Shown here one piece after another: positions 1-64,000 of a stretch of 64,000 nt of DNA (its first letter is position 1; the number at the start of each line of letters is the position of its first letter). The stretch comes from Bolinopsis microptera (taxonomy: Eukaryota > Ctenophora > Tentaculata > Lobata > Bolinopsidae). A model generated the notes under the pieces. It did no database searches. It was not told where the DNA came from and worked only from the letters and a program-made list of their open reading frames with translations. The DNA lies in the NCBI RefSeq assembly GCF_026151205.1, contig NC_087074.1:18613240-18677239 (forward strand), written 5' to 3'. The translations under genes and the position numbers were made by a program.

Positions 1-1480
1 ATTAAACCGAACAAAAATATATTTCATATATGACTAGCAGTACCTTTATACCAAATATCTTAGTGCTTAAGGGACTTGGAGTAGCAAGAGAGTTGCTAGA
101 AGGTATATAGCTTTACAAAAATAAGTCGAAAAGAATGCAGGGACCCAGGGTGATACAAAATCAGAAAGGGCATGGACCGTGAAATTTAAGTACCCACCTT
201 TGCCTCCTGAATTGAAATTTGTTGGGACGATTTAACAAGCAACAATCTTGTCAGGGATTCGTACTTCGATTCGATGTAAGAATGATAATTTGCGAGGCGA
301 AGTCTACCAATTTTCCACGGATGATTATACTGTACTCGTGTAAATTTCTTTGAAGTAGCGTGCGCTGCTTTTTTCTTGAAAGCACGAAACTTCGAAGTAG
401 CGCGGGCCGGCTTGGTCCATGATGCCAATTGACAATGAACAATTTTGGTTTAATGCGTGGTTGTTGACACAATGAAATTATTGACTAAAACTGAAAAATT
501 TGGTTTAAACTTTATGAGCTTTAGCATTTATAATAATAATAATAATAAATTTGAATTTCTAAGTCATTTAAATTTGTATTTCTAAGTCATTTAATATGCA
601 TTTTGTGTTTGTTTCTCCCGTTTTTCTTCCCTTGCGTTGCAAGCCCTGTCTCTTGTAAAAACAACCACTTTTGTAGATACACACAGTCTCTACGCCTTTA
701 TCCTCTGGTCCCTAGGGTCAGCTGACTCCGGGCCAGAGGAAAATTACCGATTGCCAAGGTTTGAGGCCTAGGCAGTCGAGACCTCTTATTGAGACCCTAT
801 ATAATAATAATAATAAATGAATGTTATTTTTATACAGCACCAAAAGGTTAAATAATTTAAATTTAACCCTTATGCTCAGCTGTAAATGATACCTAAGTGA
901 CAGTAGAGATCGTGCATCTCGCCTTGGACTGGAGTAAAAACGGGAGTTTATAGCTGCAAGTTAAATCCTGACTCAATAAGGCAGATACACCTAACAAGAA
1001 TATATCCAAGAAATGTTAGCAGGTTTTCTAACAAAACGTATAAAAATAGATGATGACCACAAGATATACAAGATAATAAAGTTTACAAATCATAAAATAT
1101 TAAAATTTCTATAAGAATCTATAAAACTCCAAATATACAAACAATCTGAATACTTCAATATACAATACAAAATTATTTAAAAAAAGCTTACTGCAGAACA
1201 GTAACTGATGTTACAGAAAATCCAATACTTCACATAGCCATGTGTCTACGCGTACTGCGTGACGCGCTTGTTTCACAAGTAGACGGCGGTCGCGCGCTAC
1301 TGCAAGCGAGAGGGCTCTGGTTAGAGCAAATCCAATACAGTCATGTCAAATTATCTGGGCAACATACAAGTCTAGAGACGGTGAGATAAACAGAGTGGTA
1401 GAAGATGGTAAAATACTTGAGACAAAATACAAAGAATAAGGCAGCTTTCTCCTGGGTGTGGTTACAAGAGAAAGATAGAT
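1..1480. other. Intergenic stretch with dispersed repeat fragments
   Basis: No convincing gene. The part around 240-430 resembles sequence near 38880-38990 and 39480-39535 (shared words such as TCGATGTAAGAATGATA-like and CGAAGTAGCGCG), so it belongs to a dispersed family. Short AT microsatellites (AATAAT runs) lie at about 530-550 and 800-815. A GC-rich repeat copy at 1231-1330 is listed separately. Small open frames here follow the repeat and have no start context or domain. Confidence 0.6.
1231..1330 (-). repeat. Dispersed GC-rich repeat family, copy 1 of 3
   Basis: This about 100-bp GC-rich block recurs, reverse-complemented, at 37915-38020 and 38985-39098. Shared pieces include GCGCGCGACCGC, the CGCGTCACGCAG motif, ACGCGTA and ACACATGGCTATGTG. 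The GC-rich copies stand out from the AT-rich surroundings. No terminal duplication was seen, so the class (SINE, MITE or other) is undecided. Confidence 0.7.
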
Positions 1481-1909
1481 ATGAAGTGTGTAATAGTAGT
1501 ACTTGTCTGTTTTTTGGTAGCAGCTCAGTGCCTACCACTTAATAAAAGAGAAGCAGCAACTGACAAGGAAAACTACAAGGTTCTACTGAAAGATTTGACT
1601 GATCCCTCTGCAACTGATGGCAAAAAACTCATGTGGAATGCCGTTAAAATAGCACAAATTTATCTGTGCAGTGTTGGTGCAGACGATTGTGAAGCCTTAA
1701 AAGAATACCTCCAAGAGGAAGATATGGAGAAGAAGAAACTTGGTGACCAAGAGACCAAGGATGGTTTGATCAATGATGCTGATAAAATCATGAAAAAAAC
1801 TCATAAAGACTTCATGATGATGGACAAAATCAGGATTGTTTTAATAGAATTGATCTGCAGAAAAGAACCAGACCAATGTGACTTCTGGAGGTTTGTCTCA
1901 ATTAGATAA
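1481..1909 (+). CDS. Small secreted protein with two CX6C motifs, unrecognised family
   Basis: Single-exon frame of 142 residues, ending in TAA. Residues 1-17 form a classical signal peptide (MKC start, then a hydrophobic VIVVLVCFLVAA core), so the product should enter the secretory pathway. A dibasic KR at 22-23 followed by EA resembles a furin/kexin processing site, which would give a mature chain of about 119 residues. The rest is highly charged and mostly helical-looking. The mature part has four cysteines in two equally spaced pairs, C63/C70 and C126/C133, each following a hydrophobic helix (IAQIYLC, IVLIELIC). This suggests an internally duplicated two-disulphide helical fold. I do not recognise the family and infer no function. 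The ATG was chosen because it sits directly before the signal peptide. The frame has no sign of introns or breaks. Confidence 0.75.
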   Translation: MKCVIVVLVCFLVAAQCLPLNKREAATDKENYKVLLKDLTDPSATDGKKLMWNAVKIAQIYLCSVGADDCEALKEYLQEEDMEKKKLGDQETKDGLINDADKIMKKTHKDFMMMDKIRIVLIELICRKEPDQCDFWRFVSIR

Positions 1910-2067
1910 GGCCACTTATAATAGTATACAGTATAGTATTTAAATAGTTTTGAAGTGATCTCAATAATCATAAACTGACGTGAAACTTTTCTTCACACAA
2001 ATATAATATGTTTTGAAGATAGTGTCCAGTACTCAAAACTTTTCGAGGTTGCGAGTGCCGGCCCATC

Positions 2068-2272
2068 TTGTCATACGTTGTATGACCCGCCGCGCACGAG
2101 TGCGCGGCTCTCTCTGTATCGTTTAAACTCTACAGTGAAACGACCATGGGGATAACTTGTCATACGTTGTATGACCCGCCGCGCACGAGTGCGTGGCTCC
2201 CCCTGTATCGTCGAAACTCTACACTATAGACAGCTATAGTGAAGCGACCGTGGGGGTCACCACGTGATACAA
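2068..2272 (+). repeat. Tandem pair of TTGTCATACG MITE-like elements
   Basis: Two consecutive copies start at 2068 and 2157, both opening with TTGTCATACGTTGTATGACC. The second copy runs to GTGATACAA at 2272. Its ends form an imperfect inverted repeat (TTGTCATACGTTGT against TTGTATCACGTGGT on the other strand). A third copy is at 38641-38749. The first copy lacks the right end. It is probably a short non-autonomous element; no target duplication was identified. Confidence 0.65.
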
Positions 2273-2869
2273 GGGATCACGATGTGATACAACTTTGACC
2301 AAGTTTAATTGTCAATGAGAATGCACCCCAGCACTTGGTGCGCGCGGCGGCTTTTATGTTTGTAGCGCGATGCACTACTGGGTCGCGCCGCGCATCAAAT
2401 AATTCTTCTCGCAACCACGTATGCAGATCGGCGAGATGCGAAGGATTGACATCGTGAATCAACTTTTATGTTAGCGGCTACAAGTTAGGCAGCTGCCGAT
2501 AAGATGCCGCGCGCGTTCAGCGTACGGCTTTTCGTTTTTGATTTTACAGAGCAACTTTTAATGATTATTGATGAATCTATCGGATATTTATAGTTTAATT
2601 TGTATTGATTCTTCTGTGGAAAATAAAAATTGTATTTTACTTACAATTGTATTTTACTTATTTCCCTGGTTCCAGGTTCGGATCTTTGAGTTAAGTAATA
2701 CCGTACGTCCTTCGAGTAATAGTAAAATTTGTGGTGATTTTTTATGATAGCATCTGATATGCGAGTCAACCTATATCAGATATATGATGTGCTTTATAAA
2801 ATCCTGAGCTGCTGTTACTTAGATTACAAATTTTCTTTTTCTTCTGGGACTTTATTTTTGTTTTTATCT

Positions 2870-3006
2870 TACTGGGCCGCGCTCAGCCTGTCATTCATGT
2901 TAATGAACATGATAGCCTGAGGTCCCCAGGTAAAGGCTATCATGTTCATTTACATATGATAGAGAATAGAGATTAGGCGGAATGACAGGCTGAGCGCGGC
3001 CCAGTA
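2870..3006. mobile_element. MITE with 25-bp perfect terminal inverted repeats and TA flanks
   Basis: Bases 2872-2896 (starting CTGGGCCGCGCTCAGCC) are repeated exactly in inverse at 2980-3004. The element is 133 bp and is flanked by TA on both sides (2870-2871, 3005-3006). A second, nested 17-bp perfect inverted pair lies at 2902-2918 and 2934-2950, so the single strand folds into a double hairpin. A TA flank is typical of Tc1/mariner-type non-autonomous elements; the family assignment is inference. There is no coding capacity. Confidence 0.85.
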
Positions 3007-3081
3007 AAAGGGGGAGCAGGGAGGGAAATTCACTCTAAAATTGTTGTGAAAATTGATTTCGAGATAGCAATTGACCACCAA

Positions 3082-3942
3082 TAGTAGAGGCTCTTACGGG
3101 CAAAAAGACGTGTTTTCTGCTACTAGTTTAGAGACCTAACCGCTAATTGGACACAATAGTATGATGTCTAAGGATCAATAATATGTTAAGAAGTATAAAT
3201 TTGGCCTTATTAGTCACGTGCTATACCAATGCGCGTTTTAAACTTTGACAGTCTATTACTCTAAGGCAAATAGAGTAATTATATTCATATTTTGTCAGCA
3301 ATAAGATCACATTATTTTCTATTTAGTGTGAAAATATGAGCTAGAACGGACATAATCTCGCTGAGTTATAGCTGTTTGAAATTTATGATGAACGCGCGGG
3401 TGCCAATTGATAACAACTAAATGCTTTTGCGCGTAGTGCGCGTCGAAAATTTGGCAAAAACGCTTGCGGAGTGACAATATTCAAACTTCGATAAAGTATA
3501 AAAAGTGGGTACTTCTCGGAAAGGAAAAATTTAGGCAAACACGATGTGACTATTTTTGGGTTGATTTAATACAACTGCAAAAAATTATTCAAACTTCAAG
3601 CAAAAAAGTCAAAATTTTTACCACTTTTTTGGATTTTTACCTCAGAACAAATAGAGGGATTTGTTTTATTTTTATACAATCTTGTGCGGCTGTCTTTTAG
3701 CTATCTTTATGCAAGTTTTGCCGACATGCCAACAAAATTAACTTGCTCAAAATATCAAAAAACATGGTTTTTTGGCCTATTTTTGGCCCAAAAATCGGTT
3801 TTTTGCGATTTTACCCCAGAACAATCAGTCCAATCATCTTGAAACCACTTTCAATCGATTCTACGGTCAAAAATACGTCTAGTAAGGTGTATCTGGGGTC
3901 CCTAACGTATCGAGCAGACAATGCCCGTAAGAGCCTCTACTA
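3082..3942. repeat. 861-bp segment bounded by 21-bp inverted repeats
   Basis: Bases 3082-3102 (TAGTAGAGGCTCTTACGGGC plus A) recur in inverse at 3922-3942. The AT-rich interior holds short open frames that match nothing I recognise. It may be a degraded transposable element; no target duplication was seen. Confidence 0.5.
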
Positions 3943-4000
3943 CAAACTAGAGCCTGTGACCGAACTTTTGAGAGGGTTCTGGACGCTGGATGCCCGAGGG

Positions 4001-4646
4001 ATAGCCACGCCCATATTTGGTCCCAATTATGCCCAATTATGCCAAATCACCTTAACATACTCAAAACCATAATTTACTTGTAGCTACTAGCCTCCTAAAC
4101 ACAGACATAAAATTGTATCAAAATTTGATTAAAATTGGCTGAGTTATGAGCAAAGTACTATGCGACCATATTTGGGAATACGCACCAAATTTGATAGATT
4201 TTATCTCATAAATTGGGTAAATATCAATATTTTTGAATGAAACCAACTTTATATGAAAGGTATAGTAAGCCTAAACTACACATTCTCTATGATTGTCAGC
4301 TCAATATCTACCTAAGTGTGGATTATGTGTTCAAATAATCGCAAAAATTGAAAAAAATCGCCCATATCTCAGTTCGTGATATTTGCGAAACTGACTTCGC
4401 TCAAAACAATAGAACCCAATAGGGTTTCAATATTTTTTCATGAAATTTTCAGAATCAAAGTGAATTGCATGATAACCTTAAGTTATGGAGTGGAATTTTG
4501 AGTTAGGCCTTTAAAACATTTGGCGGTCAAACTTTTAGAATTTGGCCACTTCTAGTAGCTACAAGCAAAGCACCCCAAAGTATGGTTTTGAGCATGTTAA
4601 AGTGATTTGGCATAATTGGGACCAAATATGGGCGTCGCGTGGCTGT
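4001..4646. mobile_element. Foldback element with about 85-95-bp inverted arms
   Basis: The left arm 4001-4090 and right arm 4552-4646 are reverse complements with few differences. Shared blocks include CATATTTGGTCCCAATTATG, ACTCAAAACCATA-like sequence and CTTGTAGCTACTAG. The left arm carries a 10-bp internal duplication (CCCAATTATG). The arms enclose about 460 bp of AT-rich non-coding DNA. Long inverted arms around a non-coding core are typical of foldback or snap-back elements. Confidence 0.75.
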
Positions 4647-4700
4647 CCAATTGTTGGTCAATTGCTATCTCAAAATCAAATCTCACAAAAAATCAGGGTG

Positions 4701-4720
4701 CCCCCCCCCCCCCCCCCCCC
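4701..4720 (+). repeat. Poly-C tract of 20 bases
   Basis: Uninterrupted run of C. The flanks are AT-rich, and a GCTACGCCACTG end at about 4965-4976 resembles the terminus of the hAT-type element downstream, so this stretch may be a broken relative of it. Confidence 0.8.
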
Positions 4721-5080
4721 ACAATAAAGATAAAAGCATCTGCAGTAAAGATAGTAAATATTTTTTTAACGAAGGGTCCCGCTGACCCCACTGTGCAGCA
4801 GGGCGCCGTTTGAATGTGGGACAATTTCGAAAACTTAACTAAAGTACTAGCAAAACTGTGCGTTTTGCTCTAGATACACACTTTTTTAGAGATTTTACCG
4901 GCGTATCCTCTAAAATCACCTAATTTGGGCACCAAAAAGGGAGGGGGCGCCAACAGGCAACGCTACGCCACTGTCAGTCTTCACTAGTCTATGATGTTAT
5001 TATAGCTGATCAATGACAATTAAACCATTTATGAACCATGTATATATATATTAAATGATCAGTCTGTAGCTGTAGTCAAG

Positions 5081-5419
5081 CGTCCATCCAGTGGCGTAAC
5101 TTTGCCTGTTGGCACCCCCCGCTCAGTGACGAAAAGCGCCCCCCTAGAATTTTTGTCCCTAAAAAAAAAAAATAAAAAAATAAAGGTCGGGTACTTTTTT
5201 TCTCGCCCCCCTACAGCTTTTTGCGCCCCCTGAAGCAAAAAAGGGTACCCCAAATATTTTTTTCGCGTCGACCGAACGCTAAATTGGACAGGGAAATACA
5301 CAAACAAGGCATTTTATCAGTGAAAGGGCCTAAAATTCAGGAAAATTGCGCCCCCCTTATACGGCGCCCCCCCGCACAGCGGGGTCTGCGGGGCCCTAAG
5401 TTACGCCACTGCGTCCATC
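5081..5419. mobile_element. hAT-type MITE with 8-bp target site duplication
   Basis: The element occupies 5089-5411 (323 bp). Its ends are inverted repeats, CAGTGGCGTAACTT on the left and AAGTTACGCCACTG on the right. It is flanked by an exact 8-bp direct repeat CGTCCATC (5081-5088 and 5412-5419). An 8-bp duplication and CAGNGGCG-type ends are hallmarks of the hAT superfamily. The interior is rich in C-runs and A-runs and does not encode a transposase, so it is non-autonomous. The intact duplication suggests a fairly recent insertion. Confidence 0.9.
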
Positions 5420-6012
5420 ATACCCAATCTCTATAACAAACAGCGACTGAGGTGGGTTCTGTTGTAATATTGGAGAGCCTTCAAAATTTAAAGAATTCGA
5501 AATCTCTCATATGCTTGACATCAACCAAATGCAGTCTTACGTTCATAATTGATGCAATATGGCTGTAAAGTGTAAGTTGCCGATTAATTTAATTATAATT
5601 GCTGTATTGTAAATGTAATATTTGTGAAAGTTTCAAATCACCATATGTGGTGGTAGCTATGGCTTTTTACACTTTTTCAAAACACAGACAATTGGAGCTA
5701 GATATATTAGTGCATCTTCTTTTCTTCCAGAGGGATGACATATTAAATGTAAATCTAAACATACTGACAGACAATATAGCATTTGTGAATTGTTAGCTCG
5801 GTTGGAGAAAGTTTCTTTTTCTTTTTACAAAACAAACGTTTATTTTTACAATGATATAACTAGATGAAATATTCCATCATTACATTATCAGAAGATAAAG
5901 TCTTCGAATATTTTATTTTTGCCACCGCAATTTTAAGTGGGTGTAGAACCAAGATAATCAGTTTTATTTAAAATTACATTTTTCAGGATGAATGGATAGA
6001 TTATGAAAAAAT

Positions 6013-8468
6013 ATGATGATTGCTCTGCTAGTATTCATCTATCAAACATGCTCTTCTCAAGCTGTTCACAAAACAGGTTTAACATTTAATTTAATTATTA
6101 CAATGTGACCGAAATAAAAATTCTAAAACTGTATCCTTCTAATGAACATGCAGGATTTTTATGTGTCAGGAAATAAATCAATAAACAATTTACTGCTGCC
6201 AAGAGCAGCTATTAGTCAAATTTGTATCAAATGAAAGCAAGGTGCAAATTTTGCAATATTCTGAGCTAATTACACTTACAGCCTTGTAGTTATAATTTTC
6301 AATATTTACTGCAATTTCACAAATTGGTAAAATATGAGATTTCGCCCATATTATAACAATATGCACTGGCTACAATTTTAATGTAACTTTTACTCTTTCA
6401 AAAGCCCTGATCTTTTAACCAACAAACGTTTAGGCAACATTTTAAAGTAAAATTTTAAGGAAATTGGAATAATGGTTGTTTTACTTACCTTAGGTCAAAT
6501 AATTTCCATAACTTCAAGGAGTACTTTGCAGGGTTTCCTGTGCTTGCAGTTCACGAAAAGAGTATCATTGCTATCAAGGATAAAAGTAACGAAGTACTTG
6601 CTCAAAGAAGTGCTAGTGTTGATAGTGTACAGTTCTATGAACTAAATGGACATATTTACTTTCTAAATAGAGAGTAAGAAAATGTTAATTTCTGTGATGT
6701 GTTGTTATTCCCACTGATACTTTTTCTTTAGAACGATCATTAAATCAATCAATTTTTGATATTCACTAATGCATAAGTTGTTAAACACTTATGTCTTATT
6801 TAATTGACTAACTACAAAGACCTTCAGTGAATTGAAGAAGCAGGCCCTCGACTCTTCAATAAGTGAAACTCTTTTATCTTTTCCTGAAACTATGGAAGTG
6901 ACCGATCTTATTCTTGACCCACAAACAGGTTTGGACTATCATCTGAGTTTAATGATAAAAAGCGATTTTTATTTGGAGTACTAAAATAAAGAACTGTTAT
7001 AATACGGTTCCCTGTTGGACCTATCCAGTCCTGTATGAGGGCTAAGTTAGCCCCTGTAGTCTGTACAGCAGGAAAATAAACTTTCTAATTGTTTCAGGTT
7101 TTCTCTTCTTCACGGATAGTCTGAATCAGACGATATACATCTCCAAGCTGGGGGAGTACATTAAACCCATCATACACTTCAAAAAGAAGCTTCAAACAGT
7201 TCGAGACATCAAATTAGATACAGTGGACATGTAAGGAATATCTCCTTTTAGATTATATAGAACATTTCGTTTTTAATACCCAATAAAGTTTAATTTATGG
7301 CCTTTTCGGCTTTTGTTTTAAACCGCAATAATATCAGCTATTTATAATTTTTGACTACATTGTATTATGTATTTTGATAGTAATTAATATAACTAGCTAA
7401 TAATTATGATGATTTAAAGTAATTGCCCTCTCGCCAGGTGGTTGTTCGTGTTAGTGCAAGTAGGTTCCGTGAGTGAGATATACCAGTTTGAATATAACGG
7501 AAACTCCCCACGAACACAACCCCTCCAACAGTTCTCCAGTACTAACTGTTTATTTACTGTGGACTCTGTCACTAAACGGTTAGTTCTCTAAAGTCTAATT
7601 TCAATTCATGTGGTTTTTTGTTCAGTTTCAAGTTGGTAAATTCTAGCCAGTGATTTGCAGTTCAGTCCTAAGTTTCCAGTTTGTACTCTCTAAAGATCAA
7701 AACAACAGGTTAAACACACTCATAGGCCGGTCATGTGGAACTTTCAGATAAGCTCATTCAAATTAATAACTTAAATCCTAGCACCACTAACAATTTCCTC
7801 TTTTCTAAAGATGCGTTAATTGTGTTAAGAAGTTCATTCTCCTAACAATGATTTCCTCCTCTGTAAAACTCATTCAATAATCGATCACGAGAATATTTTT
7901 GCCAGTCGTTAGTGTTCAGTGATATAGCATTAGCCTGCATAGTCCATTTACTGAGGTGTAACACTGTAATTCTTCGTTTTTGTCACACTTCGAGATTTTG
8001 TGAGAATATTGCTCACTTGATTGAGTTTAAGAGTTTTAAATACCATAAAAACAGGACCTAATAATGAATGTAATTACTTAGGAACGTTAGACCCTCTATG
8101 AACCACGTGCCATCTACAAAACTAATAGGCACCCAGTACTCACACCACGTGACATATACCGACCAATCTAAGCATAGTTCTCACACCACGTGACACAAAC
8201 CAACCTATCAGAACACTGTAAAACCCCCTATTTGCAGACTGTACCTGTTGGATAAATACGAGAAGTATGTGCACGTGCTGACCTACAACAATACCTGGCA
8301 AAGTGCCCAGCTAGCCCCACTCTCGCTGAGTACAGTAGTGAGTGTAACGAGTATGAGTGTTTTTAACAACACTCTCTACATCACGGGTAGTAAGATTAAC
8401 GGGGTGTTGGTCCTGGATCTTGTCTCTCAGCTGGAGACTTTCATTTTACCTTATCTTGGATATCTCAG
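6013..8468 (+). CDS. LRP-like exons 1-6: signal peptide and first propeller
   Basis: Exon 1 begins with two consecutive ATGs (6013, 6016) and encodes a signal peptide with the core [15 protein letters not shown]. Phases then run 1, 2, 1, 2, 2, 2 across exons 2-6 and every junction restores an open frame. Propeller blades show as repeated aromatic-rich strands: IYFLN, LFFTD, WLFVL, LYLLD and LYITG. The YWTD motifs are more degenerate than in the later propellers. The least certain border is the start of exon 2. I chose 6532 because it alone gives an open frame from the phase-1 donor at 6076, although its pyrimidine tract is poor. Confidence 0.75.
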
Positions 8469-11400
8469 GTTATTCCGTTTTCTTATCTAACTGTTTTGAT
8501 ATATCTCAGATTATTTCTAACTCGTTTCAACTCAACGTTTTACGTTATAGGCCCATATTTGGTATCAAAGAAGATAATCTAAAGGTTTTAATGTTAACCT
8601 TGTAGACTTTATATTTGAAACTATTCTAAAGGTTTTAATGTTAACCTATATTTCCAGTGATCTGGTACTGATGATTCCTGTTGCATTCTCGACGCCCTCC
8701 TTATGTAGTTCCAGTTACTGTCATCAACTGTGTTCTGGTAACCGTGGCAACACTACAACTGATAACGATGGTAGTGTAGATAAGATAGAGTGTTTCTGTG
8801 GGACTGGTTACAGTAACTCTGGTAACCCTGGTAACCCTGGTAACCCTGGTAACCCTGGTAACTCTGATGAGAATTACTGTCAGATGGATAGTACAGGAGG
8901 GCAGCTATTCGTCTGCCAAGATTCTGGTCTACTCGTCTCTAAAGGTACACTTCTTACTAACTAGCAGTGTCTTATCAATAATGCGTTTTTTAATGAGATA
9001 AGGCAGTTTAAATGCTCTGCAATTTTGTAAAAGTATTAAATCTGGCAGTTGTTGAACTGAAAACATAATAATCCTGACTTTCGTATTTTGTACTGGCTGT
9101 TATCGATACTGCGGTTTAGTTTTGAGTTTTGTTAATGAGGAGATAATGGAAATTTAAATTTTTTTACTTATCAGAACATTTCATCTAAAAGTGAAGCTAA
9201 TTCTTCCTATTATGCAGATAGGGTGTGGACTAGCTACACCTGGTTACAACGCTTCCATTCTATAACATTATACCCAATACATGAAATAGATTTGTAGTGT
9301 TGGCATTAGTTTAAAACTGAAAAAAACAATCTGATTACAGAAATGGAGGAACTATTTCTCTAGCAACTGTTACCCTAGTAACTGCTACCCTAATATAATA
9401 TGTTACTCCAGTAACTGTAACTCCCGTAATTGCAATCCCTGTAACCGTTACCCTAGCAACTCTCACACTTGTAACCCCGGTAACCGTTACTCTAGCAACT
9501 CTCACACTTGTAACCCCGGTAACCGTTACTCTAGCAACTCTAACACTTGTAACCCCTGTAACCGTTACCCTAGCAACTCTTACACTTGTAACCCCTGTAA
9601 CCGTTACCCCTGTAACTCTTACACTTGTAACCCCTGTAACCGTTACCCTTGTAACTCTTACACTTGTAACCCCTGTAACCGTTACTCTAGCAACTCTAAC
9701 ACTTGTAACCCCTGTAACCGTTACCCCTGTAACTCTTACACTTGTAACCCCTGTAACCGTTACTCTAGCAACTCTTACACTTGTAACCCCTGTAACCGTT
9801 ACCCAACTCTAACACTTGTAACCCCTGTAACCGTTACCCCTGTAACTCTTACACTTGTAACCCCTGTAACCGTTACCCTTGTAACTCTTACACTTGTAAC
9901 CCCTGTAACCGTTACTCTAGCAACTCTAACACTTGTAACCCCTGTAACTGTTACCCCTGTAACTCTTACACTTGTAACCCCTGTAACCGTTACCCTTGTA
10001 ATTCTTACACTTGTAACCCCTGTAACCGTTACTCTAGCAACTCTAACACTTGTAACCCCTGTAACCGTTACCCCTGTAACTCTTACACTTGTAACCCCTG
10101 TAACCGTTACTCTAGCAACTCTTACACTTGTAACCCCTGTAACCGTTACCCAACTCTAACACTTGTAACCCCTGTAACCGTTACTCTAGCAACTCTTACA
10201 CTTGTAACCCCTGTAACCGTTACCCTAGCAACTCTTACACTTGTAACCCCTGTAACCGTTACCCTAGCAACTCTTACACTTGTAACCCCTGTAACCGTTA
10301 CTCTAGCAACTCTTACACTTGTAACCCCTGTAACCGTTACCCAACTCTAACACTTGTAACCCCTGTAACCGTTACTCTAGCTACTCTTACACTCGTAACC
10401 CCTGTAACCGTTACCCCTGTAACTCTTACACTTGTAACCCCTGTAACCGTTACTCTAGCAACTCTTACACTTGTAACCCCTGTAACCGTTACTCTAGCAA
10501 CTCTTACACTTGTAACCCCTGTAACCGTTACCCCTGTAACTCTTACACTTGTAACCCCTGTAACCGTTACTCTAGCAACTCTTACACTTGTAACCCCTGT
10601 AACCGTTACTCTAGCAACTCTTACACTTGTAACCCCTGTAACCGTTACTCTAGCAACTCTTACACTTGTAACCCCTGTAACCGTTACCCCTGTAACTCTT
10701 ACACTTGTAACCCCTGTAACCGTTACCCCTGTAACTCTTACACTTGTAACCCCTGTAACCGTTACTCTAGCAACTCTTACACTTGTAACCCCTGTAACCG
10801 TTACCCTTGTAACTCTTACACTTGTAACCCCTGTAACCGTTACCCTAGCAACTCTTACACTTGTAACCCCTGTAACCGTTACCCCTGTAACTCTTACACT
10901 TGTAACCCCTGTAACCGTTACCCCTGTAACTCTTACACTTGTAACCCCTGTAACCGTTACTCTAGCAACTCTTACACTTGTAACCCCTGTAACCGTTACC
11001 CCTGTAACTCTTACACTTGTAACCCCTGTAACCGTTACTCTAGCAACTCTTACACTTGTAACCCCTGTAACCGTTACTCTAGCAACTCTTACACTTGTAA
11101 CCCCTGTAACCGTTACTCTAGCAACTCTTACACTTGTAACCCCTGTAACCGTTACCCCTGTAACTCTTACACTTGTAACCCCTGTAACCGTTACCCCTGT
11201 AACTCTTACACTTGTAACCCCTGTAACCGTTACTCTAGCAACTCTTACACTTGTAACCCCTGTAACCGTTACCCTTGTAACTCTTACACTTGTAACCCCT
11301 GTAACCGTTACCCTAGCAACTCTAACACTTGTAACCCCTGTAACCGTTACCCAACTCTAACACTTGTAACCCCTGTAACCGTTACCCTTGTAATTCTTAC

Positions 11401-14400
11401 ACTTGTAACCCCTGTAACTGTTACCCTAGCAACTCTAACACTTGTAACCCCTGTAACCGTTACCCAACTCTAACACTTGCAACCCCTGTAACCGTTACCC
11501 AACTCTAACACTTGTAACCCCTGTAACCGTTACCCAACTCTAACACTTGTAACCCCTGAAACCGTTACCCAACTCTAACACTTGTAACCCCTGTAACCGT
11601 TACCCAACTCTAACACTTGTAACCCCTGTAACCGTTACCCCTTATTACAGATGTAAAGTGTAACGGTGTGAATGACTGCTGGGATTACAGTGATGAGAAG
11701 AACTGTGAATGTGAGGTCAGTACTAAGACATACTTATTACTTACTGGTTTCCATGGTTACAATACTTACACAACTTGATCCCCATAAACTGGGACCCTAG
11801 TAGCACGAACAAAATTTTCAAACTCGATTCCCTTGGGAAAAGGCTGATGGTAATAGAGAAGGCTTTGTTATTTTCCGAATTATAAAAAACCGATTTTTAG
11901 ATATTACATACTAGGGACCCTATGGCCTATAGATCAAGTTTATGTTGAAAATCCGATCCCATAATTTGTTTGCACAGTCGAATGATAAAATTGCCATACT
12001 ATACAGGGATTCGTTTGTGATGGACTCTGTATTCCTTCCTCCAATGTGTGTGACTCAGTCCCTCAATGTCCACGTGCTGAAGATGAACAGTGTTGTCATG
12101 ACAATGTCACGTGTTGTCATGGTAACGCCCCTGGTAACACCCCATGTGAGTGTGACGAGGAGAAGGAGATGAAGTGTGGTGGAGGAGGGTGTGTAAGTGT
12201 TGGGAGGTGGTGTGATGGAGTACAGGATTGTACAGACAGGAGTGATGAACTGAACTGTGCAGAATTCAGGGAACACTCCTTCAAGTGCTTTCACTCTAAC
12301 AGGTAACTAGTCTGCTAGACTAGAAACTAGTCTGCTAGACTAGAAACTAGTCTGCTAGTAACTAGTCTGCTGGACAAGATATAATACTGTAATAACACTC
12401 ACATTATGTGAAATACTGTCTAGTAACATCACACTATGTGAAGTATTGATTAAGGGAAAGTGTCGACGTCTGGTTCTGTAATTGTGTTGATTGTCGTCAA
12501 TATAAAAAGTATCGCAGATATTGCAACATTGTGTGTTCGCAGTATCGGAATGTAGCAGATTTGAGGGAATAACGCGTCGGAATATGAGCACTATAATTTA
12601 GTATGTCAATATCCATATTAACAGTGTACACGTTACGTTAATTGGCAGTTCCCCCTTATGTTCCCCCTTATGTTCCCCCTTATGTTCCCCTGCTTATGTC
12701 TGCTTACAAACCTCTGTTCTTGTGCACACTAATTTCCGATAATTGGCCCTGTAAAACAGAAGTTGGTGGAATTGGGAGTTAAGGGTCAATGTCTGGATCA
12801 ATATTGTCGTGTAACTGGATTGGGGAAGGAACTTTAAAATCGAAATATCTAAAACATTTCCCTTTTTACCGTTGAAGTGGCAGGATTAAAAACATTAGAC
12901 CTTTTTTATTAACTTTTAAAACGTTGTGAACATTCTATAGGATCAAGATGAATGACTTGATTTGCACATTTAATAGTAAGTCACGTGTTTCAGTACGCGT
13001 TACATACCGTTGCTATGGAGATGTGATGGGAGATACGACTGTTCTGACTTCTCAGATGAAGCTCTCTGCTTGGTTAGTCACTAAAAGAAATGTAACATTT
13101 TAAATTGAAGAGGATTAGTTTGAGCCCATTGTGCCATCCTTTTGTTTTTAAAAGTTTCTGTAAGTTTTATTTCTGCATCTATGATTTATAGAAGCGCCGC
13201 GAATCCTCCTATCCATGCACTACTATGTGTTTTGATTTTAAACAGTACACCTAAATTAAATAGAAACGTAAATTTGAAATAAACAAATGACAACATTTTA
13301 GATAAATGACAACATTTTCTTAGTAAGGTACAGTTTGGCACAGTGTTCTAAACTATTAGTTTAATATCGTGGTAAGATGTGATAGGGGGAGGGGTATTGT
13401 TTCACAATATCGGTAGAAACAATGACCCGGACATATCGGAAGTAAGGGGAGTAAAACTACCCCCCACATTGTCCCCCCACTTCTCCCATTCTCTCAAACT
13501 CCCCCCATTTCTCTGGCTCCTTTCTTCCTGCCATTGTTTCTGTGTTTTGTTTCAAACTGGGGGGTGTTGTACTGGGTAAATGGGTAATGTGTCAGTGGTT
13601 AGGTAATGTGTGTATATTAGTGCCTGTAGTGCAGTTTAGTGAGTTAGTAGTGCAGTTTAGTAAAGTTACAGTTTAGTAGTGTAGGTTAGTAAAGTTACAG
13701 TTTAGTAGTGTAGGTTAGTAAAGTTACAGTTTAGTAGTGTAGGTTAGTAACTACAATTTGTTGCTTCCCTTAATTAGCTTATTTCCGCGTTTACACTCCA
13801 CGCCTGTTTGCTACTTCTAATTAATAACACTCCGAGTGACTTAATTAATAACACACTGCCTGGTTGGTTGGGGACCGGCCCGAAGTACCAGCCAATGTTT
13901 ACTCAAAAAATAATATATACAAATATAATAAGTGTTATCAATTCAAACTCAAAACTCACACAAGATTAGATCTCATTAAAACGATTAAAATGTATATAAT
14001 GGAGCTTGTCGAACAAAACATAGCTGAGCACATATAAAGTTGCCTTTAGTTGAAATTATCATATTAATGCGCTTTTAGAGTTGTTAGAGTGGAAACAGGC
14101 GCCTAGCTACGGCTAGCTAGCTATTCCAAAATTTAAAAATTTAACGACTGTTATCAGTCGCATAGCGTCATGCCGTTTTTGCTGGCGAATTGATGGCAGT
14201 GTAACTGAGATGGTATGCAGTGAAATTGATTCTGTGATGGCGTGCTTATGGTATTGAGACAGAGTTATTATTAGCATTACGGTTGATGTTGCGCTCTGAT
14301 TTCCTTAGTCCCGTTATATTGTATACTCCAAATTGATAACCACTCCGAGTGACTTAATAACACTCCGACTTGATAACCACTCCTGAAATTAACCTGAAGG

Positions 14401-17400
14401 GTAGAACGTGGTGGGCTTCATTACCACTTGTAATTTATCAGAAAAATTTCGGGGTTCTTGTCCTGGAGAAAATAGCGATGACGGATCCTCCAAATGTTAG
14501 ACAGCTGAAGGTTTAATTTCTACCTTTGTCGTTGTCATCAGTTACCTTTCTTATTGTCACCTGTTTCGAGATCGTATTTTGAGCGAGCTAGCATACTATA
14601 CTAGTCTATTACTCTAGTATACTATACTACTATACTGTACTAGTATACTAGAGTATGACGTTATAACAGAGTGTGACGTAATCATTATACTGCACACTAT
14701 AGTATATACTTTATACTAGTATATATACTGTGCATTATATACTATAGATGAGGTGTGCTGGGATCTGCACGAGTTCTCAATAAAACGAGACAAAGTATTT
14801 ATAGCAGCTGGGAGAGGTTTCCCGTTTCTCAGAAAAGTGAGTGAGAAGAGGGAGAAGAGTGAATTATTACACTGTCATTAAACGCCTGTTTCCTGTCAAT
14901 AGCACACGTGTTAAACACGTGTTGAACCCTTATTCCACCACACCTCAACAACAAATTTAAATTAGAGTAGTAACTCGAGTGGCGGGGTTTTTGCAGTAAA
15001 ACTACAGAGTTACTGAAGTATTATGATAAGTTGAAATAAAGCGGGTGTTATTGCGGTTAAATTAGAATTAGAGTAGATTTAAAGTGGTGTTGGAAGCAGT
15101 GAAGCCGGGGTAAGTGGTGTTGATGTTGAGATTAATGGAGCGTGGGGCCGGGTCGGTGCGTGTCACCGAGTGGAAACCCTCCTGAAACAGAATGTCGGCT
15201 CCTGAAATTTGATAGGTCAAATTACAAGTAGTGACAGTTTCAGGCCTGCTTCCGCCTGCGAAGTATTTGAACAGAGGGTGCAAATTCCTGACAGTTAGTG
15301 CTGGTATCTTGGTTTTTATTGTTTGGCGGGCTGATTTATTAGCTGACAGCAGCACCAGCAGCCTCGTCTTACTTACCCCTCTGCTAAACGCAGTGCACAT
15401 ACTTCTATCAACAGAGCGTATCTCAAATATTTCAGCTGAAACTCGCCGCAAGTTGTAGTCTTTTACTGGCATTTTTTTCTTTTCTTGCTTCTTATCCGCA
15501 GAGATTCCCATAGTGTTGCAGCCAGCAGTTGCTGGCTTCTTGTCAATTATTATGTTTTGTTGAAATTACCATTACTGTTATCTCAGATTAGTTTTTATCT
15601 CCGTTGCTCTTTTAGAAAACTATGTTAATCTGACAGACTGATGGGTCGTGCACTAGTGTTAGTAATTCTGCACTACATCGCTAATATAAGCTGTGGGGTG
15701 AGTACATTGCTTAGTGTATTCAGCTGTGTCTTGTATGGTACTTTAACTAGACTCGTGTACTCGTTTTATTATATTGCATTTCTGTAGTACTCAAGTTTCT
15801 ACAGAAATGAAGTGGAATAAGACCACCTTATCGTGTTTTGTTGATAAAAGTTTATATTATATAAGTTTTGAGTTTCATCAGAACCAAATTTGTGGTGTGC
15901 GATAACTGATTGGATTGGACACTGGCCGTAAAATTCCAGACAATGTTTACTGAAATAGTTCTGTTCAGGATTGGGCGATATTTGGAGGTATTCTTAACAT
16001 TTTATAACTCGTATGACACAATTAAAGTCTAGTCTCTTAATTAAAGACTTAGATATTGGTGGGAGTTAAACTCCATGGTGTAAATGTGTTGACTGTCGCT
16101 GTCCCTTGTCCAAGTCTATCAAATAATTCAACAGCACAACCCCCAATAAAATACAGCTCGGAGTGCAGTCTGCATTTTTCTTTGAAAATCTCACATCAAA
16201 TTTAAGTTGGTAATCTAAAGCACTTTTCCTCCAGCTTCAGCGGTAAATTTATGATGACTAGCAAGTGCTCTTTTTTTTGGTTGCCAAGGATTCGATCTCA
16301 GGGAAATATCGCACTTGTCACTTTAATATCTCCTAACTCGCTGTCAGATATGGAATATATATCAAAGAATTTTAATGTGCGACAGAACATTTTATATCCA
16401 CATATCATAAGATACATTATATTTGATCTACTGAAGGCTCCTAACAATCTAGAGAAACTGTTATCCTTGGTAACTCTGGTGCACAGGACGGAGCTGACTA
16501 AGTATAGACTCGCATTATTGTTGTCAAGGTAACGCCCCTGGTAACTCATTGTTTCCCTTAAAAATGGAGACAATTTAGACTTTTTGAGCTAAAAAACGCT
16601 ATAATGCATGTCAATAAGTAAACCCAAAAAGAATTGAATAAGTAGAATTTTCCAAGAAATTTAAGGAAAGGGACGTTAATCAGTATTAGACCAGGTCTTT
16701 GCTCTATACTATTACTTTACAAACATCTTCTCATCGAGTATTAACATCACATATTATAAACAGTAGACTTATTTCAAAAAGGCTATTATTAAATATATGC
16801 CGCCGTGTACTTTTAATGATATATGAGTACTTGTGCATTGTTCAATAATAGTCAAGTTCCGTATTGAACATGTACTTACTGAGTCAGCAATAATAAAAGT
16901 ACACAATACGTACAATGTAGTATGTACTACTTAACTTACTTCCGGCAGAGACTTTGTAGTGCATTAATGAATTTAAATGAAGCCATTCGCTTATAACTGC
17001 TTCATTTCTATGTTAGTACTGTATTTAGAGCAGTGGCTCCACTTTTACTCTACAAATAAGCAATTTCCAATAATAAGCCTAAAAACTACTCCTGAATGTA
17101 ATACATGAAATAGGAATGTAATACTTGGCACAGGTAAATAAATGAACGTTTAATATGTACATTCATTCTCTATGAGTAGCTACTAGCTTATCTAGTAGAT
17201 AGATATATTCAGAGGCTTTCTGGAAAGGGTCTTTCAAACATATAGATGATTCGAGAGGATTTAAATAAAAACAAGCTATAAAGTTTACAACCACGAGGAT
17301 GAACACAGCAACAAAATACTTAATACTATAATATACTATACTATAATATACTATAATATACTCGTTCTTTCCTCTAATGATAATATCTTCTGACCGTTAC

Positions 17401-20400
17401 TTGCAATTAATTAACAATGTGTACAGGGCGGAGGCTGCAGCCCAACACAACTGTCGTGCGATAACGGAAGATGTCTGGACTCTCAGTACCTGTGTGATGG
17501 TGTCGTGCATTGTAAAGATAAAACCGATGAGATGAACTGTCAAAACGCCACTTGTCACAACGGTAAGTGGATTTACTTGGAGGTATTTGCGGAATTGTGG
17601 TGGTATGTTGCCCACCCGGTTGTCCAGAGAGGCGTGTGCATATTTTCATATTTTATAACCCAGATGTTACTACTGCTCCAATTACATTAATAACTCTGCG
17701 ATTCCGGATCGTATTTATTGAACTCTGAACCTTGTATACCATTTGTAACAAGCGTGGTAGGCGCTGAAAGGGTCTACAAATAATATAGACTGGAAGACGC
17801 GATTTACTTCCAGTAGTAAAGTCGGCGCGCGCGTCTCATTTCTAGCTCTAGAAATTTCGCGCTTTTTAAGAAATTACGCTCTCCCTCGGTGCTGCCAGCC
17901 AAACGATAATCGACCACCTCCCCAGAATAATACGTCAGTGTACGCGTGTATGTACTGTGTCGATGCATAATAATGTATAATAATGACTGTCTCAGGGACG
18001 CTGCCTTGCGGGGATGGGACCTGCTTGTCTAGCGACTTGTTTTGTAACGGTGTAGCTGACTGTAACAGCAATACGACATTATTTACAGATGAGCTCTGTG
18101 ACTTCGACAATTTGCTCTGTCCACAATCTCAGTTTAAGGTAAATATTTGAAATCCTCCTCTTTTTGACAATTTTATGAACACCTAAGAAACCCGACCATT
18201 CCATGTGGAATTCCAAAATGTTTCAATAAGTAAACTAAACTGCTGTTAATTTCAGTGTGATGCGGAACAGTGTATACCACAAGGCTGGGTCTGTGACGGA
18301 ACATCAGAATGTACTGGTGGTGAAGATGAGTTGAACTGCCCTGCTATTCAAGACACTGACTCTGTAACATGTGACAACTGTTCCTGTGACACTGACACTG
18401 ACTGCTCTCAGAGCTGTATATCCGGGAAATGCGCATGTAACGATGGTTACACCATGTCAACCACAGACAACAAGACATGTGAAGCGACCAGTCCTGCAAC
18501 TGTGTACTTTACAACCAACAGTGGGCTCTACACCGCTCAGTTGGGAGGAGGTGTTTTCTCTGCTGTAACATCTCTCACATACCAGCACAGTCCTGAAATA
18601 TCTCATTTGATCTGTTCTCTGAGACTGGTGTCATCATAGCAGTTAGTGGAGGTCAGATACTGGCTATAAATCTGACAGGGAAACACACAGTAGATGTTAA
18701 AGTGAAGAGAGAGAGGGAGATCAGGAGTGTCGCTGTGGACTGGGTTAATGATAATATCTACTGGATAGAAGATAACACTCTAATGATGAGTAACACTCAG
18801 TACTCAGGACTCAGATCCTTGAGTAGTGACGTGTCTGATGTGATGTTAGATGTAAAGTACAACACTCTGTACTACACTACAACACAACATGCTTTAGTTA
18901 GATGTAGACTTGACATGACAGAGTGTAACACTATGTTACAAGATGTAGTAAAGCTCTACCTAGACCAAGTCAGCAGGAATATCTACTACACTTCACTCAA
19001 CAACTCTCTATACAGACTCAGCAACACTGGGGTGTCCCATCTTCTCACAGACTCTCTTACTACAGATACAGTGAACCAAATAGTGTATTTTGAGAGCAGT
19101 GTATACTACACTACTGGTGGTGCGCTGAGATCCTACAACAAATTGACTGGTAGTAACACTCCAGTAACTCTACAATCCAACGGAACACCACTCTTTCCAG
19201 CCAGGATAATACTCGGCCACGCCTCACTGCAACCCTCATCTCCAGAATCACCCTGTAAAGCCGCGCAGTGCTCACAACTCTGTACTCAGAGTGTACCGGG
19301 TACTGCACAGTGTTTGTGTAGTAACGACTACACACTATCAAATAGCCAGTGTATCTACACTGGTGAGGAGTGTATCGGCGTGTTGAGGTGTGATGACAGG
19401 AGGTGTATGAGGGACGAGTCAGAGAGGTGTGACGGCTTCAGGGACTGCTATGACGGATCAGACGAACTGCACTGTAACACTACATGTGGGAAGAATGAGT
19501 GGCACTGTGAGGTGGGAGGTTGCGTGCATAGTTCTCTGAGATGTGACACTGCCCAGGACTGCGTGGGAGGGAGTGACGAGAGGAACTGTACCGGATTATG
19601 TGACAGCGGCTTCCTCTGTAACTCAGGACAGTGTATCAACAGTAAGCTCCAGTGTAACAAACACCCTGATTGCCCTGATAAAAGTGACGAGGATGTTGAG
19701 TTGTGCGGACACGCGGCGTGCGCATCAGGCACGTTTGAGTGTGAACCTAACCACTGTATCCCACTGAGTTGGACATGTGACGGATACTCGGACTGTAGCA
19801 ATGGTACTGATGAGGTGGGGTGTGACAGTGAACAGTGTGTTGTGAGGTGTGATGTGAGAGGGTCGGGGGAGGCGCGCTGTCTCCCCGCGAGCGCGCAATG
19901 TAACGGTATACCTGACTGTGAGGATGGTACTGATGAGACTGACTGCTCTACTGAAACTACCTGGTGTAAAGACTGGGAATTCTCCTGTGAAGACGGGTCC
20001 GCTTGTGTTAGCTTCTTATTAAGGTTAGTAATCATTCTTACTAACTGACACAGTAATAATAACACCGTCAAGTATTAAAATCAGAAATATTATTGTAAAT
20101 GATAAAGATGGAATGTAAAAGGTTGAAGTTCCTATAAAAGGTTGTTAATGTTTCACCCACCTAGGTGTGACGGAGTGGCTCAGTGTAACGACAAGAGTGA
20201 CGAAGCATTGTGTGACGAGTGTAAAGAAGGTTACACGACGTGTGATAACGGTCAGTGTGTTCACCCTCGTTACAAGTGTGACGGTAACAGAGACTGTCCC
20301 TTAGGAGAGATGAGGTGAATTAATTAACTAATTAGCTTTACGTTTAAAGTTATCACTAATTGATAATTAATTGATTGCTACTTAATACTATTTTTATATC

Positions 20401-23400
20401 ATACTCAGTACTCACAACATATCACTAGTTCACCACCTTCAAAATTATCCTAAATTCCTTTTGTTTTATTTGTAGAGATTTTAATTATTATTGTATAAAT
20501 TGGCATCAAATTGATAACCTTAAACATTGTTTAACTTAAATAACGTTTTTTAACTGACTAACCTCCCACAGTTGGAATGCTCGGAATGCTCCTCAGACCA
20601 GATCTCCTGTGACAGCTCCTGCCTGCCTCTCCTTCTCCGCTGTGACGGTGAGAACGACTGTAGTGATGGTAGTGATGAGACAGACTGTGTCTCGCCACAC
20701 TGTTCACCTTCCCACTTCATGTGCTTATCTGGAGCTTGTATAGATAAGCACTACAGATGTGATGGTAGTCGTGATTGTAGTGATGGGTCTGATGAGGATA
20801 ACTGTTCTGTCTGCTCTCTCTCCCATTTCCTCTGTGATACTGGACTCTGTCTCGATCAGGTCGGTGATGTTAATACATAATCATTAAATATTAATTGCAG
20901 CTGGCTAATGCCTCGATAATTTAACTTAATTGAAAGTTTTAAAACAATAACTCGGCCACGTATGGGGAAATGACGAAGTTTACTTGTCCAATTATTTCAT
21001 TCGTTCTTCACTGATTACAGCTGATAAAATGATAACCATCAACAACTCTCTAAATCTGCAGGAGAGTGTGTGTAACGGAGTAGATGAGTGTGGAGACGGT
21101 TCAGACGAGAGAGGGTGTGACCAGGACCCTGTTAACGAGTGTCTCTCCCGTCCCTGTGATCTGGAACATGGCCAGTGTGTAGATCTGAGACTTGGCTACT
21201 ACTGTTCCTGCGATCAGGGCTACGAACTGGCCCTTAACAAGAAGTACTGTATTGACACTGACGAGTGTGACTTGAAAGTACATGCCAGACAGTGTACCCA
21301 GCTGTGTTACAATACTGTGGGTGGGTTCGCGTGTGGGTGTGTAGCGGGCTACTCTCTAGATCGTAGAGATCATGTGACGTGCCGCGCGGACACGCCCTTA
21401 TCTTATCTCCTGTTATCTCACCACTCCGTCTACTCCCTCTCTGAGGTGTCCTACTATAACCACAGTAGAGAGCTTGTGTTGTACGACCTACCAGACTCAG
21501 TGCACCACATAGCTACTCACATCACATCTACCTCCACCTTGCTCTACACTGCTGAGGGAAGCTCTATTAAACGTTACGTCCTGCCCCCGCTCACTCTGGA
21601 TACCAGCCTAACCAAACCCACCCTGAATAGGAGGACGTTAGAGAACGTGCACGTGTCCTCTTTAGCAGTGGACTGGAGTACAGGCAACTTGTACTGGAGT
21701 GACCCGGTTTTAGGAGAAATAAAGCTGTACTCCCCGCCTAGTGGCCCCTCGGTTAGTGTGGTCAGTACTCACTGTGACAAAGTCAGAGGACTAGTGCTAC
21801 TCCCACAGCGGGGTAAGATGTACTTTATACACGTGTATCAGGGTGTATCTCAGATAGCAGAGACTGGACTAGATGGAACTAGGCGGAGGAGAGTAACAGG
21901 ACGGGGAGAGATGGTCTCACACTTTGATATTGATCACATCACCACTACTCTCTACTACTTCTCATCCTACTGTGCCGACCCTGAACATGACTTCTGTATG
22001 TACAAGATTGAGCTGCAGTATCCTACTCCTAAAACACAGCTACTGGAAAGTGGAGATTTAATGCCATATGAAATACTGACTGGTTTCAGAGCTTTTGGAT
22101 CTCATCGCTATATGGCTATGTCCAGGCGAGGGGTGCTGGATTGTAAACTTTACCAAGGTTGGGACTGCAGACAGCTTACTACAAACGAGACCGAATATAC
22201 TGATATCCTGTTCTTATCTCCACTCTCTCAGCCTCTTCTTGAGAACGCTTGCGGAGTAGACACGTGTGGGGAGGGGGCTGTTTGTGTAAACACAGCAGTA
22301 GATGCATTAGGTACTCAACTACACACTGCCTGTGTGTGTGCAGGTAAAGATGAAGTGTACGAGAAAGGGAAGTGTAAGGCAGTGGAGAGCAGGTGTGATG
22401 AGGAGATCTACTTCTCCTGTCAGTCTGGAGGGTGTATAGAGACAAGGTTTAAATGTGACCATGTCAGGGACTGTACTGATGGAAGTGATGAGATGGGGTG
22501 TGAGGAGTTCCATTGCAACGACCTGGTCCAATTCTCCTGTCGTAATGGTAACCAATGTGTCCCTATAGAGAGACGGTGTGATGGTTTTAAAGACTGTGCT
22601 GATAACTCTGATGAAGACTCCTGTACCTCTTCTCTGTGTGCAGAGTCTGAGTTTCTTTGTAACAGCACTAAGACCTGTATACCGGAGTTGTGGAGATGTG
22701 ATGGAACTGAAGATTGTTTGGAAGGGGAGGATGAGAAGGGTTGTTGTCATGGTAAGGAGGAGGGATGTGAAGAGTGCAGCGGGTTCCAGTGTCTCAACAA
22801 CAACAAGAGACTACAGTGTTACTCTGACAGTGTAGTGGGGGACGGTAAAGTGGACTGTTATTACAGTGTGGATGAGGACAAGTCTGAGATGAGATGTGAG
22901 GGTGGCACCTTCCTGTGCAACTCTCTGTGTTACCCTGACAACTGGCGGTGTAATGGCGAAGTGGACTGTGGTGATGAGGAGTCATGTGAGATGTCATGTG
23001 ATCAAGATCATGGGTTATTCGGGACACGGTGTGTGTCCAACTCCCTAATGTGTGATGGGTGGAGGGACCTAGAGGGAGGGGAGGACGAGGAGGGCTGTTT
23101 TGTGTCATGTGACCTGAACTACCTCTCCTGTAACGGGATGTGTGTCCCGAGTGACTCCGACTGGCTCTGTGAGGGGTATTGTGGCGAGGAAGTGATCAGT
23201 CTCATCCACCAGATCCAGAGGGGGTGCAAGTGTGGTGTCTCCCAGAGACAATGTAAGAGCGGGAGATGCCAGGACGCCAGTTTCTGGTGTGATAAGGAGG
23301 TGGATTGTTTACATGAAGATGATGAGGTATGGTGTCCAGGATCTAACTGTGCTCCTCCTGATTTCTGCTGTTCCTACTCCGGGAGAATACTAAGGGACAG

Positions 23401-25156
23401 TGTGGGAGTGTGTGACGGTGCGGATGACTGTTTGGATGGGAGTGATGAGTTGTTGTGCCCTGCAGTCTCCTATCCTCAATGTGCTCCTGAAGCTTACGAC
23501 TGTGAAACTGATGAGACCCTTGAGGAGAGATGTATATTTGCTCCAAAGTGCGATAACAGCACTGCGCACCAGAGACATGTGTGTACTAACCAGCGGGACA
23601 TTATGCGCTGTAACCATGGAGACCCTTGCAGCGCAAATAACGGCGGATGCGCGCAAGTGTGTAACCCTCTCCCAGATAACACTAGACAGTGTTCCTGTTT
23701 CCTGGGTTATTATCTAGACAGTGACGGACGCACGTGTAAAGATATAGACGAGTGTAAAGATCCTAACACGTGTAGCCAGGTGTGTACTAATCTGAAGGGA
23801 AGTTACACGTGCAGTTGTATAGCAGGGTTTGTCAAGTGGGGAGGCGATGGCAGCAGCTGTAAACTTCAGTCAGGGCCCACTCAGGTACTGATATCCACCG
23901 AGTTCGATATGAGGATCTCATCTCCCACCTCTCTCACCAAGGTTACCTCCGGTGAACGAGCCTCCTTCAAATTCTCCTTCTACTCAGCAGAAATTGGTAA
24001 CTATTACTTCGTAGTGGGGATTGTGGACAACTACAAACTCTACAAGCTGGTGGACTCCCAAGAGGTGTTTGTAACGGAACTAGAGGGTCGTGTAGCTGAT
24101 CTGGAGTATAACCCACTCACTAATAACATAGTTTACTGCAACTCTTACTCAGTTAACATCCTGTCTCTTAACCGGACCCTCGCTTCCACCACCGTCTACA
24201 CAGACATTGTCCGGCCGGTACAAAAACTAGCTCTCAGTCCCCGGTCCGGACTCATATTCTACACCAGGAACTGGATGTTGGGAGTGATGAAGAGTGATGG
24301 ATCGGTTAGCAAGTACCTCGCAACAGATAACAGTGATATGAGGACCTACCAGTTTAAAGACGGCCGAGTAACGAGTATTTCAGTGGACGAGCCTGCTAAA
24401 AGAGTGTACTGGTACGACTCCGATCTCCAGCAACTCTCCTCCGCCTCCTACTCCGGTAGAAGAGTTAAAACAGTGCTCAGTAAACTAAAGCACGTGCAAC
24501 AGATCAGAGTGTTTGGGGACCACGTGATATACCACACAGGGAAGGATTTATGGAGTGTGGAGAAGAGAGGGAGGAGTGTGAGTGTGAGGAGAGAGTTCCT
24601 GTTACCTAGGTGCTCTCACATCAGTGTAGTGACCAAGTCTCCTGCTGTCTTAGACAAGTGCAGAGAGTGTGGTGTGTGTTTGATAGATGAGGGAGCTGGG
24701 CCAGCTTGCTACAGTAAACATGACAACACGTGTGAGTGTGTTAATGGTGGCAAGTGTAATGTCACTACTGGAGGGGAGATGGTGTGTGAGTGTCTTCCCG
24801 GTTACCATGGTGACACGTGTGATTTACTGAACAATGGGTCCAGGTCCCATTCTTTAATCGATATAGTAGTTGCGATAGTGGTGCTTCTTTTCGTATTAGC
24901 GTTGATAGCGCTGTGTTTCATATGTAAGCGAAGAAACTTACTGTCTAAGTTCAAAGACTTTTTAACAGGTAAACTGTTCAAAGTGCCTCCTTCAGTGAGG
25001 TACAGTAGGCATACCAGTTCAGTGACTACTAACAATAACAGTGTAGAGTATGGTATTTTCAATGAGGCCTGTGAGGAGTATGACTTAGAAGAAATGAACA
25101 CAGACCAGTGCCATCTTATGGAGGATAATTTAGAGGATCACGAGGATGTCATCTAG
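6013..25156 (+). CDS. LRP-like multidomain receptor gene (LDLa, EGF, YWTD propellers, TM)
   Basis: Giant type I membrane receptor of the LDL-receptor-related family, acting at the cell surface in ligand uptake or signalling. Exons read by eye: 6013-6076, 6532-6673, 6828-6928, 7098-7230, 7438-7578, 8238-8468, 8658-8944, 11651-11715, 12007-12302, 12994-13072, 17427-17562, 17996-18138, 18256-20023, 20165-20314, 20572-20859, 21062-25156; about 2700 residues. Order: signal peptide, propeller, EGF, about seven LDLa, EGF, propeller, EGF, ten LDLa, two EGF, propeller, EGF, about ten LDLa, two EGF, propeller, EGF, one TM, a tail of about 75 residues. All junctions keep phase except for two single-base losses (about 18590 and 20308). 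A propeller before the first LDLa cluster recalls LRP5/6, whereas the LDLa clusters recall LRP1/2, so no orthologue is named. A start at 15641 could make a shorter form. Confidence 0.85.
8103..8216 (+). promoter_or_regulatory. Intronic cluster of three CACGTG E-boxes with CCAAT-like words
   Basis: Within the intron just before exon 6, ACCACGTG occurs three times in about 100 bp. Between and after the boxes are GACCAATCTAA and ACCAACCTATCAGA. The same E-box plus CCAAT arrangement recurs at 50977-51030 and 52100-52153. CACGTG binds bHLH-zip factors and CCAAT binds NF-Y in animals. A regulatory role is inferred only. Confidence 0.45.
8658..13072 (+). CDS. LRP-like exons 7-10: EGF module and first LDLa cluster
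   Basis: Exon 7 (8658-8944) ends the propeller and encodes a cysteine-rich EGF-like module with an inserted Gly-Asn-Pro run (GNP repeated four times, then GNS), followed by the first half of an LDLa repeat. Exon 8 (11651-11715) supplies the second half with the signature [16 protein letters not shown], so intron 7 splits an LDLa domain. Exon 9 (12007-12302) holds a degenerate and a good LDLa ([16 protein letters not shown]), and starts another that ends in exon 10 ([16 protein letters not shown]). Exon 10 ends in phase 0, matching exon 11 at 17427. If the exon 10 donor is not used, the frame reads LVSH and stops at TAA (13082-13084), giving a soluble product of about 516 residues. Confidence 0.75.
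9358..11640 (+). repeat. 2.3-kb intronic minisatellite, 39-bp and 35-bp units
   Basis: The array fills most of intron 7 and stops about 10 bases before the splice acceptor of exon 8. The main unit is 39 bp and a shorter 35-bp variant is interspersed and becomes predominant at the 3' end. Each unit carries GTAACCCCTGTAACCGTTAC, and most carry GTTACNCTAGCAAC. The 5' end is more diverged than the middle, as expected for an expanding array. Because 39 is divisible by 3, two plus-strand frames stay open within runs of 39-bp units, but there is no ATG and the 35-bp units break them. Confidence 0.95.
12303..12375 (+). repeat. Short tandem repeat at the exon 9 donor
   Basis: ACTAGTCTGCTAG-type words (about 20-bp unit) repeat four times, starting within the donor-proximal intron sequence just after 12302. 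Each unit is a partial palindrome, so the nascent intron could form a hairpin at the 5' splice site. Confidence 0.75.
15068..15511 (-). CDS. Uncharacterised 147-residue frame antisense to LRP intron 10
   Basis: An ATG-initiated intronless frame of 147 residues. The N-terminus is lysine-rich (KKQEKKK) and the middle is basic with a short hydrophobic RLLVLL. The C-terminal third is rich in Thr, Asn and Ser with several NxT/S sequons. No signal peptide, domain or known family was recognised. Its start lies 129 bp from the divergent exon at 15641, so the two could share a bidirectional promoter. No polyadenylation signal was seen close downstream. It may be a real small gene, a retrocopy or a chance frame. 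Confidence 0.35.
   Translation of the reverse strand: MGISADKKQEKKKMPVKDYNLRRVSAEIFEIRSVDRSMCTAFSRGVSKTRLLVLLSANKSARQTIKTKIPALTVRNLHPLFKYFAGGSRPETVTTCNLTYQISGADILFQEGFHSVTRTDPAPRSINLNINTTYPGFTASNTTLNLL
15641..15697 (+). CDS. Putative alternative first exon encoding a signal peptide
   Basis: ATG followed by 18 codons encoding [19 protein letters not shown], a textbook signal peptide, and then the strong donor GTGAGT. The exon ends in phase 0, which is exactly what exon 11 (17427) needs. The joined product would run from the signal peptide straight into an LDLa repeat, the usual N-terminal layout of LRP1/LDLR-type receptors. I infer an internal promoter, giving a receptor of about 2210 residues without the first propeller. 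The alternative is that two adjacent genes meet here, the upstream one stopping after exon 10. Confidence 0.55.
17427..18138 (+). CDS. LRP-like exons 11-12: LDLa repeats
   Basis: Exon 11 (17427-17562, phase 0 to 1) encodes a canonical LDLa repeat ([16 protein letters not shown]). Exon 12 (17996-18138) encodes another with an unusually long loop before its DE pair ([13 protein letters not shown]) and starts the next, completed in exon 13 by [16 protein letters not shown]. Both have clean AG acceptors and GTAA donors. Confidence 0.85.
18256..20023 (+). CDS. LRP-like exon 13: EGF, second propeller, EGF and LDLa cluster, with a frame break
   Basis: A long exon. The first part (frame beginning TGT at 18256) ends an LDLa and encodes an EGF-like module ([13 protein letters not shown]) and the first propeller strands ([14 protein letters not shown]). 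That frame stops at 18637-18639. From about 18600 the next frame continues the propeller without loss ([18 protein letters not shown], then [15 protein letters not shown]), so one base is missing near 18590-18600. After the propeller come an EGF ([17 protein letters not shown]) and LDLa repeats with the acidic signature, for example [16 protein letters not shown] and [16 protein letters not shown]. The exon ends in phase 2 at the donor before 20024. Confidence 0.85.
20165..20314 (+). CDS. LRP-like exon 14: LDLa repeats, with an apparent missing base at its 3' end
   Basis: Starts in phase with exon 13 (AG plus G gives Arg) and encodes [17 protein letters not shown] and then [11 protein letters not shown]. 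The final codons read GAG ATG AG before the donor, which leaves phase 2, whereas exon 15 requires phase 0. One extra G (GAG GAT GAG) would give the expected calcium-binding DE of the LDLa repeat and also repair the phase. So a single-base loss near 20308 is the simplest reading. Confidence 0.75.
20572..20859 (+). CDS. LRP-like exon 15: two full LDLa repeats and the start of a third
   Basis: An exon of exactly 96 codons, phase 0 at both ends, after a good acceptor (ACCTCCCACAG). It encodes LDLa repeats with [16 protein letters not shown] and [16 protein letters not shown], then the first half of the next repeat ([11 protein letters not shown]), completed in exon 16. The calcium-ligand residues (D..D..DE) are intact. 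Confidence 0.9.
21062..25156 (+). CDS. LRP-like exon 16: two propellers, LDLa cluster, EGFs, TM and tail
   Basis: A 4.1-kb uninterrupted terminal exon, ending in TAG. Order: LDLa half ([16 protein letters not shown]), an EGF and a calcium-binding EGF (DTDECD), propeller 3 ([19 protein letters not shown]), an EGF, about ten LDLa of varying quality, an EGF ([12 protein letters not shown]), a calcium-binding EGF ([11 protein letters not shown]), propeller 4 ([19 protein letters not shown]), an EGF (CECVNGGKC) and a TM helix ([19 protein letters not shown]) followed by stop-transfer KRR. Several LDLa in the third cluster have lost the CDG or SDE signature. The tail lacks NPxY but has NSVEY, a YGIF Yxx-hydrophobic sorting motif, LL after RRN, and an acidic end. 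The large exon suggests intron loss. Confidence 0.9.
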   Translation, partial: ESVCNGVDECGDGSDERGCDQDPVNECLSRPCDLEHGQCVDLRLGYYCSCDQGYELALNKKYCIDTDECDLKVHARQCTQLCYNTVGGFACGCVAGYSLDRRDHVTCRADTPLSYLLLSHHSVYSLSEVSYYNHSRELVLYDLPDSVHHIATHITSTSTLLYTAEGSSIKRYVLPPLTLDTSLTKPTLNRRTLENVHVSSLAVDWSTGNLYWSDPVLGEIKLYSPPSGPSVSVVSTHCDKVRGLVLLPQRGKMYFIHVYQGVSQIAETGLDGTRRRRVTGRGEMVSHFDIDHITTTLYYFSSYCADPEHDFCMYKIELQYPTPKTQLLESGDLMPYEILTGFRAFGSHRYMAMSRRGVLDCKLYQGWDCRQLTTNETEYTDILFLSPLSQPLLENACGVDTCGEGAVCVNTAVDALGTQLHTACVCAGKDEVYEKGKCKAVESRCDEEIYFSCQSGGCIETRFKCDHVRDCTDGSDEMGCEEFHCNDLVQFSCRNGNQCVPIERRCDGFKDCADNSDEDSCTSSLCAESEFLCNSTKTCIPELWRCDGTEDCLEGEDEKGCCHGKEEGCEECSGFQCLNNNKRLQCYSDSVVGDGKVDCYYSVDEDKSEMRCEGGTFLCNSLCYPDNWRCNGEVDCGDEESCEMSCDQDHGLFGTRCVSNSLMCDGWRDLEGGEDEEGCFVSCDLNYLSCNGMCVPSDSDWLCEGYCGEEVISLIHQIQRGCKCGVSQRQCKSGRCQDASFWCDKEVDCLHEDDEVWCPGSNCAPPDFCCSYSGRILRDSVGVCDGADDCLDGSDELLCPAVSYPQCAPEAYDCETDETLEERCIFAPKCDNSTAHQRHVCTNQRDIMRCNHGDPCSANNGGCAQVCNPLPDNTRQCSCFLGYYLDSDGRTCKDIDECKDPNTCSQVCTNLKGSYTCSCIAGFVKWGGDGSSCKLQSGPTQVLISTEFDMRISSPTSLTKVTSGERASFKFSFYSAEIGNYYFVVGIVDNYKLYKLVDSQEVFVTELEGRVADLEYNPLTNNIVYCNSYSVNILSLNRTLASTTVYTDIVRPVQKLALSPRSGLIFYTRNWMLGVMKSDGSVSKYLATDNSDMRTYQFKDGRVTSISVDEPAKRVYWYDSDLQQLSSASYSGRRVKTVLSKLKHVQQIRVFGDHVIYHTGKDLWSVEKRGRSVSVRREFLLPRCSHISVVTKSPAVLDKCRECGVCLIDEGAGPACYSKHDNTCECVNGGKCNVTTGGEMVCECLPGYHGDTCDLLNNGSRSHSLIDIVVAIVVLLFVLALIALCFICKRRNLLSKFKDFLTGKLFKVPPSVRYSRHTSSVTTNNNSVEYGIFNEACEEYDLEEMNTDQCHLMEDNLEDHEDVI

Positions 25157-26348
25157 TCACTTATTTGTAATTAAATTAATTTATTATTTATTTTTCCTGG
25201 AGAAAACTCTAACTACTTTACGTAGTTGTAATGATAACTTTCAATTGTATTTGTTTATTACCGTCCACAAATGCGCGCTTTCTATGTACAGTTTAGTGTC
25301 TGACACAAATGCACTTTTTTTCTTGATTATTAATTTTAGGTTTTTAGGTTGTCTAGGTAAATATGGTCGCCAAGTTTCTTCCATTTATTAAACACAGTTG
25401 TCTAACACAATTTAGCCCAGTAAATGGGATTTTGCCGTGTTTGTTTACTTTCGAAGCCAACCAACCTATCCAGAAACCCAATTGATTGAATGTCCTTTTT
25501 CAAACTTTTTGAATCAGACACAAAGCACACATTTCAAAGCTGATTTATGGTAAAGGTAAATTTATTTCCTCAAGTTACTAATTGAGTAATTGAAGGTTGG
25601 CTTCGATCGTTAAGTTGGTTGTTTGTTATATTGGCTGGATTCGCTATTTTTATATTTGTCAGGATTTTCAATTAACTTGATGCTTTTGAATACAATTTCT
25701 CATTTGTTTGACAAACTCTAAAATGAAAGTATTACTATTAGAAGGATTTGCTCTGATAGGGGTAGGGTTTTCAAATATTTAAGTACTCTGTATTTGTTCA
25801 TGAATATCAACAAATACTTGCAGCCCGTAGTGTGCCTATCAACCCTGCAAAGTTTGATAGGGGTCGTATACATATTACGTAATCATCATTTTTTGGGACA
25901 TTTTTACCCCCCCCCCCCCCCCCCCCCCCTCAGCTGATTACTTAATATGTGGACGACCCCGTTCTGTCAGTGTCCAGATGGTTTTGGGATAAGAAATACA
26001 GCGAGCAAACTCACGCCCGGCCCAGCAGACACGTGTGATGGCCGAGACGGCTCCGGCGCCATAATTAATAGCATGCTGTCCGCGCAGGTCGTGCGCGCGC
26101 GCGCCTATAATGTGGCGTAGAGCGCGAAGCTCTCTACATCTAAAGACATTTCTTGCTAGTAGTTTGGCGCCAATGGTTCTCCCAGATAATGTTTACTCTC
26201 CAAGACGCCGATGCAGCTCAATCAATTTGACAGTTTAAGTAACATCTTAAAGACAGCTATCTTTTAGCTTCGGTTGAAAATAAAGCAATACATTTTCTCA
26301 GTAAACCCAAATATACCTTAATAAGTTAATTAAAAACATGAACTTGAA
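25157..26348. other. Intergenic region between the LRP-like gene and CTU2
   Basis: These are the converging 3' ends of two genes. ATTAAA words at 25170-25175 and 25387-25392 could serve polyadenylation of the LRP-like gene. A MITE with a poly-C core is at 25860-25960. A GC-rich block with alternating CG is at about 26080-26130. No other gene was seen. Confidence 0.6.
25860..25960. mobile_element. Short MITE with GGGGTCGT ends and a poly-C core
   Basis: The 101-bp element has imperfect inverted ends of about 26 bp: left GGGGTCGTATACATATTACG, right (on the other strand) GGGGTCGTCCACATATTAAG, both continuing into TAATCA. The centre holds 23 consecutive C (25907-25929). No clear target duplication. 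Related GGGGTCGTCC-ended repeats are, as I recall, common in marine invertebrate genomes; that is unverified here. Confidence 0.7.
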
Positions 26349-28012
26349 CTAATCAATCAGAAACTCGTCTAATATCTCCTTGGTATTTGCTCGCCGAGAA
26401 ATAAGTCCCCTGACACTCTCGTGGCTCTCGCTGACAGCAATCTGACAGCCAGAACAGAGCCCTTCCTCTAGCCCTAACAGAGTCAGATCCTGAACAACAT
26501 CTCCACTTTGTGGCAATGGTAAGAAGCAAACGTCACAGTTAGCACCAGCGTTAGACACAGTCTGTAACTTGGCACCAGTTTTCATGACAGTGCTGACAGT
26601 AGAAGGGAAGTTAGCTTGTAATCCCGATATAAAGGTGTCTGTGAGCCTGCTCATACTGCCTACTATTGGATCTGATAGAGTTGAGTGAGATATAATGGTT
26701 ATTGGAGTTATTGCTAGGCGACGGAGATAAAATGCGCATTCTTTTGGTGTAAATTCTCTCATAGAGTTAATGAAGGTAAGACCAGGAAGTCTTGTATCTA
26801 GATATTGTGTTTCGTTAGGCACATATAGACCTCTCCCCACAGATACAGTGTTCAGTAGCCTGGCTGCTAAGTCTGTAGAAACTTCTGACATCATCACTTT
26901 GGTAGACTTTAATATCTCAGCAAAAGTAGATAATATTTGAAGATGGAGAGATCGATGAATATCTTCTTTCGCAGATGAGGTTTTTATCTTCTGAAAAGAA
27001 GATCTGGCAGCTTCAGAAAGCCCGTCAAAATCAGTGTCCATTTCCTTCAAATCAACAACTGCCCTTGTAGCATTGTCCTCGCAAAACTGCCTGCATCTTT
27101 CTTGGTAATTCTCCAGAAAAATCAGTTCAAATGGAATGACAAAAGTTTGTTTGGGCATGTCAGGAACTTTTTCAATAATTCGAAGAATGGCAGGAACTGG
27201 ACTTTCTGCCATATCGAACAAGCAGCTATCATCAATAATCAGTATCTTTGGGAATGCAGTTATCTTCTTGTGCGACGTTTTATCGTATCCAGTCGCCATA
27301 AGATTTAACATGGCCAGGGAGGAGACGTTACCAGACACATTCAGAAGAACTGTTTCACCAGGATACAGAATCTTTGTCTTGCCAAGACCCTGGATGAAAA
27401 GCAATTAGATTGATAGAATGTTGGGGCTATGCAATATAATGACCACCAAATACCTCAGATAATTCCATATATGGTATAATAGGGCGGAATATAACTTATT
27501 ATATTACGCTAAACTATTCTCGTCTCTCTCAAGCATGTCAAGTCATAATGGACTTATATATAACTTATATATTGTAACTTTATTATATAAATAAAAATAT
27601 GAGAGTTCATCTAATCTGTTGACGGATTGTTTCATAACGGTATCCTAGCAACAAGGATCAAACTTTCCCAGGTTACATGTAACAAATAAATTAATAACTA
27701 GTATTTAAGGTATCAGTAACTGAATCTTTAGATTTTGAGATCCTTTATGCTCTAAAGCAATGTATAAATGTCGAGTGTTATTATTCTTATTTATAAATAC
27801 TGCAACTCCAAAAGTCTAACCTGTCTAAATTTGTGAACAAGATGATGATCAAAACAAGGACCGCAGAAGGGGTCCCCGTGTCTGATAAGAACAAAAGGAA
27901 GCCCAGTTTTACACTTAAAACAAACATCTGTTCGTTTGTTTGTTTTGCTCTTTATCATCACACTCTCCGTTCCACATGAGTTGGCGGCGCCAAAACTGGC
28001 TGTACTACACAT
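26349..28012 (-). CDS. CTU2: Cytoplasmic tRNA 2-thiolation protein 2
   Basis: CTU2/Ncs2 partners CTU1/Ncs6 to thiolate uridine 34 of Lys, Glu and Gln tRNAs in the cytosol, using sulphur passed on by URM1. Two exons: 27821-28012 (64 codons) and 26349-27389, joined in phase 0 across a 431-bp intron with GT and AG borders. The predicted protein is 410 residues, against about 515 in human. Exon 1 has the N-terminal CxxC pair (C31/C34, C50/C53) and the family phrase CGPCFDHHLVHKFR. Exon 2 opens with LGKTKILYPGETVLLNVSGN, matching the degenerate PP-loop of CTU2 (SGN rather than SGG). C-terminal CDVC and CSGC pairs (about 349 and 376) and the EILDEF end are family-like. Loss of loop regions would explain the shortness. 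It is transcribed in the same direction as NOC4L. Confidence 0.92.
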
Positions 28013-29427
28013 GGTTAACTAAAGTGGGGTAAAGCAAGGGTTAGTGTTATCAGCATGATAGTGTCATAATTATATAATTTATATTATTGTACGTCAATTT
28101 GTAAGCATGTTCAATACATTACATAAATTAGTATAATATACTGTATATAGAAATATAAGATTTATTGTGGTTGTTCGATGCTATTTCCAAAACATCATGG
28201 TTATTATTATTTTGGAAGGCATTTTCTATTTAGTTCCGCGAGAAGCTGCTGTATTAACTCAGACCAGGTTTTGTAAGACATGACACTGTCACTCAACTCC
28301 ACATGAAATATAACGGTGAGGATATGTAACGGGGCGAGGAGCACATGTAATGTACCGGGGCGAGGAGACCATGTAATGTAACGATGTTACTGAAACCCAA
28401 TTAATAAAGTAAATACCATCTCCAGTTACCTGACTAGACTGTAAGTAACAGTGTAGTGAGATGTTAGCTGATACATTGTCCCACTCAGGCCCAGAAAGGC
28501 GGCAGATCAGCAGATAATCTGCGAGGAAATTCTGACATTTTTAGGAGCATAAGAAAATGTTTAGGTAAGAAACATTGAACTGGGAGGAAATTTAAAACTT
28601 TCTGGATGTGGGCTCAGGTCCGACATTGTTACTTGAGTGGGCCGGCTAACATCTGCTTACCTGTAGATGTAGCAGGTTTAAAACAACTACACGCTTACAG
28701 TACATATTAATATTAAGTTTTGTTTTACAGTGCATGTTGAATTATATAAACTAAACTTTTAAAACTTTTACTTATTATAAACAATATACAATTTTTTACT
28801 GTTTACTTAACAATGTAGCACACTGATAAAATACGACCTGGAATTTCAATAAAAAGGAAATAGATTTGCCAAACCTAGAAGAGTAGAAAAATCTTATGAA
28901 TACCCCAGCAATGGCTGGAAGGCCATAAAATTTAGATCGGCCTCACGTCAACTGGAAATCTTTTGAACGTAAAATACGATTTAAAATTTGCTCCATGCTA
29001 GAAATTGAAAGATATACCCACCGTACCTATCATTGTAACTGATATTGCGATATCGGTATTATACATTTATAACTGTTATGTAATTTTAGAATAATAACAA
29101 TAGAAAAAGTGATAATAGTAGAAGAGAGTATCTTGGAGAGGAGTAGTTGGTGAACACACAACTCAATGCGATGTATTATTTGCAGTGTGCATTATAGTAC
29201 AGAATAAGTAATTAAAACTACATTTCAATGTGCATGTTGATAAAGTTGTTGTAATGAACAAGTCAGACACTTTGGAGTCTCCGTGTTGGAACATTCGAGA
29301 CCCTTAAATCAGTTTATACTTAGAAACCATCGTCCAACTCTTCTTGTAGAGAGTTTCCCTAGCCATAACAAAAGGTATTTGAAACGTGTGAATACAATTT
29401 CCCCTCCACTCGGTGCTATAAACCTAC

Positions 29428-29752
29428 TTCTCCCTCTCCCTCTCCCTCTCCCTCTCCCTCTCCCTCTCCCTCTCCCTCTCCCTCTCCCTCTCCCTCTCCC
29501 TCTCCCTCTCCCTCTCCCTCTCCCTCTCCCTCTCCCTCTCCCTCTCCCTCTCCCTCTCCCTCTCCCTCTCCCTCTCCCTCTCCCTCTCCCTCTCCCTCTC
29601 CCTCTCCCTCTCCCTCTCCCTCTCCCTCTCCCTCTCCCTCTCCCTCTCCCTCTCCCTCTCCCTCTCCCTCTCCCTCTCCCTCTCCCTCTCCCTCTCCCTC
29701 TCCCTCTCCCTCTCCCCTCTCCCTCTCCCCTCTCCCTCTCCCCTCTCCCCTC
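29428..29752 (+). repeat. (CCCTCT)n hexanucleotide microsatellite, about 325 bp
   Basis: More than 45 nearly perfect CTCCCT units, degrading into CCCCTCT variants at the 3' end. The minus strand is a pure GGGAGA purine run with regular G-triplets, able in principle to form triplex or G-quadruplex DNA. Confidence 0.97.
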
Positions 29753-31230
29753 CAATAACCCTCACTAAGGGTTACACTAAGTAGTATACACAGAGTAGCG
29801 AACTACTTTACATAGCTGCCAGGTTGTGTTGCTTGCTATGTAATATTCAGTGATTATATGTACACTGATCCCACTGAATATCTGTAGTGTAAGTAATATA
29901 TCAGTTTATTGGAACTACCGTCACAACTATTTACAGCATGCTTTACTTGGAGCACTATTAACCGGGATCGCCAGTATAATTCTGGGTTGTTGCCAGGTTA
30001 AAAGTGGGTCACTGCAGAATAGCAGGATATCTCACTATTCATTAATTAATAGTTAGCCACAGTCTTTATATTCAGACAATTAATTAAGAGTAGTAATCTT
30101 ACTCAAAACGTGACGAGACGGCAATAAATTATTATTAGGAGTTATCACATCATTGGACAATGGACGGTGGTTAAATTGTTCTAAGTTTAATTTATTTAAT
30201 CCAGCGAGACAACTTGTGATTGTGTTACATCGTGATTTAGTGGTATTCGAGTTATTTACTAGATCAAAGAACAATATAATAAGTTAGAACTATATACATA
30301 ATTATATGCTACACAAAACATTTTACAAGTTTCTACTTGTAATTGTGTAGTGCTCTGAAGTTAAAAGTACACAATCTCACCTCATGTGTTCAATAAGTTC
30401 CAGGTTCCAAGTGGTGACCTTATGTTTCTCTTATCTCGTACGAATTACAGAGTGTGAAAATTCAATTTGAAAACTTTAATCTTGGTAAGAATGATGTTAC
30501 GTTAGTTATTACAATGTGATAATAATAAAGAAATGTAATCACACTTGTATCTAGCTGCTAGGTCATAGGTGCAGCATCTACTATTGCATTGAGAAATATT
30601 TCCTTATATGATATTATATCATACTAATTATAATGGAGCTAAGGGTTCAAGCAGCGAAGCATATCTTCATTAACATGGGTTTCCGCAGCTTAATGTAAAA
30701 TAACATCATATAATGAGGGCAATTCACCTCAGTCATGAAGTAGGAGCAAAGTTTACACTACTTTGGACACAATCTAAACTTAGAAGTTAGGAAACATGAT
30801 ATTTTGAAACAAACTCTATTGAAAGTAGTGGAGAATGATAATTATTACAAGGCTAAATTGCATTAAATTTAATTTGACTATATTTCCGGCGTTGTTATGT
30901 TTTTCCTCCCAGCTCCCGTAGTAACAACATAATATTCAACATAATATCTCCTAAAATTGGGCGTAATCTTGTGTCTGTCAACTTCCACATTGAACCACTG
31001 GTTAAGAAGACTGAATTTGGAATAAGGACTAAAAACTTTTTGTAAATTTTATAGTGATCTACAGAGATTTTAATTAGAAATCTCATGTCTAGTGTTAACT
31101 GGTAAGTCAGACGTTATTTTAAATAAAAATACAGCACCCCCGGGCCCCAGTAAATTAGTAGATTAATAGAGGCGTGTTCGGGTATTTGTGAAGATGATGT
31201 AAGGTTTGTTGAATATGAGCTGATATCACG

Positions 31231-31399
31231 TGATCTGAGAGACACTCTCCTCACGTGACCAGAGAACCACGTGTCACGTGACCAGAGAACCACGTGTCAC
31301 GTGACCAGAGAACCACGTGTCACGTGACCAGAGAACCACGTGTCACGTGACCTGAGAACCACGTGACCTGAGAACCACGTGACCTGAGAACCACGTGAT
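31231..31399 (+). promoter_or_regulatory. Tandem array of 13 CACGTG E-boxes
   Basis: A 23-bp unit (CACGTGACCAGAGAACCACG then TGT) repeats about four times, then shortens to an 18-bp unit with CCTGAGAACCA. By my count CACGTG occurs 13 times in about 170 bp. The junctions create GTCACGTGAC, which is the CLEAR-type palindrome bound by TFEB/MITF and compatible with Myc/Max or USF. It lies 0.4 kb past the end of NOC4L and 3.2 kb upstream of CTU2. Function is inferred; it may simply be a minisatellite that captured an E-box. Confidence 0.6.
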
Positions 31400-31827
31400 A
31401 GCACTCTCTTAACCCACCTAACCACACAGAACCAGGTAATCTAATATACTACAAGTGGTTCTAATACACAGTGTACAGTGAAATGTGTGTAATTATATTT
31501 GTGTTGTCTGTTGCTCCAGGGTTCATTAAATTTCCACCACCAGTCCACCCTGTACTCTTTCAGAGAGCAAATATTTCTCTATTTTTTCACGCTTAAACTT
31601 ATTAGCTGGGTGGAAAGACTTTTTGTATTGTTCATAAAAGCGATGGAATATTCTAGATCCTAGTTCCTACCTTTGTTGAGAATTTATTAGAATCAATATT
31701 AAACGCAATGTTTGTGGTTAGAATTTTAGAATATTCTAAAAAATATCGATGCAGACCGTCAATAATTTAAAAACAGAGATAAAGTTCAATAAGTTAATAA
31801 TAAGTAATTCAACCCTATAAATCTAAA

Positions 31828-33390
31828 TTAAAAAGTAAAGATGTCAGCATATTCTGATTGGTTAAAAGTAAGTGGTTCAGTAAACTCTAAAGGAGGATCC
31901 TTACTCCACATCTTCAAATACTCCTTAAACAAGCCATCATACCCCTTCTCCAAACCTAACCCCACTAAAATCTCATCAGTAGGTTTCCTCAGAGTTTTAA
32001 CAGTAGTAGCAATACCCGGACAGTAATGTTCAGCCAGCACCTCTAACTCCCAGAGTGATGACTGCAGAGCGTTGCACTGCGCAGGGTCCTGTTCAGCAGG
32101 AAGGAAGGGGTCCTCTCTTACAGCAGCGTGGTCAGGTCCCCTGTGTACCAGTCTCTTAACACTGGGGTGTAGCTTAATCAGGTTAGTTATTACCCTCACC
32201 ACTATAACTATCACGTGGGGAGGCGCTTGTAGGGAGTTGTGCGCGAGACGTTTAGCGAACGCTGCGACCAAGTACGCGGGGAGGAGGGGTGACTTTAGGA
32301 ATGTGTCCAACATTGAGATGAACCTGGTGACATAGGGGGCGTGGAGCAAGTCAGCTGTCAGCATTCTGTAGAGTTTTGGATAGAAGGAAGGGTAGTCTAG
32401 ATTATACTCTGTTATCAAGATAAACAGACTGTTGAGAGCGAGCAGACTAGTTGTACCTCCCAGATCGTACGAGTCCACCAGGAAGTCGATAAGAAGTTTG
32501 GGATTCTGCATGTGAGGTATCACTTTCTCGTGAAGACTGGAGAGGATTGTGTGATACAACTCCTTGGATTTGGGCATCTTTAGAAACTGGATCCAAGTGG
32601 AATTATAAGCTTTACAAATGTGGAATATTGTTTTAGAAGCATCTGTTTTACGTTTCTTTTCCGTGTGCTCAGATGATGTGAATTCTGAGATATCAACTGA
32701 GGACAACAACTGATAAACAAACGGAGACATGTCTACATGAGTTTCTGCAGAATGTTTCTTTGAAAATCTCTCAATCCCTCTTAAAGTAGCATACTTCCAA
32801 TCTAAATCAGACACCTCATTCGAGAGCCGTGTTACTAACTCTGACTGTTTGGAGATAAGAATGTGCTCAATAAACACACCGGCTCTGTCACGTGACAGCT
32901 TCACAAACACAGTCTCAGCACTTAGAAAGGAGAGAGAAGTGGCGTAGGCTGACTCCAGTATTTCAGGAGATAGTGAGTTTATTTTAGAGCAGATAGCACA
33001 GAACACCTCGTTGTAAGTGTCTCTCATCCAGTCTCTGTACTCGGATACTTCTTTCTCTTCTGTTTCTTTTGTGTCTCCTTTTACGTCGAACATCCACGAG
33101 TTTGTCAGCAACTTATCGTATATCTGAAAAGGGTTGTTGAGAAAATGATGGCCAACAAGGTGAGTTGCTAATACAATAAATTCGTACCTACTATTATACG
33201 ACACGTACAGGAAGAAAGAACGAACCTTTTTAAGAGATGAGATGGCAGCCAAGGTGAGAATCTCAGAGTTCTGCTCCTCGGTGACCAGGTCCAGTACTGT
33301 GGATATCTCATTCGTGTAACTCACATCTGTTAGAATCTTACCCGTCAGAGTTGACAACTTCTCTATTGTCATTTTATTTAACTCCACCAT
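31828..33390 (-). CDS. NOC4L: Nucleolar complex protein 4 homologue
   Basis: Noc4/NOC4L pairs with NOP14 in the nucleolus and is needed for 40S (pre-18S rRNA) maturation and export. A single intact exon encodes 520 residues, the same length as human NOC4L (about 516). The C-terminal half carries the CBF/Mak21-type helical repeat region, with LLALNSLFILITEYNLDYPS, FYPKLYRML, YVTRFISMLDTFLKSPLLPA and YLVAAFAKRLAHNSLQAPPH in family order. The tail (LGLEKGYDGLFKEYLKMW) is also family-like. An internal basic KKRK (HTEKKRKTDAS) could aid nuclear import. The ATG at 33390 is followed closely by a second one (MVELNKM), and either could start. AATAAA at 31683-31688 (minus) is a likely polyadenylation signal. 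Human NOC4L has many introns, so intron loss or retroposition is implied here. Confidence 0.93.
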   Translation of the reverse strand: MVELNKMTIEKLSTLTGKILTDVSYTNEISTVLDLVTEEQNSEILTLAAISSLKKVRSFFLYVSYNSRYEFIVLATHLVGHHFLNNPFQIYDKLLTNSWMFDVKGDTKETEEKEVSEYRDWMRDTYNEVFCAICSKINSLSPEILESAYATSLSFLSAETVFVKLSRDRAGVFIEHILISKQSELVTRLSNEVSDLDWKYATLRGIERFSKKHSAETHVDMSPFVYQLLSSVDISEFTSSEHTEKKRKTDASKTIFHICKAYNSTWIQFLKMPKSKELYHTILSSLHEKVIPHMQNPKLLIDFLVDSYDLGGTTSLLALNSLFILITEYNLDYPSFYPKLYRMLTADLLHAPYVTRFISMLDTFLKSPLLPAYLVAAFAKRLAHNSLQAPPHVIVIVVRVITNLIKLHPSVKRLVHRGPDHAAVREDPFLPAEQDPAQCNALQSSLWELEVLAEHYCPGIATTVKTLRKPTDEILVGLGLEKGYDGLFKEYLKMWSKDPPLEFTEPLTFNQSEYADIFTF

Positions 33391-34793
33391 ACCTGTCTAT
33401 ATGTAATCTATAGTAGCGAGTTAATATAATAAATTAAATTTATTAAAAAATTAAATTAAAAGTTTAGCAACACAGTGTGCCAGTGTAAAGAATTATTTAA
33501 TGAAATCTTATACACGTTGTACGAGCAGATTGAAAATTTAAATTATATGAAATCTGATACTTTCGATCTTCAGCAATGAAACGAGTTAGAGTTAAAGTTA
33601 TCACGAAAATTACGGTAACAAATCGAACATATAAATAATAAGTTTTACTATGAAAAGTAAGCACGTTTGTGTTTATTTGCAATTATTATTATATAACATA
33701 ATATATCTCATTAAATAAATCTTCATAGTTCATACTAATTAGTTTAATCTACTTGATAATTAGAGTTATTCGAATATGTTGCAATGTACTGTAACGTAAG
33801 GTCCAGCTTACTTTGAGAACTTTAAAAATAGGTTGGTAAGTTAATTAAATGAAAGTTTATTTAAAACAATGTAACATATTTTAATAAAATTAAGGTTACA
33901 TGTAATGTGATATGGTATCAATAAAGTTAGTCAATATCGAAAAGCGTTGTACAATTATACACTGTGATACTCAAAATAAACGTTTCTAATTTTCTATGCT
34001 CTGGTTCTAATTTTATATAAATCCCTGTAAAAATTAAACAACAAATAATTCGTAGCTGTCAAGTTACACCATGTTTCACTTGAAAGTAAGTATTACGTTA
34101 GATTTAAGGTATTTTCTATAAACAGAACCTTGTTATCTGAACCCAAGATCTGAATTATTTCAAACTAAGTCTCCACAAAATCGTGACATTGTCACCTCAT
34201 ATAATTTATAACATATCGTACTTGTGTGTTGCAGGGTAGCAAATCAAAATTAGTTTGTGCTAGGTAATCAGGAATGAGTCAAAATAAATCTGAAAGTTTA
34301 TATTATTATGTTTAATAAAACAAAAAACGAGTACAAAAATAAAATATTTGCCCATGCTCTGTGCGACAATCTGATAAAATCAACCAACAACTTATAAATT
34401 ATTTTGCAAACACGTGACATTTCTCCAATTTTGTTCAAGTAACCAAGAATTGCAGGGTTTCTCTCTGTCTGTTTGCTCTAACATTATGTTAATAGCAACA
34501 CGATTGGTTGCAACAGAATTGGTCCAGCCGCACAAGGATTTCAAACAAAACTTGAGAAACTTTTCAAATAAATAACACATACATTTCTTGTCAGACAATA
34601 TGAAACACCAACTGATTTATCAAATTTAATTAAGCATCTTTTGCAACCTCAACCACCACATTCCAGGAAAAACAGGCTCTGTCTCACACTCAGACTAATT
34701 TACAAGTTTGCTCAAATAGACTTATACTTCCTGAAACCTTGTAGTGTACTGTAGAACTGTAAAAGTGTAAACATAGAACTATACTATACTATA
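33391..34793. other. AT-rich intergenic region upstream of NOC4L
   Basis: No gene or strong repeat was recognised. It would contain the NOC4L promoter near 33400-33700, but no recognisable TATA, E-box or initiator is evident. Minus-strand ATTAAA (TTTAAT on plus) near 34625 could belong to the gene that ends at 34794. Confidence 0.5.
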
Positions 34794-35846
34794 TTATACA
34801 GGTGTACAAAGTAAAAATTTACACCTCCTCTTTTTACGTGTAGCCTTCAAAGGCTGACCACCATGACCATTTGCTCTCAACGTACTAGCATTGCTCTTGA
34901 GAGTCCCTGTATTATTTCTCTTGCTCGCATTACTGCTCAGAGTGTTCAGGTCATACCGTGTATTCTGACTTAACAAAGTGCTAAATTTAGGGTTTATAGT
35001 ACCCATAGAAGGTACCTGATTATATACCTCCCTGCGATGCGGGAGAGAAAACATGGTGTAGTTACTGGCTTTCTCAGAAGAGCTGAACGATTGTGAATAT
35101 CTTGACACAGAGCTACATACTGAAGGAGTGTGAGAGAGTGTGTTCCGGGGAACAACCGATGACATTTCACTCTGAGTATCTGTTATATTCCTCCTACCAA
35201 AGAAGTTGTGTAGTATCTCAGGTGGATATTCTTTCTTGAGGATATCATCCATTGGAGTGCTGGTGTTGTTGGTGTTGTTGAGAGGGGGAGACATTGGTCT
35301 TACGGGTGTTAGATCAGGCTCAGGGTTACAAGTCTCAAATCTAGGCTCACTGAACACTCTACTCTCCAAAGTCATTGGAACTTTATTCTGTACATGAGAC
35401 CTTATGTCTCCCTCTGAAGTATGAAAACTGGATGCTCTGTTGAGTTGTGGTCTGACCTCTGCTATCCTTTTTTCAAGTCTATCCACTGTTTCAATGTTGA
35501 ATTCCCCAAGCAACTTGTCAAGTTCGTCTAATGCAGCTGATTGGTGTGGGGTGGACTTTGCACTTTCAGCCCAGCCAAGCAGTTCATCCAACTCCAGTAG
35601 ATTCAGCGAGTTACAACTTGGGTTCGCTGAAACGATTTTAATTTTAGATGAAAACATGAAGCCAATAATTGGACTGCTTGAATATATTTTAGGTTCAAGT
35701 AAGAGGTAAAATACTTCTAAAAAGTTCACATTGCTAAACTAATTAGATACGATTAAGATACCTGCATTCAGTATTGCAGATGCTCGGTTACTCAATTGTC
35801 CATTCATGAATGCAGAAGGAGGAGGATACAGTGTTGAGGATCCCAT
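34794..35846 (-). CDS. Unrecognised Ser/Asn-rich protein with two LD-like motifs and a TPV C-terminus
   Basis: Two exons: 35762-35846 (starts ATG, 28 codons plus 1 nt) and 34794-35626, joined across a 135-bp intron with a clear TTTCAG acceptor. Predicted length is 305 residues. Near the N-terminus are two leucine-aspartate helices, ELDELLGWA (about 40-48) and ELDKLLGEF (about 63-71). They fit the paxillin LD consensus LDxLLxx, used to bind FAT, parvin or vinculin-type partners, but no LIM domains follow. The remainder is low-complexity, rich in Ser, Asn, Thr and Pro, with a basic segment (TRKKRRCKFLLC). The last residues CTPV fit a class I PDZ ligand (T at -2, V at 0), and the two nearby cysteines next to basic residues could be lipidated. 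It may be a cytoskeletal or junctional scaffold; this is inference only. Confidence 0.7.
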
Positions 35847-36858
35847 AACTCATATCATATTTCTAAATGATTATACATTACAAACAAGAACATGCACCCA
35901 AAAGAGTTACGATTATAAACATCTTTCTTTTTAAACTTTGAAGAAAGTCAATTTTTGTGCAACCCTGTATGGACAAGCTAATAGGACAGGTGAAAGATAA
36001 AAATAAGTGAATATCATTAAAAGAAACATGGTGCTAATGCTAAGGTCAAAAGAGTAATTTGTATTATGAAAACAACTGGTAGACACCCCTTAGTCAAGCT
36101 CAAGAAATGATTCAGAACAGTTTTATTGTCTTGAAAGAAATTGTACACCCCTGGTAAATTTTTTCTGTTAAAGAATATCACAACCTACAAAAGAAATTAG
36201 GGGTATATCAGTGGTGTAACGTTTCATGGTGCACCATGGCCATAAAGTAATAGTCAAGAAAACAACAATTTCAAGAATGCTTATGACAGTGGGGACCATC
36301 AGACCGTGCCACATATGGTCTGATGCAGATGGTCGCTGGGACTCCCCAGACAAGGTAAAGAAAACTTCAATCTCACAATTGACCATTGATCCTGTGGCGC
36401 AGTACGCAAAGGCCCACTGTTTTTTTTATTAAATACTTTTCAAATTTTACAGAGTACAGCAATAGATGAATATAAAATAGGATCGTTCAAAATATCGCCC
36501 CCATCTGTAAAATATGATGGGCACCCAAACACGGTAAACACATAGTGAACTATGTCCGCAGTAACTTGGACCCATTACATCGAATTAATCTAAATCCAAA
36601 AATTTATGAAAAACTATTTAATAACAAACAAATCCATTTAATAACAAACAAATCCATGGTGAATAACTGTGGATATAGAGTCAAAATTTGTATTTCAATA
36701 CGTCAAATTCCAGATACATTAGATACAGGTCTGAAATGGTCATTAATGTGTGAAAAGGTGTGCGGGTGAAGTGTGATATGATGTTGAAAGTATAGGAAGG
36801 TAGATACAAAAATTAATAAAACAAAAATAATAATAATATGGGGAGCAAAGAGACTAGG

Positions 36859-37302
36859 CTAGACTGTTGTTTCACTATCCAATAAACATTTCCATAGATG
36901 CTTAGTGACCTCAGCTTTGAAAAGACTAGTAGACACAATCTGTCTTACCTGTAAAGGGAGTCCATTCCACAGTATATGGGTTCTGTAGAAAAATGATTTT
37001 GCCAGTGGGCTATTTGAGGTACATGTGGTGTGTGAATTCTGACTTAACTTAGGTAAAATTGATGACACAATAGACAGGTGAAATTTTGTCCAGCTTGCTA
37101 ATTTTTTGCTCGCTTCTCTCACATAAGCAAAAAGCTTGAAAAAAGCAACACGCATAGGGAATGGTTTGCCAGGTAAAATACTATTTTGAGGGAACGTCAT
37201 TTTTACGAGGCGAACATTTTGCAAAAACCGGGAGTCTCTTATATTTCTTTTTAAATGTTCATGTTTTCCGTAAAAACAGCAGCTACTGTTAATATAAGGA
37301 TC
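36859..37302 (-). mobile_element. C-terminal fragment of a non-LTR retrotransposon reverse transcriptase ORF
   Basis: An open frame of about 147 codons, preceded by a stop at 37303-37305. Its last third matches the conserved tail of LINE-type ORF2 proteins, with SFFYRTHILWNGLPLQVRQ followed by SLFKAEVTKHL (typical pattern: FF-RT--LWN-LP--VR--S-FK--L--L). The catalytic palm (YADD) and endonuclease regions are absent, so it is a 5'-truncated dead copy. Past the stop, on the minus strand, is a TATTAT microsatellite (about 36823-36838), as seen at the 3' ends of such elements. The family (CR1/L2/Jockey-like) is inferred. Confidence 0.75.
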
Positions 37303-37914
37303 TTATGTGATAACAAAGGTGTACATAAACTCAGAATTAACCGATTAATACAGGGGAGGCCAAAAGTCAATGTACGGTACCTACGTTGGATGCCACCGCC
37401 ATGATTCATATTTGAGCCTTATACAATTTGGCTCGATCAAATTGTTCAAAATATCGTTCAACAAAAATGAACATAAATAATCTTTGAGTTGACATATTCC
37501 TCGAATGAGTGGTGATAGTGAGTAACACCAGAAAGAATTATTTCAATCAGGCACTCAGTGACTGAGCTATAAAGGCCAACGTACGTATGTATACTAACTT
37601 TTGGCCCTCGATGTATTTTTTACGCTGATTTCGAATAAGACCTATTACATAATTCAATAACTCCAATATCATAGGAAATCGTACCCCATAAAAACAATTA
37701 CATAATTAGCATTACATAAATAGCATGAAATTATTTTTACCAGTTATGAGCAAATAACAATTTTTGTCAAACGCGCGCACGTGACAGGCTTGTTAAACGA
37801 TAATTAAGCTGTTTATGCTTTAGGATTCGAGTTAGTTTTGGTTTTAAAGTAATCGTGAAGATAATATATAAAGATTTGAAGTACAACTTTTTGCATGCCT
37901 AGATCTTAATTTTA

Positions 37915-38020
37915 AATTGCTCTGACCAGAGCCCTCTCACTTGCAGTTAATTGCGCGCGACCGCCGAACGCGCGTCACGCAGCACGCGTAGACACATGGG
38001 CACATGACATGGCTATGTGA
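37915..38020 (+). repeat. Dispersed GC-rich repeat family, copy 2 of 3
   Basis: Same family as 1231-1330, in opposite orientation. It contains GAGCCCTCTCACTTGCAG, GCGCGCGACCGCCGAACG, and ACACATGGGCACATGACATG at its end. It is AT-flanked on both sides. Confidence 0.7.
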
Positions 38021-38225
38021 AAACTTTAAATAGCTTACCATTAAATCAAAATCAGCATTAATTACAAAAGGGCCATATTATTTACAAAGGGGCCATATTA
38101 AAACGTTCGCCAAAATCGCAAATTTTCAGACCACCCCTTAACGGCTTTTACTAATTCGCTCGCCCAAAAATTCCACGTGACTTTGGTTTTTATGGTTTTG
38201 CAGCCGTACAAAACGGTTTTACATA

Positions 38226-38312
38226 AACCGTAATCCCAACCCTAACCCTAACCACAACCCCGAAGCTATCCATAACCCTTACCACAACCCTAACCCTAAC
38301 CCGAGCCCTAAG
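38226..38312 (+). repeat. Degenerate interstitial telomere-like repeats
   Basis: Several CCCTAA units (ACCCTAACCCTAACC twice) mixed with variants such as CCATAACCC and CCGAGCCC. CCCTAA is the C-strand of the animal telomere TTAGGG. An interstitial relic or a coincidental simple repeat; not a chromosome end, since unique sequence follows on both sides. Confidence 0.6.
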
Positions 38313-38640
38313 CCCCTAAACAATCGAATTCATGTTTTACTAGCCTGTCACGTGACCAAAACGGTTTTTTGCCCATAACTCTCTAGGAAAGCATTTTTAC
38401 CCTACGTCATGGGGGGTTATTCGGAATCAGCGTCCAAAAATACATCAATTTGGATCAATTTCATACCCAAAGGGCCTTTTCACAAGAATATTCTAAAAAT
38501 TTGGGCGAGCGATTTAGTAGGAGCGCCCCTTAACGGGTGATACTCGTAAAATATTTGTTCCAAATATTGGACAGTTGACGAGTCCAACTCGGCGCGCGCG
38601 TCCTGGTAGGTTGTAAAACTACAAACCACCCCCTGATCCC

Positions 38641-38749
38641 TTGTCATACGTTGTATGACCCGCCGCGCACGAGTGCTCGTAGAAACTCTACAGCATAGTG
38701 AAACTCTACAGCATAGTGAAACGACCGTGGGGGTCACAACGTGATACAA
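38641..38749 (+). repeat. Third copy of the TTGTCATACG MITE-like element
   Basis: Begins TTGTCATACGTTGTATGACC and ends GGGGGTCACAACGTGATACAA-like, as at 2157-2272. It has an internal duplication of AAACTCTACAGCATAGTG. Confidence 0.7.
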
Positions 38750-38984
38750 CCCTTCCCTTTGTCCGGGTGTCCGAATTTTCTAAAACCACCCCTCCCCCGG
38801 ACGTCCGGTTTTTCGGTTACTCTTGAGATCAGAGTACATATTTGATTGACGACGTCAATCCTTCCAGATCGTTGCCCTGCGAACTAACAGAGCAACGATC
38901 TAGTCGATGTGAAGTAAGAATGATAGTTTGCGCGGCGCGTCGAAGTTCTCCAAAGTACAAATAAACCAATTCAAATTCATTGTT

Positions 38985-39098
38985 AATTGCTCTAACCATG
39001 AGAGCCCTTTCGCTTGCAGTAGCGCGCGACCGCTGAAGGCGGCATTCTACTCGTGAAACAAGCGCGTCACGCAGTACGCGTATACACATGGCTATGTA
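38985..39098 (+). repeat. Dispersed GC-rich repeat family, copy 3 of 3
   Basis: Matches 1231-1330 over its full length, including GTGAAACAAGCGCGTCACGC and CACATGGCTATGT. It lies within a cluster of other GC-rich repeats (38640-39540). Confidence 0.7.
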
Positions 39099-39228
39099 AA
39101 CATTGTTAATAAAATGTGTAGTTACTTAAAATACGCAATAATCAATAATACATTGATTTAGTGTTGAACAAGTTTAGCACAGTTACATTTAAGTACATTT
39201 AAGTTCGCTTTCAAAATATTACAGGGAT

Positions 39229-39440
39229 CTAAACTTACATGTTACAGAGTAATTACAAATTAGTGTCAAAGAGTTGAAATAAATTGGTTTTTTCGTTTAT
39301 ACTTCTGCCAAAGTTTCCGGACGTCCGGATTTTCAGAAACGATCCCCCTCCCCGGATTTGTCCGAAATTCCAAAACCACCCCTCCCTTGTCCCTATTTGC
39401 TGGACGTACGTACGTCCTAAGTACAAAGTAGATGGCCCCA
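39229..39440 (+). repeat. Partial copy of the element at 40656-41033
   Basis: Shares ATCTAAACTTACA, GTGTCAAAGAGTTGAAATAA, TTTCCGGACGTCCGGATT, TTTGTCCGAAATT and AAAACCACCC with 40843-41027, and ends with an AAGTAGATGGCC terminus. The left terminus is missing. A related fragment lies at about 38755-38815. Confidence 0.7.
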
Positions 39441-39741
39441 AATTTACACAGAATGCAGAACGGTCGCAATCTCATCGCGCCCCGGCCGAGGCAACTGCTA
39501 GTGCTACGAAGTAGCGCGGCGCGTTAGTCCATTAACAATGGAAAAGGTTATGGTCGGGATTGGGACTTCTGTAAAACAATTTTGTTCGGCTGCAAAACCG
39601 TAACAACCCAAGATACGTGATAATTTTTGGGCCATTTAGTAAGAGCCATGTTCAACAGTAGTTACAAAATAAAATGATTTTAGCTTTCAGTGGAATTACA
39701 AAATAATATCAACAACAAACAATAGTGCCATAATCTCTCAA

Positions 39742-40270
39742 TCAAGTTGAAGATGTGGTTTGTACAAGAAAGTTGTTATAAGAAATCGGCAGGGGTCTGC
39801 AGATATTAGACAAGGACAACCCCTGACTCCCTTTAGTCCGGGACCACGCTATGTTTTGTTCACGTTTGGAGTTCAGTGAAACACCATTTCTCCGGGGCTC
39901 CGCACTAAAAGACCGATTGTTAGTGCCCAGTTCTGAGGTAGTCCTGGTGCGGGTGGTGAAACTTTCTGATCTACGTCGCACTGAAGACCGGGCTCTTAGC
40001 GGCTCCTGAAACTTGGCCGAATTGGCCCTCTTAGTTTTACGATTAGACTCTACAGGAGGCCCTTTGTTTGTTTTTGCTGGAGCTGTTCGAATGATCATGA
40101 ATCGCTGATTCTGAGCAGATTTTTTTGTTTTACGCTCCTCTGTTCGGTGGGATGTAACGGGCTCTGTTGCAGGAACAGCACTGACAGTTACAGCTGCTGT
40201 TCTGGGCTTGGCGCTTATTGCACCTCGAGTAGTGTCGCCAGTAGTTGCTTGAGCTTTTGTTCTCAAACCC
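39742..40270 (-). CDS. Possible terminal exon of a basic Arg/Thr/Ser-rich protein
   Basis: A minus-strand open frame. The more upstream part overlaps a 75-bp tandem repeat and looks non-coding, but from a possible acceptor (CCGACAG) at 40270 the composition becomes uniform: many Arg, Thr, Ser and Lys, with motifs such as RRRSESFTTRTRTTS and RSFSAEPRRNGVS. No domain was recognised and no upstream exons were found among the surrounding MITEs. It could be a real disordered nuclear protein exon or a chance frame of about 175 codons. Confidence 0.3.
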
Positions 40271-40340
40271 CTGTCGGAATTTCGCAGATGAGTTATGTAA
40301 AAACTACATCGGAAAGAATGGTAAGAGCTTTCAGTGTTGT

Positions 40341-40562
40341 AACAGAAAGTGAAAGTGAAATTAAAACAGCTCACTTTAATATGGTAGGATGTATGAGCCC
40401 AATAGATGCTGTAATAACAGAAAGAGAAAGTGAAAGTGACACAGCTCACACTAACAATGTAGGATAGATGGGCTCAGTAGGAGCTGTTATAACAGAAAGT
40501 GAAAGTGAAAGTTAAACACATCACACTAACATGGTAGGATGTAGGAGCCCAATAGGAGCGGA
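40341..40562 (+). repeat. Three 75-bp tandem units with GAAAGTGAAAGTGAAA
   Basis: Units start at 40341, 40416 and 40491. Each begins AACAGAAAGTGAAAGTGAAA (one base changed in the second) and carries CAGCTCAC and GGAGCCCAATAG-like blocks. The GAAA-NN-GAAA spacing is that of IRF/PRDM1 sites; significance unknown. Confidence 0.85.
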
Positions 40563-40655
40563 TTTAACTCTGCATGTCAAAAGCTGGGTCAGGTATTTAC
40601 TGTTCCGTCTGATATTCTCTGCTAGCAATATATTGCCTGGATCTGGAGTTATCGG

Positions 40656-41033
40656 TGTAAGGGGCCATCTACTTAGGAGGTCCGCCGACCACCACCCTCC
40701 CCCTGTCCGGGTGTGTCCGAATTTTCAAAACCACCCCCCCCCCCTCCCCCGGACATCCGGATCTCCAGCTACTTTTAAGAGTACGAATAAAACTCGGCTC
40801 TCATAAGCTGCTCTGGGAATCGAATTCTCGTTCAAAATACAGGGATCTAAACTTACAAAGTAATTAGTGTCAAAGAGTTGAAATAAATGGGACTTTTTCG
40901 TTAATTCTGCCAAAATTTCCGGACGTCCGGATTAATTTCAGAAACCACCCCCCCCCCTTGTTCGGATTTGTCCGAAATTTCAAAACCACCCCCACCCTAT
41001 TTGCCGGACGTCCTAAGTAGATGGCCGCTTACA
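40656..41033. mobile_element. MITE with about 31-bp inverted ends (GGCCATCTACTTAGGA)
   Basis: The left end TGTAAGGGGCCATCTACTTA and the right end (other strand) TGTAAGCGGCCATCTACTTA are inverted and continue to GGA and GTCCG. The 378-bp interior has C-runs, GTCCGGNTGTCCGAATTTTC and the palindrome TCCGGACGTCCGGA-like. No flanking duplication was seen. A partial relative is at 39229-39440. Confidence 0.8.
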
Positions 41034-41237
41034 AATGTTAAAATGATATTTACATGACGCTATAAGTAGACAATAATTAACTAATGAGGTAATTACTCCA
41101 TTAAACAACTATTATAATTACCCGAGTAAAAAGAGTTTCTGACTGGACTAGGGAGACTGCTAACACTGCAGTGAACAGTTCGAGGATCTCCATCAAAAGA
41201 GTCCAACCTTAGTTCCAGAGCACTCTGGGGTTATCAT

Positions 41238-41620
41238 GTATTATTATACATTATAGTCAAATAAGAGGCTGAATAATCAAATAAGCAGCTTATTATATCT
41301 TTATGATAGTCAAATAAGAGGCTGAATAATCAAATAAGCAGCTTATTATATCTTTATGATACATAGTCAAATCAGTGGCTTATTATATCTTTATGATACA
41401 TAGTCAAATAAGTGGCTGAATAATCGAATAAGCAGCTTATTATATCTTTATGATACATAGTCAAATAAGTGGCTGAATAATCAAATAAGCAGCTTATTAT
41501 ATCTTTATGATACATAGTCAAATAAGTGGCTGAATAATCAAATAAACAGTTTATTATATCTTTATGATACATAGTCAAATAAGTGGCTGAATAACCATAT
41601 AAGCAGCTTATTATATCTTT
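41238..41620 (+). repeat. 57-bp tandem repeat, about 6.5 copies
   Basis: The unit contains TAGTCAAATAAGTGGCTGAA, TAATCAAATAAGCAGCTTAT and TATATCTTTATGATACA. It has internal half-unit similarity (TCAAATAAGNNGCT twice), so the 57-mer may itself be a duplicated shorter word. The minus-strand frame through it is a by-product. Confidence 0.95.
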
Positions 41621-42399
41621 TTTTAATGGATCAGGACTTACAGTTAGTTACTTAGTTAGAAGTTGCTAAAATTCATAAATATTTAAAGATGTAAGAACAT
41701 AGTAAACATTTTGGCTAAATTTATGGTATAATTAATGATTAATAGTTACTCATCGCACTACTTAAAACCCAATTAGTCAGATTTAGTCACCTGTATCTGA
41801 TAGTGAGTGATTATACTAGTGTCGGTAGTTCTGAGGTTTATAGCATCTTGTAGTTTGGGAAGGTTGGGTCCTGACATGTTCAGTTACTTGCCTCCTGGAT
41901 TAGCAAGAATGTGGAGTTATGTGATTATAACCAGTGTCAGCTAAAGAATGTGAGATGGATTCTTAAGAAGCAATAATCGCATGAGTCATCGCATATTTAC
42001 TTATTTACCAACACCAAAATATCAAATAAGTGATAATATGCTATTCAAGAGACCAATTAAATGGATTGTCATTAGTATAAGAAAACAGCATACTATACGA
42101 GTTGAATAGTTTTGTATAAAACTAGCTACAGTAGTCCGTATCATCATACAAACATCAGATAACAAACATGAACAATATGATTGGATTGCCAAACTTGCAC
42201 AACCCCCGAATTATGTGTAATCTATAACAATGCTGGTACAGGTGTTATGCAACATATTGTTATTAATTAAGATGGAATGTGATAATTAACGAACATTTTA
42301 AGTTAGTTCTAATCATAAAGTTACTACGAGAGATACTGAGTATGAATCAAATTACTGTTAGGGTTGGGTCATGTCACAAGATCATGTGAATAATAAATC
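41621..42399. other. AT-rich stretch without recognised features
   Basis: I see no coding region, splice-bounded exon or repeat of note here. Confidence 0.5.
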
Positions 42400-42690
42400 C
42401 GTTCAAATTAAAGCTAGTCTAAATTGATGTACCGAGCAATAATAACGATAAAGTAACGTTAAAATTGAAGTTAGCCTAAATTATTGACTTGTTTTGTGTA
42501 ATTATAACAATAAACTGGCATTCAAATTGAAGCTGTCCTAAATTGTGCAATGTGTTTCGTGAAATAGCAATAAACTATCCCTCAAATTGAAGCTCGCCTA
42601 AATTATACAGTGTCAAGTGTGTTTCGTGAAATAGCGATAAACTATCCCTCAAATTGAAGCTCGCCTAAATTATGTAGTGTGTATTAACGA
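42400..42690 (+). repeat. About 60-bp tandem repeat, five diverged copies
   Basis: Units contain TCAAATTGAAGCTCGCCTAA, GTGTTTCGTGAAATAGC and ATAAACTATCCC. Divergence is highest in the two 5' copies and lowest at the 3' end. Confidence 0.85.
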
Positions 42691-45121
42691 TTAGTAGGAT
42701 TACCCTGCTTCTTAAGTTCACGACTCTGGATATGTTCTTTAGAATAACTGATGCTATAGTGTATAGGATGAGGACTTATAACGAAATAACACAGCCTGAA
42801 CTCTGCTGGACGTAAAACTAAATAATAGAGTATAGAGGTAGGTAAGCAGGAGTCCTATCCTTCAGAATACGTAACTCTCAATAGATCATGTAAGCTTCTA
42901 TTGAATCTCCAGGTCTTTTACTTGCATTATGCTGCAAACGAGTTTGCTAAAAGACTTAGCGATCTATGATTAGGGAAACCGGTGCCACAAAAACTGGTGC
43001 TACGGAAATTTAATTGCTGTGTTAAACAATTTCACGGTACGTTATAAGTCCGGAGAGAAGCTCACCGCCCAGCACGGAGCAGGACGGAGCAGGACGGTGC
43101 TTCTTATTAATAGTAATAAAATAATGAAAGTAAAAGCTAACATCTTCATGTTATCCAATTTACTGAAAAGATGGTGGTTTTTAATTTTAAACCGTTTTCA
43201 AGATCTTCAGAATATATGGACCAGATTTAACGGCACTGACACTCCTCCATTTCCTCTGTTTTTCATCCAATATAATGATCGATTTTGCCGTTTACCGCCG
43301 CATAAACGCGCATTTATTATTCACTTATGAGCGGAGTAAGCTGCGTGCGGAGGAGGCTGCTTGCGGAGTAGGTTGCCGAACAAGTGCCGTTTAATGGAGA
43401 TGACGCACGAGCGCTCCAATTATCATAATAATCCGTATATCCGGTGCTTACCAGGCATAGCACCGCCAATATCCGGCTACTCCTGCTAGCAAGCCGCTCA
43501 ATAATTTCCATAAACGGAATTGCGGGTGTTTATTTTTGAAGCGGAAATTCCCGATTTGACGCTTCAATTTTCATTCCCGATTGGTTAGCTGTGATGATTA
43601 AAGCACTGCCTCACCTCCAAAAAATGCAGGTCACACAGGTCGCGTGACTGGGAAGATTGCGGAGGTATAATAATAGAACAGGACCATTATGTGGCGGCAA
43701 ACCCGGTCACAGTGAGTCTTCAGTCTGCTTAGTGTTCTGTCGAACTGCGTCCTGCCTCCACCACCACCCGGCTTGGAGGTTTGAACTGGCAGCAGTTAAT
43801 GTAGACGTAGTGAGGTGTCCCATTATCACTATTATTACTATTAGTCTGAATGAGTTGCATGCATTTAGTCGAGGTTAGACAAAACCGATAACTCATTAAA
43901 TATTGGTATGTAAACCATTCTAAATATTTCAAAACCGATAACTCATTAAATGTTGGTATGTAAACCATTCTAAATATTTCATTATTCCTGTACAGATCCT
44001 ACGATCCTATAATATTCCTAACCTTTCTAAATATTCATAAACAGATCCTACGATCCTATATTCCTAACCTTTCTTTGTACATATTACACTTTTATATTTC
44101 CAACAGTAACTGGTCAATGAAATGAACCTAAAAATATTATAACGCCAGTGACGGTTAAGGTTCTATGTACTAGTCTTCGCCAGACGATTCATTAATTATT
44201 CATTTGTGCAGGATTTTATTCTAAGATCGCTTATTCTAATTTTAAGATTGCTTATTTATTATTACACGATTCTTAATTATTAATAGATATTGGATTGTTT
44301 CTTCTTACACAGCTGCAGAATACACCATATCATCAGCTGCAAGGTACGTGCCCTATTAACAAGTTTGATCCGCGTGAGATTAAGACCACTACTGTGTAAA
44401 AGCAGACTATATGCAGTGTTAACGGTTAAATTTAATGCTTATACAATATACATAAATCAATATTCATTGAAGCTGGAAACTGTCGGAACTTATGAAACCC
44501 GCCTCACCACTTTGCAGGCTATCAATTTCGTACGGAAAATAATTGTGAATATCAATTAAAAAACAATCATTTTACTACACAAACCAACATTCCAAGAACC
44601 AACAAACAAGAACAATAAACGTTTCTCGAATAATGAAAACTGAAAAGCTCACAACATTTCAAACTTGATGACTAATCGACTTGTGATTGCAGCAGGCTAA
44701 TGAACACTCACAACCACTAACTCCGTTAGCAACTGTTCACCATGTAAACAGGTGAAACTAGAGCCCTAAATACTACTCCTCAACTACACAAGAACTAAGG
44801 GGTCTGACGGTGATTTGGGGGTAAAAAGCGGTCGTCTCCATCTGGTTAACACGCTGACAGTAGGCTAATACAATAAGGTAAACTACTTGCAATTAGGTTG
44901 CCCCTGACAACCAACTCTGACATGGCCATTATTTAATACAAATTGTACGTTAATACGGATTACGGGGGATACAGCAACCCTCGCGGGAATGGCAACACCA
45001 TCTTCAAGATACCCACAAATTAATAAAGTTGCACCTTAATAGATTAATAATGTAATACAGCGACATCATATTCAATTATTAACAGCTACATGAGGTAGAA
45101 ACTAGAAAGCACATGTTATGT
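42691..45121. other. Region without a recognised gene; short tandem duplications
   Basis: A short GC-rich patch at 43060-43100 and 43330-43400 includes GGAGCAGGACGGAGCAGGACGG. Two adjacent duplications lie at 43880-43980 (50-bp unit with ACCGATAACTCATTAAAT) and 43992-44070 (CAGATCCTACGATCCTATA). Open frames of up to about 100 codons have no recognisable domain and are not called. Confidence 0.5.
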
Positions 45122-45350
45122 ATTGTGAGGCACTTAATGAGGCACTAAGTGAGGCACTAAGTGAGGCACTAAGTGAGGCACTAAGTGAGGCACTAAGTGA
45201 GGCACTATAAAGTAAGGCACTATAAAGTAATGCACTATAAAGTGAGGCACTAAGTGAGGCACTATAAAGTGAGGCACTAAGTGAGGCACTATAAAGTGAG
45301 GCACTAAGTGAGGCACTAAGTGAGGCACTAAGAGAGGTACTAAGTAATGG
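45122..45350 (+). repeat. 12-bp minisatellite GAGGCACTAAGT
   Basis: About 18 units, with interspersed GAGGCACTATAAA variants. Open minus-strand frames in this stretch are repeat products. Confidence 0.95.
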
Positions 45351-45847
45351 AACGAAGCATAACACTGCACATTGAGATATTTCAACACAATTCAAAACAT
45401 CTGACTAAATATGCAGCTTGATCAAATATACAATATAATCCATTTCGTTGTGATCGCTCATTACATTTATTGGACAATTCAATCAGCCACATTCGCACAA
45501 CTCAATTACGAAGAACAATGTTAAACTGCCCATACCCCAATATCAACCAATTCGGAGAGGGGGATGTTACTGAGGCAACACTGAACACTAAAAACTTCAA
45601 AACAGGGGGACATCGTAATCCCTCCATTCTTTTGAGCATGAATGGGGAATTGATTTTATCAATCACCTATTGTAAAGTACAGGTACAAATATTTAAACCT
45701 ACTTTGTAACATACTTATGATTTGTGATAGGTTACACCTCCCTTCAGTATAATACAAGAGGCAAACATTAACAGTTTAGTGAACATAGTACAGAAGTGAA
45801 CAAAATTTTAGTTGACTCAATCTTAGAAAGTTAAAATAGTGTTTGAC

Positions 45848-47045
45848 GCTAAAATCGAATAGAACTGTGAACACTTAGTTATAAATATAACAATAGAAAT
45901 CAATTTCATAAAATTGTTGTAAGCATTGTCTTTCAACGACAAACCAACAAGCAGAGTCGTGCGACTTACGACATTTTCACATTTACAGTTTTACAATTTT
46001 CTATGATATGTGATGGTAGTTGGAGCAGTTGGGGCAGTATGAGCATTTTCTGGGAACTAATTTGCCACAAGCATTTCCGTGCAGGAAAGTGTAATATTAT
46101 ATTGACTTAATGAGAAACACAACCTACAATTCATGTGAAAATTGGAGGGTGTGTTGGTTATTTTGGGGAAAAAACTCAACGTGGACCGTAAATTTCTCCA
46201 TCTGCAACTTTGTTCATGTTGCTAACCTATCCGAACAATTAGTATTTGACTTTCTCTAATGCTTTTTCACTCAAATGTACGCAGCATATTCGCGGTGCAT
46301 CATTTGAGAGCTAATTCATTAAGAAAATGTGATAGCTGAACATCACTTTGTCGCCATACTGCTCTATAAAATACCACATATCTTAGAATTAGTTAATCCA
46401 AATAGTTCAACCTTATCAATATATCAAGTGATGGAGTAGTTCGCTGTTTATTAGTCTCATGATTGAAATACTGAAAGTTTGATAATATCCGGTTGTCTCT
46501 TCCAACCGGATATTATCCAACTATCAGTACTTATCAATATAATAAAACATATTTCCACCAATTATAAGAATACGTTTGGCTGACCCTTTTGCATTTTTAT
46601 TGCCAACGCCCTCGTGCGGGAATGTGTTCTCCATAGTCCCAGGAACCACCCAAACAATTTTAAAAGTAGATAGCAAATTAGTTCCCAGATTGTTCTATAT
46701 TTATGCTTATTGTCCCTCACTATAATAGGTATGAGGTATGAGGTATACATATTTCAGTACCACTAGACAGTAGACTGGAGGTCGACAATTAAATGAACAT
46801 AATATTTATATTACTTTACAAAATAAAGAGGTGATCATAATGAAAACTTTACCCTCAACATAGGAAACAGCATTCCGGGACTGCGAAAATCGAACAGAAT
46901 TGTGAATATTGCTTAATTATGAAAATAGAAATCAATTTCAGACCATTATTTCAAACATTCTCTCACCACGACAAACCGACAAGCAGAGTCGTGCGCCTTA
47001 CGACATTATCACATTTATATTTTTATAATTTATGATTTTGTGTTC
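45848..47045. repeat. Direct duplication of about 150 bp flanking a hairpin
   Basis: The segments 45848-46010 and 46895-47045 are similar, sharing ATAGAAATCAATTTCA and the core AAGCAGAGTCGTGCG followed by CTTACGACATT. Between them are a 16-bp inverted pair (CTGGGAACTAATTTGC at about 46048; its reverse at about 46671) and the hairpin at 46462-46538, close to the centre. It may be a composite or degraded element. Confidence 0.55.
46462..46538. ncRNA. Candidate RNA hairpin, 77 nt
   Basis: The arms GATAATATCCGGTTG (46481-46495) and its exact complement (46503-46517) pair around a 7-nt loop. The stem extends outward with a few mismatches through TACTGA to ATTGA/TCAAT at the ends, about 35 pairs in all. 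Length and shape resemble a microRNA-type precursor but also a MITE or snap-back palindrome. No expression evidence. Confidence 0.35.
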
Positions 47046-48530
47046 ATTTTAATAGATCATAGTATTGTTATATGAAATTTGAATCTTTTCTCAGAATGAA
47101 GTTCAAGGTCAGGGTCTCATAAAAAGGAAGAAATTGAACTTGGGGGAAAGCAAGGTTGAAGATAGTGCAAGTCATTAAGCGTCTCGTATATCAAGTTGCA
47201 AACAAATCTACAAACACACAAACAACCCTACAAACAAACCAATTCACAAGGGTAGGTTTTCTCTCTGCGGTTACTGATTGAATTAAGATATATTGTATAA
47301 TATATAACATTGAACAGTGGCGACTGATATAGGACTAATTCATTGTTATCACACTGTCCCATCTCTAATTAATGCCGACATTGTAACCAATAAACACATT
47401 TAACATTTGAATCACAAAAGAGTTATCCGCTCAGATTTGGTTTCCCTTCAGCCTTGCAAAGTAGAATTACTCACGGGGGTTGCAGTCCCATGCCCATGCA
47501 GTACTTCATGGTACTTCATGGTACTCAACAAAATCAGATCTTGTTCCAATCCATTGTCCCTCAAACTCTTTCCCTGCGACCCTGAAATAGACAACATTGT
47601 TGAGCTGGAAACTGAGCCAATCTGGGAATAGAAAAGCTAGGTTCGTTTTAGGTTTTTATATTAAAATCGCGTAAGAAATTCGGTCGGTCAACTGTGGTTT
47701 TGTTTAAATATAGGGGAGACAACAGTTTTTCTTTAATATAGCGGGAGATTATTATTTAGACACTATTTAATATTACGGGAGACTGAGGAGAGATATCAGT
47801 TTGACAGGTCCCTATTCATTAACTGATCGTGAAGTTATATCAACTAAAGACAAAACGTGCGGGGTTATATTAACTGCCATCAGTCAATCAGTTGTCGCGT
47901 CTCATAATAGTAAAACCTTGTCTGGAACAACAACACGTTCATAAGATCACAATAAACCAGCGCCCTGCGCCAGGCTCCAATATCCCACTGACGGTTACTA
48001 CATAAGGGTTAGATAAAGCTAGACAAAATACTTTCTAGTGCTTCACCTCGCTTAGTTCTACAACATCTTAAAACATAGCACTATGAGGATGCAGTAAGAG
48101 ATGTGAAGATTAGAATAAACTCGATGAGTTTAATGCGAGTTTTTTGAAGACAGTGGCCTGTTTGCTAAAAGGGTCACGTGTTTGTGTAGGGACGTTGTGT
48201 GGGACTGGAACCTACCTCAGGGCACCACGTCATTATGTGCCTCGCCGGGCTAAAGTAGTGGATGACCTTGCTGTACGGCAAGTTAAACAAGGATCTGAAA
48301 CTACTAGGTTCCGTACAGACTCAACTCTGCACCCGTGTCAATATGTTCATTATATGCAAGCCTCTTGATTTATTATACTTGTAAATATGTAGGTTTAATG
48401 TTTAATGTGTATAAAAGCATAATTAAGCTATGCTGGCCGTCGGGTTTGTATTTTTAATTAATGAACCGATTTTACTTAATTGCGCTCCGATTATGCAGTA
48501 ATTATATAATATGATTGCTCCACTGGCATA
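47046..48530. other. No recognised gene
   Basis: AT-rich DNA with short open frames that lack domains or splice context. Nothing else stands out. Confidence 0.45.
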
Positions 48531-48672
48531 TAGGATATAACTTATATAACTTATATAACTTATATAACTTATATAACTTATATAACTTATATAACTTATA
48601 TAACTTATATAACTTATATAACTTATATAACTTATATAACTTATATAACTTATATAACTTATATAGGATATA
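48531..48672 (+). repeat. 10-bp microsatellite TTATATAACT
   Basis: About 13 perfect head-to-tail units bounded by ATATAGGATATAACTT on both sides. Each unit is nearly palindromic (AGTTATATAACT across the junction), so the array can extrude cruciforms. Confidence 0.97.
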
Positions 48673-49364
48673 ACTTCAATAGCAGTCGGCACTCAATATA
48701 AGCAATTAAAATTGTTCACTAATTTTCTAATTTATTTTTTATTTGAGGAACAATTAATTAAGGTACTGTAGGGTTACATCATAACATTGGTTACTGATTG
48801 TAAGTTAGGTTAAATGATAAAGAAACAATAAATGAAGGTGATGATGATAGTAAAGCTAGCCCTAGTGTAAGACCTTAGGTTTCGTATGTGGTGTGGTTTG
48901 GAATGTTCACGTTAAAAAAAGACGGAAAAATATTTGGAGGTAAAAATTTGGTCGAATTAGAGAGAAACCCCAAAAAGATTTGATAACGTGTGGAACTGAC
49001 ATGTGCCAACGCAGACCAATAAAAAACAGAGAGGGCAGGGGAAAAAGGTGAAGAAGTTTCAGTAGAAGTTTGAAAAAATAGCTAATTAAACGGTATGATA
49101 ATTCCTTATCGATCATCCTGCCCTCTTTCTGGACCAATCTGCTAGTAATTTATTTGAACTAAAATTATCGTGCTGACGTAATTTGAACGTGCGCCTGTAA
49201 TATTTTAACAAAATAAAATACTAAACACTTGTTTGACATAGGGATGAAAATGATTTATCAGCTATACGAATAATCACCAATATTTTCCATAATATTGTCA
49301 GCATATCCTAGTTCCCTGGTTTTAACACTAAAATTGTCCGCCAGCCACAGGTAGACGAACGCCG

Positions 49365-49455
49365 CGCGCACGTGTACCCACGTGACATGCCCACGTGCAG
49401 TCACGTGACGCGCGACATGTGGTCACGAGACCGAGCATCCTGTCACGTGACGTGG
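49365..49455. promoter_or_regulatory. Cluster of five CACGTG E-boxes in a GC-rich island
   Basis: Five CACGTG words within about 85 bp, two of them as GTCACGTGAC, in a local GC- and CpG-rich patch (GCCGCGCGCACGTG). Unlike the array at 31231 the spacing is irregular, so this is not a simple tandem repeat. A minus-strand frame starts just outside (ATG at about 49520). The cluster might mark a promoter, but no gene could be traced. Confidence 0.45.
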
Positions 49456-50976
49456 TGAAAATGGTAGAGATCTCGTTATCAGTTTCAAATAATTTAACAT
49501 CATTAAGGCTACTGGTTGTCATCTTGACACGGCTCCCCAACACAGCCCAGTTCCGTCAGGTTATTGTGTGACTCGTATCTCTCCCTCTCGCAGGCAGCAA
49601 TTATTTTTAATGCCTCCTTACTCCTTACTCCTTACTCCTTACATTTGCTCCTTACATTTGCTATAACAACGCCCAACACCATTCCTACAAGACCTCCTAA
49701 TAAGCTTTTAGAGTGTTTGAAAATTTGAATTATCCCATTTTGTAATTAGAAACTAAATAAGGGCATTAGTTAAGCAGTTCGCAGTCCTGGTGGGTAAGTG
49801 TGAGTCAGTTAACTACTAGCACGCATACCTTGAGAGTTCACTTGAATCACGTTGATATCTGTTTAATTAAACTAAGAAATAGAAAATAACATGTAATACT
49901 CCCTTACATTACTACGCATTACGTCATATGTTTGAGTGTGAATACGGGTGGTACCTGCAATTATGTCATATAATACAGTTCCAAAATAAATCTTTTCTTT
50001 GTCACGCGTCACCCCATTTGCCAGTGAATAACGTTAAGTGAACTCAGATATCACTTTAAAGTACATTATTACTCATTTGGAGTCATCTCTTTCAGTTTTT
50101 TGCATTGGTCTGTACTTACTACTTATTGACATAGAATCAGTCCAATATCTCTCCCAAGCGATCTCGCAGAGAACCGCCCCTGCATGCTGAATATTGCCCG
50201 ACGAAGAGTCATTATTTCTCCGCGGATATAATATGTCAACCACTTAATAATACCACTTAATAATACCACTTACGCTTAGTTAAGTAACATCAGCATTCCC
50301 CATACTAAAGCTGTGTCTGCAGTGTGCCTGGGCTATAACGAATCAGGGAAGCAGGCAAAACGAATTGTGTACATCTATTTCAGGCGCACTCAAGCGTTGT
50401 ACGGACAAACCTCTAATTCACGCTGTTTTTAAATTTTGCGATGGGAGCTTTCACTTTAATTAATATAGACTCCAAAAGAATGGTTATTATATTATAGTAT
50501 TATAGGGTCGGCGTGTATTTTCTCAGTCGTGACTTAATTAATCAAATAGAGATTTAAAAGGTAAAAAGCTCGAGGAATGTTCCGTGGATAATTACTCAAT
50601 AATCACGATACAGTATCTTGCAAAGTTCAATGAAATTCATTTTTAACATCATATTTATTGAATTATGACAAATATTTTGGCGGGAGCTAAATGTCGGATC
50701 TCAGAGAACCGTTCCTACATTCCGTCATTAGATCGGTAACTTCCTACTTTCGTTAGTGCTTTATATGATAAGTCTTACATACTTTTTGATATTTCCTACT
50801 CAACCCTTTAGTCGGTATTATTATCTCACACTGAGAATGGCTACTCCCCTTCTTGTTGATCGTTCTGAATGTTTGTCATTGTTATGGGTTGTGTAAATAG
50901 TTTATGTGATTATTACACGCATACTTAACCACACAGAGCAGCAGAGCTTGCCAAATATTTGGAGACTTATCAATAC
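49456..50976. other. No recognised gene
   Basis: Minor repeats only: TTACTCC words at about 49617-49640 and ACTTAATAATACC three times near 50240-50270. The remainder is unremarkable AT-rich DNA. Confidence 0.45.
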
Positions 50977-51030
50977 CCAATCAAAGAGCTGTATTCTAGT
51001 CACGTGACTCAAACTAACCGATCAGAGAGC
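50977..51030 (+). repeat. E-box plus CCAAT module, copy A
   Basis: A 54-bp segment closely matching 52100-52153: CCAATCA, AGAGCTGTATTC, CACGTG, CTCAAAC and ATCAGAG occur in the same order and spacing. Part of the same word set also appears at 8150-8216. Confidence 0.75.
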
Positions 51031-51087
51031 GTTCCAAATGTTTCAGGATTGGTAATACCATCGCTGAAACATTTGGAACGCTCTCTG
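51023..51087. ncRNA. Perfect 24-bp hairpin, candidate small-RNA precursor
   Basis: The arms 51023-51046 and 51064-51087 are exact reverse complements (start CAGAGAGCGTTCCAAATG). The 17-base gap contains TGGT and ACCA, which can extend the stem inward past a 3x3 internal loop to a 3-nt loop. A perfect 24-bp arm is uncommon in bilaterian microRNAs but is plausible for siRNA-like or non-bilaterian precursors. It begins at the end of the E-box/CCAAT module. It may alternatively be a recent inverted duplication. Confidence 0.4.
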
Positions 51088-51091
51088 ACCA

Positions 51092-52099
51092 AACACATCC
51101 CAATTCTTCAGGGTATCCACTTGGGTTTACACTTACCATTGGTATGTGTTAAACTATGTGGATACACTGGAAAATTGAGTTGTCCTTGATCGACGATTAT
51201 TGTTTAGAATAAACTTGATTTCTTATTTAGTTTTGACTACCGTTAAAGAAATTTCCTCGTCGACGTTTTGATAACAATGCGTATATTATATTAAGACGCA
51301 ATGAAACTATCGGACCACGATGTTTGGGGACTTGCCACCTCATGGCAACATTAAAATATATCGACTCTGTTACATCTGTTACTCTGTTACTCTGTTTCTC
51401 TGTTACTCTGTTACTCTGTTACATCGTTTCCTCAAATTAGTTGTTATATAGTAGTGTTGAAAGTATTTAAACTTATATAGTATATTATCTACGCACTGGG
51501 TACTTACTGACCATGTGAGCTATTCATTTGTGATCTAACTTATTTATAAACGCTACTATTATTAACAAATTACAAAAAGTCTGTCCCATTCTAGTTTCTC
51601 AACATGTCTGTGAATCTGATTAATTCCTATTAAACATTCCCCCCAAAAGGTTGACCTGTAAACTGAGCTGTAAGCTCTAGACCAGAGCTTTGTTGACCAC
51701 TAATGGACTAATACACCCAGATTTCTTGAAAGCTTTTAGCTCTGATAGATCAAGAGAGCTGGTGTTTAAAAGGACCTAGCTGTAAACCACTGCACAGTCA
51801 CACCCTTCACTACTCCCCTACTACTCCCCCACTAGTCACAGTAGTGGCACTACAGTAGACTCAGCAGAGCATTAAACCGAGACATTCCTAGCTACCGAGA
51901 CATTCCTCGCTACCGTGTTACATGTGAACCAGCTCCCCACTGCAACAGTTCCACATGCCCGGATATAACTTGAATCCAGCCCCCTGAATACCTGGTTATT
52001 CAAGGTATGCATGGTATGTGACCCGTCCTTCTACCACCTTCTATAACGTCATCCTGCAATCCCATTAATCACGCTCCAGGAACCACTGGGAGCTCACAC
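51092..52099. other. No recognised gene; short TCTGTTACTCTGT repeat
   Basis: TCTGTTAC words repeat about seven times at 51365-51425. Nothing else was recognised. Confidence 0.45.
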
Positions 52100-52153
52100 T
52101 AACCAATCAGAGAGCTGTATTCCAGCCACGTGCCTCAAACCAACCTATCAGAG
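52100..52153 (+). repeat. E-box plus CCAAT module, copy B
   Basis: Contains ACCAATCAGAGAGCTG, GCCACGTGCCTC and AACCAACCTATCAGAG. CCAATCAGAG is a good NF-Y-type box and CACGTG a bHLH-zip box. See copy A at 50977 and the related intronic cluster at 8103. Confidence 0.75.
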
Positions 52154-53242
52154 GGCCGGGTAACCACCCCTCCCAGATCAGGTTACTATGTCGTAATCAT
52201 GGGTATTGGCCCAGGGGTATGGGGGACAGGGGATATGAAGTTTTGGGCAAAAGCAATTTGTGATCAACAATCATAGTATGTATAGAAGAAGGGATCGCAT
52301 TATTGAGACATTTAATCGTTTCCTTAACCAGTGGGGGATTAGATAACACTTTAGAACATCTTCAGTGTGTTATTAAAGTAAGTATTATTACGCTCCCCTG
52401 GCCCCTTCAATTTACAAATATCCCACATATGTCATTTATATCCAGACTATCACTGAAACATGATGTAAGTCATTATCAAAAGATGATGTCAGCGGTGAGC
52501 CGTAATAATTGCTACAAGTCAAGGATATTTAGCCCGAGAGAGCATGACGTGCCCTTCTACTAATCAACCTGGTTAAATCCTAAGTCAAATCACACAGCTC
52601 TTGTGTTCCGATTGTGTTTATTTAGCCACAACACAATTATGGCGTGCTCCTTTGTTCAGTTTGTTTGACACTGTCACTAATACCATATATAGTTTCTATT
52701 ATAGTGCTACTACTGTGTACAACCTGCCCAATAATCACTGATTGTGAGCTACTACCTGTACTATAAGGTGGATCAGGGACACTGTGTTCAGTCTACAACC
52801 TGCTGCTCACTTTGACACACTATATATACAGATTGGTAACATACCCATCTTGTAGTGCACCAATCAAACAGTGGTGTTAAAGTCACGCGGGTGGAATAGT
52901 GCTATCTGATTGGGTAGTTGGCAATCTGCCCAGCTTGACCCCAGGGCTAGTTGAGCAATTATTTGTGATTATACTTTTTGTAGTCAAGGTTAAGGGTATG
53001 CACCGTAAATTTACATTTGGCACTAACGAAAGTGCTAAAAGTGATCGTTCATTGCTTCATAGCGTTCTAATGGTTCATTGCTTTCTACGCCCCAGTGCTA
53101 TTTGCTGTTTTTGCTGTGCTATGTTTGTTACAACTTGTTACTTAACCTAGTGCACATAGCACAATCAGTCTTTACTCTAGTCTATTCCTGAGTTAATAAA
53201 TGTGAATTGTAGTTTATTCATAGGAATAAAATTCTTTAAATT
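52154..53242. other. No recognised gene
   Basis: Short frames without domain or splice support. No strong repeat was seen. Confidence 0.45.
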
Positions 53243-53292
53243 ATTGTAGTGCTTAGTAGGGAGCTGTGATGCTCCCTACTAAACACTTCAAT
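53243..53292. ncRNA. Short RNA hairpin, 50 nt
   Basis: The left arm ATTGTAGTGCTTAGTAGGGA plus GC pairs with 53271-53292 over 22 positions with two mismatches and a 6-nt loop (TGTGAT). The flanks show weaker further pairing (TTTAAATTA with TTAAATTA). It could be a small RNA, a transcription-stop hairpin or a palindromic element relic. Confidence 0.3.
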
Positions 53293-53621
53293 TAAATTAT
53301 GCCTGAAGTTTTTTCGTTGATTTATTTCAGGTATCACGCTATTATTAAATATATGTGAGAGAACTATATATAGTAAGGTATTTGCAGGCTTTTGAGCTAT
53401 AATTAGGGTGATAAAACGTGTCAACAGATTGTCTAGCTAAGTACTAGCCCCGCGCTCACTAGTGCGTGAAATTAGAATTTAATTAATTTAACGATAATAA
53501 TTAATTACATTAATTCAGTGCAGACTCAGTGCAGACAAACTATTTGTGGTATTTGATAGCTCCCCTTGTTTCAACTGTTCATGATACCCGGAGCCCAGTA
53601 AAGCTTTAACTATCTGCTTAT

Positions 53622-53796
53622 CTGCTTTCACTGACTGGTCACTGACTGGTCACTGACTGGTCACTGACTGGTCACTGACTGGTCACTGACTGGTCACTGA
53701 CTGGTCACTGACTGGTCACTGACTGGTCACTGACTGGTCACTGACTGGTCACTGACTGGTCACTGACTGGTCACTGACTGGTCACTGACTGGTCAC
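53622..53796 (+). repeat. 11-bp minisatellite TCACTGACTGG
   Basis: About 16 perfect head-to-tail units, immediately preceding unique sequence. The near-perfect identity suggests recent expansion. Confidence 0.97.
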
Positions 53797-53949
53797 ACTA
53801 TCTATTATTAGATATTATTTCCAGAAACCATTAAAATCGATCATGTGATCCCGGTATTATACTTCATCACTCTCAGAGATTTAAACTATATCGTCTATTG
53901 CCCTTGGATAATAGCCATAGTCGTATGAATTCAAAACCCAGCGGAGCAT

Positions 53950-55800
53950 TCAGCAGAGGCCAGAGACTACAGTTCAAGTCCTGCAACCCGAGACAGCAGA
54001 GATTACAGCTCAAGTCCAGTTACTCGAGACAGCAGAGATTACAGCTCAAGTCCAGTTACTCGAGACAGCAGAGACTGCAGCTCAAGTCCAGTTACTCGAG
54101 ACAGCAGTGACTACAGCTCAAGTCCAGTTACTCGAGACAGCAGAGATTACAGCTCAAGTCCAGTTACTTGAGACAGCAGAGATTACAGTTCAAGTCCAGT
54201 TACTCGAGACAGCAGAGATTACAGCTCAAGTCCAGTTACTCGAGACAGCAGAGATTACAGCTCAAGTCCAGTTACTCGAGACAGCAGAGATTACAGCTCA
54301 AGTCCAGTTACTCGAGACAGCAGAGACTACAGTTCAAGTCCAGTTACTCGAGACAGCAGTGATTACAGCTCAAGTCCAGTTACTCGAGACAGCAGAGACT
54401 GCAGCTCAAGTCCAGTTACTCGAGACAGCAGAGACTGCAGCTCAAGTCCAGTTACCCGAGACAGCAGAGACTACAGCTCGAGTCCAGTTACTTGAGACAG
54501 CAGAGATTACAGTTCAAGTCCAGTTACTCGAGACAGCAGAGATTACAGCTCAAGTCCAGTTACTCGAGACAGCAGAGATTACAGCTCAAGTCCAGTTACT
54601 CGAGACAGCAGAGATTACAGCTCAAGTCCAGTTACTCGAGACAGCAGTGATTACAGCTCAAGTCCAGTTACTCGAGACAGCAGAGACTGCAGCTCAAGTC
54701 CAGTTACTCGAGACAGCAGTGATTACAGTTCAAGTCCAGTTACTCGAGACAGCAGAGATTACAGCTCAAGTCCAGTTACTCGAGACAGCAGAGATTACAG
54801 CTCAAGTCCAGTTACTCTAGACAGCAGAGTCTACAGCTCAAGTCCAGTTACTCGAGACAGCAGAGATTACAGCTCAAGTCCAGTTACTCGAGACAGCAGA
54901 GATTACAGCTCAAGTCCAGTTACTCGAGACAGCAGTGATTACAGCTCAAGTCCAGTTACTCGAGACAGCAGAGACTGCAGCTCAAGTCCAGTTACTCGAG
55001 ACAGCAGTGATTACAGCTCAAGTCCAGTTACTCGAGACAGCAGAGACTGCAGCTCAAGTCCAGTTACTCGAGACAGCAGAGACTACAGCTCAAGTCCAGT
55101 TACTCGAGACAGCAGAGATTACAGCTCAAGTCCAGTTACCCTAGACAGCAGTGATTACAGCTCAAGTCCAGTTACTCGAGACAGCAGAGACTGCAGCTCA
55201 AGTCCAGTTACTCGAGACAGCAGTGATTACAGCTCAAGTCCAGTTACTCGAGACAGCAGAGACTGCAGCTCAAGTCCAGTTACTCGAGACAGCAGAGACT
55301 GCAGCTCAAGTCCAGTTACTCGAGACAGCAGAGACTACAGTCTACAGCTCAAGTCCAGTTACTCTAGACAGCAGAGACTGCAGCTCAAGTCCAGTTACTC
55401 TAGACAGCAGAGACTACAGCTCAAGTCCAGCTACTCGAGACAGCAGAGACTACAGCTCAAGTCCAGTTACCCGAGACAGCAGAGACTACAGTTCAAGTCC
55501 AGTTACTCGAGACAGCAGAGACTACAGCTCAAGTCCAGTTACTCGAGACAGCAGAGACTACAGCTCAAGTCCAGTTACCCGAGACAGCAGAGACTACAGC
55601 TCAAGTCCAGTTACTCGAGACAGCAGAGATTACAGCTCAAGTCCAGTTACTCGAGACAGCAGAGACTACAGCTCAAGTCCAGTTACTCGAGACAGCAGAG
55701 ACTACAGCTCAAGTCCAGTTACTCGAGACAGCAGAGACTGCAGCTCAAGTCCAGTTACTCGAGACAGCAGAGACTGCCCTCGTTACAATCCAGCAGAGAC
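53950..55800 (+). repeat. 36-bp minisatellite with XhoI-like CTCGAG in most units, about 50 copies
   Basis: The unit is AGTTACTCGAGACAGCAGAG then ATTACAGCTCAAGTCC. Because 36 is a multiple of 3 all forward frames stay open for long stretches, giving 12-residue repeats (for example SSSPVTRDSRDY, TAQVQLLETAEI). Each frame is broken somewhere: CAGTGA in one, ACTTGA in another, CTCTAG in the third, and a 7-bp insertion at about 55339-55345 shifts all of them. I therefore treat it as non-coding, although the 3' part (about 54500-55819) would suit a repetitive disordered protein. Confidence 0.9.
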
Positions 55801-55819
55801 TACCAACCTATTGAGATGA

Positions 55820-58800
55820 AGTGTTGAGAGTATTACTCGCTATTCTAATAAGACCAAATGCTGGCTGATATATACAGCACACGGTATACAGAGGAATCTA
55901 CACCTTCAGTTCCCTCTATAGTTTATACTAGTTCCTTGATTAACGTTGAAATATTCCCGATTACACCGAGTAGAATGTTAATTATTTCTCCACAGGTTCG
56001 CTTACCAACTCACCACTTTGTTGTATTTTGTTCAGTTATTTTGCAGTTATAGTTCCGCTGTTAATTGTAATTACGTGCAAGCTTACAAGGTCATCACTTC
56101 GCTACAGTTGCCTGCACGGTAACTTGCACGGCACTTGCTGAAAGAGCATCTGCGTGAACAATTGCATCGTGTTTGGAAGTGAACTAGATAGCAGATACAG
56201 CTTCATCACTGGTTACACTTACACGATTACACTTTTCCAAATTTGGCTGTCAAAAGCATCCGAAAGTCGGCGATTCTCTTTTGAATAAGTCTTGTGTCCG
56301 AATTTATGTAAATTTTCTTATTTTGCCGCAATGATTTCTTGGAACTGGAAGAAGTTGACAGGGTTTCCAGATCCCAGGGATTAGATGGATGTTTGGTCAC
56401 ACTATTGGAAGGACATCTGTAAACCAACTGCCAAACTGCACTCTGGATTCAAAAAGAATACCAGTTGCGGCTTCAGATCAGAGTTATTTGGTCGGATAGT
56501 CTCTTCAAGCTGCTCTCCTTCTCAGAGTTTGTTTGGCGACTGTTCTTTCAAAATTCCGGACATCGTGAAACGAAAGTCCCGTCAGAAACATGTGAGCTAA
56601 ATGTTGAAGGTGCAAGCTCTGCAACCTGCAGAAGTCCGAGCGCTTCTGTATTTGTAGGTTGTGAGGTACAGGTGTTTAGCTTTCCAACTCATCTTTAGTC
56701 CTCTCGGCACTTGCTCACCCACTTAGCTGCTCTATTACAGCCCACGCTTTAGTTGTGGTGCAGGCTCCAAGCTGGCCAGCTCACTAATACCTGTACCCGG
56801 CTGGGCTGCTCACCCAGGCTGGACTGCTCACTATAAGATCACTAACACGCCAGCGTGGTGTTCGTGACCGGGTATTGAGATCGTGACTGCTTTGCTGAGC
56901 ATTGTTCCTCCCCAGCCTTTCATTAACCGATCTGTAGCGCTGATTGTCGTCAAGTGGTTCAACTGCCCACCACTCACAGCCTCGGACCGAAGTCACGTGC
57001 TGGAATTCCACCATACACTGGCCAGGAACAATATCACGTGACAAGGATTAACCAGTCGGTCGAAACAGTCGAGATAGGCTCCGTTGGATGTGAACCCGAA
57101 AAAGGCGCTCAGTTTACCAAGTAATTGTTAAATTGCAGCAAATCTGTCACGAATGAGGCGGATATGTGTGGATTAAAAGAGTCATCCAGTTGTCATGACA
57201 ACTTATTACTGGTTAGTCTACTTCGCCCGTCAGTCTGCTTGTGAGCCTAATTTTAGAACACAAATATTTACAGGACCTAGGTTTAGTTCGTTAGTTAGAG
57301 ACCGTAATCGCTAGGACATATTTACAGGCCTTGTGTAAAGAACTAATAACTAGATCAAACAGGACAATTTAGGGTAATTTAAACAGAATGGTACCCTAAT
57401 TAGATAGCTTATTGCACAGTATCCCCCATATGTTTGCCGGATATTACAAGGGTTGAGATAGTCAGTGCGCATACAATGCTTCTTCATCCTGTGGGCTCAC
57501 AATGGTTACTGCCTGCTGATGCCGACCGCCTGTTGACTGCCTGCGGAGTATCATCCTCAAAGTAGCAGATCTCGGTAAAACTAAACAGACTCGTTCTTTT
57601 GTTGCGATTTTGGTCAAATCAGCAGCAGGGTTTGTACATATTTTACTAATTGATAATCTTTGACATTCTTTTAAAGTGGTCTTTTAGGCTCATCATTTGT
57701 AACTTATTGATCGCAGCTGAAGTTTGACAGACCCAACGCCGTTTAGCTTTTTCCAAGAATATTATCACATGTTCTTTTGCATATTTTAGTAATTGATGAT
57801 GTTTGTCATGCCTATAAAGAGATCTCCAGCCCTCATCATTTCTTACTAATACTATTGATCGCAGCTGGAGGTTGACACCCACCACTGTTTGCTTATACCG
57901 AAAGTCTCATTACACAACACTAAGTTTTAACATCACCTGGTTTTAATATTACCTGGTTTAAAACTCCAGTAAAATTCCTCTTTCTGTCCCTCTCATCGGA
58001 CGTATTTGCTACATCGGACGTATTTGCTCATCGGACGTATTTGCTACCCGACGTATTTGCGACAAATCTTGTGCAAGCTGACTATCAGTTGTCGCCGAGG
58101 GTTTAAATCGTACCGACGTCATCAATAAAACACGACGTGATGCCCAAATATGGGTATAATCGTCTAATTACTGTTATTACCGTCTAATTACTGTCCAATT
58201 ACCGCTGCTATCAGTCCAAAAGTTCTGCTGACCACCTAATTGGTCGGCTACTTACTGGTCAACATTGCTGATTGTTCGAGCTAAACCGTCATTAAAATAA
58301 CAATGGGTACTACTGGGCTGATCTGCATTTTCAGTAAATACTCGTCCCCAGCCCCACTGTCACTCATCACTTATCAGATATAGTATTTTGGAGTTATGTT
58401 ACATACTATTCCTATTCTATTTCTTAGTTCTTGGTTTTGTCTGCGATCGTTAACCGTAACATTAGAGTAGAGCTACTTAACCGATACTCATGACGTGTTC
58501 ATTATTTCTGGAGATCACTCCATCATCACCTTGACCATCCAAAAATTTTCATCTGATAATATCCAGAGTGGTATGGTTTTGACCATTTGGCCTGTTCAGG
58601 TTGCCATATTGATGTCTTTCTGAAGATAACGCTGAGCACATACTTTAACTTTGAGTAATGTATTCCCTGATCCCTCGCATTGTTCTTTAGAAAGTTAATC
58701 ATCAAACTAATTCATGTACTATTTTATGTGCGGTTTGCATATTTATACTATGTGTATTTTCTCATCCAAATTCAAAATTTGATAATTCAAGAAATTGTTA

Positions 58801-60582
58801 GTTTATAACACCGCTCGTTTGTGTTCTCTTGGTACCAATTATCAAAACAACTTCGACTCAAGCCACGTGTGTAACTATGGTTACATGCCACGTGTGGGTA
58901 CTAGATTCCTGCTTAATTCACAGGAATTCCCGCTTTGCAGCGTCAGATAGCCAAATAAGGAGACCAGCCTGAAATATACGCTTCTTACTCGCATAGTGGG
59001 TGAAGTAGTCATTGATCTTGCAAAATGTTCTGCTAGGAATAAGGTTAGTACATCACGTCACTTCCTCCGCAAGCATTTACCTCTTCTTTATTCTTTTAAT
59101 GTCAAAGATATTCTCCGCAGCTAATGACCAGATCATTCTCGAGAATATTCTTCATTTATCTCGCTCCGGAATGAGCGGGTTTTTCAATTCATTTATTATT
59201 TTTATATGACTATAAGATCGGATGAATGCACCCATGCGTTTTCATCTCTTAAGTTTGCCGTTACTGATCATTTTATAATTAGACGGGAAGCATCAAAGTA
59301 GCTCGTTTCAAAGTAATTGCTTATATTTTTTGATTAATGACCTCGCCTCTAAAAATTTAACTTTGAGTGAGTAAACTTTTAAAACTTAAAGAGTTAGCAT
59401 CTAAAAGTAGTTGCAGTTGCCGAGAATAAATTTTTGATAATCTTTGTTTCCTAAATGTAGAAGCAGAGAAAACGATTCTTTATATATTCGATATTAATCT
59501 ATTTTAGTAAATAAAGCAATCGCTAGGGAAGACTAAATACCATCTTGTTAGTCGCTAAATCAGTATATTTATTATACAATCATCTCGCTGAATTTTTATT
59601 TGGGTCAACCTTGATGACCTGTTCTGTACATAATTTCCAATTACAGTAATCTAATTTGTCTTAAAATGCGTTGAAGTTGATGCCATAATAATATCATAAT
59701 CAGGTGCAGTGATGATTTTTGGTGATTCAATTTTGCGGTGCCGTGTCTAGAGATTTGTCTTGATTTGACATGTGGCTGGGTCGTGGATGATATGGGAAAT
59801 TTTCAGTTTGATAAAAATTAATTAAATATGTTTCCATTTTTAGTTCCGCCCGTGGAGATTGTCAGGTAAAAGTCCCAGCCAGGCCCTCGTATCTATCCAC
59901 AACCAAATCAAACAATACCGGTCTTATATATAAATGAATGAATAAGAAGCAAATGAAATGTATCAGAATCATGAAATGGATTCAACATCTCCATATTTGG
60001 TTCCACGCATTACAGCTTCTTAGATTTTACCGAGAAGTGATCACTGATCAGAGATGGCATCAAACATTAAATTATGTATAGGTGGTTAGATATATGAATA
60101 ACATTTTAAATCTCAGACTTGGTCGAATTGGCAGTAATTTCTTGTAAATTTACAGTCTAAAATGAGATCATTAGCAGTTATTTCTGACCGGTGAGGAAGT
60201 ACTGAATATTATTTGCATGTGTCGGAGTGAGTGATTCTAATATTCTATTTTGACATATTTTTATAGTGGTTTGAATCGAAAAACGCTTTATGCTATTCGT
60301 TGCGCAAGGTAGGAGTAGCGAACAAGCTCTCATTTCAGCTCGCAAGTATATTATTGCTCTCTTCTTTACTGATTTTATCTGAATACTTGTGCTATAAGAG
60401 GAATATCTCGCCTCACGATCTTTGTATTCATTTAAACCAAGTTTAACAGTTTCACTAGAGATATTCTCCGGTTGTATTGTGTTGGAATTACAGCCCCTCC
60501 TAGCACAGCCCCTACTTAATTAGGATAACGATGTCACGTGTTAATGATGATGTCACTATATTTAGAACCCACCACCATCACC
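55820..60582. other. Long region without a recognised gene
   Basis: It contains four CGGACGTATTTGC words at 58000-58062 and a diverged duplication around GATTGATCGCAGCTG-like sequence (about 57705 and 57850). CACGTG words near 56995 and 57035 lie beside AATTCCACC. Open frames of up to 86 codons carry no domain. No splice-bounded exon resembling the downstream gene was found, so the 5' exons of that gene remain unplaced. Confidence 0.4.
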
Positions 60583-60904
60583 TTCACAAAGTGAGGTTAT
60601 GTGCCACATTACCTCACTTTGTACCGGACACCATGTGTAATAATACTGTGTAATCCTCCTCACTTCACAAAGTGAGGTTATGTGCCACATTACCTCACTT
60701 TGCACCGGACACCATGTGTAATAATACTGTGTAATCCTCCTCACTTCACAAAGTGAGGTTATGTGCCACATTACCTCACTTTGTACCGGACACCATGTGT
60801 AATAATACTGTGTAATCCTCCTCACTTCACAAAGTGAGGTTATGTGCCACATTACCTCACTTTGCACCGGACACTGTGTAATAATACTGTGTAATCCTCC
60901 TCAC
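60583..60904 (+). repeat. 81-bp tandem repeat, four copies, each with a hairpin
   Basis: Unit starts are at 60583, 60664, 60745 and 60826. Each unit contains CAAAGTGAGGT, ATGT, ACAT and ACCTCACTTTG, which fold into a near-perfect stem with a 3-nt loop. Copies differ at one alternating position (TTTGTACC or TTTGCACC), implying that a two-unit block was duplicated. The minus-strand frame is a repeat product. Confidence 0.95.
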
Positions 60905-61537
60905 TGATCACATCTCCCACCATTCCTCATCTTATGATCGACTCTTATCAGTACACAGTAAGTGTCAAACTTATCACGTAATGTTATATTGTACCATGTT
61001 ACGTGTTTTATGTCTTATTATTGTCTTCAGCCATGTGCCAGACTTTCAGGCTGTCCTCTTCTAGGTTTATAGTAGTATTTATAGTAGTATTACTATTGTT
61101 ATAGAATAATCATAGTATGCCTTTCTTAATTAGGCTCTAATTAGACCTTATCATTTCGATAAATGTATCTGACTTTAATGTGTGTTTTGTTACTGCATTT
61201 GTCTAAAACACTAACCGTGCTAACGTTGGTGATTTATACTTGAACTACACTAAATTGAATTTAACGAAATGTTAATCAGATAATAATATCAATGATAATG
61301 ACATTAATTACACGCAATCCATTAATTCCCCGAATGTATCACCTCTAATAAGGTGTTAACGTTCTATTCCCATTGTACAGTTAAGATAAGATATTTTAAT
61401 AATGTCTCCTACTTCTCATTATTGTTACTTAGTTTTATCATTATCAGTGCTTTAATCTTCTTAGTTATGTAGGTTGCATAATGCATATTACTACTTATAG
61501 TAACATAGTTTGTTCACATTACATCGTTATCTGACAG
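60905..61537. other. AT-rich region upstream of a spliced exon
   Basis: Probably intron of the gene at 61538-63913. No exon was recognised within it. Confidence 0.4.
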
Positions 61538-63913
61538 GCTATACTCAGTTCCAGCTGTTCGGGGAAATGGAGATCATGATCAAGCCACCGTCATTAACTT
61601 CAATTGATCCAGCTGAATATAACTACACGTTTAGATTTGCCATACCTACAGTAAGTTACCAGCAGTCACCAGATTAGTATCCAGATTAGTAACCAGTTAC
61701 CAGATCAGTAACCAGATTAGTAACCAGATTAGTAACCAGATTAGTAACCTACCTGATCAGTAACCAGTTACCAGATCAGTAACCAGATTAGTAACCAGAT
61801 TAGTAACCAGATTAGTAACCTACCTGATTAAAGATGACAGATAACAGCCGTGATAAAACCCATCTATGGTATAAACCGAGATTCTGATAAAATCTAGAAT
61901 ATATTATAGCTGTGATGAGAACTACTAAGAAAGCAATTCCCCGGTCAATGATTTTAACCTAAAATTGAACCGAAATTGAACCCAATCGGGCAGCCGGCGA
62001 CGGCTGTCAAAGACTTAACCGTTTACTCATCATTTCCCAAACCACTCCTCCCTTCAAGAGAACAAGCGGTTTGGGAGAGTCTCTTGCTTTTACTCCTCCA
62101 CAAAATTAATTACAGCCGAATTTATCATCATATTCCAGGATCGTGATTTCAGAATTTGATTTATAATAGGAACAGAGAGTGAGCCCGGTCATCTGGTGAA
62201 ACACCCCAACAGACCTGGGTCACGTGATGCCCAAATATGGCTGTAATCCCGGGAATAGTCTGTCTTCCTCGGGCAATTACCGCCAGCATATCCGGTCAAT
62301 TTATGAGCAATTAGCGACCGATTTCTCGTAAATAGAGAAAGAGATCCTGCTATTTTCAACCTATTAATAAGTCTCGGATCAAACCTCGCTAAACAGATTC
62401 GAAGCTATTTGTGATACTTCCCCGTTGACCCATTATTATGCCTTTTTAGTTAGCATATTTTGATCTTTATAACACTGATTACTATGATACGTCTTCATTA
62501 TTTGACGGGCCGATTTCTTAAATGCTAAACGATTAAAAGTATAAAAATGTGTTGCGAATGCCGAATAGAGAGACTTCTGTTTCAAGGCATACACTTCAAC
62601 AGGAGTGTCAAACTATAGAATTATTTCAGTGTTGAATATTAATAATATCAACCCTGTCCAGTGTGCACTATTCGCCACACAGTGTTTATCAGACATTGTG
62701 ATTTCAAAGCTCAGTGTTCGTAGTATATGCATCTTTTATTGTGATTTTAACTACCATGTGACCAATCTTAAAACCATTGTATCGCTCACAGTTTTCTTAA
62801 AACTGTCCAAAAGTTAAGAAGATCGGTTCTTTCTACAAAATTGTTCAGATCTTTGGGAATCAAATCTTGAACATGTTCGTCACATGATCCGTAAGCACAA
62901 CAGATGGACATTGCACATTGCACATTTCACAATTCACATTGCACATTGCACATTGCACATTGCACATTGCACATTGCACATTGCACATTGCACATTGCAC
63001 ATTGCACATTGCACATTGCACATTGCACATTGCACATGATGATTGTTAATGAAACTAACTTCACCCTCTTAATCTAGCACATCAAGTGGAAGCTGAACAT
63101 GTCTGATACACAGGAAACACCCGTACTGGAATCACAGTCTGGTAAGTAGTCTGGTATTCTCAGAGAGATTATTTGAGTTTTAATGTTAGGTGAAAATACC
63201 AGTGTTGCAGTCCGCTCTTTTACTCGCACAGCGGCATGTATCTGACTAAAACCACCCGGTCAGATCCTAGTAAAGACACGGTACTTTACCGGAACCATTC
63301 GCATGTTATTTATCGCTGCAGCGCATCCGGCAAAATTGATTTAATTTACAGCTTATATTGCAAAATCGCATATTTAAACCTTTTAAAACATATCCTTGCG
63401 TTTCACATATTATGCTACAAATACTTATGCTTCATTCAGAGACATATTATGAGCTCTATCTAATTATTTCCTCGTGAATCCGACAGGCCAAAAAAATGTG
63501 TACTGATAAAAAACTGCATTGACACAATCCCACGTCAATTTCTTTTAAATAAATCTAACGTAAAACTAAACTTACGCATTAGTCTTATAAAATATATTAC
63601 AAAGGCCATCTCAGTCAGGAAATCTATACAATAAACTCCGGGTCGAATTGAAACAATAAAATCATTTATCAATCCGTACAAAGCGACTCAACCCGACAGC
63701 TATCTACACACTATGTAATATATAATAATAATACAGTAGATATTATGATACAGTACACTTAAAATGAACTACAATTTTCCGAGTAAATAACCGAGCTCTC
63801 TTGTCTCAACCGTTTCCACTGCAATTATTGAGTACAAATGAGGACCACAGGATGTTGGCGTTGCGGTGATATTGCTCGGCTGTTTTGCTTTGTTCGTGCT
63901 GATAGGAACAAAG
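61538..63913 (+). CDS. Partial gene: three exons of a probable single-pass membrane protein
   Basis: Three splice-bounded open segments in matching phase: 61538-61650 (acceptor CTGACAG, donor GTAAGT), 63078-63141 (acceptor TCTAG, donor GTAAGT) and 63843-63913 (donor GTAAAA). Together they encode about 82 residues. The first exon reads YTQFQLFGEMEIMIKPP and then EYNYTFRFAIPT, which looks like beta-strands of an extracellular domain with an NYT glycosylation site. The second is hydrophilic with another NMS sequon. The third encodes VGVAVILLGCFALFVLIG, a clear transmembrane helix followed by lysine. So the C-terminal, probably cytoplasmic, part lies beyond the right edge, and 5' exons (signal peptide) lie upstream, unlocated. 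The acceptor of the third exon (ATGAG) has a poor pyrimidine tract. Family not recognised. Confidence 0.6.
61655..61832 (+). repeat. Tandem repeat AGATTAGTAACC in an intron
   Basis: Words AGTAACCAGATT recur about nine times, organised as a higher-order duplication of about 71 bp. It starts only a few bases after the donor at 61651, close to the 5' splice site. Confidence 0.9.
62909..63037 (+). repeat. 8-bp microsatellite CATTGCAC
   Basis: About 14 units, with a few variants (CATTTCAC, AATTCAC) at the 5' end. It lies in the intron 40 bases before the acceptor of the exon at 63078. Confidence 0.97.
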
Positions 63914-64000
63914 GTAAAAATGCTATCTTTCATTTCGATACGTAATACCCAATCACGTGTAACTTTTGGTAACTTTTTGTATTACAAAAAGTCAACTTTG

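Follow-up and report, generated by a model that had tools for sequence, protein, structure and literature searches.

A tandem array whose units recall the RFX X-box makes up 84% of a 2,706-bp intron in a gene of the ctenophore Bolinopsis microptera that, by its sequence, is an animal lipoprotein-receptor-like (LRP-like) gene. The locus raises the question of whether these units are functional RFX sites, a chance resemblance, or members of a wider class of repeats. X-boxes, as described in excerpts of PMC10530576 and PMC3414849, lie near the transcription starts of ciliary genes, typically as one upstream site, and the site described there for human RFX1 is GTNRCC-N0-3-RGYAAC. The window referred to below is the whole 64-kb stretch of DNA that was analysed.

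The array lies exactly where the initial annotation had placed it (Table 1). Cutting it at each GTTAC yielded 59 units (48 of 39 bp, nine of 35 bp, and one each of 33 and 45 bp) and a final stub reaching into the exon, and TRF reported 57.6 copies of a 39-mer at 9430-11640, with a diverged start from about 9360. With its 39/35-bp units and a length of 2.28 kb, the array fits the usual definition of a minisatellite, in which units of about 10-100 bp are repeated head to tail for at least 0.5 kb. The longest repeated block within it comprised nine units, a length reached by 0 of 1000 shuffled unit orders, and such a duplicated-block arrangement of variant units is the pattern sought as a sign of unequal exchange. 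A genome search with an array unit, of a kind that may skip common words, returned 29 matches, all inside the array, and a 24-base word from the unit gave 31, again all within it. Three array units tested folded no better than shuffles (RNA z -0.81, DNA z +0.85), and a hairpin or RNA structure was rejected on this result. Rfam at gathering scores gave no match in the 64-kb window.

The array occupies an intron with at least one coding exon of the LRP-like gene upstream, bounded by the donor AAAG/GTACAC and the acceptor TTATTACAG/ATGTAAAG. The intron continues for 10 bp past the array, up to and including the acceptor AG (11649-11650), in agreement with the distance of about 10 bp initially given. 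An LDLa domain had also been proposed to be split here, and the peptide from the joined exons matched Pfam PF00057 (LDLa, E 6.5e-8), which supports a predicted domain rejoined across the intron.

Table 1. Features at and around the array (positions in the window).
Feature	Position	Strand	Basis
Coding (GTAACCCTG)6 repeat of the exon preceding the array, translated as GNP repeats	8813..8866	+	
Array-bearing phase-1 intron; 2,706 bp, of which about 423 bp lie outside the array	8945..11650	+	splice signals, frame
Minisatellite, mostly 39/35-bp units with inverted GTTAC/GYAAC half-sites	9358..11640	+	TRF, unit cutting
Diverged 5' edge of the array, with the odd 33- and 45-bp units	9358..9445	+	unit cutting
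Five consecutive 35-bp units lacking both the N4 site and AG, CTAAC in each	11458..11632	+	
Exon with the predicted second half of the split LDLa	11651..11715	+	
Exact GTHNYYATRRNAAC match about 100 bp past the array, in the following intron	11747..11760	-	
Exact X-box-consensus match in the LDLa-bearing open frame 11989-12306	12113..12126	+	
Exact X-box-consensus match in the large LRP-like open frame 20951-25156	24801..24814	-	

According to the initial annotation, nearly every unit carries inverted half-sites 4 bp apart. We found GTTAC-N4-GYAAC in 47 of the 59 units (N4/half-site TCTA/GCAAC in 20, CCCT/GTAAC in 14, CCTA/GCAAC in 7, CCTT/GTAAC in 4, and two singletons); the 12 units without it were nine 35-mers, two with GTAAT and one with GCTAC. 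Against GTHNYYATRRNAAC, the nematode-type consensus supplied by that annotation and a string that we did not find in the searched literature, the array gave no exact match. The single mismatch claimed earlier holds for 28 plus-strand sites (29 when the minus strand is scanned too), but the GTTACCCCTGTAAC class is three bases off. In the window as a whole, exact GTHNYYATRRNAAC made up 6 rows at 4 places versus 0.63 rows expected, and 0 of 100 shuffles reached 6.

Dinucleotide shuffles came as close to GTHNYYATRRNAAC as the TCTAG unit in 7 of 2000 trials and as the CCTAG unit in 13 of 2000, and equalled the CCCTG unit in 801, the 35-bp unit in 822 and the CCTTG unit in 172 of 2000. In this shuffled-unit check, which the annotation had suggested, the CTAG-centred units thus beat their shuffles, whereas the CCCTG and 35-bp units did not and the CCTTG unit largely did not. 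When closeness to GTTRCYATRGYAAC was scored, shuffles were as good in 7 of 2000 for CCTTG, which is beyond chance, and in 79 of 2000 for CCCTG, which is borderline. The pattern GTTRCY-N0-3-RGYAAC, combining the published RFX half-site with the published spacing as the excerpts give them, was matched by 29 of the 59 units and by none of the other 30; the background held one place in 221.7 kb, shuffled units matched in 5-7 of 3000, and the stricter GTNRCC-N0-3-RGYAAC gave 10 array sites. These results indicate a resemblance to the X-box in about half of the units. The dozens of sites envisaged earlier are present in number, but they are one site copied: since the units are copies, the resemblance arose independently once or twice. 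The array also contains another inverted pair, GTAACCGTTAC, which is absent from the initial annotation and occurred 55 times.

Genome-wide, GTTRCYATRGYAAC occurred 4,045 times versus 30 for its mirror image (135x). Its variant with centre TA was found 47 times (control 9), that with centre CT, the class of the array, 512 times (control 15), and a one-base-wider variant 217 times (control 14); with the outer G/C swapped, 9 occurrences stood against 24 in the control. The dominant genomic X-box has an A in its centre that the CT centre of the array lacks, and no unit has the AT centre. At the 20 places examined, GTTRCYATRGYAAC either stood alone or belonged to arrays, whose units were of several kinds. 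We located GTTACYCTAGCAAC at 58 places, 27 in the array and 31 outside (control 2), and four groups of those outside sit in arrays of period 15, 24, 26 and 28. The longer word of the second pair, GTAACCGTTACCC, was found at 4 places outside the array versus 1 for the control, indicating that GTAACCGTTAC is no genome-wide core and that the unit is partly private. What we take to be a Myb-like resemblance of GTAACCGTTAC was rejected as a reading of that pair because GTAACCGTTACCC is hardly found elsewhere.

Outside the core, 2 of 78 pairs of unit remainders resembled each other at p<0.01, and the members of one of these pairs were copies from the same 53-bp family; this comparison covered 13 of 15 units, the two with remainders below 7 bases being left out, and has little power on such short remainders. 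Minisatellite units in a 224-kb sample contained GTAAC/GTTAC in 14 of 135 cases against 6.5 expected (p 0.007, uncorrected), a modest enrichment ranking fourth of about 512 words, with GGTTA (17 versus 6.0) and the unrelated AGGAG (16 versus 5.5) among those above it. Sampled X-box places lay within 2.1 Mb of contig ends in 26 of 53 cases versus 20% expected, for a limit chosen after the list of places had been seen. BLAST before masking matched 33 pairs among the 20 X-box loci, at several loci ACTAGT-like bases adjoin the core, and ACTACTA is common to two units of locus L051; the other arrays may therefore not be independent. Shared flanks would point to a mobile-element (MITE-like) family as the source of the core; with half-site-dense stretches masked, 15 of the 20 loci had none within the approximately 0.3 Mb compared. 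The masked flanks shared the 53-bp family between L042 and L059 and one 57-bp piece between L051 and L052, and L058 matched the random sample L038.

RFX DNA-binding domains (PF02257) were found in the host genome on C9 (C9:5271502, E 1.3e-22) and C4, and the domain is RFX1-like (hRFX1 1dp7, E 2.3e-24). Matches to the ciliary B9 genes (PF07162) were present on C1, C5, C9 and C15. Upstream of the apparent start of the C9 B9 gene, 1.5 kb contained no X-box within one base; the C15 copy has one exact X-box between two B9 matches, and in the C1 stretch a single site with one mismatch lies downstream of the B9 match. The stretches scanned thus held no promoter X-box at B9 genes, a weak negative with only the C9 5' end mapped.

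We consider it quite unlikely that the array forms a working cluster of RFX sites, whether as an intronic enhancer or as a decoy that titrates host RFX, as the initial annotation suggested. The half-site matches in 29 of 59 units against a single background place, the conserved RFX domain in the host, and the exact consensus sites about 100 and about 470 bp downstream of the array argue for such a cluster. However, the dominant AT centre occurs in no unit, 30 units lack the site, the LRP-like gene shows no ciliary sign, and the B9 stretches scanned had no upstream X-box. Titration would moreover face thousands of better words elsewhere, so that about 29 weaker array sites would be unlikely to titrate much. 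It is possible, if doubtful, that the likeness is coincidental and that an ordinary minisatellite arose from a seed that by chance held GTTAC and GTAAC and was copied. The per-unit chance of about 0.2-0.7% counts only once since the units are copies, numerous consensus motifs might have been compared, in 31 of the 59 units no site comes as close as one mismatch to the nematode-type consensus, and the private half GTAACCGTTAC is common to almost nothing else. Coincidence is weakened, however, by the same 14-mer in arrays of other periods on other contigs and by the 135-fold excess of the AT-centred word.

Tuning of the splicing of the split LDLa exon by array length, through donor-like GTAAC and branch-like CTAAC, appears very unlikely. 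The array does end 10 bp from the intron end and carries 134 GTAAC on its sense strand; CTAAC, a possible branch-site sequence in the 35-bp units, is present in 9 of 9 35-mers and 6 of 48 39-mers, the last at 11610, about 40 nt from the AG, and AG is absent from 11430-11648, a stretch of about 220 nt. Yet the last unit alone would provide these signals, and copy number need not matter. A coding repeat exon, with 39 bp read as 13 codons, can hardly be credited: a plus-strand frame is open at 9335-10159 with an acceptor-like TTACAG at its start, but each 35-bp unit shifts the frame, two shifts lead to a stop, and the whole array is crossed by no frame (longest 405 codons on the plus and 339 on the minus strand). 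Coding across the whole array was rejected because of these breaks; a short exonised part is possible.

The reading that we favour, and hold to be somewhat probable, is that the array is a spliced-out, probably neutral intronic minisatellite and an imperfect member of a genome-wide X-box-core class. Its seed would have been a short segment carrying GTTAC and GTAAC as inverted half-sites, and its expansion probably proceeded through duplication of single units as well as of blocks of several units, as the repeated block suggests. The intact splice sites and frame suggest that the array is removed with the intron, and it is most likely neutral for the LRP-like gene, a view argued from absence of evidence. 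Its core would be an imperfect member of a 14-bp palindrome class fitting the RFX X-box, GTTRCYATRGYAAC, which appears to recur in minisatellites whose units are otherwise mostly without likeness. RFX may bind weakly at about half of the units, and the array would be explicable without binding.

The array shares with the RFX X-box its inverted GTTRCY/RGYAAC half-sites at X-box spacing, and the genome-wide word has the same half-sites, outer bases and AT centre as GTTGCCATGGCAAC. Known sites, as far as the excerpts describe them, lie near ciliary starts, whereas the array sites are tandem, intronic and have CT for AT. Human minisatellites have the Jeffreys core, which is G-rich and common to different units; here too, different units have a short common core, and a further parallel is the excess of sampled X-box places near contig ends under the 2.1-Mb limit, but the core is a palindrome richer in AT and identical to a transcription-factor site. 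HIP1 of cyanobacteria is a highly iterated palindrome, one short word over-represented across the genome. The present core is likewise one short palindrome hugely over-represented genome-wide, but it often stands in tandem arrays, belongs to an animal genome, and has 14 bp with degenerate positions.

A further possibility, which we regard as doubtful, is that the RFX X-box serves as a common minisatellite core in this animal: single X-boxes would repeatedly be turned into arrays by a sequence-specific process tied to the whole 14-bp palindrome, which may involve RFX or a different protein bound there in germline cells. Among the open-licence PubMed Central papers listed by our searches, no title or abstract opening concerned such X-box-core arrays. 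A lone intronic minisatellite would be ordinary; unusual here is one 14-bp transcription-factor palindrome found 4,045 times, more than 100x its mirror control, and recurring in arrays of different units. This raises the questions of whether bound transcription-factor sites are seeds of tandem duplication and how RFX regulation keeps working amid so many sites. If the X-box is such a core, a transcription-factor site would define a minisatellite core signal of a new kind.

We characterized the large receptor gene on the + strand of the window (contig C3:18613240-18677239; genome 264.65 Mb, 232 contigs). The gene content of this genome points to an animal or to a close relative of animals. Pfam profiles detected LDLa, EGF and Ca-binding EGF domains, and the translation, inspected by eye, showed propeller stretches of the YWTD type as well as a membrane span at about 25 kb; on these predicted features we call it LRP-like. 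The splice sites and frame of the array-bearing intron were demonstrated, and its splicing unites two LDLa halves (PF00057, E 6.5e-8 for the joined peptide). The array is probably spliced out with this intron, which minus the array would measure about 423 bp. GTAAC words also recur within open frames of the gene and are therefore not limited to non-coding DNA.

Features located in the window
Feature	Position	Strand	Length
GNP repeat with GTAAC words, receptor open frame	8813-8866		
Array-bearing intron	8945-11650	+	2,706 bp
Array	9358-11640	+	
Following intron	11716-12006	+	291 bp
HGN with CATGGTAAC and GTAAC words, receptor open frame	12113-12140		
GTTACCATGACAAC	12113	-	
Tandem 23- and 16-bp units on palindrome CACGTG (E-box-like)	31251-31398		
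Degenerate AACCCT repeats, like interstitial telomere-type sequence	38226-38311		
Second large minisatellite, 36-mer CAGAGACTACAGCTCAAGTCCAGTTACTCGAGACAG x 50 copies	53961-55775		
Perfect palindrome GTTGTCATGACAAC, exact GTHNYYATRRNAAC match	57189-57202		
Further GTAACC/GTTACC-word array, periods 12 to 71 bp	61663-61828		

The array contained 59 units: 48 of 39 bp, nine of 35 bp, and single 33- and 45-bp units forming its diverged 5' edge. The 57 regular units comprised 15 sequence types. A nine-unit block occurred twice, and an equally long repeat arose in 0 of 1000 shuffled unit orders, demonstrating that the array grew by block duplication. Three units tested showed no folding advantage over shuffled sequences, whether treated as RNA or as single-stranded DNA. 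On the + strand we counted 60 GTTAC, 134 GTAAC and 29 GCAAC half-sites. The initial annotation placed inverted half-sites 4 bp apart in nearly every unit; GTTAC-N4-GYAAC was present in 47 of 59 and lacking in 12, including the nine 35-bp units, which are shorter by 4 bp.

We then assessed the resemblance to the RFX X-box. The claimed single-base difference from the consensus GTHNYYATRRNAAC held for 28 + strand sites, with no exact site. Among 2000 shuffles per unit type, those as close to GTHNYYATRRNAAC numbered 7 for TCTAG, 13 for CCTAG, 172 for CCTTG, 801 for CCCTG and 822 for the 35-bp unit, so that scores above shuffles were upheld for the first two types, largely not for CCTTG, and not for the other two. 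For the AT-centred word GTTRCYATRGYAAC the counts were 0, 1, 7, 79 and 338, respectively. Passages of two reports give the RFX1 consensus GTNRCC-N0-3-RGYAAC and half-site GTTRCY (PMC3414849, PMC10530576). Our combination of these, GTTRCY-N0-3-RGYAAC, matched 29 array sites, compared with a single place in background totalling 221.7 kb and taken from the window and random samples. The strict consensus, which the TCTAG unit does not match, gave 10 array sites versus 12 background matches (221.7 kb, both strands), and either form was matched by 5-9 of 3000 shuffled units. These results indicate that the resemblance is real at the unit level and that RFX is a plausible factor; because the units are copies, it represents one or two events. 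In addition to the palindrome GTTGTCATGACAAC there was a relative, GTTACCATGACAAC, which besides 12113 occurred in two random samples (L033, L035).

The RFX profile PF02257 matched contigs C9 (E 1.3e-22) and C4, and the C9 domain matched human RFX1 (1dp7; E 2.3e-24, 61 residues). B9 genes are RFX targets in other organisms, and we probed them as a stand-in for ciliary promoters. With a minority of B9 5' ends mapped, the upstream DNA examined contained no X-box, so the host's working X-box is putative. The array may bind RFX weakly.

Genome-wide, GTTRCYATRGYAAC occurred at 4,045 places versus 30 for its letters reversed. Words altered as controls gave 47 versus 9 (reversed) with centre TA, 263+249 versus 9+6 with the array's centre CT (28 being the array's own by the unit table), 217 versus 14 with a centre one base longer, and 9 versus 24 when the outer G and C were swapped. 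By far the greatest excess therefore goes with the X-box outer bases, spacing and AT centre, and half-sites with other centres are likewise somewhat over-represented. Sites were clustered: the first 100 GTTRCYATRGYAAC sites listed, within 1.25 Mb of C1, represented 20 places, and the 47 TA-centred sites 25. With an arbitrarily chosen AAT flank, 147 sites were found versus 0 in the control. The first 100 listed represented 57 places, 53 on C1-C9, of which 26 lay within 2.1 Mb (a limit set post hoc) of a contig end, a mere stand-in for the telomere (expected 20%, p 2.5e-6).

To establish context, we fetched 20 X-box places on C1. Their cores lay in repeats of period 20, 21, 22, 24, 31, 33, 39, 53 or 91, certain of which had no more than about two copies, or adjoined other repeats; L055, L057, L058 and L060 carried seemingly single cores. 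Unmasked BLAST matched 33 pairs among these loci, chiefly through cores and arrays. Masking the half-site-dense stretches left 15 of the 20 without a match in the roughly 0.3 Mb compared. We compared what remained of 13 of 15 units once the core was excluded: of 78 pairs, 2 were similar at p<0.01, and one of these two consisted of copies of a single 53-bp family. Short remainders give this comparison little power. The array's own core word occurred in four other groups, which lay in arrays with periods of 15, 24, 26 and 28 bp (contigs C3, C2, C9 and C7).

Among 135 minisatellite units in a 224-kb sample, GTAAC was only 2.2-fold over-represented (p 0.007, uncorrected) and ranked fourth among words, below the unrelated AGGAG; this modest enrichment counts against a class of X-box-core repeats. 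Dense X-box sites are limited to a minority of regions, since GTTAC-N4-GTAAC was absent from 222 kb of background, where six GTTAC/GTAAC pairs had a 7-base gap. The CACGTG array is another repeat with a transcription-factor-like palindrome core; CACGTG was over-represented in the background sample, which itself contains that array. The second large minisatellite is possibly coding; its region holds an open frame of 443 codons made up of DSRDYSSSPVTR-like repeats.

Overall, the most likely reading of the array is a minisatellite that is neutral and removed by splicing. X-box repeats may have been amplified through their motif, and the genome-wide class that the array indicates is the part worth following up.
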